44,161 nt of DNA. It comes from an uncultured Spirochaetaceae bacterium (GTDB lineage Bacteria; Spirochaetota; Spirochaetia; Sphaerochaetales; Sphaerochaetaceae). Position 1 is the stretch's first letter; each line of letters opens with the position of its first letter. The translations under genes were made by a program, and so were the position numbers. The DNA lies in NCBI GenBank assembly GCA_944389155.1, contig CALXLI010000021.1, positions 1 to 44,161 of the forward strand, written 5' to 3'. Shown here piece by piece: positions 1 to 44,161 of this stretch. Under the pieces are notes generated by a model, which ran no database searches, was not told where the DNA came from, and saw only the letters and a list, made by a program, of their open reading frames with translations.

Positions 1-209
1 TCAGAGAGCCAGGGGAAAGCAGGCTTAATGGTATGGGCGATGAAGTTGTTGAGATCAAAGGCCGAATGGTTCTCGCCTCGGCGTTGATAGGATTTGGAGG
101 AGTATTCCAGGAGGCGGTTCCAGACAAAGCGGCAGCAGCCGATGATGCGCGTCATCTACTCTCTCTGCTCGTCTGTGGGATAAAGCCTGAAACGGTACGC
201 CTTCTGCAT
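1..209 (-). pseudogene. tnpB: IS200/IS605-family TnpB (OrfB), 5' end only, broken by amber codon
   Basis: Read on the minus strand from ATG at 209, the translation begins MQKAYRFRLYPTDEQRE, then a TAG (158-156), then MTRIIGCCRFVWNRLLEY and on to the window edge. The KAYRFRLYPT opening and the GCCRFVWN block are the usual N-terminus of TnpB, the RNA-guided nuclease encoded by IS200/IS605 elements. The RuvC catalytic residues and any guide RNA at the element's far end lie outside the window. The amber codon at position 18 truncates the protein unless translation restarts at the ATG directly after it, which would lose the first strand. No tnpA is visible. The family call is firm; the state of the rest of the gene cannot be judged here. 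Confidence 0.75.
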
Positions 210-284
210 GATTATATTCTACCAAAGGATATGGGATTCGTATCGCCCTGCTATACGAAAACAATCGGTTTTCTCCGCATTCAG

Positions 285-304
285 CCCCTATGCAAGCATA
301 GGGG
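285..304. repeat. Perfect hairpin, probable left end of the IS200/IS605 element
   Basis: CCCCTATGC and GCATAGGGG form a perfect 9-bp inverted repeat around AA, about 75 bp upstream of the tnpB start. IS200/IS605 elements have subterminal hairpins at their ends instead of terminal inverted repeats, so this is a natural candidate for the left end. It also lies 45 bp beyond the stop of the radical SAM gene, but no T-run follows on that strand, so a terminator is less likely. Confidence 0.5.
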
Positions 305-348
305 GTATCTGCGGTTCTCCTATATCTGTATATCACGGACATTCACTC

Positions 349-1347
349 TCATAGCTTTGCCCTGTAATGTTTCTTCATATCCTCTTCGAACTCCTTATCA
401 CAGGCATATTCGCGGCCAAGGACCGGTAGCCACAGCGATGGATCTTCCATGCAGAGGTAGAAGAATACATTGTCTCTGAACTTCTGTGAAAACGATGAGA
501 ATACCGTAGAGAACATCTTCTTCTTTGTTTCCAGCGGATATGAATACTTTCCTGCAGCTTCTTCCAGTTCCATCTCAAGTGTACGGCTTTCCCGCCCCAT
601 CTGCCTGAGTTTTTTGATCACAGCCTTCGTAAACGTAAGCGTGCCGATGCTTATTGCGTAGATATCGCTAGGAGAGAATCTCTGCTCAATCATCTCTGCA
701 ATCTTCGGATACTCATCATCCCAGCCTTTGAAATAGACCATAGGGTGGATGTGAAAACCTACCAGAGCACCGCTGTCACGTGCTTTCTCAGCTGCGCCCA
801 GCCTCTCCTCGAGCGATGCAGTGAGATGTTCTTCCTTCTCTATTATCGTTGGAGCATTCAGGCTCCAAGAGAAGAAGATGTTCCGTGGGTACTTCCTGTC
901 GAATACATCCCTCTTGCTCTTTGACTTGAGCTCTATGATCACGTCAGGATGCTTCTCTGCAAATGCCGAGAGCGCTGAGAGCGTGCCGTAGTCATCTCCA
1001 AGCAGAAGCGAGTCGGAGGCCTGTCCTGTTCCTATATGCCATGTTGATTCATCAAGCGGTATCGATAATAGCTGTTCCTTCAGGTTCTTTATGGTATGTA
1101 TCTCGTTCTCGCTGTAGAATGCCTGAACTGAACAGTATGAACAGGAGAATGCACATTGTTCGACAGCATCCAGGGTACGCAGGTTGCAGCAGCGTGTCTT
1201 CTCGCCATCAACAGGGCAGGGACAGCGGCCAATGACCACGTTCTTGTCTATTTCCTTTACTCCATGCTTTACACGAGGAGAGGGGGATGGAAAGAATGTT
1301 GAGTAGTCTGTTTCGCTCTTCCTGAGCTTTGACATATACTCCCTCAT
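349..1347 (-). CDS. Spore photoproduct lyase-like radical SAM protein (core ORF)
   Basis: The 332-residue ORF carries a radical SAM cluster motif of the form CX3CX2C (CAFSCSYC), preceded by GRCPCPVDGEKTRCCNLRTLDAVE, the typical lead-in of SPL-family proteins. These enzymes use a [4Fe-4S] cluster and S-adenosylmethionine; spore photoproduct lyase repairs thymine photoproducts. Non-sporulating spirochaetes carry homologues whose substrate is not established. The same frame continues upstream to 1572 through a TAG codon (1422-1420), so this ORF is probably the larger part of an interrupted gene. Internal starts at 1347 or 1335 have only weak ribosome-binding sequences. The radical SAM core is intact, so a shorter protein could still be made. 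Confidence 0.7.
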   Translation of the reverse strand: MREYMSKLRKSETDYSTFFPSPSPRVKHGVKEIDKNVVIGRCPCPVDGEKTRCCNLRTLDAVEQCAFSCSYCSVQAFYSENEIHTIKNLKEQLLSIPLDESTWHIGTGQASDSLLLGDDYGTLSALSAFAEKHPDVIIELKSKSKRDVFDRKYPRNIFFSWSLNAPTIIEKEEHLTASLEERLGAAEKARDSGALVGFHIHPMVYFKGWDDEYPKIAEMIEQRFSPSDIYAISIGTLTFTKAVIKKLRQMGRESRTLEMELEEAAGKYSYPLETKKKMFSTVFSSFSQKFRDNVFFYLCMEDPSLWLPVLGREYACDKEFEEDMKKHYRAKL

Positions 1348-1572
1348 CCCATTTATGTACTCATCTCCCTTTCTTCCATCCTTTCTTCCATCTATCTTCC
1401 CATAGGGTGCTTTCTCCGTCTAAGGGAATTCCTTCCATTGCAGAAGATCAGCTTCAGCTTTGACTATCTCAAGCTTCTGGCTTTCAGAGAATCTGTAGCG
1501 TGACAGAAGCTTCTCGATCCTGTCCTTTGTGGATTCTGGAAGATATGTGAAGATATCATCAAAGGCTTTCAT
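1348..1572 (-). pseudogene. 5' segment of the SPL-like gene, separated by an in-frame amber codon
   Basis: From ATG at 1572 the frame reads MKAFDDIFTYLPESTKDRIE and continues for 50 codons to TAG at 1422-1420. It then runs on without another stop into the radical SAM ORF. The helical N-terminal extension resembles, from memory, the extension in spirochaete SPL-like proteins, which supports one original gene of about 407 codons. The ATG is 6 nt downstream of a TAGAAT hexamer (1584-1579) and has no Shine-Dalgarno sequence, which fits the leaderless pattern in this window. Just after the amber codon lies a 12-bp tandem duplication (1369-1392). Nonsense mutation or sequence error is most likely; TAG is also used as an ordinary stop by neighbouring genes. 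Confidence 0.6.
1369..1392. repeat. Two tandem copies of a 12-bp unit
   Basis: CTTTCTTCCATC occurs twice in direct succession. It is in frame with the SPL-like reading frame, where it encodes DGRK twice. It lies in the variable linker between the N-terminal extension and the radical SAM core. Confidence 0.8.
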
Positions 1573-1578
1573 GGCCCT

Positions 1579-1584
1579 ATTCTA
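1579..1584 (-). promoter_or_regulatory. Candidate -10 element for the SPL-like gene
   Basis: TAGAAT ends 6 nt before ATG 1572 on the minus strand, so transcription would begin at the start codon. No good -35 hexamer is seen at the usual distance. Confidence 0.4.
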
Positions 1585-1596
1585 GCAGAAATCATA

Positions 1597-1625
1597 TTGT
1601 CCAACATCCACAGGAAATATATCTT
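1597..1625 (+). promoter_or_regulatory. uvrC promoter predicting a leaderless mRNA
   Basis: TTGTCC (1597-1602) and TATCTT (1620-1625) are separated by exactly 17 nt. Only TGTAAT separates the -10 from ATG 1632. No Shine-Dalgarno sequence precedes the start, so the transcript should begin at or beside the ATG. Confidence 0.6.
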
Positions 1626-1631
1626 TGTAAT

Positions 1632-3407
1632 ATGTCGGAAAAAGCAAGGGAAATGGCTAGGGAGCTTCCGGATAACCCCGGAGTGTATCTGATGAAGAAC
1701 AGCGAAGGGACTGTTATCTATGTAGGCAAGGCAAAGAACCTCAAACGCCGCGTCTCTTCCTATTTCCTTCCAGGACGCAATGTAAAGACAGCAGCGCTTG
1801 TCGAGAAGATCGATACGATAGACTTCGTGATAACAGGCAATGAGTACGAAGCGCTTATTCTGGAGAACAATCTCATAAAGAAATACAATCCGCACTACAA
1901 CATACTCCTGAAGGATGGAAAGAGCTATCCAGTCATCCGCATAACAAAAGAGGATTTTCCCAGGGTGTTCAAGACACGCCGTGTAATAAAGGATGGTTCT
2001 AAGTACTATGGGCCATATCCCGATGGTTCAAGGCTTGATGAGTACCTCAGGATGGTTGAGGATAACTATCCGCTCAGAAAATGCCAGGGAGTGCTGAAAG
2101 AGAGGAAAACGCCCTGCCTTTATTATCACATACACAAATGTGCTGCTCCCTGTATCGGTGCGGTTGATAAGAAGGAATATGGTAAGTACATAAAAGATGT
2201 TGAGGATTTCCTGGAAGGCGATGATTCCTCTCTTATAAAGCAGGTTGAGAAGGAGATGCTCAAGGCCTCGAAGGAACTGGATTTCGAAACAGCTGCGCGT
2301 AAGAGGGACCAGCTCAAAGCTCTGACTGTCATGCAGAAGAATCAGATGGTACAGGACTTCACGTCAGAGAGCCGGGACTATGTCGCTATTGAGATGAGGA
2401 GCTATCTTTCGACAATCTCGATAATGCAGTTCCGTTCAGGTCGTCTGATAGGAAAGGCTCTGTATAGGGCTGAATGTCTGTCCGATGAAACAGAAACATT
2501 GCTTTCATTCCTTATTCAGTATTATAGTGATGGAGATAGCCTTCCTTCTGAGATATTTGTTTCCTGTGAGATAGATACAGAGCTCATAGCGAAATATTTC
2601 AAGGAGCAGCTTGGTTCTGCTGTTTATATCACAGTTCCGAAAGACGGCAAGCACTACAGGATCCTCAGAATGGCTGCTGAAAATGCTTCCAGGGATGTTG
2701 AGAAGAGACTTCGTGATGTTGATAACACGCCATCTCTGGAAAAGCTGCAGGAGGAAATCGGCCTTTCTGTGCTTCCCAGGCATATTGAAGGTTTTGATAT
2801 CGCTCAGCTTTCAGGCAAGTATACAGTTGCATCGCTTATCGTATTCCGCGATGGAAATCCATCCAATAAGGAATACAGGCATTTCTCAATCAAAAGCCTC
2901 GATGGTGCCATTGATGATTTCCAGTCAATGCGCGAGGCTGTTTCCAGACGATATCAGAGGCTTGTGAATGAAGGGGCAGAGCTTCCTGATTTATTGATGG
3001 TAGATGGAGGAAAAGGGCAGGTGAGCGCTGCTTTGGAGGCTCTTTCGTCAATAGGTGTGGAACTTCCTGTCGTGGGGCTTGCAAAGGAACGTGAGGAGAT
3101 TGTCTTTCCTGGAGACAGGGAATCCCTGCTTCTGGATCATAGTGATGCAGGGCTTCGCGTTCTCATCGCGCTTCGGGATGAATGCCATCGTTTCGCTACA
3201 TCGTTCAACCAGAGGATGAGAAGCAAGGAGGCATCATTTTCCCTTCTTGAGTCAATTGATGGAATCGGAAAGGAAAGAGCAAAGAGGATCATGCAGACGT
3301 TCGGTTCTGTAGAGGCCATCCTTTCACTCACCCCTGAAGAGCTGGCTAAAGGGGCAAGGATTCCGATTACAGTATCAGAGCGCGTGCTTCATAAGCTCAA
3401 TTTCTAG
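1632..3407 (+). CDS. uvrC: Excinuclease ABC subunit C
   Basis: UvrC makes both incisions around a lesion in nucleotide excision repair after UvrA and UvrB load. The 591-residue protein has the expected order. A GIY-YIG domain comes first (PGVYLMKNSEG, then VIYVGKAKNLKRRV, residues about 14-45). A UVR helix pair near 205-240 binds UvrB. The central RNase H-like endonuclease domain contains GFDIAQLSG and LLMVDGGKGQV, and the C-terminal helix-hairpin-helix contains SIDGIGKERAKRIMQTFGS. Length and domains are normal and the gene looks intact. The start lies directly behind a consensus-spaced promoter with no leader. Its TAG stop overlaps the stop of the convergent holA in a CTAG tetranucleotide. 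Confidence 0.97.
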   Translation: MSEKAREMARELPDNPGVYLMKNSEGTVIYVGKAKNLKRRVSSYFLPGRNVKTAALVEKIDTIDFVITGNEYEALILENNLIKKYNPHYNILLKDGKSYPVIRITKEDFPRVFKTRRVIKDGSKYYGPYPDGSRLDEYLRMVEDNYPLRKCQGVLKERKTPCLYYHIHKCAAPCIGAVDKKEYGKYIKDVEDFLEGDDSSLIKQVEKEMLKASKELDFETAARKRDQLKALTVMQKNQMVQDFTSESRDYVAIEMRSYLSTISIMQFRSGRLIGKALYRAECLSDETETLLSFLIQYYSDGDSLPSEIFVSCEIDTELIAKYFKEQLGSAVYITVPKDGKHYRILRMAAENASRDVEKRLRDVDNTPSLEKLQEEIGLSVLPRHIEGFDIAQLSGKYTVASLIVFRDGNPSNKEYRHFSIKSLDGAIDDFQSMREAVSRRYQRLVNEGAELPDLLMVDGGKGQVSAALEALSSIGVELPVVGLAKEREEIVFPGDRESLLLDHSDAGLRVLIALRDECHRFATSFNQRMRSKEASFSLLESIDGIGKERAKRIMQTFGSVEAILSLTPEELAKGARIPITVSERVLHKLNF

Positions 3408-4468
3408 AGGCCCTTCTCAAGCGGTGATGACAGCAGGTCTATGCTGCAGGCCTTGCCTTTGTCCGAGCATATTGTGAATATGATATCCGAAAGCACTATA
3501 TAGAGCATTTCTGACTGTGCGGATTTTACAGCGCTGTCCATCTCTCCAAGATATAGTATTATCCTCTTCGTATCGTCCAGGCTGTAGTTCTTCATTGCCT
3601 TGGTTATGATAGGAAGTTCCTTGCGCCTTATCCCTTTCTCCTTGAATGATGATGGGTAGGGGGAAAGATATTCAGCATTTTCGCTTATCCTTTCAATGCT
3701 CATGCCCCTTTCCTTCATTTCCAATGCGCTTTCAAGAAGGCGGAAACGGGAAGTGAGGACAGAGAATGCCCTTATGGCTCCATACGAATCGCTTTCAAGT
3801 ATTGTCTTCATTATCAGAAGGGCATGCTCAGTATCCCTTTCAGCGATTGCTGCGAAAAGAGTGTATCCATCCTCTCCACGGGTCTTTATCGCATATGTTT
3901 CTATATCATCAAGAGTGATCTCTGACTTTGATGGAGCTGTGGCTCTGAAATACAGTGAAAGGGAGGATACAAGGTTCTTCATATCCTGTGTATTGTTCTC
4001 TGTCGAGAAAAGGATCTCCTCGATAGCATCGCTTCCTATGGCAAAGCCTTCTTTTCTGAATGCAGATGCAATCCAGTCTCTTTTCCTGTTCTCGAACATC
4101 TCCCAGAAGAACTTGAGCCCATCTTTTCCGACACCGTCCAGTATTGTTTTCGGTATCTTTGCCTGTGAGCGCTCTGATGATACTATTATGACCTCGGCAT
4201 CATCCTGCTTTGCCTTGAAGTAATCCTCCAACGCTTTCGCAATCCCATCCTTTCCGCTTCTGTTCTCGAACTGCTTGATTATGACGAGCCTGAAAGATGA
4301 GAAAAGGGAGCTTTGGGAAAGCACTGAGCTGATTGCTTCTCCTGTATCATCACCTGCGTAGAACTGATGGACCTCAGCATCTGGGAAAAGGGTAAGCACA
4401 CGCTTCTTCTCATTCTGCAGCCATTCATTCTTCTCACCCTCTTCAGGTCCTAGCAGAAGGTAGTCCAT
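3404..4468 (-). CDS. holA: DNA polymerase III delta subunit
   Basis: HolA is the clamp-loader subunit that opens the beta sliding clamp. The 354-residue protein starts with the short MDYLLLGPEEGEKNEW segment expected of the delta ATPase-like domain. It continues with SSLFSSFRLVIIKQFE (the hydrophobic wrench region that contacts the clamp) and the helical C-terminal region with GEDGYTLFAAIAERD. Sequence conservation is low, as is usual for this family. It is the last gene of hprK-ptsH-lexA-holA and overlaps lexA by 26 bp. Its TAG stop shares CTAG with the uvrC stop. Confidence 0.85.
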   Translation of the reverse strand: MDYLLLGPEEGEKNEWLQNEKKRVLTLFPDAEVHQFYAGDDTGEAISSVLSQSSLFSSFRLVIIKQFENRSGKDGIAKALEDYFKAKQDDAEVIIVSSERSQAKIPKTILDGVGKDGLKFFWEMFENRKRDWIASAFRKEGFAIGSDAIEEILFSTENNTQDMKNLVSSLSLYFRATAPSKSEITLDDIETYAIKTRGEDGYTLFAAIAERDTEHALLIMKTILESDSYGAIRAFSVLTSRFRLLESALEMKERGMSIERISENAEYLSPYPSSFKEKGIRRKELPIITKAMKNYSLDDTKRIILYLGEMDSAVKSAQSEMLYIVLSDIIFTICSDKGKACSIDLLSSPLEKGL

Positions 4469-5069
4469 AGTCTCTCCTTATAGCGATAAGTATTCCATAT
4501 ACCTTTACGCTGTTGCTCTTTCTTATGCCCATTATTGCATTATCCGGGATAAGAAGCACGTAGTCTGGAAGCTTTCTGTAGCGTCTGAGTTCAAGGCGTT
4601 CATTGTTCTCCCCAGAATCAGCAAGGACTATATCGCCATTCCTGACCTTATCCGTGCTTTGGGAGAGTATTGCGATATCCCCAGGCATGATGCCTGCCTC
4701 CTTCATCGATTCAGAGTGGACAATGAACGCATATGCTCCGTCCTTTGCCATCATCTTCGATATGTAGCAGCTTCTGTCTGTTTCCTTCTTTCCTATGCTT
4801 TCAGGACAGGGTTCTTCGGGAAACAGCGGTATCTTCACGTTTTCCCTGGCTTCACGGGCTTCCTCGCATAGCGTTATCGCCCTGTTCTTTCCTTCATCCT
4901 TTTCCAGAGAGCCTTTCTTTACCAGGGCATTCACGGCATAATGCGCAGCTGCTGAAGAGAATGAGAAAGCCGATGCGATCTCCTCAAGCGTTGGGCCTTT
5001 GCCGTTTTCCTCTATGTACTTCTCTATGAAGGAGAGAATCTCTGATTGCCTCTTGCTAAGTGCCTTCAC
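4443..5069 (-). CDS. lexA: LexA-like repressor with altered autocleavage site
   Basis: The 208-residue protein has the LexA layout: an N-terminal winged helix (SKRQSEILSFIEKYIEENGKGPTLEEIASAFSF, residues 5-37) and a C-terminal S24 peptidase-like domain. Ser121 in HSESMKEAGIMPGD matches the catalytic serine. The residue at the catalytic lysine position is Arg162 (LELRRYRK where VTVKRL is usual), and no Ala-Gly cleavage dipeptide lies in the linker (IPLFPEEPCPES). DNA-damage-induced self-cleavage is therefore doubtful. The GTG start has an upstream GAGGAAAA and overlaps the ptsH stop. It could regulate an SOS-like set without RecA-driven cleavage, or another regulon. The family call is firm; the regulatory mechanism is inference. 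Confidence 0.85.
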   Translation of the reverse strand: MKALSKRQSEILSFIEKYIEENGKGPTLEEIASAFSFSSAAAHYAVNALVKKGSLEKDEGKNRAITLCEEAREARENVKIPLFPEEPCPESIGKKETDRSCYISKMMAKDGAYAFIVHSESMKEAGIMPGDIAILSQSTDKVRNGDIVLADSGENNERLELRRYRKLPDYVLLIPDNAIMGIRKSNSVKVYGILIAIRRDYGLPSART

Positions 5070-5332
5070 TTTTCCTCGAATCTTGAGGCAAAAAGATCTT
5101 CCATGGCCTTCATTGCCTCTTTCTCGTCATCTCCGCTGCATATGCATGTAAGCTTTGTCCTGTATGTAGCACCCAGTGTTATGACACCCATTATCGATTT
5201 TGCGTTTATCTTCATGCTATCTCGCTCGAAGAAGATATCACAGGAGAATGCAGATGCCCTCTTTGATATCTCAGCTGCGGGACGTGCATGTATACCTGCT
5301 CTGTTGAGCACTTCCAATTCCTTACTGATCAA
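5066..5332 (-). CDS. ptsH: Phosphocarrier protein HPr
   Basis: This small 88-residue HPr has the His15 phosphorylation loop (NRAGIHARPAAEI) and the regulatory Ser46 region (AKSIMGVITLGA). Both the enzyme I site and the HPr kinase site are present. It overlaps hprK by 11 bp, so kinase and substrate are co-transcribed. No enzyme I or sugar-specific EII gene is in the window, but an EIIA-Ntr-like gene lies at 37528. In this context HPr may act more in regulation than in sugar uptake. Confidence 0.95.
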   Translation of the reverse strand: MISKELEVLNRAGIHARPAAEISKRASAFSCDIFFERDSMKINAKSIMGVITLGATYRTKLTCICSGDDEKEAMKAMEDLFASRFEEK

Positions 5333-6320
5333 GTCCGGACTCCTCTATATCATCGCTTGAGAAATACATTTTCCTTGCAGTCTCGCTCTCAAGCCATTTC
5401 AACACGCTTTGGTCAAATTCCCTTGAGGAATAATAGCCTAGAGACTTCATTCTCTCATTCCTCGCAGCCGTTTCAATAAGGATTGGGACATTGCGGCCTG
5501 GACGTACTGGAAGCACAAGCTTAGGAATTGTCACTCCAAGATACGTAGCGGTAAGCTCATCCCCGATCCTATCGTATTCCTTTGAGCTGTCCCAGGTCTC
5601 AAGCTCTACAGCAAGCTGTATCTGCTTTTTCTCCCTTATCGCACCAACACCGAATAGATTTGTTATGTTTATTATCCCGAGGCCTCTTATCTCCATATGA
5701 TGGGCAAGCATCGGGTTCTCTCCGAAGCCTATCAGATAGCTGTCTGATATATTCTTCATCTTCACTGTGTCATCGCTTATAAGGCGATGGCCTCGCTCAA
5801 TGAGCTCCAGCGCAGTCTCGCTCTTTCCGACCCCGCTGTCTCCTGTTATGAGCACTCCGATTCCATAGACCTCAACAAGAACGCCATGTATTGTCATTGA
5901 AGGGGCAAAGACCTCATCAAGCATGGAGTAGAGGCGGCGTGAGAAATCCGAGGAGCTCAGCGGTGTGGCAAGTATTGGCGTTGCGCTCTTTTCCGCAAGC
6001 TCGACAAAATGCTCGGATGGCTTATAGCCTCCGATGAATATTATGCAGGGCGGGTGCAGCGAAAAAAGCTTTTCTATGTTCTCATATTCATTGCGCTTTT
6101 CAAGAAGCTCTATATATGACTCTTCGTTCCGCCCTATAAGCTGCAGTGACGTGCCGGAGAAATCCACGAAATATCCGGAGAGCGCCAGACCTGGCCTTGA
6201 TATCTTCGCGCTGTGTATGGTTCTGGACAGGCCAGAGCGTCCGGCAATGCATTTAAGCTGCAGATGGTTGTGTTCCTTTAGATCAAGATCCAGAAGATCG
6301 AGGACTGTGAATTCTCTCAT
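5322..6320 (-). CDS. hprK: HPr kinase/phosphorylase
   Basis: HprK phosphorylates Ser46 of HPr with ATP or pyrophosphate and removes the phosphate with inorganic phosphate. The 332-residue length is typical. The P-loop GDSGVGKSETALEL lies near residue 155, and the family signature EIRGLGIINITNLFG follows near 208. It is the first gene of hprK-ptsH-lexA-holA. The ATG lies 7 nt after a perfect TATAAT (6333-6328) with no Shine-Dalgarno sequence, so the operon probably starts with a leaderless mRNA. The gene sits beside hpf and rpoN, a neighbourhood known for hprK in some Gram-negative bacteria. Confidence 0.96.
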   Translation of the reverse strand: MREFTVLDLLDLDLKEHNHLQLKCIAGRSGLSRTIHSAKISRPGLALSGYFVDFSGTSLQLIGRNEESYIELLEKRNEYENIEKLFSLHPPCIIFIGGYKPSEHFVELAEKSATPILATPLSSSDFSRRLYSMLDEVFAPSMTIHGVLVEVYGIGVLITGDSGVGKSETALELIERGHRLISDDTVKMKNISDSYLIGFGENPMLAHHMEIRGLGIINITNLFGVGAIREKKQIQLAVELETWDSSKEYDRIGDELTATYLGVTIPKLVLPVRPGRNVPILIETAARNERMKSLGYYSSREFDQSVLKWLESETARKMYFSSDDIEESGLDQ

Positions 6321-6327
6321 ACGGGGA

Positions 6328-6333
6328 ATTATA
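6328..6333 (-). promoter_or_regulatory. -10 element of the hprK operon
   Basis: A perfect TATAAT is followed by TCCCCGT and then ATG 6320. Transcription should start at the start codon. It directly follows the hpf terminator hairpin. No clear -35 is seen at 17 nt. Confidence 0.55.
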
Positions 6334-6342
6334 GCAAAGAAT

Positions 6343-6367
6343 AAGGGCTACCGTGTAGATAGCCCTT
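6343..6367 (-). terminator. Hairpin terminator after hpf
   Basis: AAGGGCTA and TAGCCCTT form a perfect 8-bp stem around a 9-nt loop just after the hpf stop, followed on the minus strand by ATTCTTT. The T-run is short, so termination may be partial. It separates hpf from the hprK promoter. Confidence 0.6.
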
Positions 6368-6371
6368 TCGA

Positions 6372-6668
6372 TCAAAGACCCATGGTCTTCTCTTTTTCCT
6401 TCTTGGCCGCTGCCTGTATCTTATCTGCAATGAGCTCAATGCCTTCATGCAGCTCGTAGGCATCCTGTGATACTACCTTCTCCTTCTTCCAGCTGAAGTG
6501 AAGGGTAGCGTCGATATGGAAACCAATGCCCTTTGCTTCCTTCCTGGCTACGATATCCAGGTCATGGAGATAATCCTCTGCGAAACCAAGCTTCTTCAGT
6601 TTCTTGTCAAGGAATTCCCTGTCTTCATCGTCTGGGGTAAAACCTATACCTCTGAATGTCAGATTCAT
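6372..6668 (-). CDS. hpf: Ribosome hibernation-promoting factor, short form (RaiA/HPF)
   Basis: The 98-residue protein matches the short HPF/YfiA type: MNLTFRGIGFTPDDEDREFLDKKLKKLGF, then the beta strand GIGFHIDATLHFSWKKEKVVSQD, then the helix LHEGIELIADKIQ. It binds the 30S subunit and blocks the decoding channel in starved cells. The long-form C-terminal dimerisation domain is absent. Start 6668 is chosen because AAAAGGAGGAACG lies just upstream. It follows rpoN but has its own promoter (6688-6716). Confidence 0.9.
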   Translation of the reverse strand: MNLTFRGIGFTPDDEDREFLDKKLKKLGFAEDYLHDLDIVARKEAKGIGFHIDATLHFSWKKEKVVSQDAYELHEGIELIADKIQAAAKKEKEKTMGL

Positions 6669-6687
6669 AGCGTTCCTCCTTTTCCAT

Positions 6688-6716
6688 ATTATAACGCAGC
6701 TTTTATGAGAATACAA
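6688..6716 (-). promoter_or_regulatory. hpf promoter
   Basis: On the minus strand, TTGTAT (6716-6711) and TATAAT (6693-6688) are separated by 17 nt. A short leader with a strong Shine-Dalgarno sequence follows. Hpf can thus be made independently of the upstream rpoN operon. Confidence 0.7.
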
Positions 6717-6773
6717 AATGAATCGTAATGTTCATTTTTCAGGAATCAAAGGGAACGTAAGGGTATGTACCAT

Positions 6774-8144
6774 TCAGCTTGGACGATCGAAAGATGAGCT
6801 TATGTCCAGCTCTTTGCGGTATTTTGCAACTGTACGTCTGGCTGTCTTTATGCCCCGTTCGGCAAGCATATCGCTTATCTTCTGATCGGAGAGTGCCTTC
6901 CCTGTCTTGTTCTCCTCGATTATCTGCCTGATGATTTCCTTGACAGCATTCTTTGAATAATTCTCCCCACCCTCAGAGGATACCTGTGTTGAGAACATCG
7001 CGCGGATAGGGTAGATGCCGAAATCCGTGTCTATGTATTTCGATGCAGATAGCCTGCTTACCGTTGCTTCGTGGACGCCGATTTCGTCCGCAGCTTCCTT
7101 CATCGTAAGGGATTTCAGGAATATCGGTCCATTCAGGAAGAAATCCTTCTGCCTCTCCATAAGGAATGCACCAAGCCTGAGCAGTGCTGAGCTTCTGGCA
7201 TCTACCTGGGCCTTCAATGATTCCGCACTCTGTATTTTCTCCTTCAGGAACTTCGCTGCCTCTTTTGCTTCTGCGTTCTTCTCTCCTTTGAGCTCATTCC
7301 TCATCTCCTTGTAGCTTTCATCTATCTCGAAAAGAGGCAAGGCATCGCTGTTGAGGGAGAGGGTGAGGACCCCATCTACCTTCTTTATCGAAAGCTCGGG
7401 GGTGACAAGGTTATCGTAATCGCTGCTGTATGCTCTTCCTGGGAATGGGGTAAGGGTCCTTAGAAATGATGAGAAGGCTTCAACATCCTCCTTTTCTATT
7501 TTCAGATCCTTTGCGATGGCATCAGTCTTTCCCATGCGGAGGTTATCAAGTTCGTATAGCACGAAATCACTGAATGTAGAGAGCTCCCTGCCTTTCATTC
7601 CCTTTGCCTTTGCTTGGATTATCAAGCTCTCTTTCCAGTTCTGTGCACCGACTCCGGATGGTTCCATCTCCTGTATGGCTGCCAGTGCGTCATTGAGATA
7701 AGGCTTTTCTGCATCTGGAAGAAGGGATCCTGGATCTTCTCCGACAAAGCCGTTCCTGTCTATTGCGGTTATGAGGGTTGATGCAGCCTTGCTGACATTC
7801 TCTGGGAGCTTCATCAGCCCAAGTTCGGTCAGAAGGTGCGTCTTGAGGTCTTCCCGCTCTCCAACCATTCCCTCTATCCAGTTCGGTCTGTCCTCGCTTT
7901 CATATGGCTCGCTGTCAGAATAGCTTTCCCTGCGTTCTGTTTCGTTCCTATAGCGGCTTGAGATCGTATCGTATGATGGTGTGCTGTCATGCAGTATCAT
8001 GACCGGGTTTGTCTCAGCCTCTCTCTCAATCTTCTCCCTCAGCTCCTGCGATGAGAGCGTGAGTGTTTCCATTGTCTGCAGCAGCTGGGCATTTATCCTG
8101 AGCTGTTGCTGCATTGAAAGATTGAGGCCAAGTCTTCCGTCCAT
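6774..8144 (-). CDS. rpoN: RNA polymerase sigma-54 factor
   Basis: The 456-residue protein has the N-terminal region I (LGLNLSMQQQLRINAQLLQTM, residues 5-25) that contacts enhancer-binding activators. It also has the central core-binding region, a HTH-like segment (MKEAADEIGVHEATVSRLSASKYI) and the C-terminal RpoN box (ARRTVAKYRKELDI) that reads the -24 promoter element. It overlaps lptB by 1 bp. Neither a sigma-54 activator nor a convincing -24/-12 promoter was recognised in the window. Position after lptB and before hpf matches the conserved arrangement in Proteobacteria. Confidence 0.96.
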   Translation of the reverse strand: MDGRLGLNLSMQQQLRINAQLLQTMETLTLSSQELREKIEREAETNPVMILHDSTPSYDTISSRYRNETERRESYSDSEPYESEDRPNWIEGMVGEREDLKTHLLTELGLMKLPENVSKAASTLITAIDRNGFVGEDPGSLLPDAEKPYLNDALAAIQEMEPSGVGAQNWKESLIIQAKAKGMKGRELSTFSDFVLYELDNLRMGKTDAIAKDLKIEKEDVEAFSSFLRTLTPFPGRAYSSDYDNLVTPELSIKKVDGVLTLSLNSDALPLFEIDESYKEMRNELKGEKNAEAKEAAKFLKEKIQSAESLKAQVDARSSALLRLGAFLMERQKDFFLNGPIFLKSLTMKEAADEIGVHEATVSRLSASKYIDTDFGIYPIRAMFSTQVSSEGGENYSKNAVKEIIRQIIEENKTGKALSDQKISDMLAERGIKTARRTVAKYRKELDISSSFDRPS

Positions 8145-8875
8145 CAGCTGTCCTTATCAAAATCACGGCCGAAGTAGATTTCCCTGGCCCTTTCGTCTGC
8201 AAGAAGCTCTTCCTTTGTTCCGGAGACAAGTATCTCGCCTTCGGAGATTATATGTGCTGTTGTTGTTATCTCAAGGGTATCGCGGACATTGTGATCGGTG
8301 AGGAGTATTCCTATCCCGCTATCTGCAAGCTGGCGTATTATCTGCTTGATCTCATATACAGCTTTGGGGTCTATTCCTGCAAATGGCTCATCGAGGAGGA
8401 GGAACTTCGGGCTTGTCGCGAGTGCTCTGGCTATCTCTGTGCGCCGTCTCTCTCCGCCCGAGAGCGTATAGCCGTACTGCTTGCGGACCTTTGCGATTCC
8501 GAACTCAGCTATCAGGCGTTCAAGCATATCCTTCTTGTCGTTCCTTGAAAGATGCTTCTGGGTCTCGAGGACGAGCTTTATATTATCCTCTACGGATAGC
8601 TTACGGAATATCGATGCTTCCTGCGGCAGGTATGCCAGTCCAAGCCTTGAACGCTTATGCATCGGCAGTGTCGTGATATCCGTACCATCTATGAGCACAT
8701 GTCCGCCATTCGCCTTTATGAAACCTACGATCATATAGAACGATGTCGTCTTTCCTGCGCCGTTGGGGCCAAGAAGTCCTGTTATGTCCCCGGATGACAT
8801 GGAGAATGTCACGTTCTTGACAACGTGCTTCCTGCCATAGAACTTGGAAAGATTCTCAGCTTTAAGCTCAGCCAT
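8144..8875 (-). CDS. lptB: LPS export ABC transporter ATPase
   Basis: LptB powers extraction of lipopolysaccharide or a similar glycolipid from the inner membrane. The 243-residue ATPase has Walker A (GPNGAGKTTSFYMI), a Q-loop segment (LPQEASIFRKL), the signature LSGGERRRTEIARAL and Walker B (FLLLDEPFAGIDP). The LPQEASIFRKLSVEDNI stretch is characteristic of LptB over other ABC ATPases. It sits between lptA and rpoN and overlaps both. LptF and LptG are not in the window. Confidence 0.95.
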   Translation of the reverse strand: MAELKAENLSKFYGRKHVVKNVTFSMSSGDITGLLGPNGAGKTTSFYMIVGFIKANGGHVLIDGTDITTLPMHKRSRLGLAYLPQEASIFRKLSVEDNIKLVLETQKHLSRNDKKDMLERLIAEFGIAKVRKQYGYTLSGGERRRTEIARALATSPKFLLLDEPFAGIDPKAVYEIKQIIRQLADSGIGILLTDHNVRDTLEITTTAHIISEGEILVSGTKEELLADERAREIYFGRDFDKDS

Positions 8876-9494
8876 TTATATTTCCTCTTATGCGCCCTTC
8901 GAGCGTTATGGAATCAGTATTGAGATCTACTCTGATAACCTCTGCTCCGTATTCGTTGCCATCCCAGTATACTTGAGCATCGCCACGAAGCTCCAGCGTG
9001 TTGTCGCCACGTGAGAAGACCACGCTTTCAGCCATGCATCGCATTATACCACGATCTGTATCCTTCATCAGCGTCACGCTTTTATCAAGCTGCAGATGCT
9101 CATCATTGAGCCTGTATTCAAGATATGCCCCTGTTGCAGAGACTGCGTTGACTGTATCATCAACCTCGAACCATGATGATATCAGTATGCGCTCTTCATT
9201 CCTGTCATAGAAGACCGTTGATGTTCTTATGCTTATACCGCGCTCATCATCCGTGATAGATGCGTTCCCGCTGCATTCAACCCGGCTCCAGCCATCGCCT
9301 GAAAGCGTTATCGTGTCCGCACTGATCGTGAGCGATCCGACAGATACTGAAGCACCTGAGGAAAGCACGACGCTTTCCCGTCCATTCCGGAGCACTATTG
9401 AGCTGTCACCGCCATTGAACGTGATTGTATCGGCTGATGATATGGCGGCCAATGCATATGCAAGCATAAGTATTGCCAGGATAGCTTTTCTCAT
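8868..9494 (-). CDS. lptA: LptA/OstA-like periplasmic protein
   Basis: The 208-residue protein has a signal peptide (MRKAILAILMLAYALAAISSA) and repeated beta strands of the OstA type (SADTITLSGDGWSRVECSGNASITDDERGISI). In the family these strands form the periplasmic bridge carrying LPS from LptC to the outer membrane. Sequence similarity to proteobacterial LptA is low, so the call leans on fold-like pattern and position between lptC-like and lptB. It overlaps lptB by 8 bp. An AAGGAG lies about 10 nt before the ATG. Confidence 0.7.
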   Translation of the reverse strand: MRKAILAILMLAYALAAISSADTITFNGGDSSIVLRNGRESVVLSSGASVSVGSLTISADTITLSGDGWSRVECSGNASITDDERGISIRTSTVFYDRNEERILISSWFEVDDTVNAVSATGAYLEYRLNDEHLQLDKSVTLMKDTDRGIMRCMAESVVFSRGDNTLELRGDAQVYWDGNEYGAEVIRVDLNTDSITLEGRIRGNING

Positions 9495-10012
9495 ATGTTG
9501 AAGACTCCTTCTGCGATGGAGGCAAATGAATAGTTCTCTTCCCTCAGGTCTCCTTTGAATCCTGTTCCGAGGAAAGTACCATCATCTGAAGATACGTATA
9601 CATCACCATCTGCCTCTATTTCAGATGTCGCTGAGTTGAAGAACAGGCTTTCGGCCTCTATGTGCATATTGGAGCTATGCTGCTCAAGTGCGACGTTGCC
9701 TGAAAGATGCATGCTTCTTTCGCTTGTATTTATATCCGCTGTATCAGCGGATCCTGTTATCGCTGCATTTCCTTCATCATCGTATTGGATGAATGTAATA
9801 TTCTCAGTTGTCGCTCTTTCCTCTTCGCTGTATAGCGTCATGCGGGAGCTTTTGATGAATATTGGATTCTCACCGCTTTGTCCGAGCGTGTAGTCCGCAT
9901 TCTCGAGTATTATGCTTGGGTGGGAAATCTTCTCTCCGCGTTCCTCTGTCTCTGTCACGAAAGAGCATGATGAAAGCAGGGCGATGAAGAGCAGGGGAAG
10001 AAGCTTTCTCAT
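9491..10012 (-). CDS. lptC: LptC-like lipoprotein/membrane-anchored protein
   Basis: The 173-residue protein starts MRKLLPLLFIALLSSCSF, a lipoprotein-type signal where LptC normally has a membrane anchor. The body resembles the LptC beta-jellyroll: SRMTLYSEEERATTENITFIQYDDEG, then SGNVALEQHSSNMHIEAESLFFNSATSEIEADGDVYV. Start 10012 is preferred over 10018 because AGGA lies 7 nt upstream of it. It should pass the glycolipid to the LptA-like protein encoded next. Gene order supports the call more than sequence does. Confidence 0.65.
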   Translation of the reverse strand: MRKLLPLLFIALLSSCSFVTETEERGEKISHPSIILENADYTLGQSGENPIFIKSSRMTLYSEEERATTENITFIQYDDEGNAAITGSADTADINTSERSMHLSGNVALEQHSSNMHIEAESLFFNSATSEIEADGDVYVSSDDGTFLGTGFKGDLREENYSFASIAEGVFNI

Positions 10013-10407
10013 CAGCATTTCCTTATTATTCTTGGGATATATTCCCTTTTCCTGAAATGGAAGTATACAGCAGCGATGGCGAAACCGATGGCAACGCCAA
10101 TGATAGCTCCGATAAGCCTTATGCCGTCGCTTTCAGAGAATAAGGATGCTATGAAATAACCGGGAAGGAACATAATGAGCGGAAGGCCGAGGGACATGAA
10201 GACGGAAAAGAGCGTCTTGGAGGAGGGCATGTCGATCTCAGCCTTATCTCCTGCCTTAAGCTCTATGTTCTCAGGATTCAGCACCTCAAAGGTAGTTTTC
10301 TTTGATGTGCAGAAGAAGGAGCCCTTGCAGCCTTCACATGCGTTTCTGTCGCATCCGGCTGTAATCGTGCCATCCTCATTCTGCTGTATTGTCACTTCCT
10401 TTCTCAT
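10012..10407 (-). CDS. RseC/MucC-type (SoxR-reducing) membrane protein
   Basis: The 131-residue protein has an N-terminal Cys cluster (CDRNACEGCKGSFFC, spacing CX4CX2CX5C) and two membrane segments (about 64-86 and 93-115). This is the layout of RseC/MucC proteins. Relatives take part in electron transfer through Rnf-type complexes or in sigma-E control; no Rnf or rpoE gene is in the window. It overlaps ymdB (32 bp) and the lptC start. A redox role is inferred from the cysteines only. Confidence 0.75.
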   Translation of the reverse strand: MRKEVTIQQNEDGTITAGCDRNACEGCKGSFFCTSKKTTFEVLNPENIELKAGDKAEIDMPSSKTLFSVFMSLGLPLIMFLPGYFIASLFSESDGIRLIGAIIGVAIGFAIAAVYFHFRKREYIPRIIRKC

Positions 10408-11221
10408 TCCTTGCCTCCGGTCTGGTTATCTTGACATGTCTGGAGATCCTTTCTATTGCGGTGCTTCTGCCTCTCTCTTCATCCACGCTCACAACCACAC
10501 CTTGGATTATACCATCATTCCAGCATTCCTGGCTTCTGAGCGGAAGCTGTGACCGGAGCTTGCTTATCTCATTCTCCGCATCAAAGCCACCGACTGACAT
10601 GAATGATCCTACGCGTCCGTTGTCGCTTATATATGCCAGTCCCTTTCCGCTTATGCTCTCATCTGCGCTGAGCACCTTTGTGTGTGTGCCGATGACAGCC
10701 GCAGCCCTTCCATCAAGAAAGAACTTCATAGTCTTCTTCTCAGCTGTTGCCGCTGCATGGAACTGGACCATTGGAATGATGTTCCCTTCCTTCTCTGCAA
10801 GCTTCTTAAGCAGCGAGTCTATGGACAGGAAGGCGTTCTGAAGGTTCTGCCTCTGCAAAAGCGCATTGCCCTGCAGGTTTATGAACACGAACTTCCTGTC
10901 TTTCAGCGTTACAATCCTGAAGCTCTTGCCTGGACACTGCGGAGGGTAGTTCGCCGGCCTTATTATGAAGCTCTGGTGGGATATGAACTCAACCATATCG
11001 ACTTTATAGAAAAGCTTCTCGCCGCCTGTTATGAGATCTATTCCGCTTTTGGAAAGCTGTATTGCGTGCTGTCTGCCAAGCCCGAAGCCATTTGTCATGC
11101 CCTCGGCATTCGCTACTGTATAATCTATATCGTATTCTTCTTTAAGCGACTCAAGCCCTGCCTTGATAGCTGTTAAGCCGGGCCTTCCTGTCACTTCTCC
11201 AAGAAAGAGTATCCTGACCAT
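10376..11221 (-). CDS. YmdB-family metallophosphoesterase with degenerate active site
   Basis: The 281-residue protein aligns along its length with YmdB (TIGR00282), a dimetal cyclic-nucleotide phosphodiesterase: MVRILFLGEVTGRPG, VANAEG, FHAAATAEK, VIGTHTKV, SDNGRVGS. Several ligands differ from the Bacillus pattern. GD is GE (Glu9), the Asn after the conserved Glu is Gly41, GNH is GGE (Gly67, Glu68), and HTH is HTK (Lys182). His155 and His180 remain. Activity may be lost or changed. Start 11221 gives the standard N-terminus. It lies 22 bp downstream of hflX and overlaps rseC. Confidence 0.8.
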   Translation of the reverse strand: MVRILFLGEVTGRPGLTAIKAGLESLKEEYDIDYTVANAEGMTNGFGLGRQHAIQLSKSGIDLITGGEKLFYKVDMVEFISHQSFIIRPANYPPQCPGKSFRIVTLKDRKFVFINLQGNALLQRQNLQNAFLSIDSLLKKLAEKEGNIIPMVQFHAAATAEKKTMKFFLDGRAAAVIGTHTKVLSADESISGKGLAYISDNGRVGSFMSVGGFDAENEISKLRSQLPLRSQECWNDGIIQGVVVSVDEERGRSTAIERISRHVKITRPEARNEKGSDNTAE

Positions 11222-11243
11222 GGTTGCTAAGGATACCTCATAG

Positions 11244-12491
11244 TCAGTTAATTGGGAAGACGAGATATTTCCCTGCAATGCTTTTCCTCAGCCTTGCCTT
11301 CACAGTTACCTCTCCGTCTCCATATTCAATCTCCTTCACCGTTCCATCCCTGTAGAGATCGCTGATGAGCGATGCAGAGCATGGCGAGGATATGACTATG
11401 TCCTCAAAAGCCTCATCCGTTGCTCTTTCCATCGCTTTCTTCAGGTTTTCCATGCCTTCTCCGTTTTTCATCGATGTTTCCACAACTGCGTAAGGGGAGG
11501 ACCTGAGCGCCGCGTATGAGATATCATCATAGATGCTGTCTGTCTTGTTTATGACAAGTATCTTCACTTTGTCTTTCGCTCCAAGCTCCTCAAGTGTCTT
11601 CTCTGTCTCCTTCAGGCATCCGACGGCATCTGGGTGCGATGCATCTGCAACTATTATGAGGGCTTCGGCTGAAAGCGCCTCTTCAAGCGTTGATGAGAAT
11701 GCCTTCACGAGTCCTTTAGGCAGATCTGATATAAAGCCGACAGTGTCTGACAGGAGTACTTTCTGGCCTGAAGGAAGCTTCATTGATCGTGTGGTTGTAT
11801 CAAGGGTTGCGAAGAGCTTGTCCTCTGCCAGCGTTTCCGCTCCGGTGAGTGCATTGAGTATCGTGGATTTCCCTGCATTGGTGTATCCGACGAGGGCGAA
11901 TGTGAATATCCCGGAACGCTCTCTTGAGCTGCGTTGCGTACGTCTGACATTCTCGCTTGCCTTTATCTCCCGGTCAAGCTGATGGATACGGGTGTCTATC
12001 ATACGGCGTTCAAGCTCTATCTTCCTTTCTCCTTCGCCCTTTGCGCCTCTTACACCGCCTCTCTGCTGCGAAAGCCTTGCTTCCCTGTTTGCCAGCCTGG
12101 GCCTCAGATACTCAGCTTCAGCTTTCTCTATCTGAAGCCTTGCTTCCCTGGATCTTGCGTTCTGGAAGAAGATTGACAGGATCACAGCTTCCCTGTCCGA
12201 GACAGGTATGCCGAGGGCCTCTTCCAGGTTCTTCTCCTGCCTCGGCGTTATCGAGGCATCGATTATGGCTTCCTCTGCCTCGAATGCAAGAACGGCCTCT
12301 CTTGCTTGCTCTGCCTGTCCTTTTCCTATAAGGGTTGAGCTCCGTGCTTCCTTCAGCGTTATGTGTACTGTATAGACAATGTTCAGGCCAAGCGTTGATA
12401 TAAGGCTACGGATTTCAGCTTCCTTCAGAAATGATCTGCGTTCGCTCTCTCCGCTTTCCCTCACTGTTATGAGAAGAACTCTATTCTCCAT
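11244..12491 (-). CDS. hflX: GTPase HflX
   Basis: HflX is a ribosome-binding GTPase that splits stalled or heat-damaged ribosomes. The 415-residue protein has the HflX N-terminal domain (LIGKGQAEQAREAVLAFEAEEAIIDASITPRQEKNLE) and a coiled-coil with QQRGGVRGAKGEGERKIE. Its G domain has G1 GYTNAGKSTILNALTG, G3 DTVGFISDLP and G4 NKTD. ATG 12491 is chosen over the TTG at 12527 because that TTG is the first part of a -35 (TTGCAG). The matching TATTCT lies 17 nt on and ends 7 nt before the ATG. It heads the long minus-strand operon to rpoN. Confidence 0.95.
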   Translation of the reverse strand: MENRVLLITVRESGESERRSFLKEAEIRSLISTLGLNIVYTVHITLKEARSSTLIGKGQAEQAREAVLAFEAEEAIIDASITPRQEKNLEEALGIPVSDREAVILSIFFQNARSREARLQIEKAEAEYLRPRLANREARLSQQRGGVRGAKGEGERKIELERRMIDTRIHQLDREIKASENVRRTQRSSRERSGIFTFALVGYTNAGKSTILNALTGAETLAEDKLFATLDTTTRSMKLPSGQKVLLSDTVGFISDLPKGLVKAFSSTLEEALSAEALIIVADASHPDAVGCLKETEKTLEELGAKDKVKILVINKTDSIYDDISYAALRSSPYAVVETSMKNGEGMENLKKAMERATDEAFEDIVISSPCSASLISDLYRDGTVKEIEYGDGEVTVKARLRKSIAGKYLVFPIN

Positions 12492-12498
12492 ATTCAGG

Positions 12499-12527
12499 AG
12501 AATAGCAGGGTAGGGACTTTCCTGCAA
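12499..12527 (-). promoter_or_regulatory. hflX promoter predicting a leaderless mRNA
   Basis: On the minus strand TTGCAG (12527-12522), 17 nt, TATTCT (12504-12499), then CCTGAAT and ATG 12491. No Shine-Dalgarno sequence is present. It probably drives hflX through rpoN. Confidence 0.6.
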
Positions 12528-12564
12528 TGTTCATGGTGCGTTCATATGCACAGATGTTTTTGTT

Positions 12565-12592
12565 TTGAATTATCCGGTTTTCCATTTACACT
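12565..12592 (+). promoter_or_regulatory. Promoter of the small lipoprotein gene
   Basis: TTGAAT (12565-12570), 16 nt, TACACT (12587-12592). A short leader with AAAGGAGGAAAG precedes ATG 12612, in contrast to the leaderless genes nearby. Confidence 0.55.
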
Positions 12593-12611
12593 GAACGAAA
12601 AAGGAGGAAAG

Positions 12612-13076
12612 ATGAAGAAAATCTGTTTGATTCTCTCTATCGTGATTGCTGTCGCCATTATCTCATCCTGTGCGACAACATCATCTCTTGCTGTGCCTAC
12701 AGCTGAAGAGGCTGAAGCTTTCAAGAGCGCGTATTCAGAAGTCCTTGCATCTGCAGGCGTAGGAGGAGTTGTCAATCTCATCGGTGGTGATGATCTCTCT
12801 TCGGATTACAAAGCCGGAGATAAGCTGGGTGCACTTACCGTCACAGCAGACAGCCATGTGAAAATGGAGCTGGATCTCTCTGGCATATTCCAGGGTGAGC
12901 AGTCTCTCAGGTATGACATTGATGTCTCGTACAGGACGCCAAAGGGAACAGAGAAATCTGTCGTATATGTCGCTGAGACAAGAAGAGGTGATGATGGTGA
13001 GAATGTGATGGCTTTGCTGAAGGCTGAGCTGAATGGAAAGGCATTTGATCCAGAAGCTATGCAGGCTCTTCTCTAG
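12612..13076 (+). CDS. Small lipoprotein of unknown function
   Basis: The 154-residue protein has a lipoprotein signal (MKKICLILSIVIAVAIISSC, Cys20 as lipid attachment site) followed by a Ser/Thr-rich linker and a compact domain of alternating strands. No family was recognised. Start 12612 is set by the strong Shine-Dalgarno AAAGGAGGAAAG. It stands alone between divergent hflX and convergent HK, and shares the CTAG stop tetranucleotide with the latter. Confidence 0.85.
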   Translation: MKKICLILSIVIAVAIISSCATTSSLAVPTAEEAEAFKSAYSEVLASAGVGGVVNLIGGDDLSSDYKAGDKLGALTVTADSHVKMELDLSGIFQGEQSLRYDIDVSYRTPKGTEKSVVYVAETRRGDDGENVMALLKAELNGKAFDPEAMQALL

Positions 13077-14794
13077 AAGTCCCTGAACTCACTGCTGCTG
13101 AGAGGGATCGAGAATGTCACGCACGTTCCCTTTCCCTCTCTGCTTGCTATGTTCAGTACCCTTGGCGGGACAAAGAGGAGCGCAAGTCTTGTCGAGACGT
13201 TCTCAAGTCCGATTGAGATATCCTCTCCGCTTCTCCTGATGCTTCGCTTTATCCGCTTCAGCTTTTCCTTCTCAATACCTTTCCCGTTGTCGGCAATCTG
13301 TATCTTAAGCTCGCATCCTCTGTTTATATAGACTCTTATGTGGATCCTCCCACTGCGGCCGGAGTTCCTTATGCCATGGCTTATAGCGTTCTCGATAATC
13401 GGCTGGAGTATCATCTTGGGAATGAGCAGGGAATCATCCGCATCCTCGCTTATATCCCAAAGAACAGTGAATTCATCGCCAAAGCGTTTCTGCTGTATGG
13501 CTATGTAGGCTTTGGCCGCGGCAATTTCATCGCAGAGCATGGTGAAGAGCTTCCTGTCGCCAAGTACATAGCCAAGAAGGGATGAAAGATCGCCGATCAT
13601 AAGGGATGCATCATTCTCCTTTCCTGTCAGCGCTATCGTTTTCCATCTTATGACCTGCAGCGTATTGTACAGGAAGTGCGGTGTGAGCTGGAGCGATAGG
13701 GCAGTGAGTTCCAGTTCCCTTCTTCTGTCATTGAGCTTCCTCACCTCAAGGTATGATGAGAAGATATCCTTCGAAAGCCTTGAATAGAGGCTTTTCCTTT
13801 TTGTCCTGCCTTCCTCTGATAATTCATTCTGGAGCATAGCTATTGAGCTGAGCTCTTCTTCTGTGTGACGGAGGGATATGAATATCGAGATGAGGAGGAC
13901 CATGGCTGTGGATATGGTGATTATCGATTTTATTACGCTGTTGATCCTATATGCATCGCTTTCAGGAATTGCAAGTATGGCATTCCATCCAGTCTGCGGC
14001 ATCGAACAGGTATAGAGGACCATGCCATCATAGCTTGTGATATGCCCTTCATCTGCCCTATGTGCCAGATCATAGGCCCTTCTCATCCCAGTCAGTGTCG
14101 TGAAGAGAAGGTTCCCATTCTCATCTATTGTCAGGATATCTCCGATCCCATCATCAAGGAGGGTGTGGAGCATCTGCGTTATCCTGTCCGGAACTGCATT
14201 CAGCACGAGAGCTCCCTCTGCCCACTGACCGCTGGGGGAGAGCGGCTTTATGATTGAGAAGAACCTTGCCGTATCCAGCCAGCTTGCAGAGCGGAAACCG
14301 CTCCAGCTCCTGTCGTTTCCATCAAGGGTTTCCAGGATAGTGAACCAGAGACTGTCTCTATCGGATGAAAGAGTTGACAGTCCTCCTTCGGATGAGAAGA
14401 ACCAGCCTTCATCGTTTGGGAAGTAGATGTATATGCTTTCAGCGATGCTGCTGTACTGTATTGCGCTTGTAAGGAAGTCGGAGGCTGTATCCATAGCCAG
14501 ATACTCGTCGTATGATATCGGGCCATTATCCACGAATATGTTTCTCAGCCTGTATCTGACAGTCGGGTTTACGCTGAGCGTTGTCTCGATGTGCTCAAGC
14601 GAGCTGAACTCATTGTCAATGAATGCCGCATATTGCCTGAGCCGTGCTGTATTTGCCTCATCAACCTCTCCTTTCACTCCTGTATTCACAGTGTGGAATA
14701 TCAGAAGGCTGAGTATGATCATGGGAACCGCTATCGGAAGCGATGTGCGTATCAGGCTTGAGAGGAAGAGCCGCAGTCCGTTATGATTTTCCAT
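13073..14794 (-). CDS. YesM/LytS-type sensor histidine kinase
   Basis: The 573-residue kinase has a membrane segment near 12-34, an extracellular sensor region of about 240 residues (dCache-like by pattern), and a second membrane segment near 285-305. The His_kinase domain has the phosphorylated His in LQLTPHFLYNTLQVIRW, and the ATPase domain has PKMILQPIIENAISHGI and IADNGKGIEKEKL. It overlaps the response regulator by 14 bp, so they form a pair. Such pairs usually sense or control carbohydrate uptake in Firmicutes and spirochaetes. The ligand is unknown; the divergent sugar-binding protein is the obvious partner candidate. No HAMP domain was clearly seen. Confidence 0.92.
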   Translation of the reverse strand: MENHNGLRLFLSSLIRTSLPIAVPMIILSLLIFHTVNTGVKGEVDEANTARLRQYAAFIDNEFSSLEHIETTLSVNPTVRYRLRNIFVDNGPISYDEYLAMDTASDFLTSAIQYSSIAESIYIYFPNDEGWFFSSEGGLSTLSSDRDSLWFTILETLDGNDRSWSGFRSASWLDTARFFSIIKPLSPSGQWAEGALVLNAVPDRITQMLHTLLDDGIGDILTIDENGNLLFTTLTGMRRAYDLAHRADEGHITSYDGMVLYTCSMPQTGWNAILAIPESDAYRINSVIKSIITISTAMVLLISIFISLRHTEEELSSIAMLQNELSEEGRTKRKSLYSRLSKDIFSSYLEVRKLNDRRRELELTALSLQLTPHFLYNTLQVIRWKTIALTGKENDASLMIGDLSSLLGYVLGDRKLFTMLCDEIAAAKAYIAIQQKRFGDEFTVLWDISEDADDSLLIPKMILQPIIENAISHGIRNSGRSGRIHIRVYINRGCELKIQIADNGKGIEKEKLKRIKRSIRRSGEDISIGLENVSTRLALLFVPPRVLNIASREGKGTCVTFSIPLSSSEFRDF

Positions 14795-15515
14795 CGCACC
14801 TTTCCCTGAATTCCTTTGGGCTTATGCCGAATCTTTCCCTGAATGAGCGGGTGAAGCTTGAAGGGCTTGTATATCCCACCTTGCTGCTTATCGTATTTAT
14901 GCCAAGGTGCGTCGACTGAAGAAGATGCTTCGCTTCCTTCATCCTTTCGCTCTGCGTATACTCCTGAAAGCCAATGCCTGTGTTGCTGCGGAATAGCTCC
15001 GAGATATAGTACTGGTTCAGGGAGAACTTGTCGGAAAGCTCTTTCAGGCTGGCGGTATCCAGATGCTCTGAGATATATTTCCTCATCAGTTCCGTGCATT
15101 CAGAAGGCGTAAGCTTCTTCCTGCCATCTTCCTTTGAGTCAAGTTCTTTCCTTATTCTTGAAAATACGTCCTTCAGCTCATCATATCCCGCAGGTTTCAG
15201 TATATATTCCCTCACACCTAGGGAAATGCATCGCTTTGCATATGAGAAGTCGCTGTATCCTGTAAGCACTACGGGAATAAGGGATGGCCTGAACATACGC
15301 ACCTGTTCTATCAGATCTATGCCGTTCATCCCCGGCATCATTATGTCTGTTATCATCGCATCGGCGCTTCCTCCGTTTTTAAGATATGCAAGCGCATCCT
15401 CTGCAGAGGAAAATGCCTTCGAGACACTGAAGCCGCATTCCTTCCATGGAAAGTATTCAGCAAGTCCTCTTCTGCTTTCCGCCTCGTCCTCTACTATTAT
15501 CAATTGATAGAGCAA
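14781..15515 (-). CDS. YesN-type response regulator with AraC HTH
   Basis: The 244-residue protein has a receiver domain (MLYQLIIVEDEAESRRG; phospho-acceptor Asp in AMITDIMMPGMNG; Lys in YILKPAG). At the C-terminus it has an AraC-type double HTH (LKELSDKFSLNQYYISELFR and INTISSKVGYTSPSSFTRSFRERFGISPKEF). The TTG at 15515 is chosen as start because AAGGAGG lies 6 nt upstream and the receiver begins at once. The ATG at 15542 would place that sequence inside the gene. It probably controls transport or metabolism of a sugar, and the target promoter may include the divergent 15533 element. Confidence 0.92.
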   Translation of the reverse strand: MLYQLIIVEDEAESRRGLAEYFPWKECGFSVSKAFSSAEDALAYLKNGGSADAMITDIMMPGMNGIDLIEQVRMFRPSLIPVVLTGYSDFSYAKRCISLGVREYILKPAGYDELKDVFSRIRKELDSKEDGRKKLTPSECTELMRKYISEHLDTASLKELSDKFSLNQYYISELFRSNTGIGFQEYTQSERMKEAKHLLQSTHLGINTISSKVGYTSPSSFTRSFRERFGISPKEFRERCDGKS

Positions 15516-15532
15516 GCCAAGCCTCCTTGTGG

Positions 15533-15538
15533 TATACT
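15533..15538 (+). promoter_or_regulatory. Candidate -10 element for the sugar-binding protein gene
   Basis: TATACT lies 9 nt upstream of ATG 15548, giving a leader of 2-3 nt at most and no Shine-Dalgarno sequence. No good -35 is visible, which would suit activation by the divergently encoded AraC-type regulator. Confidence 0.4.
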
Positions 15539-15547
15539 CCATAAAGT

Positions 15548-16786
15548 ATGCATCGTTTTATCTTTCTCTTCATCATCATGTCCTGCATTTTCCCTGCTTT
15601 CTGCAGTGATATGACAATCATGCTATGGGGAAATGAGGTGCGTTTCGATGCTATGGAACGCGCTATTGAGCTATATGAAAGGACAGATGGAAAAGTCGAT
15701 ATAGCCTTGGAGAAAGGTTCGTATGGGGATATCTGGCAGAAGCTGCAGATAATGATGAATGAAAATTCCCTTCCGGATATCGTTGCATATGACTATAAAT
15801 GGATGAGTGAGCTTGACGATTCGCTTTTTGTCGATATCCGAGGCATTGATGGAATAGATCGCTCTTCGATACCAGCAGATATACTCCAGGATTTCTCGAT
15901 GAAGAATGGAAGGATGATAGGACTGCCGCTTGGCCTCAATGGGATAGGCCTTGTATACAGCAAGGTCTTTTTCGAGCGATTCGGGCTTGACGATCCTTCT
16001 TCATGGGATTGGAATGACATAATAGAGAATGGGAGGAAGGTGCATGAGGCCGATCCGGAGGCATATCTTCTTTTCTTCCCTGATTCGCAATGGCACTATC
16101 TATTCAGGACCTATATCCTCCAGGAAAGCGGGCATCATATATTCTCTGCAGATGGAAGCATAGAGTGTACGGCAGAGGATCTTGAGAGTGTGTTCTCTTT
16201 CATCCTGGAGCTTATCGATACAGGTACAATCCCTCCGTTCGGGCAGGGCACGAAGTTCGAGAACTGGCTTCCCCAATGGAATGAGAAGTGGAGAAAGGGG
16301 GAGTGGGGAATGACAACCGCATCTTCTTCGACAATCCCTGATATGGCAACTGCAAGTCCCTTTCCGATAGCTACAGCTCCGTATCCCGTTCCTGATAATG
16401 CCATTGACAGCGGGGTATATGCCGCTCCCACGATGCTTCTGGCTATAAGCAATGCTTCCGACAGCAAGGAAGCTGCTGCTTCGTTCATTGATTTCCTTAT
16501 AAACGACAGCAGAGCTTCGAGGATAATCTCTGATTCATTCGGAATGCCAGCCAATGTGCTCAATCGCAGGGAAGGCAACAGCCTTGTATATCCAATGGTT
16601 GAGGCTGCGCTTGCGGATGCTGCTGATTATATCTATCCAGAAGAGACCAGCGATGAGCTTTTGGAAGTGATAAGCGAGTACGTGCATCTTGTAGGATTCG
16701 GAATATACACAGCGGAGGATGCGGCCCAGGATATGATGAAGAGGCTTGGGGCTATCGCATCAGGTCAGGGCTTTCCTGCCGATTGA
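15548..16786 (+). CDS. Extracellular sugar-binding protein (ABC-type, family 1)
   Basis: The 412-residue protein has a signal peptide (MHRFIFLFIIMSCIFPAFC, with a possible relaxed lipobox ending at Cys19). The body has the family 1 pattern: MTIMLWGNEVRFDAMERAIELYERTDGKVDI, LPDIVAYDYKWMSEL, GRMIGLPLGLNGIGLVYSKVFFERFGLDDPSSWDWNDI. It should bind a sugar or oligosaccharide outside the inner membrane. No permease or ATPase gene is adjacent, so it either works with a distant transporter or feeds the signal to the divergent kinase. Its 3' end overlaps the convergent SprT-like gene by 27 bp. Confidence 0.88.
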   Translation: MHRFIFLFIIMSCIFPAFCSDMTIMLWGNEVRFDAMERAIELYERTDGKVDIALEKGSYGDIWQKLQIMMNENSLPDIVAYDYKWMSELDDSLFVDIRGIDGIDRSSIPADILQDFSMKNGRMIGLPLGLNGIGLVYSKVFFERFGLDDPSSWDWNDIIENGRKVHEADPEAYLLFFPDSQWHYLFRTYILQESGHHIFSADGSIECTAEDLESVFSFILELIDTGTIPPFGQGTKFENWLPQWNEKWRKGEWGMTTASSSTIPDMATASPFPIATAPYPVPDNAIDSGVYAAPTMLLAISNASDSKEAAASFIDFLINDSRASRIISDSFGMPANVLNRREGNSLVYPMVEAALADAADYIYPEETSDELLEVISEYVHLVGFGIYTAEDAAQDMMKRLGAIASGQGFPAD

Positions 16787-17770
16787 TGCTGGTACGCTGA
16801 GATTGTCTCCAAAACCCTTCCCGTGTCCATAGCTGTCCTTGTCGAATGAGATATACGAATGGGAGACTCTTCTGGAGAATCTGCTCTCAGGGTAGACTAT
16901 GCGCTTTGCTGCATCCATGTTCCTGCTTTGTATTGCTATGATGGCCTTATCTGCAGAGCTTCCTTCCGTTTTTGATGAAAGCGCTTCTATCATGCCCATT
17001 ATGAAATTATCCCTTGAGACTTTATCTCCCTTGCTCCTAAGTGCCTGTATCTCTGCCTTGACCGATGATTCCAGATAGTCAAATAGATAGATGGAGAACT
17101 CAACCTCTTCCAGACTTCCGTATACAAGGGCTTTTTTCGTTCCTCCCTCATTTGAGGTTATGAGAAAGACTCCGCTTGTCTTCTCTATGTAGTTCAGCAG
17201 CATCTTGATTCCATAGGAGAACCGGCCAGCTGAGTAAAGCGCTGCTGTGTAGATCCTTTCATCATCGTATAGCCCAGCTCCGCCTTCTGCCATCATCTCC
17301 TTTGCTTTCTGTATCGCTATTGCGCTTTCGTTCTCGAAAGGGGAGGCAGAGAGTGCCATCAGCTTCCTTATCTTTTCCCGTTTTGCATTCCCTTTCTTTA
17401 CAGATAGCCTTATGGTGCTTTTGTCAAAGCCTTCCTCGACGCCAAGCATACGGCAGCATGTGTGGAATGTCGCTCCGTGTTCCAGTGCTCCGAACAGCCT
17501 GTAATCAAGGGCATGCGAAAGCTCATGGAGAAAGACATTGATGATATCATCTTCCCTTCCGCTTTCAACAAGCTCCTCGCTGATTACGATAAGACGTGAT
17601 GTATAGCGGAAATACCCAAGCCTGTTCTGGTCAAGGGCAGGAGAGATCAGGATTGCTGAGACAAGCGGATCCTGTATGCCGAGTTCCTTTTCCTTTTCCA
17701 TCTCAAGCGCACGTAGCTTCCTTGCCCATCTGTCCAGCGCAGAGCTCCTGACTGTTATCGTTCTCTCCAT
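16760..17770 (-). CDS. SprT-like zinc metalloprotease with DUF2786-like region
   Basis: The first part of this 336-residue protein is SprT/Spartan-like. It has the HExxH motif in VFLHELSHALD (His about 82 and 86) and a third-ligand segment HGATFHTCCRMLG. The following segment KREKIRKLMALSASPFENESAIAIQKAKEMMAEGG resembles DUF2786, often found in phage and plasmid proteins. The rest is not recognised. SprT-like proteases cleave DNA-protein crosslinks in other organisms. The role here is inferred from the motif only. ATG 17770 lies 6 nt after TAAGAT, while the GTG at 17776 would touch that hexamer. Confidence 0.7.
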   Translation of the reverse strand: MERTITVRSSALDRWARKLRALEMEKEKELGIQDPLVSAILISPALDQNRLGYFRYTSRLIVISEELVESGREDDIINVFLHELSHALDYRLFGALEHGATFHTCCRMLGVEEGFDKSTIRLSVKKGNAKREKIRKLMALSASPFENESAIAIQKAKEMMAEGGAGLYDDERIYTAALYSAGRFSYGIKMLLNYIEKTSGVFLITSNEGGTKKALVYGSLEEVEFSIYLFDYLESSVKAEIQALRSKGDKVSRDNFIMGMIEALSSKTEGSSADKAIIAIQSRNMDAAKRIVYPESRFSRRVSHSYISFDKDSYGHGKGFGDNLSVPASIGRKALT

Positions 17771-17776
17771 ATTCAC

Positions 17777-17782
17777 ATCTTA
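17777..17782 (-). promoter_or_regulatory. Candidate -10 element of the SprT-like gene
   Basis: TAAGAT on the minus strand is followed by GTGAAT and ATG 17770, the same 6-nt spacing as at uvrC, recX and clpP. The -35 region (TTTTCC at 17 nt) is weak. Confidence 0.4.
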
Positions 17783-17816
17783 AACGTTTTCAGCATGATG
17801 GAAAACAAAGAGCGCC

Positions 17817-17845
17817 TTGTTCCGATTGAAGCTTTGCGATAGAGT
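17817..17845 (+). promoter_or_regulatory. rimO promoter predicting a leaderless mRNA
   Basis: TTGTTC (17817-17822), 17 nt, TAGAGT (17840-17845), then GTGGCT and the GTG start at 17852. The geometry makes the GTG at 17846 an unlikely start, since it abuts the -10. Confidence 0.55.
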
Positions 17846-17851
17846 GTGGCT

Positions 17852-19165
17852 GTGAAGATCTATATTGAAAGTCTTGGATGTGCAAAGAATCAGGTTGATT
17901 CAGAAGTTCTTCTGACAATAGCACAGAGAAAGGGATATACACGTACAGAATCAGCAGAGGATGCTGATGTCATTGTCGTCAATACATGTGGTTTCATAGA
18001 AAGCGCAAAGACTGAGTCCATTGATGCATTCTTCTCATTGCATGAGGCCAATCCAGATGCAAAGATCATAATGGCAGGCTGCCTTGCCCAGCGCTATGGC
18101 CATGAGATGGAGCTTGAGGAGGCTGATGCTGTCTTCGGCAATCATGACCTTTCCAGATTCTCCGATGTCCTTGACTCGCTTGATGATAAGGAAGTCCTCA
18201 TACCTGAGTATCCGGATCCGGATAGGGAAGCCGATGAGCGTGATACGCTTCTCAGCTATAAAGGGAGCGCGTATCTCAAGATAAGCGAAGGCTGCAATCA
18301 TTGCTGTTCATATTGTGCCATCCCGCTCATCAGAGGCTCTCTCAGATCTCGCCCGGTCGATCGGATAATAAAGGATGCTGAATCGCTTATAGAACGCGGG
18401 GTCTATGAGATATCCGTAATAGCGCAGGATCTTGGTGCATATGGCACAGATGCAGGATCTTCGCAGTTCGTATCACTTATGGATAGGCTCTCATCCCTTC
18501 CTGGGGACTATGTGCTGAGGATGCTTTATATACATCCAGATACATTCCCGGATGATCTTATTGAGCTGGTCAGGGAAAGAAAGAACATCCTTCCTTATTT
18601 CGACATTCCATTCCAGCATGCAGATGAGCGTGTGCTTAGATCCATGAGGAGAACGGGAAACAGGGAAAAGTATACAGCGCTTGTCCGTAGGATAAGGGAA
18701 GCGCTTCCTGATGCAGTCATCCGCACAACGCTTATGCTTGGATATCCCGGAGAGGATGAGAAGGCCTTCGAAGAGCTTAGGCGCTTCGTGCAGGATGCCC
18801 AGTTTGACTGGATGGGCTCATTCCTTTATTCAAGGGAAGAGAATACCCCTGCTTATGACATGAGAGGGGAGAAGGAGCATGAAAAGGCACATAAGATAGC
18901 CCAGAAATGGCAGAAGGAGATCGAAAGGGAACAGGAACGGATTACAGAAAGCCGTCTCAGCCGCTTTGTTGGCCGGGAATATACAGCGCTTGTCGAGGAC
19001 AGGATCGAGGGAGAGGATCTTGCTATAGCGAGAATCTACTCACAAGCCCCGGATGTTGATGGCCTTACAGTGATAATGGGCCGTGGCATGGAGAGAGGTG
19101 ACAGGGTCCGTGTCGGAATAACCAAGGTGAGAGGCCTTGATCTGGAAGGTGTGAAAATTGATTGA
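17852..19165 (+). CDS. rimO: Ribosomal protein S12 methylthiotransferase
   Basis: RimO adds a methylthio group to an Asp of ribosomal protein S12. The 437-residue protein shows MKIYIESLGCAKNQVDSE with the first Cys of the auxiliary cluster. NTCGFIESAKTESIDA and AGCLAQRYG supply further cluster cysteines, GCNHCCSYCAIPLIRGSLRSR is the radical SAM CX3CX2C motif, and there is a C-terminal TRAM domain. LGCAKNQVD and SCAIP-type wording separate RimO from MiaB. GTG 17852 is chosen for the promoter spacing and the standard N-terminus. It overlaps uvrD by 8 bp. Confidence 0.95.
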   Translation: MKIYIESLGCAKNQVDSEVLLTIAQRKGYTRTESAEDADVIVVNTCGFIESAKTESIDAFFSLHEANPDAKIIMAGCLAQRYGHEMELEEADAVFGNHDLSRFSDVLDSLDDKEVLIPEYPDPDREADERDTLLSYKGSAYLKISEGCNHCCSYCAIPLIRGSLRSRPVDRIIKDAESLIERGVYEISVIAQDLGAYGTDAGSSQFVSLMDRLSSLPGDYVLRMLYIHPDTFPDDLIELVRERKNILPYFDIPFQHADERVLRSMRRTGNREKYTALVRRIREALPDAVIRTTLMLGYPGEDEKAFEELRRFVQDAQFDWMGSFLYSREENTPAYDMRGEKEHEKAHKIAQKWQKEIEREQERITESRLSRFVGREYTALVEDRIEGEDLAIARIYSQAPDVDGLTVIMGRGMERGDRVRVGITKVRGLDLEGVKID

Positions 19166-21359
19166 CTTGTCTAGCCTTAATGATGAGCAGCGCGAGGCTG
19201 TCCTTGATTTTGATCATAATCTCCTCATCCTGGCCTGTGCCGGGTCCGGCAAGACGAGGACCATAACGACAAAGATAGCATATGCCATATCTGAAGGGAT
19301 AATGAAGCCTTATCAGATACTTGCAGTGACATTCACAAACAGAGCTGCTGCTGAGATGCGGGAGCGCGTTGAGGCGATGCTTCCTGATATGAACCTGGAT
19401 GGGCTTGAGATGCGTACTTTCCATTCGTTCGGAGCGTATCTTCTCCGTAGATATGGCGAGCGTGCAGGGCTTTCTCCTTCATTCTGCATATATGATGACA
19501 GCGATTCGCTCTCGCTTCTGTCCACTGTTGTGACAACTCTCGATAAGAGGAATCTCAGGGAGATACAGAAAACCATAGCAAATGCAAAGGACAAAGGGCT
19601 CAGCCCTGATTCTCCGGGCATAGATTCCATGCTTCCTGATTATGATTTCCGTACAGCTTTCCGGAAGTATGAGGAAGCCCTTGCTATCTCTGGCAATGCG
19701 GATTTCGCGGATCTGATATGCAAGAGCACAAAGCTGCTGCAGAGCGATGAGGAGGTTTCCGGATATTTCAGACGGCGCTTCAGGATGATCCTTGTCGATG
19801 AGTATCAGGACTCAAACAGGATGCAGTTCGAGATGCTTCGTGCATTGGCTGGCCCTGATACGCTTCTTGTGACAGTCGGGGACGATGACCAGTCCATATA
19901 TTCATTCAGAGGCGCAGAGATCGAGAACATACTTACATTCGCCTCATCCTTTGACAATGTCCGCGAGATAAAGCTTGAAAAGAACTATCGTTCGACAACG
20001 CAGATTCTTGCCGCTGCTGCTGCCTTGATCTCAAAGAACAAGGCAAGACACAAAAAGAGCCTGGTAAGCGCGGACAATGCATCCGGTGCCAAGCCCTCTG
20101 TCCTCTTTTCCCTTACCGGAACGAGCGAAGGGGATCGTGTCGCGGATCTTATCCGTGGCTTTGGGGATTATGATAATACAGCAATCCTCTACAGGACAAA
20201 TGCCCAGTCCCAGATCTTTGAACGTGCACTTACTGACAGACGCATACCCTACAAAGTCATAGGAGCGCTGAAGTTCTATGAAAGGGAAGAGGTGAAGGAT
20301 GCGCTTGCTTTCCTTTATCTTCTTATGAACCATCGCGATCAGGTGAGCTTCAGAAGGATAATAAACAAGCCTGCCAGAGGGATCGGCAACGCAAAGATAC
20401 AGCAGATCCTATCTGAGGACACAGACTTGATGGATGCTCTCAGGGCTTTTTCCGAGAAGGGCGCCAGGAATGCAAAAGAGGGCGCATTGCTGTTCCTCGC
20501 TGCATGGGAGAAGGCAGAGAGGAGCCTTGCCGCAGATGGCAATCTCGGCGATATCCTGAATGATGCGCTTCTGGATACAGGTCTTTATGACCTTTACAAC
20601 AGCGATCCGGACAGAGCTACGAGAATCACGAAGACGGAGAACCTCGGAGAACTTGTATCGGTGCTCAAGCAAGCTGGGTGCGGAAGAGCTTCCCTTTCGC
20701 TCTTTCTGGAAAAGCTGACGCTGGACAATACCGTGCTTGGGGATAAGGACCCGAGAGATGAGAGCGGGGTGACGCTCATGACGATGCACAATACAAAGGG
20801 CCTTGAATTCAACCGTGTGTTCGTGACAGGTGTCGAGGATGAGATAATCCCCGGCCGCCATGAAGAGTCCCTTTCCGCGACAGAGGAGGAGAGAAGGATA
20901 CTCTATGTTGCGATGACCCGTGCACGCAAAAGCCTTTATATCTCATATGCTGCACAGCGCATGATGTGGGGACACACTGATTATCATATCCCATCACGTT
21001 TCCTTATGGATATCCCTGAATATCTTCTAGGAGGTGATGCCGCATCCATTTCAGCCTCTTCACGTTCCAGATCTTCTCTTCCTTCCCATGTTGGCGATAC
21101 GATTCGCTATAAGCCACGCACTGCACTGTCCTCAGAGCCTCTATGGACTCCTGGAAATGTCGTTGTGAGACGAAAGAGCGCTGAAAATGGCACAAAGACG
21201 CAGACTTTCAAGGTTGGAGACAAGGTCAGGAGCGAGAACTTCGGCATTGGTACAGTCACTGGCAGGGAGAAGGCTGGCGTGAATACGATTATCTCCGTAA
21301 GCTTCAAGAACAGCACCGCGAAGTTCGTTGAGGGGAGTGCCAAGCTGGAGAAGGTATAG
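19158..21359 (+). CDS. UvrD/PcrA-type ATP-dependent DNA helicase
   Basis: The 733-residue superfamily 1 helicase has Walker A (ACAGSGKTRTI, residues about 27-37), motif Ia (AVTFTNRAAAEMRERV), motif II (ILVDEYQDSN), motif III (GDDDQSIYSFRGAE), motif IV (KLEKNYRST), motif V (VTLMTMHNTKGLEFNRVFVTG) and motif VI (LYVAMTRARKSLY). A C-terminal KVGDKVRSENFGIGTV segment resembles the Tudor-like tail of PcrA. It unwinds DNA in excision and mismatch repair. The TTG start at 19158 has GGAAGGT about 8 nt upstream and lies inside the end of rimO, so translation is coupled. Confidence 0.93.
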   Translation: MIDLSSLNDEQREAVLDFDHNLLILACAGSGKTRTITTKIAYAISEGIMKPYQILAVTFTNRAAAEMRERVEAMLPDMNLDGLEMRTFHSFGAYLLRRYGERAGLSPSFCIYDDSDSLSLLSTVVTTLDKRNLREIQKTIANAKDKGLSPDSPGIDSMLPDYDFRTAFRKYEEALAISGNADFADLICKSTKLLQSDEEVSGYFRRRFRMILVDEYQDSNRMQFEMLRALAGPDTLLVTVGDDDQSIYSFRGAEIENILTFASSFDNVREIKLEKNYRSTTQILAAAAALISKNKARHKKSLVSADNASGAKPSVLFSLTGTSEGDRVADLIRGFGDYDNTAILYRTNAQSQIFERALTDRRIPYKVIGALKFYEREEVKDALAFLYLLMNHRDQVSFRRIINKPARGIGNAKIQQILSEDTDLMDALRAFSEKGARNAKEGALLFLAAWEKAERSLAADGNLGDILNDALLDTGLYDLYNSDPDRATRITKTENLGELVSVLKQAGCGRASLSLFLEKLTLDNTVLGDKDPRDESGVTLMTMHNTKGLEFNRVFVTGVEDEIIPGRHEESLSATEEERRILYVAMTRARKSLYISYAAQRMMWGHTDYHIPSRFLMDIPEYLLGGDAASISASSRSRSSLPSHVGDTIRYKPRTALSSEPLWTPGNVVVRRKSAENGTKTQTFKVGDKVRSENFGIGTVTGREKAGVNTIISVSFKNSTAKFVEGSAKLEKV

Positions 21360-21364
21360 GACTT

Positions 21365-21385
21365 GGCTTTTTGCTTCAGAAAGCC
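21365..21385 (+). terminator. Weak hairpin after the uvrD-type helicase gene
   Basis: GGCTTT and AAAGCC form a 6-bp stem around 9 nt, right after the helicase stop and touching the -35 of rplM. No proper T-run follows, so it may only weaken read-through. Confidence 0.35.
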
Positions 21386-21386
21386 C

Positions 21387-21416
21387 TTTACAAACTCTTC
21401 GCTATTTCTATATAAT
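21387..21416 (+). promoter_or_regulatory. rplM-rpsI promoter
   Basis: TTTACA (21387-21392), 18 nt, TATAAT (21411-21416). This is the best -35/-10 pair in the 334-nt gap before rplM, and it leaves an untranslated leader of about 270 nt. Confidence 0.65.
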
Positions 21417-21422
21417 GCCAAA

Positions 21423-21693
21423 TCGTGCAGTTATCTGCACACCCTCGCATGACTTGAGAAGGGCAGATGCCTTTCAGGATATCCTTTATGGATGAGGGCA
21501 CGAAGAGTCCGAAGAGAAATCTTCAGAATACTTCCTTTCCCCGGAGAGCTCAGAGTGCTTTTTCTTTCTGTATTGGATTCGGTGAACCTGAAGCTCTCAA
21601 GGATCCTTTGGCTGGATCAGTGCGCCTGGAAAGGGAGCTTTGCCCCGGACTGGAGGGAGAAATCCCCAGGGAAGATATAAGAAGGTTAAGTTT
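21423..21693 (+). promoter_or_regulatory. Long structured leader of rplM
   Basis: About 270 nt of RNA precede rplM. Hairpins can be seen directly: GTGCAG-TTAT-CTGCAC near 21425, GATCC-TTTGGCT-GGATC near 21602, and GGGA-GAAA-TCCC (a GNRA tetraloop) near 21655, just before the ribosome-binding site AGAAGG. L13 leaders that control this operon are known in other phyla, but no known consensus was matched. The ORFs inside it overlap the rplM start and have no recognisable product. An autogenous control element is the likeliest reading; an independent small RNA is possible. Confidence 0.45.
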
Positions 21694-22122
21694 ATGAAGA
21701 CTATTTTCGTAAAGCCACAGTCGATTGAGAAGAAATGGTATCTCATCGATGCAGAAGGCAAGACCCTCGGTCGTGTTGCAGCAGAAGCAGCAAAGATCCT
21801 CAGGGGCAAGAACAAGGTCGAGTACGTACCTCACCAGGATCTTGGTGATTACGTGATCATCATCAATGCAGCCAAGGCAAGCGTCACCGGCAATAAGATG
21901 GAAGATAAGATCTATTATCGTCATTCAATGTATCCAGGTGGACTTAAGGCTGAGTCTCTCAAGAAGATGCTTGATAGAAAGCCTACTTATCCAATGGAGC
22001 ATGCAATCAAGGGAATGCTTCCTCATGGAAAGCTTGGAAAGAGACTCTTCACAAATGTGAAGATCTATGCAGGTCCAGAGCATCCGCATCAGGCACAGCA
22101 GCCGATTGCTGTTGAATTCTAA
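21694..22122 (+). CDS. rplM: 50S ribosomal protein L13
   Basis: The 142-residue protein has the L13 signatures: KKWYLIDAEGKTLGRVAAEAAKILRGKNK, HQDLGDYVIIINAAKASVTGNKMEDKIYYRHS, YPGGLKAESLKKM and the C-terminal AIKGMLPHGKLGKRLFTNVKIY. The start at 21694 has AGAAGG upstream and gives a normal N-terminus. It is followed by rpsI after 11 nt, the universal L13-S9 pair. Confidence 0.98.
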   Translation: MKTIFVKPQSIEKKWYLIDAEGKTLGRVAAEAAKILRGKNKVEYVPHQDLGDYVIIINAAKASVTGNKMEDKIYYRHSMYPGGLKAESLKKMLDRKPTYPMEHAIKGMLPHGKLGKRLFTNVKIYAGPEHPHQAQQPIAVEF

Positions 22123-22133
22123 GGAGTGGCGAT

Positions 22134-22547
22134 ATGGCAAAGAAAGAAGATAACAAGTCAATCAACCTCGGTCACGGCGTCGGTCGTCGCAAGACTTCCG
22201 TTGCAAGGGTTTATCTCAGAGATGGAAATGGCAAGGTAACTATCAACGGCAAGGATGTTTCTGAGTATTTTGTTGATGCTATCAATGCAGCTAAGGTCGT
22301 ACAGCCATTCGAGGTAACAGAGACTCAGGGCAAGTATGATGTTGTAATCACAGTATGCGGTGGTGGTATCTGTGCACAGGCAGAGGCATGCAGACATGGT
22401 CTTGCAAGAGCGCTTGTTGCATATGACGAGGCTTACAGGAAGGCTCTCCGCCAGGCTGGCTATATGACAAGAGACCCAAGAATGGTCGAAAGAAAGAAGT
22501 ATGGTCAGAGAGGAGCAAGAAGGCGCTTCCAGTTCTCAAAGAGATAA
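22134..22547 (+). CDS. rpsI: 30S ribosomal protein S9
   Basis: The 137-residue protein shows GVGRRKTSVARVYLRDGNGKVTINGK near the start, the middle GLARALVAYDEAYRKALRQAGYMTRDPRMVERKKYGQRGARRRFQFSKR and the C-terminal KR tail that reaches the P-site tRNA. AAGGAG lies upstream of the ATG. A good terminator follows. Confidence 0.98.
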   Translation: MAKKEDNKSINLGHGVGRRKTSVARVYLRDGNGKVTINGKDVSEYFVDAINAAKVVQPFEVTETQGKYDVVITVCGGGICAQAEACRHGLARALVAYDEAYRKALRQAGYMTRDPRMVERKKYGQRGARRRFQFSKR

Positions 22548-22569
22548 ACTGTCCGCAATCTGCGCAGGA

Positions 22570-22595
22570 GGTCAGCTGTTATGGCTGGCCTTTTT
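22570..22595 (+). terminator. Rho-independent terminator after rpsI
   Basis: GGTCAGC and GCTGGCC pair over 7 bp (one G-T pair) around a 7-nt loop and are followed by TTTTT. Confidence 0.85.
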
Positions 22596-22708
22596 CCGTG
22601 CCTTTCAAGGCTTCATTTCCTACACATATTATTCTGCCCGGATTTATATACGTTCTATGCATTATCAACAATTTCATATCATACCATCCTGATGTAAGGA
22701 GGAAGGAT

Positions 22709-23158
22709 ATGAAAAAAATTGTAATTGCACTGAGCATCCTTCTATGTGCTGGGTTCACGCTATCAGCGATGAACATGAAAGCAGATGATATCCAAATCGG
22801 GGAAATCAGCTCAGATGCTGCTCTTGGCGGTATAAGCCTGAGTCTTGGATCTGGCAAGGTAGAGGTCACTGAATCAGCTTCTGGTGTCTATGCGCATGCC
22901 CTTACGATATCTGGAGACACAGCTATCTCGGGAGATTTACATAGCGGTGAGACTTTGTCGATAATCGGAGCAGCGACGGAAGAAGGTGCATTTGAGGTCA
23001 TGATAACCTCCCCTGATGGAGTGACTGAAGTTGCAGCAGGGGAACAGACAGCTGACGGTACTTCGCTTGCTGAGTATACAATCGGCAGTGATGGTGTATA
23101 TACGATCTCTTCTCCATCTGGGAGTGCGGTATCGATATATCAGATTTACACTGAATGA
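22709..23158 (+). CDS. Small exported protein of unknown function
   Basis: The 149-residue protein has a signal peptide (MKKIVIALSILLCAGFTLSA) and a mature part rich in Gly, Ser, Thr and acidic residues that reads like short beta strands (GGISLSLGSGKVEV). No family was recognised. Start 22709 is set by TAAGGAGGAAGG. A possible promoter is TTCTAT with TATCAT at 22677-22682. It is monocistronic, flanked by the rpsI terminator and a weak GGCTG/CAGCC hairpin at 23165-23182. Confidence 0.8.
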   Translation: MKKIVIALSILLCAGFTLSAMNMKADDIQIGEISSDAALGGISLSLGSGKVEVTESASGVYAHALTISGDTAISGDLHSGETLSIIGAATEEGAFEVMITSPDGVTEVAAGEQTADGTSLAEYTIGSDGVYTISSPSGSAVSIYQIYTE

Positions 23159-23164
23159 GGATGT

Positions 23165-23182
23165 GGCTGGCCTAGGTCAGCC
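23165..23182 (+). terminator. Weak terminator-like hairpin before recX
   Basis: GGCTG and CAGCC form a 5-bp stem around 8 nt, followed by CATTTCATTT. The stem is short and the T-run broken. Confidence 0.35.
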
Positions 23183-23191
23183 CATTTCATT

Positions 23192-23197
23192 TATCAT
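23192..23197 (+). promoter_or_regulatory. Candidate -10 element of recX
   Basis: TATCAT is followed by CAGCGT and ATG 23204. The spacing is 6 nt and no Shine-Dalgarno sequence is present, predicting a leaderless mRNA. The -35 is poor. Confidence 0.4.
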
Positions 23198-23203
23198 CAG
23201 CGT

Positions 23204-23653
23204 ATGACCGCATATGATAAAGCAATCTCCCTTCTCTCCATCAGGGAGCATACAGAGAAGGAGATAAGGAACAAGCTGCAGCAGAGATCATTCAGCGCCG
23301 ATGATATCGAAGATGCGATTGAAAGGATAAAACGTGAAGGTTTTCTCTCAGAGGAGCGTTTTGCAGAGGTTTTCGTCAGATCCCGTCTTAGAAAGCTTCC
23401 AGAGGGGCGTTCTCTTCTCCTTTCACGGCTGAAGGAGCGTGGCTGCCCTGATGATGTCTCACGTTCTGCTGTATCCTTGGCATGGGAGAGGGAGGATTAT
23501 CTGGAGCCATTGACGCTTTATCTTGATGAGCTTGTCAGGAAGAAAGGGGAGGAGGGGGCTTATGCGACCCTCCGCCGCAAGGGATTCTCATCTTCGGAGA
23601 TAAAGATGGCAAAGACAGTGCTTTCAGAGCGAACTGCTGACGAAAGTGAATGA
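23204..23653 (+). CDS. recX: Regulatory protein RecX
   Basis: RecX binds RecA filaments and limits recombination. The 149-residue protein shows the repeated three-helix pattern: YDKAISLLSIREHTEKEIRNKLQQRSFSADDIEDAIERIKREGFLSEERFAEVFVRSR, with a second and third repeat after it. Length is normal. RecA is not in the window. Its last 30 bp overlap the convergent adenine deaminase gene, with no terminator between them. Confidence 0.88.
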   Translation: MTAYDKAISLLSIREHTEKEIRNKLQQRSFSADDIEDAIERIKREGFLSEERFAEVFVRSRLRKLPEGRSLLLSRLKERGCPDDVSRSAVSLAWEREDYLEPLTLYLDELVRKKGEEGAYATLRRKGFSSSEIKMAKTVLSERTADESE

Positions 23654-25360
23654 GTTCACATCGAATAGCCCGCAGTCTGTAAGCTTGTATGAAGGAATGA
23701 CAGGAAGAGCCATGAAGCATAGTGTCATGAATGGGTCTATATCCTTGTTCACCCCAAGTTCCTTTTCCGCTGTCTCATGCATTGATTCAAGGCATCTCAC
23801 GACATCTTCCATGCTGTCATCTGTCATAAGGCCTGCAATCTCAAGTACATGAGTCCCAAGCTCCTTGCCATCCTTGAACATTGTTATGCCGCCGCCGATT
23901 GCAATGAGGTGCTGCACAGCTGCTGCCATATCGTCATCATTGTCTCCAATCACTATGATATTGTGCGAGTCATGCGCGATCGATGTCGCAACAGCACCAT
24001 GTTTCATTCCATAGCCTCTTATCAGGGCTACCGCTGAATTTCCCGTTCCATGGTGGCGTTCGATCACGGCAAGCTTCAGGATATCGCATGAGCTGTCATG
24101 GATCCATTCCCCATCATTGCTGCGTTTTATATAGGCTTCTCCAGCACCTGTCACTACACCTCCAGGTATGATATCAATGACCCTGACATGATCGGATCCA
24201 GGACGGAATGAAAGCTTTTCCTTTGAGAAATCCTTTACATCCATGCGTCCTCTGACATTGACAGGTTCTGCATGTCCTGCTTTCTTCATTATCTTTCCGC
24301 CTGTTGCGGCAAGCACGCCATCGATGAAGACCTCATCCGGTACGATACCTTCGCTTATTGACTCTGTCAGGAAGAAATCTGCCTTCTTGCCAGGAGCTAT
24401 GGCGCCTCTATCCTTAAGTCCATAGCACTCTGCTGCATTGAGTGTTGCTGCGCCTATCGCTGTATACGGATCAAGACCGTGCTGCACAGCAAGCGAGACT
24501 CCATAGTTCACAGCTCCTTCTTCCTTTATTGTCTGTGGCTGCCTGTCATCTGTGCAGAAAAGGATTCTTCTCCAGTTTCCTTCATTCACGCCAGGAAGAA
24601 GCTGGAGCACATTCCTGCATGCTGTTCCCTGGCGGAGCATCACGTACATGCCTTTCCTTATCTTCTCCTGCAGCTCCTCAGCGCTTTCGCATTCATGATC
24701 CGTGCTGATTCCTGCCGCGATATATCCATCGAGCCCCTGACCTGTGATTGATGGAGCATGACCGTCGATATTCTTTCCTCTTCTATATGCGGCATTAAGC
24801 TTTTCCATCACAGAATCATCTGCATTTGCAACACCTGGATAATTCATCATCTCACCAAGTCCCAGGATACGTGGATTGTCTATGTATCTTTCCATATCCC
24901 CGGCTTCAAGGATTGCTCCTGAGTGCTCAAACGGAGTTGCCGGTACGCATGATGGGAACATGAAGAATACGGAGAGTGGTATATCCTCTGATGCTTTGAG
25001 CATGTAGTCGAGCCCATCCAATCCGCATACGTTGCATATTTCATGAGGGTCCGCAATAACAGTTGTCGTACCGTAGGGGATGACTGTATTCGAGAACTCA
25101 GCAGGCGATAGATGAGAGCTCTCTATGTGGCAGTGGGCATCGATGAATCCAGGTACAAGGTATTTTCCTTTTGCGTCATATTCATTCCTTGCCCGCCTTT
25201 CACCATCAAAGCCTACGATTGTACCTTCTGTTATATATACATCAGCCCTGAATGATGATCTGGAGTATACATCGATAATCTCTGCGTTCCTTATGACAAG
25301 ATCCGCATCTTTCCGTCCCATTGCCGTTTCAATCAAAGCTATAGCCTTTTCCTTAGTCAT
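23624..25360 (-). CDS. ade: Adenine deaminase
   Basis: Ade converts adenine to hypoxanthine and ammonia. The 578-residue amidohydrolase shows LVIRNAEIIDVYS, the metal motif PGFIDAHCHIESS, the second motif TTTVIADPHEICNVCGLDGLDYML, and later DGHAPSITGQGLDGYIAAG and HDSHNIIVIGDNDDDMAAAV. This is the Ade subfamily, not the adenosine-deaminase-like one. Start 25360 has GGAGG 5 nt upstream; ATG 25372 would lie ahead of that site. It is divergent from the purine permease, so uptake and deamination genes share a control region. Confidence 0.96.
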   Translation of the reverse strand: MTKEKAIALIETAMGRKDADLVIRNAEIIDVYSRSSFRADVYITEGTIVGFDGERRARNEYDAKGKYLVPGFIDAHCHIESSHLSPAEFSNTVIPYGTTTVIADPHEICNVCGLDGLDYMLKASEDIPLSVFFMFPSCVPATPFEHSGAILEAGDMERYIDNPRILGLGEMMNYPGVANADDSVMEKLNAAYRRGKNIDGHAPSITGQGLDGYIAAGISTDHECESAEELQEKIRKGMYVMLRQGTACRNVLQLLPGVNEGNWRRILFCTDDRQPQTIKEEGAVNYGVSLAVQHGLDPYTAIGAATLNAAECYGLKDRGAIAPGKKADFFLTESISEGIVPDEVFIDGVLAATGGKIMKKAGHAEPVNVRGRMDVKDFSKEKLSFRPGSDHVRVIDIIPGGVVTGAGEAYIKRSNDGEWIHDSSCDILKLAVIERHHGTGNSAVALIRGYGMKHGAVATSIAHDSHNIIVIGDNDDDMAAAVQHLIAIGGGITMFKDGKELGTHVLEIAGLMTDDSMEDVVRCLESMHETAEKELGVNKDIDPFMTLCFMALPVIPSYKLTDCGLFDVNSFTFVSSSL

Positions 25361-25376
25361 ACGTGCCTCCATCTCA

Positions 25377-25382
25377 ATTATA
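25377..25382 (-). promoter_or_regulatory. -10 element of ade
   Basis: A perfect TATAAT on the minus strand is followed by a short leader with GGAGG. No clear -35 hexamer is seen at 17 nt. Confidence 0.5.
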
Positions 25383-25421
25383 TCGTGAAAATCATGAACA
25401 CGGTGACTGAGATTAATTAAT

Positions 25422-25450
25422 TTGCATACTCAGAATTCTGCATTTATACT
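25422..25450 (+). promoter_or_regulatory. Purine permease promoter with embedded palindrome
   Basis: TTGCAT (25422-25427), 17 nt, TATACT (25445-25450). The spacer contains the perfect palindrome CAGAATTCTG (25431-25440). CTGAG (25407-25411) and CTCAG (25429-25433) form a wider inverted repeat. A repressor site is plausible; its protein is unknown. The 75-nt leader has a GAGGC/GCCTC hairpin but no purine riboswitch consensus was seen. Confidence 0.55.
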
Positions 25451-25531
25451 GGAAATGGTTGATTTGGTTGAGGCTTTGTCTGAGAAATGCCTCTTTCGCG
25501 TCTTTATTCTGCCTTTAAAAGGAGGATTTGA

Positions 25532-26929
25532 ATGAAAGATTTCTTCGGTCTAGATGAAAAGAAGACAACAGTAAGGACCGAGATAGTAGCAGGTCTGACG
25601 ACATTCTTTACGATGGCGTACATCATATTCGTCAATCCTGGAATGCTGAGTGCTACTGGAATGAGCTTTGAAGGCGTATTCGTAGCAACTTGCCTATCAG
25701 CGGCAATCGGTACGCTTATAATGGCTCTCTTCGCAAATGTTCCATACGCTGTTGCTCCAGGCATGGGGCTCAATGCCTTGTTTGCCTACACAGTATGTCT
25801 TGCAGGAGGCTATACCTGGAAGCAGGCATTGGCTATGGTATTCATCTGTGGTCTTATAAACATAGTGATAACAGTCACGAAGCTTAGAAAAGCCATAGTC
25901 AAATCAATCCCAGAGAGCCTGCAGAATGCAATAGGCGGCGGTATTGGACTGTTCATCGCATATCTAGGGCTCAACAATGCTGGCCTTGTATCATTCACCC
26001 TTACAGCACCTGAGGCTGGTTCGCTGGTGCTTAATTCAGGTGTAACTCCAGGCATGATGTCGTTCAGCAATGCTTCTCTCGTGCTTGCTGTGCTGGGCCT
26101 GCTCATCATCGTGATACTCATGGTGGCACGTGTCAAAGGCGCTATACTCATAGGCATCATCGCTACAACCATAATCGGTATCCCTCTGGGTGTTACTCAG
26201 ATACCTGCCTCGATATTCTCAGATTCTGGAACATGGACAGGATTCCGGGAAGTTGCTTTCGCATTCTTCGGCGGTGATGGCTTTGCATCGCTCTTTGCTG
26301 ATGCTTCAAAGCTTCCGTTTGTCATAGTAACGATCTTCTCGATGTGTCTTTCCGATACCTTCGATTCAATCGGAACATTCATAGGCACAGGACGCAAGAG
26401 CGGTATATTCGACCAGGAAGATGAGAAGGCGCTTGAGGGCTCTGGATTCAAGAGCCGTCTGGATAAAGCACTCGTTGCAGATAGCTTCGCAACAAGCATA
26501 GGAGCGCTTCTTGGTACATCAAACGCAACAACATATGTTGAAAGCTCTGCCGGAATCGCAGCAGGAGGACGCACAGGACTGACAAGCCTGACAACAGCGA
26601 TCATGTTCCTTCTCTGCCTGCCGTTTGCCGGGCTTATAGGAATGGTGCCATCAGCTGCTACATCTCCAGCTCTCATTGTCGTTGGTATATTGATGGTTGA
26701 ACCGTTTGCCAAGATCGACTGGACAGATCTTACAGAAGCAGTTCCAGCATTCTTCACTGTTGCGATCATGAGCTTCACATACGGCATCACAAATGGTATT
26801 GCAGCTGGATTCATCATGTTCTGCATCACGAAGATCGTCACAAAGAAGACTACAGAGATCCATCCTATCATCGCAGTGGCTTCCGTACTCTTCATAATCG
26901 ATTTCGTGCTTAAGGCGATTGGCGTCTGA
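25532..26929 (+). CDS. AzgA/PbuG-type purine permease
   Basis: The 465-residue membrane protein begins MKDFFGLDEKKTTVRTEIVAGLTTFFTMAYIIFVNP, the usual opening of AzgA-type hypoxanthine/guanine/adenine permeases. It also has VPYAVAPGMGLNALFAY, SLQNAIGGGIGLFIAYLG and CLSDTFDSIGTFIGTGRKSG, with about 12 to 14 membrane segments. A strong Shine-Dalgarno AAAAGGAGGATTTG sets the start. The divergent ade makes adenine a likely substrate. Confidence 0.93.
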   Translation: MKDFFGLDEKKTTVRTEIVAGLTTFFTMAYIIFVNPGMLSATGMSFEGVFVATCLSAAIGTLIMALFANVPYAVAPGMGLNALFAYTVCLAGGYTWKQALAMVFICGLINIVITVTKLRKAIVKSIPESLQNAIGGGIGLFIAYLGLNNAGLVSFTLTAPEAGSLVLNSGVTPGMMSFSNASLVLAVLGLLIIVILMVARVKGAILIGIIATTIIGIPLGVTQIPASIFSDSGTWTGFREVAFAFFGGDGFASLFADASKLPFVIVTIFSMCLSDTFDSIGTFIGTGRKSGIFDQEDEKALEGSGFKSRLDKALVADSFATSIGALLGTSNATTYVESSAGIAAGGRTGLTSLTTAIMFLLCLPFAGLIGMVPSAATSPALIVVGILMVEPFAKIDWTDLTEAVPAFFTVAIMSFTYGITNGIAAGFIMFCITKIVTKKTTEIHPIIAVASVLFIIDFVLKAIGV

Positions 26930-26947
26930 GCTTCTTATCTGATAATA

Positions 26948-26980
26948 GGGCTGCTTTTTCCAGGCAGCCCTTTTTCTTTT
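26948..26980 (+). terminator. Rho-independent terminator after the purine permease
   Basis: GGGCTGC and GCAGCCC form a perfect 7-bp stem around 9 nt, followed by TTTTTCTTTT. Confidence 0.92.
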
Positions 26981-26993
26981 GTCTCTTTGCGGT

Positions 26994-26999
26994 TACTAT
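26994..26999 (+). promoter_or_regulatory. Candidate -10 element of clpP
   Basis: TACTAT is followed by TTGGCC and ATG 27006. There is no Shine-Dalgarno sequence. The -35 at 17 nt would be TTTTTC inside the preceding terminator tract. Confidence 0.45.
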
Positions 27000-27005
27000 T
27001 TGGCC

Positions 27006-27575
27006 ATGGAAAACGAAAACAAGGAATACAAGCCTGATCCGAGTCTAGGTGACAGGCTTCTTAAAAACCGCATTGTCATGATATCCGGAGAGATCAACAA
27101 GGACAGAGCAGATGAATTTGCCCGTCAGATGCTTGTTCTGGACAGTGAGTCTTCTGATCCGATATATGTCTACATAAACAGTCCAGGCGGAGATGTCGAT
27201 TCAGGGTTCGCAATCTACGATATGATAAGATTCGTCAGCTCTCCTGTTACCGTTGTTGGAATGGGGCTTGTCGCATCAGCTGCAGCTCTCATATTCCTCT
27301 CTGTTCCAGCAGAGAGAAGAGTAGGCTTCCCGAACTCAACCTATCTTATCCACCAGCCGCTCTCGCAGCTTAAGGGAGTTGCCATAGATGTGGCTATCTA
27401 TGCGGATAAGATCGAGGCCCTCAGACATAAGCTTGACAAGGTCATTGCTGATGCAACCGGCAGAAGCCAGAGCGATGTTGAGAAGGATACAGAGCGTGAC
27501 TGCTGGATGAGCGCCGAGGAGGCAAGGGAGTATGGTCTCCTTTCAAGGATAGTTTCTTCAAGATCTGAGATCTGA
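27006..27575 (+). CDS. clpP: ATP-dependent Clp protease proteolytic subunit
   Basis: The 189-residue protein keeps the catalytic triad: Ser in GMGLVASAAALIF, His in STYLIHQPLSQLKG and Asp in VEKDTERDCWMSAEEA. INSPGGDVDSGFAIYDMIRF is also characteristic. The region around Ser differs from the usual MAASMG, so it may be a second, divergent ClpP type. No clpX or clpA is adjacent. Start 27006 fits the -10 spacing; the alternative start at 26979 would fall inside the terminator region. Confidence 0.93.
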   Translation: MENENKEYKPDPSLGDRLLKNRIVMISGEINKDRADEFARQMLVLDSESSDPIYVYINSPGGDVDSGFAIYDMIRFVSSPVTVVGMGLVASAAALIFLSVPAERRVGFPNSTYLIHQPLSQLKGVAIDVAIYADKIEALRHKLDKVIADATGRSQSDVEKDTERDCWMSAEEAREYGLLSRIVSSRSEI

Positions 27576-27612
27576 GATTGGTCAAAAGCAGCACTCAGGG
27601 CGTATATATAAT

Positions 27613-28563
27613 ATGAAGCTTTGTGTGCTGCTATTTCTTTTATCTGTGATTTTATCGTGTTCCCCATCTTATGAGAACGGGGTTTTCTCTGTCGCTTCCT
27701 ATAATGCCTACTGCCTATTCGACAGTGTTGGAGATGGTGATGAGTATGATGGCTTCAGAAAAAGCGATGGATACAGCGAGAGCGTATACAATGATAGGAT
27801 AAAGGCGCTTTCTGTCCTGCTTGGAAAGCATGTGGATGCCGATGTGATCATCCTTGAGGAGGTTGAGAGCGAGATTGTCCTGCACGATCTTATACAGTCA
27901 GGACTGAGGAAGAAAGGCTATCTTCATTATGGCCTTGCCACAACCGGGAATGAGGTAACATCTGTCGGCTTTCTCTCCAAGATCGAGCCAAGTGCTGTAC
28001 GCATACATTCATTCGAAGGCGAAAGGCCTATGCTTGAGATAGCCTTGAACTATAAGGGAGAGCGCTTTGCTGTTTTCGGCGTTCATCTGAGAAGCAGGCT
28101 TGAAGAGGAGAATGAGGATATAAGGAGAGGGCAGCTTGAACATCTTTCTTCCCTTATAGAAGAGCGCTCTGATTCATTTGTGATAGTTGCCGGTGATTTC
28201 AATATCGATCCAAGGGATGGCGGGGAGGCTATGAGCGAATATCCTTCAGGTTATTCGGAAAATACGGTTATCCCTGTATCTTCCGATCCAGGCAGGGTGA
28301 ATGGCGATGTATTGTATGCTCCTGTTCTCGATAGCGATAAAGGAACATATTTCCACGATGGCTCCTGGCATATCTATGACTCCATCATCATGACCCATGA
28401 TGGGCTTGATGGCCATGGTTTTGAGTTTGAAAGCATCGAGGTCATCTCGCGCTTTGAGATGCTTGACCTCTTGGAGCGTCCTCTTGCATTCGACCCATCA
28501 ACTGGCCGAGGCTTTTCCGATCATCTTCCCGTCCTTGCCACTTTCAGCAGGAGCGGTGTGTGA
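27613..28563 (+). CDS. Secreted lipoprotein of the endonuclease/exonuclease/phosphatase fold
   Basis: The 316-residue protein has a lipoprotein signal (MKLCVLLFLLSVILSC, Cys16) and the EEP fold pattern: SVASYNAYCLFDSVGDGDEYDGF, VIILEEVES, FAVFGVHLRSR, VIVAGDFNID and the C-terminal GFSDHLPVLA with the catalytic His. Such proteins cleave phosphodiesters; the substrate outside the cell could be nucleic acid. TATATAAT abuts the start codon, but its spacing differs from the leaderless genes. The following glycosylase gene begins 14 nt downstream, so co-transcription is likely. Confidence 0.85.
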   Translation: MKLCVLLFLLSVILSCSPSYENGVFSVASYNAYCLFDSVGDGDEYDGFRKSDGYSESVYNDRIKALSVLLGKHVDADVIILEEVESEIVLHDLIQSGLRKKGYLHYGLATTGNEVTSVGFLSKIEPSAVRIHSFEGERPMLEIALNYKGERFAVFGVHLRSRLEEENEDIRRGQLEHLSSLIEERSDSFVIVAGDFNIDPRDGGEAMSEYPSGYSENTVIPVSSDPGRVNGDVLYAPVLDSDKGTYFHDGSWHIYDSIIMTHDGLDGHGFEFESIEVISRFEMLDLLERPLAFDPSTGRGFSDHLPVLATFSRSGV

Positions 28564-28576
28564 GTATCATGAAGGT

Positions 28577-29317
28577 ATGGAAGAGAATCTTAGGGAAATA
28601 CTTATGGGAGGACAGTCCTTCAGCTGGAGAGAAGAGGAAGACGGCTTGTTCTCTGCCGTGCTGAATGAACATGTCTATAGGATAAAGAGCATCGACGATG
28701 CAGCTGCAGATCCATTCCTGCGTTCATACTTCGATCTTGATTATGACTATCAGAAAGCAAGATGTGAGATAGCTGCGAAGGATGAGATACTCTCACGTGC
28801 TGTTGAGAGCACGGGAACGCTCAGGCTGCTGCATCAGGACCATTGGATAGCCACGATATCATTCATACTGTCACAGAACAATAACATAAAGCGTATAACA
28901 GGACTTTACGATAGGCTTTCCAGACGTTATGGCCATGAAGTTGAGCCCGGTTATTTCTCATTTCCCAGCGCGGAGGAGATGAAAGGCACGACAGAGCAGG
29001 AACTGAGGGACCTTGGCGTTGGTTTCCGGGCTCCTTTCATCCTTGATGCCATAGAGAAGCGAGGTATCCTGGATGAGATTGACGGGCTTAGCTACGAGGA
29101 GAGCGAGAAGAAGCTGATGGGTATAAAAGGCATTGGGCCTAAGGTTGCATCATGCATACTCATCTTCTCATATCAGAAGAGGGAAGGCTTTCCAATGGAT
29201 GTATGGATGAAGAAGGTGATGGCAGAGTACTATCCTGATAAGGATCCATCGTATTTCCATCCATATGAGGCACTCTCACAGCAGTACCTCTTCTCATGGA
29301 TAAGGTCTCAAGGCTGA
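28577..29317 (+). CDS. OGG1-type 8-oxoguanine DNA glycosylase
   Basis: The 246-residue protein has the OGG layout: an N-terminal TBP-like strand region (GGQSFSWREEEDGLFSAVLNEHVYRI), IATISFILSQNNNIKRITGLYDRLSRRYG, and the helix-hairpin-helix LMGIKGIGPKVASCILIF with the catalytic Lys. The conserved Asp lies in FPMDVWMKKVM. It removes oxidised guanine and can nick the strand. Start 28577 is chosen from the domain boundary; GAAGG lies just before it. It ends 4 bp from the convergent rex stop. Confidence 0.88.
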   Translation: MEENLREILMGGQSFSWREEEDGLFSAVLNEHVYRIKSIDDAAADPFLRSYFDLDYDYQKARCEIAAKDEILSRAVESTGTLRLLHQDHWIATISFILSQNNNIKRITGLYDRLSRRYGHEVEPGYFSFPSAEEMKGTTEQELRDLGVGFRAPFILDAIEKRGILDEIDGLSYEESEKKLMGIKGIGPKVASCILIFSYQKREGFPMDVWMKKVMAEYYPDKDPSYFHPYEALSQQYLFSWIRSQG

Positions 29318-29321
29318 TCTG

Positions 29322-29963
29322 TCACTTCCTGGCCATAGGGAACTGAAGCTCATAGAAAATCTGCTCAAGCTCAAGGGCGATGTTGATGTTATGTATTACG
29401 ACAGGCGTCTCATCGTCCTTTGCCGGGCGTGGCTTCAGCGTTATCGGGGAGAAATTGAGGACACCCCTTATTCCTGCTTCAAAGAGCTTTTCCGCTGTAT
29501 CGGCAGCTGCCGATTCCGGTACTGTGATGATTGCGACCTTGACGCCAAGTGCGCTTACGATCTCATCAAGCCTTGACATAGGATATACAGGAACTGGGTT
29601 GGATGCATCCGCATAGACGATAGGGTCATTGTCGAAGCCCGCTACTATCCTTATCCCATCAGGCTCGAATCCGGAGTAGTGCATAAGCGCTTTCCCGATG
29701 CGTCCGCAACCGATTATTATCACATCCTGCTCATCGCCTTTGCCGAGTATGGCGCTCAGTTTTCCGATAAGCTCGGTTATCTCGTATCCGCCTCTTTTCT
29801 GGCCATGGATTTCAAGAATGGAGAAATCCTTTCTTACAACCGCTGCCGATACTCCTGCCGCATCTGCAAGATTGTGTGCGAAGACTTTCTCCAAACCGAT
29901 TGCCCTGAGCCTATTAAGGGCTCTGTAATATCTTGTAATTCTGATGAGCATATCACTATTCAT
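29322..29963 (-). CDS. rex: Redox-sensing transcriptional repressor Rex
   Basis: Rex represses fermentation and hydrogenase genes and is released by NADH. The 213-residue protein has the N-terminal winged helix (LIRITRYYRALNRLRAIG, ADAAGVSAAVVRKDFSILEIHGQKRGGYEI) and a Rossmann domain with IIIGCGRIGKALM and GFDNDP, then NFSP and HNINIALELEQIFYEL. Length is typical. GAGG lies 8 nt before ATG 29963. It is divergent from the NADH-linked hydrogenase operon, and a palindrome between them overlaps a TTGACA on the rex strand, suggesting self-control and control of hyd. Confidence 0.96.
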   Translation of the reverse strand: MNSDMLIRITRYYRALNRLRAIGLEKVFAHNLADAAGVSAAVVRKDFSILEIHGQKRGGYEITELIGKLSAILGKGDEQDVIIIGCGRIGKALMHYSGFEPDGIRIVAGFDNDPIVYADASNPVPVYPMSRLDEIVSALGVKVAIITVPESAAADTAEKLFEAGIRGVLNFSPITLKPRPAKDDETPVVIHNINIALELEQIFYELQFPMARK

Positions 29964-30012
29964 GTCTAAAACCTCAATTTATGTGAATAGAGGTACATTA
30001 AATGATTTCTTA

Positions 30013-30031
30013 TGTCAATAAATTATTGATA
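30013..30031. promoter_or_regulatory. Candidate Rex operator
   Basis: TCAATAA-A-TTATTGA (30015-30029) is a perfect 15-bp inverted repeat in the 159-bp gap between rex and the hydrogenase operon. TTGACA on the minus strand (30018-30013) overlaps it and could be the rex -35; CATAAT (30040-30045) could be the hyd -10. The odd-length centre differs from the usual Rex consensus, so the assignment rests on position and symmetry. A weaker imperfect repeat lies near 29978-30003. Confidence 0.5.
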
Positions 30032-30080
30032 ATGTTACGCATAATCTTCACACGTGCATTTCTTGAAAGATTCATCGGCA

Positions 30081-30095
30081 TTGGATAAAATCCAA
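30081..30095 (+). promoter_or_regulatory. Small hairpin in the hydrogenase operon leader
   Basis: TTGGAT-AAA-ATCCAA is a perfect 6-bp stem with a 3-nt loop. It lies about 15 nt upstream of the Shine-Dalgarno AAAGGAGGAG of the first gene. A role in mRNA stability or initiation is possible. Confidence 0.35.
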
Positions 30096-30122
30096 GAGAA
30101 TAACTTGATTAAAGGAGGAGTT

Positions 30123-30587
30123 ATGGCTCAAAACATATTCTCCGATGAGCTTAATGCCTTTATTTCCGAATGGAAGGGAAAGCCGGGCAATCTCATCATG
30201 ATCCTGCATAGGGTTCAGGAGGAATTCGGGTATGTTTCCCGTGAGGCTGCAGAGGAGGTTTCCAAACAGCTTGGCATTCCTATGGCATCAATATGGGGAG
30301 TGCTTACCTTCTATCATTTCTTCAAGCTCAACAAACCAGGAAAATATAACATCCAGGTGTGTCTTGGTACAGCTTGCTATCTTAAGGGTGGCGATATGAT
30401 AGTCGAGGAACTTGGAAAGGAAATAGGTGTTGAGGTCGGTGGCTTGACTGAAGATGGCAAGTTCTCATTGGAGGCTGTCAGATGCGTTGGATGCTGCGGA
30501 CTTGCACCTGTGATGACAATCTCCGGTGAGGTCTTCGGCAAGGTTACCAAGGACCAGATCCACGGAATACTGGACAAGTTTGCCTGA
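30123..30587 (+). CDS. hydC: NuoE-like [2Fe-2S] subunit of NADH-dependent hydrogenase (HydC)
   Basis: The 154-residue protein matches the NuoE/HydC thioredoxin-like subunit: NLIMILHRVQEEFGYVSREAAEEVSKQLG, SIWGVLTFYHFFKL, CLGTACYLKGG and AVRCVGCCGLAPVM. The cysteines of the last two motifs hold one [2Fe-2S] cluster. It is the small subunit of the trimeric bifurcating hydrogenase HydABC. ATG 30123 has a strong AAAGGAGGAG. Its stop overlaps the next start (TGATGG). Confidence 0.93.
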   Translation: MAQNIFSDELNAFISEWKGKPGNLIMILHRVQEEFGYVSREAAEEVSKQLGIPMASIWGVLTFYHFFKLNKPGKYNIQVCLGTACYLKGGDMIVEELGKEIGVEVGGLTEDGKFSLEAVRCVGCCGLAPVMTISGEVFGKVTKDQIHGILDKFA

Positions 30588-31072
30588 TGGAGGTCTTCGA
30601 GCTCATCCTTGAAGCTGTGGAGAACAGTGTTGAAGCGGGTGCATCCCATATAGATGTGACCGTGGACAGCGAGGATGGGAGAAACAGGGTGAGCATCACT
30701 GATGATGGATGCGCGGCGTTGCCTGATGCACCATTTGATGCAGGATGCACTACCAAGGGGGCCGGAAGGGGACAAGGGCTGTCTAAGATATGCAATGAGA
30801 GCGGAGGATGCTGTTCGATCTCCCGGCTTGAAGGCAGGACAAGGCTTGAGTTCCTTGCAGGAGAGGATAAACGCGTAGGCGATCTTTCTTCATCCCTTCT
30901 TCCTATATTCCTTTTCCCTGTTGATATATCGTTGACAATCAATATAGCCGGGAAGGGCTTCACGCTCTCTACCTGGCAACTAAGGGAGCACGATGCATTC
31001 CCTGATAGAGCTGGAGCAATCGGAAGATTCCGTGAGCTGGTCCAGCTGAAAGAAGGAGAGATCTATGGCTAA
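30587..31072 (+). CDS. HATPase-fold protein of the hydrogenase operon
   Basis: The 161-residue protein shows GHKL-type ATP-binding motifs: an N box (LILEAVENSVEAGASHIDV), a G1-like motif (ITDDGCAAL) and a G2-like loop (CTTKGAGRGQGLSKICNESGG). No dimerisation/His domain precedes them, so it is not a sensor kinase. Similar stand-alone ATP-binding genes occur in hydrogenase operons of Clostridia and Thermoanaerobacter, as far as I recall; their function is not settled. It overlaps both neighbours. A role in assembly or regulation is conjecture. Confidence 0.7.
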   Translation: MEVFELILEAVENSVEAGASHIDVTVDSEDGRNRVSITDDGCAALPDAPFDAGCTTKGAGRGQGLSKICNESGGCCSISRLEGRTRLEFLAGEDKRVGDLSSSLLPIFLFPVDISLTINIAGKGFTLSTWQLREHDAFPDRAGAIGRFRELVQLKEGEIYG

Positions 31073-31442
31073 GCTTTCGCTTTCCGACCTTCGCAGCATC
31101 AGAGAGCGCGAGGAGAAGAATCTGAAAAAGCGCGATATCCACGGCCGCACGGTACATGTGGTTGTCGCAATGGGAACATCCGGCATAAACGCCGGCGCAA
31201 AGCTGACCCTGAACACTATCGCTGACGAGGTGGAGAAGAAGGGTCTGGATAACGTGATCATAACGCAAACCGGCTCGGCATACCCTAATCCGGAACCTGT
31301 TGTTGAGGTATTCTCACCAAAGCAGGGCTTGGTGATATATGGCAATGTCGACAAGGAAACAGCTGTACGTATAGTCAACGAGCATCTTGCTGAAGGCAGG
31401 ATCCTTGAGGACAAGAAGATTGAACTGAAGGAAGAGGAGTAG
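31065..31442 (+). CDS. Cys-less thioredoxin-like ferredoxin-fold protein (HydD-like)
   Basis: The 125-residue protein has a basic coiled start (LRSIREREEKNLKKRDIHGRT) and then VHVVVAMGTSGINAGAKLTLNTIADEV. This follows the pattern of small (2Fe-2S) ferredoxin-domain proteins in hydrogenase operons, but has Ser where Cys is usual. No Cys is present anywhere, so a cluster cannot be bound in the standard way. It lies between the HATPase protein and HydB with coupled starts; AAGGAG precedes the ATG. A structural or scaffold role is possible. Confidence 0.65.
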   Translation: MAKLSLSDLRSIREREEKNLKKRDIHGRTVHVVVAMGTSGINAGAKLTLNTIADEVEKKGLDNVIITQTGSAYPNPEPVVEVFSPKQGLVIYGNVDKETAVRIVNEHLAEGRILEDKKIELKEEE

Positions 31443-31445
31443 GAG

Positions 31446-33233
31446 ATGGGATTCAAGAACTATATTCTCGTTTGCGGAGGTACAGGATGTGAATCATCCC
31501 GCTCCGATCAGATCTATCATTCGCTTATAGATGAGGCTCAGGCTCAGGGAGTCTCAGATCAGGTACAGGTCATCAAGACAGGATGCTTTGGATTCTGCGA
31601 GCAGGGCCCTATCGTGAAGATCCTGCCGGAGGATTCCTTCTACGTACAGGTAAAGCCTGAGGATGCCAAGGAGCTTATCGCGGAACATGTCATAAAGGGC
31701 AGGGAGGTCACAAGGCTTCTTTACAACAAGGCTCCCAGAAAGGCATATGAGGAAGTAGAGGACATCAAGTTCTATCAGAAGCAGCTGAGAATCGTCCTTC
31801 GCAACTGCGGATCTATAGATCCTGAGAATATCGATGAGTATATTGCAGCTGATGGCTATAAGGCACTTGAGAAGGTTCTCTTTGAGATGAAGCCTGATGA
31901 TGTCATTGAGGAGCTCAAGACTGCAGGTCTCAGAGGCCGTGGCGGTGCTGGATTCCCCACATGGATGAAATGGAACTTCACGAAGCAGGCTGAGGGCGAT
32001 GAGAAGTACGTTGTCTGTAACGCTGACGAGGGTGATCCGGGTGCATATATGGACCGCTCAACGCTTGAAGGCGATCCGCATTCAGTGCTTGAGGCCATGA
32101 CTATCTGCGGCCACACAATCGGTGCTCATCATGGGTATATCTATATACGTGCAGAGTATCCTCTTGCAATACACCGCCTTGAAGTTGCGATGAAGCAGGC
32201 AAGGGAGTATGGACTTCTCGGAAAGGATATCCTTGGATCTGGCTTTGATTATGATATCGAGATAAGGCTTGGTGCAGGTGCGTTCGTCTGCGGAGAGGAA
32301 ACAGCATTGCTGCAGTCAATTGAAGGCCATAGAGGAATGCCTCAGCCTCGTCCGCCATTCCCAGCTGTAAAGGTACTTTGGGGGAAGCCGACTGTAATAA
32401 ACAATGTAGAGACTTGGGCAAACGTCGCTCAGATAATAAACAAGGGTGGTGCATGGTTTGCCTCAATCGGTACAGCGGATAGCCATGGAACAAAGGTTTT
32501 CGCTCTTACTGGAAAGATCTGCAATTCGGGTCTTGTAGAGGTTCCTATGGGAACTACCCTTCGTGAGATTGTCTATGATATCGGAGGCGGTATCGCACAT
32601 GGAAAGAGATTCAAGGCTGTCCAGACAGGTGGCCCTTCCGGCGGTGTCATAACAGAGGAGAATCTCGATACTCCTATCGATTTTGGCGGACTGCAGAAGA
32701 TCGGCTCGATGATGGGTTCTGGCGGAATGATCGTAATGGACGAGGATGACTGTATCGTTGACGTTGCGAAGTTCTACCTTAACTTCACCGTAGATGAGTC
32801 ATGTGGAAAGTGCGCTCCATGCCGAATTGGAGGAAAGAGCCTCTGCAACATACTTGAGAAGATCACACAGGGCAAGGGTGAGGAGAGCGATATCCAGCAG
32901 ATACAGCAGATTGCACATGCTATGAGAATCGGATCGCTGTGCGCACTTGGACAGACTGCACCAAACCCGGTTCTTTCAAGCCTGAGGTATTTCCCTGAGG
33001 AGTATCAGGCACATATCCATGACAAGAAGTGCCCATCTGGCAAGTGCAAGAAGCTCATAAGCTATGAAATCAATCCTTCTAAGTGTATTGGATGTACAGC
33101 TTGCTCTCGCAAGTGTCCTGTCGGTGCCATTTCCGGAGAGGTCAAGAAACCTCATAGGATCAATGGCAATGTCTGTATCAAGTGCGGAGTCTGCAAGGAA
33201 ACTTGTAAGTTCGGTGCTATAGAGATTCACTAG
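31446..33233 (+). CDS. hydB: NADH-binding flavoprotein subunit of bifurcating hydrogenase (HydB)
   Basis: The 595-residue subunit has three parts. First is an N-terminal thioredoxin-like [2Fe-2S] domain (CGGTGCESS, TGCFGFCEQGP). Next is a NuoF core with the NADH-binding GLRGRGGAGFPTWMKW, the FMN-binding CNADEGDPGAYMDRS and the 4Fe-4S motif ESCGKCAPCRIG. Last is a C-terminal pair of ferredoxin motifs (CIGCTACSRKCPVGAI and CIKCGVCKETCKFGAI). This is the layout of HydB/HndC, which splits electrons between NADH and ferredoxin. TAGGAG precedes the start. Confidence 0.96.
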   Translation: MGFKNYILVCGGTGCESSRSDQIYHSLIDEAQAQGVSDQVQVIKTGCFGFCEQGPIVKILPEDSFYVQVKPEDAKELIAEHVIKGREVTRLLYNKAPRKAYEEVEDIKFYQKQLRIVLRNCGSIDPENIDEYIAADGYKALEKVLFEMKPDDVIEELKTAGLRGRGGAGFPTWMKWNFTKQAEGDEKYVVCNADEGDPGAYMDRSTLEGDPHSVLEAMTICGHTIGAHHGYIYIRAEYPLAIHRLEVAMKQAREYGLLGKDILGSGFDYDIEIRLGAGAFVCGEETALLQSIEGHRGMPQPRPPFPAVKVLWGKPTVINNVETWANVAQIINKGGAWFASIGTADSHGTKVFALTGKICNSGLVEVPMGTTLREIVYDIGGGIAHGKRFKAVQTGGPSGGVITEENLDTPIDFGGLQKIGSMMGSGGMIVMDEDDCIVDVAKFYLNFTVDESCGKCAPCRIGGKSLCNILEKITQGKGEESDIQQIQQIAHAMRIGSLCALGQTAPNPVLSSLRYFPEEYQAHIHDKKCPSGKCKKLISYEINPSKCIGCTACSRKCPVGAISGEVKKPHRINGNVCIKCGVCKETCKFGAIEIH

Positions 33234-33243
33234 GAGGCTTTGA

Positions 33244-34245
33244 ATGATTCATCTAACCATACAGGGAATAGAAGTTGAGGTTGCAGAGGGAACAACCGTA
33301 CTTGAGGCTGCAAGGAAAGCCGGTATCAGGATCCCAACTCTCTGCTATCATCCAGATCTCAAGCCATTCGGTTCATGCGGACTGTGCGTATGCAAGCAGG
33401 AAGGATCTTCAAAGATCATCCGTGCATGCTCAACTCCTGCAGCTGAAGGCATGAGGATCATAACGCACGATCAGGATCTTTATGAGGTAAGAAGGACAAT
33501 CCTTGAGCTTACGATGAGTACCCATCCTTCCTCCTGTCTGATGTGCACCAAGAACAATCAGTGTGAGCTTCAGAAGCTTGCTATTGAATATGGAGTTCGT
33601 GAACAGCCATTTGAGGTCCGCCTTGCAGAGGATAAGAAGGACCGCTCTACAGGTGCTGTCGTCCTTGATCCTGAGAAGTGCATCAAGTGCGGGCGCTGTG
33701 TCCAGGTATGCCAGGGCCTTCAGGGAGTCTATGCTCTTGAATTCATCGGCCGTGGCGATAAGACGACGATGAGTCCAGCTGCTTCCCTTCCTCTTGGATC
33801 CTCTCCTTGCATCAAATGCGGACAGTGCATCACGCATTGCCCAGTAGGCGCAATCTATGAGCAGGATCAGACAAATGATCTGATGAAGGCCATTGCCGAT
33901 CCAGATAAGGTCGTTGCAGTCCAGATTGCACCGGCTGTCAGGGTTGCTATCGGAGAAGAGTTCGGAATGAAGCCTGGTGAGATTTCCACTGGAAAGCTCT
34001 ATACAGCTCTCCGTCGCCTTGGCATTGATTACGTATTCGATACAAACTTCGGTGCTGACCTTACGATCATGGAAGAGGGATACGAGCTTCTTGCCAGGAT
34101 CAAGAACGGTGGAGTGATGCCTCAGATCACATCCTGCTGCCCAGGATGGGTTGATTACGTTGAGGAGTATTATCCAGAGCTTTTGGACAATCTCTCATCT
34201 GCAAAGAGCCCGATGATGATGCAGGGAGATATCACAAAGACATAA
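33244..34245 (+). CDS. hydA: [FeFe] hydrogenase catalytic subunit, N-terminal part, ended by in-frame ochre codon
   Basis: The 333-residue ORF holds the electron-transfer half of HydA. It has a NuoG-like [2Fe-2S] domain (LCYHPDLKPFGSCGLCVCKQ), a His-Cys 4Fe-4S motif (HPSSCLMCTKNNQC) and two ferredoxin motifs (CIKCGRCVQVC, CIKCGQCITHC). It also has the first H-cluster motif ITSCCPGWVDYVEEYYPELLDNLSS. It stops at TAA (34243-34245) after SPMMMQGDITKT, where the family normally reads on with Tyr. The remaining two H-cluster motifs follow in the same frame, so this product cannot form the active site. TAGGAGG precedes the ATG. Confidence 0.92.
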   Translation: MIHLTIQGIEVEVAEGTTVLEAARKAGIRIPTLCYHPDLKPFGSCGLCVCKQEGSSKIIRACSTPAAEGMRIITHDQDLYEVRRTILELTMSTHPSSCLMCTKNNQCELQKLAIEYGVREQPFEVRLAEDKKDRSTGAVVLDPEKCIKCGRCVQVCQGLQGVYALEFIGRGDKTTMSPAASLPLGSSPCIKCGQCITHCPVGAIYEQDQTNDLMKAIADPDKVVAVQIAPAVRVAIGEEFGMKPGEISTGKLYTALRRLGIDYVFDTNFGADLTIMEEGYELLARIKNGGVMPQITSCCPGWVDYVEEYYPELLDNLSSAKSPMMMQGDITKT

Positions 34246-34989
34246 TGGAGCGAGAAGTCCGGAATAGATAAGAAGAACATCTATTCGGTCGCCATCATGC
34301 CATGTACTGCAAAGAAGCATGAGATAAGAAGAGATGGAGAGCATGCTTCATCCTCTGGTGTCTATGATGTTGACCTTGTTCTTACAACAAGGGAGCTTGC
34401 CCGTCTCATACTGTCACGCGGTCTTGATTTCGCTTCCCTCCCAGAGAGTGAAGCTGATAGCCCGATCGGTGAATACACAGGCGCTGGCACTATCTTCGGC
34501 GTAACAGGTGGTGTGATGGAAGCTGCAATCCGCACTGCTTACTATGGCCTGACAGGGACAGAGCTTGCAGATCCTGAGATAAAGCTTGTCAGAGGCATGG
34601 ATGAGGTAAAACTCGGCGAGGTTGATGTAAACGGCAGGAAGGTGCGTGTTGCCGTAGTTCATGGAATGAGCAATGCGAAGGCGCTTCTGGAGAAGATAAA
34701 GAGCGACAAGGCTGCCGGAAAGGAAAGCAACCTGGATTTCATTGAAATCATGGCATGCCGTGGCGGCTGTATCGCAGGAGGCGGTCAGCCATACGGTACA
34801 GATGATCGCGTAAGAGAAGAAAGGATTGCAGGCCTTTATACTGATGATGAGAAATCAGCAAAGAGATGCTCTCATCAGAACCCTTCAATCCAGAAGCTTT
34901 ACAAGGAATTCCTTGGAGAGCCGCTCTCGGAGAAGGCACATCATCTTCTCCATACAGAGTACCATCAGATCCCTCTTTACAAGGACTGA
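34246..34989 (+). pseudogene. hydA: C-terminal part of hydA, in frame after the ochre codon
   Basis: Directly after the TAA the frame reads WSEKSGIDKKNIYSVAIMPCTAKKHE (second H-cluster motif) and later EIMACRGGCIAGGGQPYG (third motif, with both bridging cysteines). It ends with the normal hydrogenase tail. No frameshift or further stop interrupts it. The first ATG (34297) lies inside the second motif and has no Shine-Dalgarno sequence, so separate translation is unlikely. The gene is either freshly inactivated, read through, or affected by a sequencing error. Confidence 0.85.
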
Positions 34990-35001
34990 TGGCCCAAACC
35001 A

Positions 35002-35028
35002 AAGGCTGTTGCACAGCGTGACAGCCTT
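35002..35028 (+). terminator. First hairpin after hydA
   Basis: AAGGCTGT and ACAGCCTT form a perfect 8-bp stem around 11 nt, 13 nt after the hydA stop. It is followed by AAAAT and not by a T-run, so it may protect the 3' end more than terminate. Confidence 0.5.
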
Positions 35029-35034
35029 AAAATA

Positions 35035-35070
35035 ATCCTGAAGTTCCGGCGAGCTTCAGGATATTTCTTT
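35035..35070 (+). terminator. Terminator after the hydrogenase operon
   Basis: ATCCTGAAG and CTTCAGGAT form a perfect 9-bp stem around 10 nt, followed by ATTTCTTT. Confidence 0.8.
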
Positions 35071-35141
35071 GCTTTACAAGTGAATAGTCTATTACATACT
35101 TCTCTGGAAATGATGATATTTGCTTTAATTTTCTGCAAAAA

Positions 35142-35312
35142 TCATGATTTTTGATTTAAAATCAATCCCTCTGCAATCTGTACTGTTTCCTATCCGTTTA
35201 AAGTTCCACCATTTGGATTGAATGAGACAGTATGCATTGCCTTTGAAGATTCGTTTGAGCATGATAGGATGAGTATTAGTGATAATACCAATACATAAGA
35301 TGATTGTATTAT
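35142..35312 (-). pseudogene. Remnant of a lipoprotein with an InlB-type repeat
   Basis: The minus-strand frame reads a lipoprotein-like signal (SSYVLVLSLILILSCSNES), then HTVSFNPNGGTLNG, the start of an InlB/Listeria-Bacteroides repeat. Then come TAG (35192-35190) and ETVQIAEGLILNQKS, which continues such a repeat, then TGA. No proper start codon with ribosome-binding site precedes the signal. The stretch is AT-richer than its neighbours. This points to a decayed fragment of a surface-protein gene. The rest of the 401-nt gap (34990-35390) holds only hairpins. Confidence 0.5.
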
Positions 35313-35349
35313 CTCAGGGTTGGGAAAGAAACATTTATGTTGTTTGGAT

Positions 35350-35383
35350 GGGGCTTCTGCACGGATTTCCATGCAGCAACCCC
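35350..35383 (-). terminator. Long hairpin after the large lipoprotein gene
   Basis: An 8-bp stem (CTGCATGG/CCGTGCAG, one G-T pair) is extended by GGGG/CCCC and TT/AA with single-base bulges, 8 nt after the stop of the 682-residue lipoprotein. A T-run is missing, so terminator function is probable but not certain. Confidence 0.5.
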
Positions 35384-35390
35384 GTAGATG

Positions 35391-37439
35391 TTATCTTGTA
35401 ACGTTCATCACAGTGATTGCATCGCAGCTATCATCATCGTAGAGAAGGATTGTGTGCCCTCCTTCAGATATTCTCATTGTATTTGCGTTTTCCCCTATGA
35501 TATCTGTTACGGCAAACTCTTCAATCTCCGTCCCGTTGTTTAGCGTTTTGTAGCAGATAAGAGAGTTTTCATCTTCATTGATCATATAGACGTAGCGTTT
35601 GTCTGGTGATATTCCGATGGATGCAACTGAGAACCCCAAAGGCTCACAGGTATACTCATTCCATGACGCTGATTCGTTTATTATTACAGCATTGTCACCA
35701 ACTACAAGTATATTGTCCTTGTTCAGTATAGCGATATCCTTCGTGTTGCTGAGGACCGATTCGTATTCATCTATAAGGCCAAGAGGTGTGGTCGCGAGTG
35801 TATAAAGCTCATCTGTGCCACTGTCTATGTGCCCTGCGATATAATAAGTTTCACCTGCAACGAACATGTCATTATCACAGTCGAAGAACCTGGGGAATCC
35901 CTCAATGAATGTGCTCATGAAATCCCTGTGATCTGTGTCTTCGAATATCGATGTTGATGAGGCATCCAGCGGGAACAGGAATGCTGAGGCATAACGCTGT
36001 GTTGAATCTCCGAATACAGCGATTCCTGCATTCCTTTCCACGTTTATCCCCGCAAAGATTGCCTTTGCCGGAGTGAATTTCCCTTCTGTTGTAGAGATAT
36101 CATCATCGGTCATGCCTGAAACAGCGAGTGTCATGACCCGTGTTTCTGGACTGTAGTTGTATACAGCGGCCTCTGCAGGTGAGTTCATGATTGCGAATAT
36201 CTTATATTCAGTTGTAGATGCTTCTCCTGCCGCAATATCAGCTATTGTCTGTCCAGCTGCTATTCCGATATCAGAATATGAGTAGCTCTTCTCAACTTCA
36301 AGGGAGCTCCTGACAACAGAGCAGATCTGCAGGATCCTTGATGCGTTTGAGGCTATGATTGCCTCGCCGTTTGGCAGGAACTCGACAACCATGTCAGTTC
36401 CCATCTTTATGCCGCTGCTTGATGCATAGACGACATTGCCTTGCCCAGGAGCGCCCACTTCCGATTCAGCAATAGCTTCAAAGTTGAATGAAGCTGACCC
36501 AGATGCGCCTGTCCTGGAAGTCGAGGCAACTGCATCGAGTCTATGAACTCCGATCTCCGGCGTGAGCTCTATGCTTTCTCCCTCTCCGATCATCTCGCCG
36601 TTGAGATGCCAGGTGATCTGGAATGATTCGATATCTGAATCGGATGTCAGGGAAATCGTTATTGGGATGCCTGCTGTGACTGTATCGCTGAGTCCTGTTA
36701 TATTGAGCTCCACAGGGACTCCCGTGGTATTCACAAGCTCTATTGGAGTTGGTTCTGATGGATATTTGTTCATATCGAATTCGATGCTTCCGATTGAAAC
36801 CTGTCCATCTGCGATCCTTACAACTTCGGTAAAGCCTGCAAGTGCCTCATCTTCCTTCCCTTGTTCATAAAGCCTGGCTGAGAGCCTGTATGAGCCTGAA
36901 GGATAGCCACTCCCTTTATATACAGCGGTACCTGATGCCTCGCTGAACGAGACCTGCGTAAGGTCTGCAGCACCTGTTCCTCCATACTCTGGGGTAAAGT
37001 CAACCACTATCACAGGAGAGGAGGTGAGTACATCCGGATCCCAGCTCAGTGTGATCGAGACATCTCCTTCTCCGATAAGCTCATCAAGATAGATTGTCGT
37101 GTTTGTGGATCTGCCTGTTATCCTGACTGTCGTGCTTCCCCTCACCAAGGCATCGCCATTCTCGTTCAGTGCCGTTGCATGAAGCTCCCATTCTCCTACG
37201 ATCATCCCATCGACTGTCGTGGATGTCTTCGCTGTCTCGATATCCAAAGAAGCTCCCGAAGGACCGGTGCCTGTAATCCGGTAGCTTACTATATCGAGGG
37301 GAAAGTCCTCAGGAAGGATTGATCTGGAATCATCGCTTGCAAGATTTATCCTGAGTGTTCCGTGGTTCGATTCTCCTTCGCATGATGCAAGGAGCATTAC
37401 CGATAATAAGATTGAGATCATGATGAATGACTTTTTCAT
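35391..37439 (-). CDS. Large lipoprotein with Ig-like and propeller-like regions
   Basis: The 682-residue protein has a lipoprotein signal (MKKSFIMISILLSVMLLASC, Cys20). The first half reads like several beta-sandwich segments (GTLRINLASDDSRSI; VSITLSWDPDVLTSSPVIVVDF; GLSDTVTAGIPITISLTSDSDIESFQITWHLNGEMIGEG, the last Ig/PKD-like). The second half has repeats resembling a beta-propeller (KDIAILNKDNILVVGDNAVI, SIGISPDKRYVYMINEDENSLICYKTL). It is probably exposed on the cell envelope. AAAGGAGACACA sets the start; TTGGAT with TATAGA at 19 nt is a weak promoter candidate. No family name is given with confidence. Confidence 0.85.
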   Translation of the reverse strand: MKKSFIMISILLSVMLLASCEGESNHGTLRINLASDDSRSILPEDFPLDIVSYRITGTGPSGASLDIETAKTSTTVDGMIVGEWELHATALNENGDALVRGSTTVRITGRSTNTTIYLDELIGEGDVSITLSWDPDVLTSSPVIVVDFTPEYGGTGAADLTQVSFSEASGTAVYKGSGYPSGSYRLSARLYEQGKEDEALAGFTEVVRIADGQVSIGSIEFDMNKYPSEPTPIELVNTTGVPVELNITGLSDTVTAGIPITISLTSDSDIESFQITWHLNGEMIGEGESIELTPEIGVHRLDAVASTSRTGASGSASFNFEAIAESEVGAPGQGNVVYASSSGIKMGTDMVVEFLPNGEAIIASNASRILQICSVVRSSLEVEKSYSYSDIGIAAGQTIADIAAGEASTTEYKIFAIMNSPAEAAVYNYSPETRVMTLAVSGMTDDDISTTEGKFTPAKAIFAGINVERNAGIAVFGDSTQRYASAFLFPLDASSTSIFEDTDHRDFMSTFIEGFPRFFDCDNDMFVAGETYYIAGHIDSGTDELYTLATTPLGLIDEYESVLSNTKDIAILNKDNILVVGDNAVIINESASWNEYTCEPLGFSVASIGISPDKRYVYMINEDENSLICYKTLNNGTEIEEFAVTDIIGENANTMRISEGGHTILLYDDDSCDAITVMNVTR

Positions 37440-37491
37440 TGTGTCTCCTTTATTATCTATACGCTCTGGCTTGCGTTTTTATCCAACATTG

Positions 37492-37520
37492 CTGACAAAA
37501 ATCTGTTATTCCTATAGAGT
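37492..37520 (+). promoter_or_regulatory. Promoter of the EIIA-like gene, predicting a leaderless mRNA
   Basis: CTGACA (37492-37497), 17 nt, TAGAGT (37515-37520), TTTCCCT, then ATG 37528. No Shine-Dalgarno sequence is present. Confidence 0.55.
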
Positions 37521-37527
37521 TTTCCCT

Positions 37528-37944
37528 ATGAGAAAGCAACTCAATTTCTGTGCATTGCTGAAAATGCAGGGGAAAGATATTTTTTCGCTTTTTTCTGCGA
37601 TGATCGATGAAAGCGGCGTTGGAAACAGAGCTGAAGCATTTGAGCTCATAAGGAAAAGGGAGGAGCTTGGCCCTACAGCCATCGGTGGCGGTGTTGCCGT
37701 TCCTCACGCAAAGATACCAGGCCTTGAAGCGCCATGCGTTGTTGTCGGAATCCCTGAAGAAACTGTTGAATACAGCATGCAGGACATACGTATGATAGTG
37801 ATGATACTTCTTCCAGAGAGTGGAAGTTCGTCCAATGTTGAGCTTATGTCATCGCTTGTATCTGCAGTCTCTACGGAAGAGGGGCGCAGAAGAGTCCTCG
37901 CTGCAAAGAGCAAGGATGAGGTTGAGGAGGTCTTCCTAGGATGA
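37528..37944 (+). CDS. PTS EIIA-2 (EIIA-Ntr/PtsN-like) protein
   Basis: The 138-residue protein has the EIIA type 2 fold pattern: FSAMIDESGVGNRAEAFELIRKREELGPTAIGGGVAVPHAKIPGL with the phosphorylated His in VPHAK. VVVGIPEETVEYSMQDIRMIVMILLPES and the C-terminal VSTEEGRRRVLAAKSKDEVEEVFLG follow. In many Gram-negative bacteria ptsN lies next to rpoN-hpf; here hprK-ptsH occupies that place and this gene is 30 kb away. It may receive phosphate from the HPr encoded at 5066. ATG 37528 fits a leaderless promoter. It overlaps the next gene by 4 bp. Confidence 0.85.
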   Translation: MRKQLNFCALLKMQGKDIFSLFSAMIDESGVGNRAEAFELIRKREELGPTAIGGGVAVPHAKIPGLEAPCVVVGIPEETVEYSMQDIRMIVMILLPESGSSSNVELMSSLVSAVSTEEGRRRVLAAKSKDEVEEVFLG

Positions 37945-38423
37945 GCCGTTCTATTCTCCTTGCAATCCTTGCGCTTTTCGGGATATTCGTCTATCTTGCT
38001 GCGTTCAAGGGGCTTATCGTATGGCCTCTGATGCTTCCCATACTGATCCTTGTAGGCATCTATTACATAACAACCTCCCTTGTCACAAGGAAGATGCTTG
38101 AGAAAGGCCGGGGAGATTCAGACTTCTTCTCAGTAAGGGCTGGGCTTATATCAAAGGACGGGACGACCCTTACACAAGGCGCTATTGCAGTGACATCCAC
38201 AGAGATAGTCTTCTATTCCAGAAAAACAGCCAAGGGTGGTATAAAACCTGCTTGGTCATGCTTTGTTGCAGAGCTTGAGGGATATACCATAAAGAAGGTG
38301 GATGACTGGCACAAAGGCATTGTGCTCTCCCTTGCAGGCTCTGAGAGCGAGGTTAAGCTCGCTTCCCGTGATATAGAGAAGAAGGAGAATGAATTCAGAG
38401 CTGCCCTCGGCTGGCCTGTATGA
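37941..38423 (+). CDS. Small membrane protein of unknown function
   Basis: The 160-residue protein has two adjacent membrane segments at the N-terminus (about 5-20 and 26-46). A cytoplasmic domain of alternating strands (GTTLTQGAIAVTSTEIVFYSRK, AWSCFVAELEGYTIKKVD) and a C-terminal helix follow, which reads like a PH-type fold. No family was recognised. Its start overlaps the EIIA-like gene (ATGAGCC over TGA), so they are co-translated. Confidence 0.75.
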   Translation: MSRSILLAILALFGIFVYLAAFKGLIVWPLMLPILILVGIYYITTSLVTRKMLEKGRGDSDFFSVRAGLISKDGTTLTQGAIAVTSTEIVFYSRKTAKGGIKPAWSCFVAELEGYTIKKVDDWHKGIVLSLAGSESEVKLASRDIEKKENEFRAALGWPV

Positions 38424-38492
38424 CCGGAATCGGACATTCCAGGCATAGGAACATGGCCTAAGCTGCCCCTGTTTCTGCAGATCAGCCAGATT

Positions 38493-38498
38493 TAAAGT
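38493..38498 (+). promoter_or_regulatory. Candidate -10 element of the 38506 gene
   Basis: TAAAGT is followed by GATAGCC and ATG 38506. The -35 at 17 nt is TGTTTC. No Shine-Dalgarno sequence is present. Confidence 0.4.
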
Positions 38499-38505
38499 GA
38501 TAGCC

Positions 38506-39012
38506 ATGAGACGGTTCATGGTTATTGCGATAGTTATATTTGCTGTATCCTCTATGCATGCATCTGAGTGGCAGATTGGCATCGACCTCAGGTGCATAGA
38601 CTCGTTTTTCTATCCTTCTATGCGTATAGATGGTGAGTTCTCGTACCGCTTTTCAGAAGTGAGGGTGACTGTCCCTCTCCGCTATGCGCATTCCAATACC
38701 CATGAGCTCGACTTTGTTGAGACAGGGCTCATCGTTTCGGTTTATCCGTTCGATGGCCTTGGCTTCTATGCTGGAGTATCACTGCTGAGGGCTGGATATG
38801 CATGGGGGCTTGAAGCTCCTTCCGATCCGCTTATCCTTTTTTCAGAGGCCTTGGTAGGCTGGACATTCTCTTTTCCGTATTTCTTCATCGAGCCGAGAAT
38901 TACCGTGACAGATGTCTTTTCATCGGAAAAGGGGAGGCTTGATGTGCTAAGAGAGGCAATTCCACAGTACTCCATGCTCCGCATCTCTCTGATTGCTGGC
39001 TGTGCTTTCTGA
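38506..39012 (+). CDS. Exported beta-barrel-like protein of unknown function
   Basis: The 168-residue protein has a signal peptide (MRRFMVIAIVIFAVSSMHA) and a mature part of amphipathic strands (WQIGIDLRCIDSFFYPSMRIDGEFSYRFSEVRVTVPLRYAH). It ends in Phe (LIAGCAF), the usual last residue of outer-membrane barrels. It is short for a barrel, with room for about eight strands. ATG 38506 fits the -10 spacing; the GTG at 38497 overlaps that hexamer. It is followed closely by a lipoprotein gene. Confidence 0.75.
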   Translation: MRRFMVIAIVIFAVSSMHASEWQIGIDLRCIDSFFYPSMRIDGEFSYRFSEVRVTVPLRYAHSNTHELDFVETGLIVSVYPFDGLGFYAGVSLLRAGYAWGLEAPSDPLILFSEALVGWTFSFPYFFIEPRITVTDVFSSEKGRLDVLREAIPQYSMLRISLIAGCAF

Positions 39013-39029
39013 TTACAAAGGAGGAATTT

Positions 39030-39872
39030 ATGGTTAAGGTACAGGAATTATTGAACAAAGGTGTTGCAGTAATGCTTATAGCGCTTACGCTGCTTGCTTC
39101 CTGCACGCTCAGCCCGACAGGCCCAGGAAACGTGGATCCTAGGGAGCTTGTCTCTACGGCAGGTCGTCTTATTGATGAGAACCTGAGCCTTGTGAGGGAG
39201 GCGATAAGCGCTGATCTGCCTGAGGGGGAGGATATAACAGAGCTTACTGGATATGATGTAGCTTCAAGGGCCCTTGGCGAGGAAGGGGGAGAGGCGTATC
39301 TTGCATTCTGCATCGAAACAGATGATTTTGAATCTGTGGATGATGTTCTCTCCGCGGCTTCATCACTTGCTCCAAGTGCTGAGCTTGAGAAGATACGCTC
39401 TGATATGGCTTCTTACGAAGCAAGGCTTTTCAGGGAACTCGGAGGGGCTGCCCGTGCTCTTTCTCCTGCCCAGGAAGAGGAATTCTTCGATTCCCTCAAG
39501 TCCCTTGTGATAAAGACAGCTGTACTTCTTACTGCCGCTGTCGTGTATGCATTTGTCCCTGAGATGATATTCTGGGGAAAGATCACAGCCGCTGCAGCTG
39601 TTGCCATTGCAGCAGGTGTGCTCTCTACGACATTTATATCGATAATCGAGCACTACAAGCTCGATAAGGACATTGATGAATCATTCCAGTCATGGCTTGA
39701 GGATGTGACTACAGAGCCTTCGGCTTCCTGGGCGATTGCTGCCGCTATGATAAACCTGGGTGCGTCTCTTGAACGTTCTCCTGTTCTCACTGCTCTCATA
39801 TTAGGCATATTTGCTGTGTTCAATATAGTTGACGAGGTAAAGACGATGCTCTCCCTTAATTTTGATGCTTGA
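39030..39872 (+). CDS. Lipoprotein with internal membrane segments, unknown function
   Basis: The 280-residue protein has a lipoprotein signal (GVAVMLIALTLLASCTLSPTG) and an acidic helical middle. Two strongly hydrophobic segments follow (LVIKTAVLLTAAVVYAFVPEM and GKITAAAAVAIAAGVLSTTFI), with a third near the C-terminus (VLTALILGIFAVFNIV). AAAGGAGGAATTT sets the start. No family was recognised. It overlaps the region leading to pepT. Confidence 0.78.
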   Translation: MVKVQELLNKGVAVMLIALTLLASCTLSPTGPGNVDPRELVSTAGRLIDENLSLVREAISADLPEGEDITELTGYDVASRALGEEGGEAYLAFCIETDDFESVDDVLSAASSLAPSAELEKIRSDMASYEARLFRELGGAARALSPAQEEEFFDSLKSLVIKTAVLLTAAVVYAFVPEMIFWGKITAAAAVAIAAGVLSTTFISIIEHYKLDKDIDESFQSWLEDVTTEPSASWAIAAAMINLGASLERSPVLTALILGIFAVFNIVDEVKTMLSLNFDA

Positions 39873-39889
39873 GGCAAAAGGAGTTCCCC

Positions 39890-41137
39890 TTGGAGCTTTT
39901 TAAAGGCATAATCTGTTCTGTTATGGAATGCAGAAAGGCTCTTCTTGATAGATTTATACGCTATACGGCTTTCGATACTATGTCAGATCCATCTCAGGAT
40001 GGGAAAAGGAGACCCACAACAGAGGGGCAGGAGAAACTTCTTCTGTCCCTTTGTGATGAACTCAGCTCTCTTGGCCTTGATGTATATTACGGCGCTGAGA
40101 AGGTTGTGATGGGCACTCTTGATGCGAATGGTGCAGAAGGAGCTGTTGCATTCATGGCGCATGTCGATACAGCTGATGCCGTTAAGGGCAATGGCGTGAA
40201 GGCTAATGTGATAGAAAGCTATGATGGATCGGAGATCGTGCTTTCCGGTGTTTCGATCAGCCCGGAAAAGGATACCGACCTCAGCAGATATATAGGCTCC
40301 GAGATAATAACATCAGATGGCACAACGCTTCTCGGTTCTGATGACAAGGCAGGTGTTGCCATAATAATGACCGCACTTGAGTACCTTGTTTCCCATAAGG
40401 AGATCAGGCATCCGAGAATCGAGGTATTCTTCACCCCGGATGAGGAAATCGGGGCAGGTGTTGATGAGTTCCCCTATGAAAGGATGAAGGCGAAGGTCTG
40501 CTATACAGTAGATGGTGAGGCGGAAGGTGAAATCGAGACAGAATGCTTCAATGCAGCGCGTGTGGATATAAAGATAAGCGGTGATGTCTGCCATCTCGGA
40601 TCTGGAAGGGGAAAGATACATAATGCAGCCCTTGCGGCTTCCGCTATTGCTGTTTCCCTGCCATCTTCAGAGAGCCCTGAGGCTACCGATGGCCATTTTG
40701 GATACTATACGCTGGACAGCATAAAAGGGAATATGGAGAAGGCTGAGCTTTCCATACTTCTCAGGGATTTTGATATGGAATCACTTGAGAGACGGATTGA
40801 GGCTGTCAGAAGAAGCGTCTCTGCCGTCGAGGCCCTGCATTCCGTAAGGACGGATGTTTCCGTCAAGGTGCAGTATAGGAATATGAAGAGCGTGAATGAT
40901 GCAGATCCCCGTGCTATGGATGCTATAAGGCGAAGTGCTGGGAAGCTTGGCATTGATATCAAGGAGAAAGCTATAAGAGGCGGAACAGATGGTGCGAGGC
41001 TTGCAGAGCATGGCATTGCATCTCCTAATATATATACAGGCGGGCATAATCTGCATTCTCTTACCGAGTGGGTTGCTCTCAGGGCGATGGAGTCATCTCT
41101 GTCGCTTGTGCTTGGGATCATCAAGGAGTATTCATGA
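39890..41137 (+). CDS. pepT: Peptidase T (tripeptide aminopeptidase)
   Basis: PepT removes the N-terminal residue from tripeptides using two zinc ions. The protein shows LLDRFIRYTAFDTMSDPSQ, the metal motif VAFMAHVDTADAV, the bridging Asp in LLGSDDKAGVAI, the catalytic Glu in IEVFFTPDEEIGAGVDEF, VDGEAEGEIETECFNAA, and the late YTGGHNLHSLTEWV. Two starts are possible. TTG 39890 has AAAAGGAG at good spacing (415 residues), and ATG 39923 gives the usual N-terminus but has no ribosome-binding site. The TTG is preferred. The gene ends 4 bp inside the next one. Confidence 0.94.
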   Translation: MELFKGIICSVMECRKALLDRFIRYTAFDTMSDPSQDGKRRPTTEGQEKLLLSLCDELSSLGLDVYYGAEKVVMGTLDANGAEGAVAFMAHVDTADAVKGNGVKANVIESYDGSEIVLSGVSISPEKDTDLSRYIGSEIITSDGTTLLGSDDKAGVAIIMTALEYLVSHKEIRHPRIEVFFTPDEEIGAGVDEFPYERMKAKVCYTVDGEAEGEIETECFNAARVDIKISGDVCHLGSGRGKIHNAALAASAIAVSLPSSESPEATDGHFGYYTLDSIKGNMEKAELSILLRDFDMESLERRIEAVRRSVSAVEALHSVRTDVSVKVQYRNMKSVNDADPRAMDAIRRSAGKLGIDIKEKAIRGGTDGARLAEHGIASPNIYTGGHNLHSLTEWVALRAMESSLSLVLGIIKEYS

Positions 41138-42093
41138 AGCGTATCATTTCCCTTTTCCTTGTGATTATTGCCATGGCCGCACTTTCAGCAAGCACTGTGC
41201 GCTTTGATGATACAGTGCCGGATGGCATTGCTGCTGTAATCTCTGAAAGTATTGATAGATGGACTGAGGGAAGGGGGGATATCGATGTATATGTAAGTGG
41301 GTATAGCGAGGATACCAGTCTTTTTGAAGGACGCATATTCGCGTCATTCGTCGCATCGTCGGGTGGTTCTGAGTATACGATAAGGGCCGTCGGAGAAGGA
41401 AGGGATGGAATTGAAGAGGCGATAAGCAATGAGATAATGAATATTCTCTTCTATGAGCCATCATTCATGGCAGCTGCACCTCGCCTTGATTATATCTATC
41501 GTGGTTCATATTCATTCCTGAGCAATGATTATTACAGACGTGGGACAAGGCTTGCAGCTGTTGATGGCAGCGGGCGTACACGCGGGCTTTTTGAGGTTGC
41601 TGAGCGCTATGATGGCTCTGTCCTCATTGAACCGCTGTATCTTTCCTCTCCTGTACCTGGACTCCGGCTTGAGGAGAGAGGCGAGTGGACCGCATCGATC
41701 TCTGCATCAATGGGGTTTGACTTTCCTTCTCCCGCATTTGAGGTCACAGCCATGCTTGGACGTTCTGATCTGATATACCCATTCACTCCGTTTGTCTCAT
41801 TTACATATATGATGAATGGCGGTGCCTCTTATTATTATGGCGGCATTGGACTGAGTGCTGCCCTGGATTTCTGGAGGATATTCCCGACAGTTTCCTTTAC
41901 GCTTATAGAGGAAGGACGCATAGGGGCAGATGCATCGATCCTGCTTGGAGCAGGCCCCGATGGCTTTGACTGGAGAGGACGATACTCAGTCTATTATGAG
42001 CATTCTCCGCTTCCGTATCTTTACTGGCGCATAGGCTATGTGAATATACAGAATGAGCATATGCTGATGATTGGGGGAGGAGGTAGATTCTGA
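41134..42093 (+). CDS. Exported outer-membrane-like protein of unknown function
   Basis: The 319-residue protein has a signal peptide (MKRIISLFLVIIAMAALSAS). An N-terminal domain of about 110 residues (VPDGIAAVISESIDRWTEGRGDIDVYVSGY) is followed by many amphipathic strands rich in Tyr, Phe and Gly. It ends in Phe (MIGGGGRF), typical of outer-membrane barrels. AGGAG lies before the ATG, inside the end of pepT. It overlaps the next lipoprotein gene if that gene uses the CTG start. Confidence 0.8.
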   Translation: MKRIISLFLVIIAMAALSASTVRFDDTVPDGIAAVISESIDRWTEGRGDIDVYVSGYSEDTSLFEGRIFASFVASSGGSEYTIRAVGEGRDGIEEAISNEIMNILFYEPSFMAAAPRLDYIYRGSYSFLSNDYYRRGTRLAAVDGSGRTRGLFEVAERYDGSVLIEPLYLSSPVPGLRLEERGEWTASISASMGFDFPSPAFEVTAMLGRSDLIYPFTPFVSFTYMMNGGASYYYGGIGLSAALDFWRIFPTVSFTLIEEGRIGADASILLGAGPDGFDWRGRYSVYYEHSPLPYLYWRIGYVNIQNEHMLMIGGGGRF

Positions 42094-43436
42094 AGAAGAT
42101 CATCATTACGTTCTTTTCGCTTTTCTTTCTTTTTTCCTGTGCGACTTCGTATATCCCTGTTGATGGTCCTTCATGGATTCTTGACCCTCCATCTGTATCG
42201 GCTTCTGCTGTCTTCGTTGGCGGTGCACGGGGAAACAGCGAACAGGAGGCAAGGACAGCCGCATACAGGGATGCACTTGAGAAGATGGGCAGCGAGCTTG
42301 GCTATGATATAGTTGGAGAGTATTACAGGGAGTTCCTCAATACCGGACGTATAGAGGATCTTGGCACATATGTAAGCGCTTTCTACTCTACTTTCGATAA
42401 TTCTGGCTATTACTATTATATTCTGACAATCACCCCTTCTGAACGCTTCGATGAGATGAGAAGCGCGGATGTAGAGGAAGCCCGCAGCCGCGATAGGGAA
42501 ATAGCAGCACTTCTTTCTTCAGCTTCAGCGCATTACAGGGCAAATGAGGATATAATGGCTCTCTCGGATGTCCTCTCAGCGGTTTCGCTGTCGCTTGATG
42601 GCTCTATTGAATACAGCGCGGATGAGCTTCTGGATAGAGCTATGTCATATCTTGGCAATATCGAGCTGACCGTCAGCGATGCAGAGAGCGCAATATGCTC
42701 TGTCCGTATAAGACGCACCCGCGGTCCTTTTCATCCGATGGTACGTTCAGGCTTGGTTGATGCTTCTTACAGCATGGTCAATAACTCCGGGGAGATTATA
42801 GAGGATAGCGTGTTCGCTGCAACTGAGAGCAATGGCCGATTTGCCTTCCCCTGGACAAATCCGTATATGATCAGGACAGGTGCCATACGTTTCTCAGTAG
42901 ATGTCCCGGATGATGTAATGGCCGCAATAGAGCGGAAGGCTGAGAATGGTTTCCTTGATTCTTTCTATGCCCTTCTGGATGAGAAAAGCGTTGAGTATCG
43001 ATATGAGCTTGAGGATAGGTTCCCGCGGGAAGAGGCAATCATTGCCATTGTTCCGTTCATGAGAGGTGAGAGTGCTGTATTTCCAGAGGAGACCATTGCT
43101 GCATTCTCCTCTCAGATGGAATCTGCAGGTGTTTCCTACGATATTGTGATGGCCAGCGGGGAGGATGAGGCTGATATAATCAGGAATCTTCGTGCACTTT
43201 ATCCGGAGAAGCGTTATTTCATCATATCCTATCTGGCTGTTACGGATTATCGTGAATCCTTTGATGGGTACTATTGCAGGGTAGATGGCAGAAGCCTCGT
43301 GCTTGACGGCGAGAGCGTTATGGTAGAGCAGGAGATCTTTGCCGCAAGCGGAGGAGAGACAGAGGCTGATGCTGAAAGAAACGCTCTTGAGCGTGGTGCC
43401 AGGCTTGCCGCAGGAATGCTCCTGAAGGAGATCTAA
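42090..43436 (+). CDS. LPP20-like lipoprotein, probable CTG start
   Basis: From CTG 42090 the frame reads LKKIIITFFSLFFLFSC, a lipoprotein signal with Cys near 17. GPSWILDPPSVSASAVFVGGARGNSEQEARTAAYRDALEKMG follows, which resembles the W-PP-vGsG-eA-A pattern of LPP20-type lipoproteins. AGGAGG lies 6 nt before CTG 42090 and no ATG or GTG is available before 42285, which would discard the signal. ATT 42087 is another unusual option. Total length is about 448 residues. The C-terminal half (EEAIIAIVPFMRGESAVFPEETIAAFSSQ) is not recognised. Its TAA overlaps the nfo stop by 4 nt. Confidence 0.72.
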   Translation: MKKIIITFFSLFFLFSCATSYIPVDGPSWILDPPSVSASAVFVGGARGNSEQEARTAAYRDALEKMGSELGYDIVGEYYREFLNTGRIEDLGTYVSAFYSTFDNSGYYYYILTITPSERFDEMRSADVEEARSRDREIAALLSSASAHYRANEDIMALSDVLSAVSLSLDGSIEYSADELLDRAMSYLGNIELTVSDAESAICSVRIRRTRGPFHPMVRSGLVDASYSMVNNSGEIIEDSVFAATESNGRFAFPWTNPYMIRTGAIRFSVDVPDDVMAAIERKAENGFLDSFYALLDEKSVEYRYELEDRFPREEAIIAIVPFMRGESAVFPEETIAAFSSQMESAGVSYDIVMASGEDEADIIRNLRALYPEKRYFIISYLAVTDYRESFDGYYCRVDGRSLVLDGESVMVEQEIFAASGGETEADAERNALERGARLAAGMLLKEI

Positions 43437-44161
43437 GCCTCCAGAAGCATATTTATCTCATCTTTCCATGCATTCTCGTCTGGCGTTTCAAGTACCAGAG
43501 GAATGTCCTGCAGTGCGTCCATCTTCACAAGAGCAAGAAACGGCTCTGCCCCTATAAGTCCCTTGCCTATGCTTTCATGCCTGTCCCTGTGCGATCCAAG
43601 CGCTACCTTCGAATCGTTCAGGTGCATTCCATACAGCTTTTCCTTTCCAAAACGCGCTATGAAGCTGTCCATTATCGATACTGCATCGTCTTTTACGTTG
43701 TAGCCTGATCCGAATAGATGAGCTGTATCGATTGTTATGCCGATGCGGTCACGTTCCCTCGCGCTTGAGATAATCATATCAAGCTCTTCGAATGTCGTGC
43801 CGATGATCGTGCCTCCACCTGCTGTGTTCTCTATAGCTATTCTCAGACCGGGATAGCTCTCAAGAGCCTCATCAAGAAATGATGCTGTGCGTTTCAGGCC
43901 ATCTTCCTTTTCCCCTTCCTTGTAGGAGCCAGGATGTATGTTTATGACTTCCAGTCCAAGCCGGAGTGTCCTGTCGCATTCATCTTTGAACAATGAGAGC
44001 GCTCTGTTCCTTTTATCCTGTTCCGGGGTTGCTGGGTTTATGAGGTAGCTTGCATGGGGGAGCGCAGAACGGCTGCTGTATCCGAGATCCTTCATTGCCT
44101 TCCTGAATGCTGAGGCTGCTGCTTCCTCCAGAGGAGGCGCTGACCATACCCTCTGGTTTTT
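43433..44161 (-). CDS. nfo: Endonuclease IV, 3' part (start outside window)
   Basis: Nfo is a zinc-dependent AP endonuclease in base excision repair. The visible 242 residues begin with NQRVWSAPPLEEAAASAFRKAMKD at the edge and show PHASYLINPATPEQ, LEVINIHPGSYKEG, IAIENTAGGGTIIGTTFEEL, GITIDTAHLFGSGYNV, YGMHLNDSKVALGSHRDRHESIGKGLIG and LVLETPDE, which hold the metal ligands. Only the first part is missing. The OGG-type glycosylase, UvrC, the UvrD-type helicase and RecX in the same window give a strong repair theme, though not one operon. Confidence 0.93.
   Translation of the reverse strand, partial: KNQRVWSAPPLEEAAASAFRKAMKDLGYSSRSALPHASYLINPATPEQDKRNRALSLFKDECDRTLRLGLEVINIHPGSYKEGEKEDGLKRTASFLDEALESYPGLRIAIENTAGGGTIIGTTFEELDMIISSARERDRIGITIDTAHLFGSGYNVKDDAVSIMDSFIARFGKEKLYGMHLNDSKVALGSHRDRHESIGKGLIGAEPFLALVKMDALQDIPLVLETPDENAWKDEINMLLEA

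Follow-up and report, generated by a model that had tools for sequence, protein, structure and literature searches.

A private in-frame stop codon interrupts a conserved NADH-linked [FeFe] hydrogenase gene in a draft Spirochaetaceae genome

A hydrogenase gene that is broken by a single stop codon and is well preserved on both sides of it raises the question of whether the organism is losing the enzyme, tolerates the stop by read-through or use of a shortened protein, or does not carry the stop at all. We have addressed this for hydA, encoding the catalytic subunit of an NADH-linked (HydABC-type) [FeFe] hydrogenase, at positions 33244–34989 on the forward strand of a 44,161-nucleotide contig of an uncultured gut bacterium of the Spirochaetaceae (the whole contig is referred to here as the window). 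Translation of this segment gives 333 codons, an in-frame TAA at codon 334 (34243–34245), and then 247 open codons to the natural stop TGA at 34987–34989; relatives are open at full length. All three H-cluster motifs are present, although not in one open frame: motif 1 (TSCCPGW, with its core CCPGW at 34135–34149) lies 5’ of the TAA, and motifs 2 (MPCTAKK; 34297–34317) and 3 (ACRGGCIAGGG; 34753–34785) lie 3’ of it. The two pieces match positions 1–334 and 336–570 of the 571-position NF040763 profile (NADH-dependent [FeFe] hydrogenase) with scores of 452 and 317 bits, each singly below the cut-off of 765, and we found no lesion other than the TAA on either side of it. The translation and the profile matches thus bear out the initial annotation, which described hydA as split between motifs 1 and 2, with a continuous frame to either side and motifs that are otherwise intact. 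Re-initiation at the ATG of motif 2 (34297) was considered and rejected, as no ribosome-binding site is evident upstream and the product would be without motif 1.

The rest of the NADH-linked complex had also been described as intact, and this is the case for hydC, the ferredoxin-like gene and hydB. The forward strand carries hydC (NuoE/HoxE-like; 30123–30587, with a conserved start at 30123), genes for a HATPase-domain protein (30587–31072) and a small [2Fe-2S] ferredoxin-like protein (31065–31442), and hydB (NuoF-like, 595 residues; 31446–33233), all intact; an intact gene for a Rex-type redox regulator adjoins the operon on the opposite strand (29322–29963). In keeping with the HydABC type, intact NuoE-like and NuoF-like genes lie directly upstream of hydA. 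Among solved structures, the window HydA is closest to the HydA subunits of the electron-bifurcating HydABC complexes 8a6t, 7q4v and 7p5h, which belong to NF040763 (group A6), and it shares with these both the domain order and the three H-cluster motifs. The operon likewise provides NuoE-, ferredoxin- and NuoF-like subunits. The window gene differs from its family in having the TAA at codon 334 and an Ala329Asp substitution, both absent in the compared relatives.

The nearest relatives are metagenome-assembled Spirochaetaceae and Spirochaetales genomes, and the close ones include Candidatus Ornithospirochaeta. An alignment with the HydA of close relatives, which had been proposed as a check, shows that the stop is private to this genome: none of 77 relatives with a near-full-length hydA has an internal stop, and those read have TAC or TAT (Tyr) at codon 334, or in a few cases Phe, as anticipated from the Tyr that is usual in the family. 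A stop common to a clade is therefore rejected. Against 25 genus-level relatives, the window hydA deviates at three otherwise invariant columns, Lys106Gln, Ala329Asp and Tyr334stop. Ala329Asp (34228–34230) lies beside the stop and results from a single base change at 34229 (GCY to GAT), 16 bases upstream of the stop change, at a codon that specifies Ala in all 25 aligned relatives. The suggestion that the residues GDIT preceding the stop are abnormal is thus correct, but they reflect one base change rather than two, and GA[I/V]T, not GAxI, is the norm. Lys106Gln (CAG, 33559–33561, with the changed base at 33559) is farther from the stop.

Both halves of the gene are conserved in the manner of an intact hydA. 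Comparison of the window gene with its two nearest relatives gives dN/dS values of 0.012–0.013 before the stop and 0.026–0.028 after it; the corresponding ranges in pairwise comparisons among intact relatives are 0.008–0.032 and 0.015–0.086. Third codon positions account for 44 of the 55 base changes attributed to the window lineage. Since purifying selection holds before the TAA and is not relaxed after it (approximately 0.03, as in intact relatives), we reject an old pseudogene. The substitution pattern indicates that hydA has been under strong purifying selection until now, which argues that the TAA is a mutation of very recent origin or else an error in the consensus.

How commonly genes are disrupted in this and related genomes bears on how the stop should be viewed. 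The draft assembly has 149 contigs at 89.5% completeness, and we compared 0.79 Mb of it with 1.11 Mb of the relative G004. Three of the 238 genes comparable with G004 are disrupted – hydA, a gene for a radical SAM protein resembling spore photoproduct lyase (SPL-like) on the same contig, and a gene with a frameshift on contig C43 – and the reciprocal test on G004 found none in 236. The SPL-like gene (352–1572, reverse strand) has a TAG at codon 51 (1422–1420), a position occupied by Tyr in the two nearest relatives and mostly by Phe in others, with a stop in none of 24 aligned relatives. The C43 lesion (L229, near position 6328) is in a ferredoxin-like gene that is frameshifted relative to G004, consistent with a 2-base deletion. 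The SPL-like stop hints at local error in the window but does not reach significance, because window genes already make up 31 of the 238 genes compared. Several other apparent stops relative to G004 were discounted. Those in L141, L026 and L160 are in reading frames overlapped by a predicted frame on the opposite strand; a pair in L195 was considered spurious, although no opposing frame confirms this; and some near gene starts precede the probable start. When 292 kb was scanned by codon usage, with a sensitivity of only about 37%, the hydA site and one normal gene boundary were flagged and nothing else, and we reject the idea of a genome full of stops. Among approximately 300 intact-length operon genes of related assemblies, three contain an internal TAG, and the background of such stops is therefore about 1% per gene. 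These are in hydB of the draft genome L054 (position 2400, where most relatives have CAG, Gln), in hydC of L089 (near 889–1350, GVVAF*HFF, at a codon that is Tyr in matched relatives), and in rex of Bullifex porci, a named strain (L064, position 271). A literature search for premature stops in hydrogenases or in metagenome-assembled genomes found no paper on either topic.

We therefore hold with high confidence that this is an ordinary hydA with a private nonsense change of Tyr334 to TAA and a neighbouring private Ala329Asp, and that the stop is either a very recent mutation or an error in the draft consensus. This agrees with the earlier suggestion of a fresh loss or an assembly error, as the stop is private and both halves of hydA are conserved, and we saw no evidence to the contrary. 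It is an ordinary case: like recent nonsense-type pseudogenes or stop artefacts in draft assemblies, it is a single private stop in a conserved gene, and we see no difference from these. There is about an even chance that the organism’s DNA has a Tyr codon and that the contig carries an error at 34245, perhaps with another at 34229. Two private changes at otherwise invariant codons only 16 bases apart, another nonsense codon within the same 44 kb contig, the fragmented assembly and the strong conservation of the rest of hydA are all consistent with such an error, although substitution errors in a short-read consensus are usually rare, and the C to A change is not unusual among the changes of this lineage (9 of 55). 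That the sampled strain genuinely acquired a nonsense mutation very recently, with natural loss of HydABC activity, is somewhat less likely than not. The TAA base is there in the sequence, a recent null accounts for the intact conservation on both sides of it, and a second, less conserved gene is disrupted and another frameshifted in the genome, such that disruption is not unique to hydA; however, HydB is at least 86% identical to that of the window in 43 of 48 genomes of the genus (its own included) and no relative has a disrupted hydA, so that loss is rare. We lean slightly towards a consensus error over a real mutation because the gene is strongly conserved, a private change is present at an invariant codon 16 bases away, and there is a second nonsense codon on the contig.

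Two further explanations would leave the stop in place and the gene in use, and we regard both as very improbable. Read-through or suppression of the TAA, which the initial annotation had also raised, would yield full-length HydA and fits the conservation on either side of the stop; moreover, at both nonsense codons in the window the nearest relatives have Tyr, a pattern that an ochre suppressor inserting Tyr could produce. However, Tyr codons are one base away from a stop and Tyr-to-stop changes are thus frequent by chance, and programmed read-through is unsupported since the stop is private to one genome and absent from all relatives read. Neither a reassigned code nor a suppressor tRNA is supported: across 292 kb of the genome, 43 of 191 reading frames with 250 codons or more end in TAA, and among 31 of the 33 tRNA genes found (all except those of 82 and 86 bases on contigs C91 and C142) there is none with a UUA, CUA or UCA anticodon, and the tRNA-Tyr seen has the anticodon GUA. 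The more specific proposal that a Tyr-inserting suppressor reads both TAA and TAG in this lineage, such that hydA and the SPL-like gene both give full-length proteins, we consider barely credible. Alternatively, the truncated HydA could itself be functional, for example in a bifurcating complex without a hydrogenase, where it would serve as the iron-sulfur wiring subunit. The 333-residue fragment retains its iron-sulfur domains at the N terminus, and two reports (PMC9304861, PMC10482914) describe HydB-like bifurcating complexes that lack an H-cluster, but selection is not relaxed in the downstream half of the gene and the short form occurs in no relative.

Should the private stop be real, the protein would end at residue 333, keeping only motif 1 of the H-cluster together with the N-terminal iron-sulfur domains, and HydABC would be unable to assemble an H-cluster. 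The contig would then capture a strain in the course of losing its NADH-linked hydrogenase, which would be of modest interest for hydrogen metabolism in the gut. The case serves mainly as a warning against inferring the loss of a pathway from one private stop in a draft genome. The earlier interpretation as a loss of hydrogen metabolism goes too far, as genes for the maturases HydE, HydF and HydG are all intact in the genome (contig C108), as is a monomeric group B1 [FeFe] hydrogenase on contig C47, and loss of HydABC therefore need not mean loss of hydrogen metabolism. Also on contig C47 (L027), at 8599–11579, a gene for a PAS-domain [FeFe] hydrogenase-like protein immediately precedes one for a SpoIIE-type phosphatase, and the group B1 [FeFe] hydrogenase follows both; this set is possibly a hydrogen-sensing unit. 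Five genomes placed in the same genus (G042, G022, G041, G005 and G013) have a HydB only 54–55% identical to that of the window, in contrast to the others, and to judge from this divergence they seem to carry a different hydrogenase.
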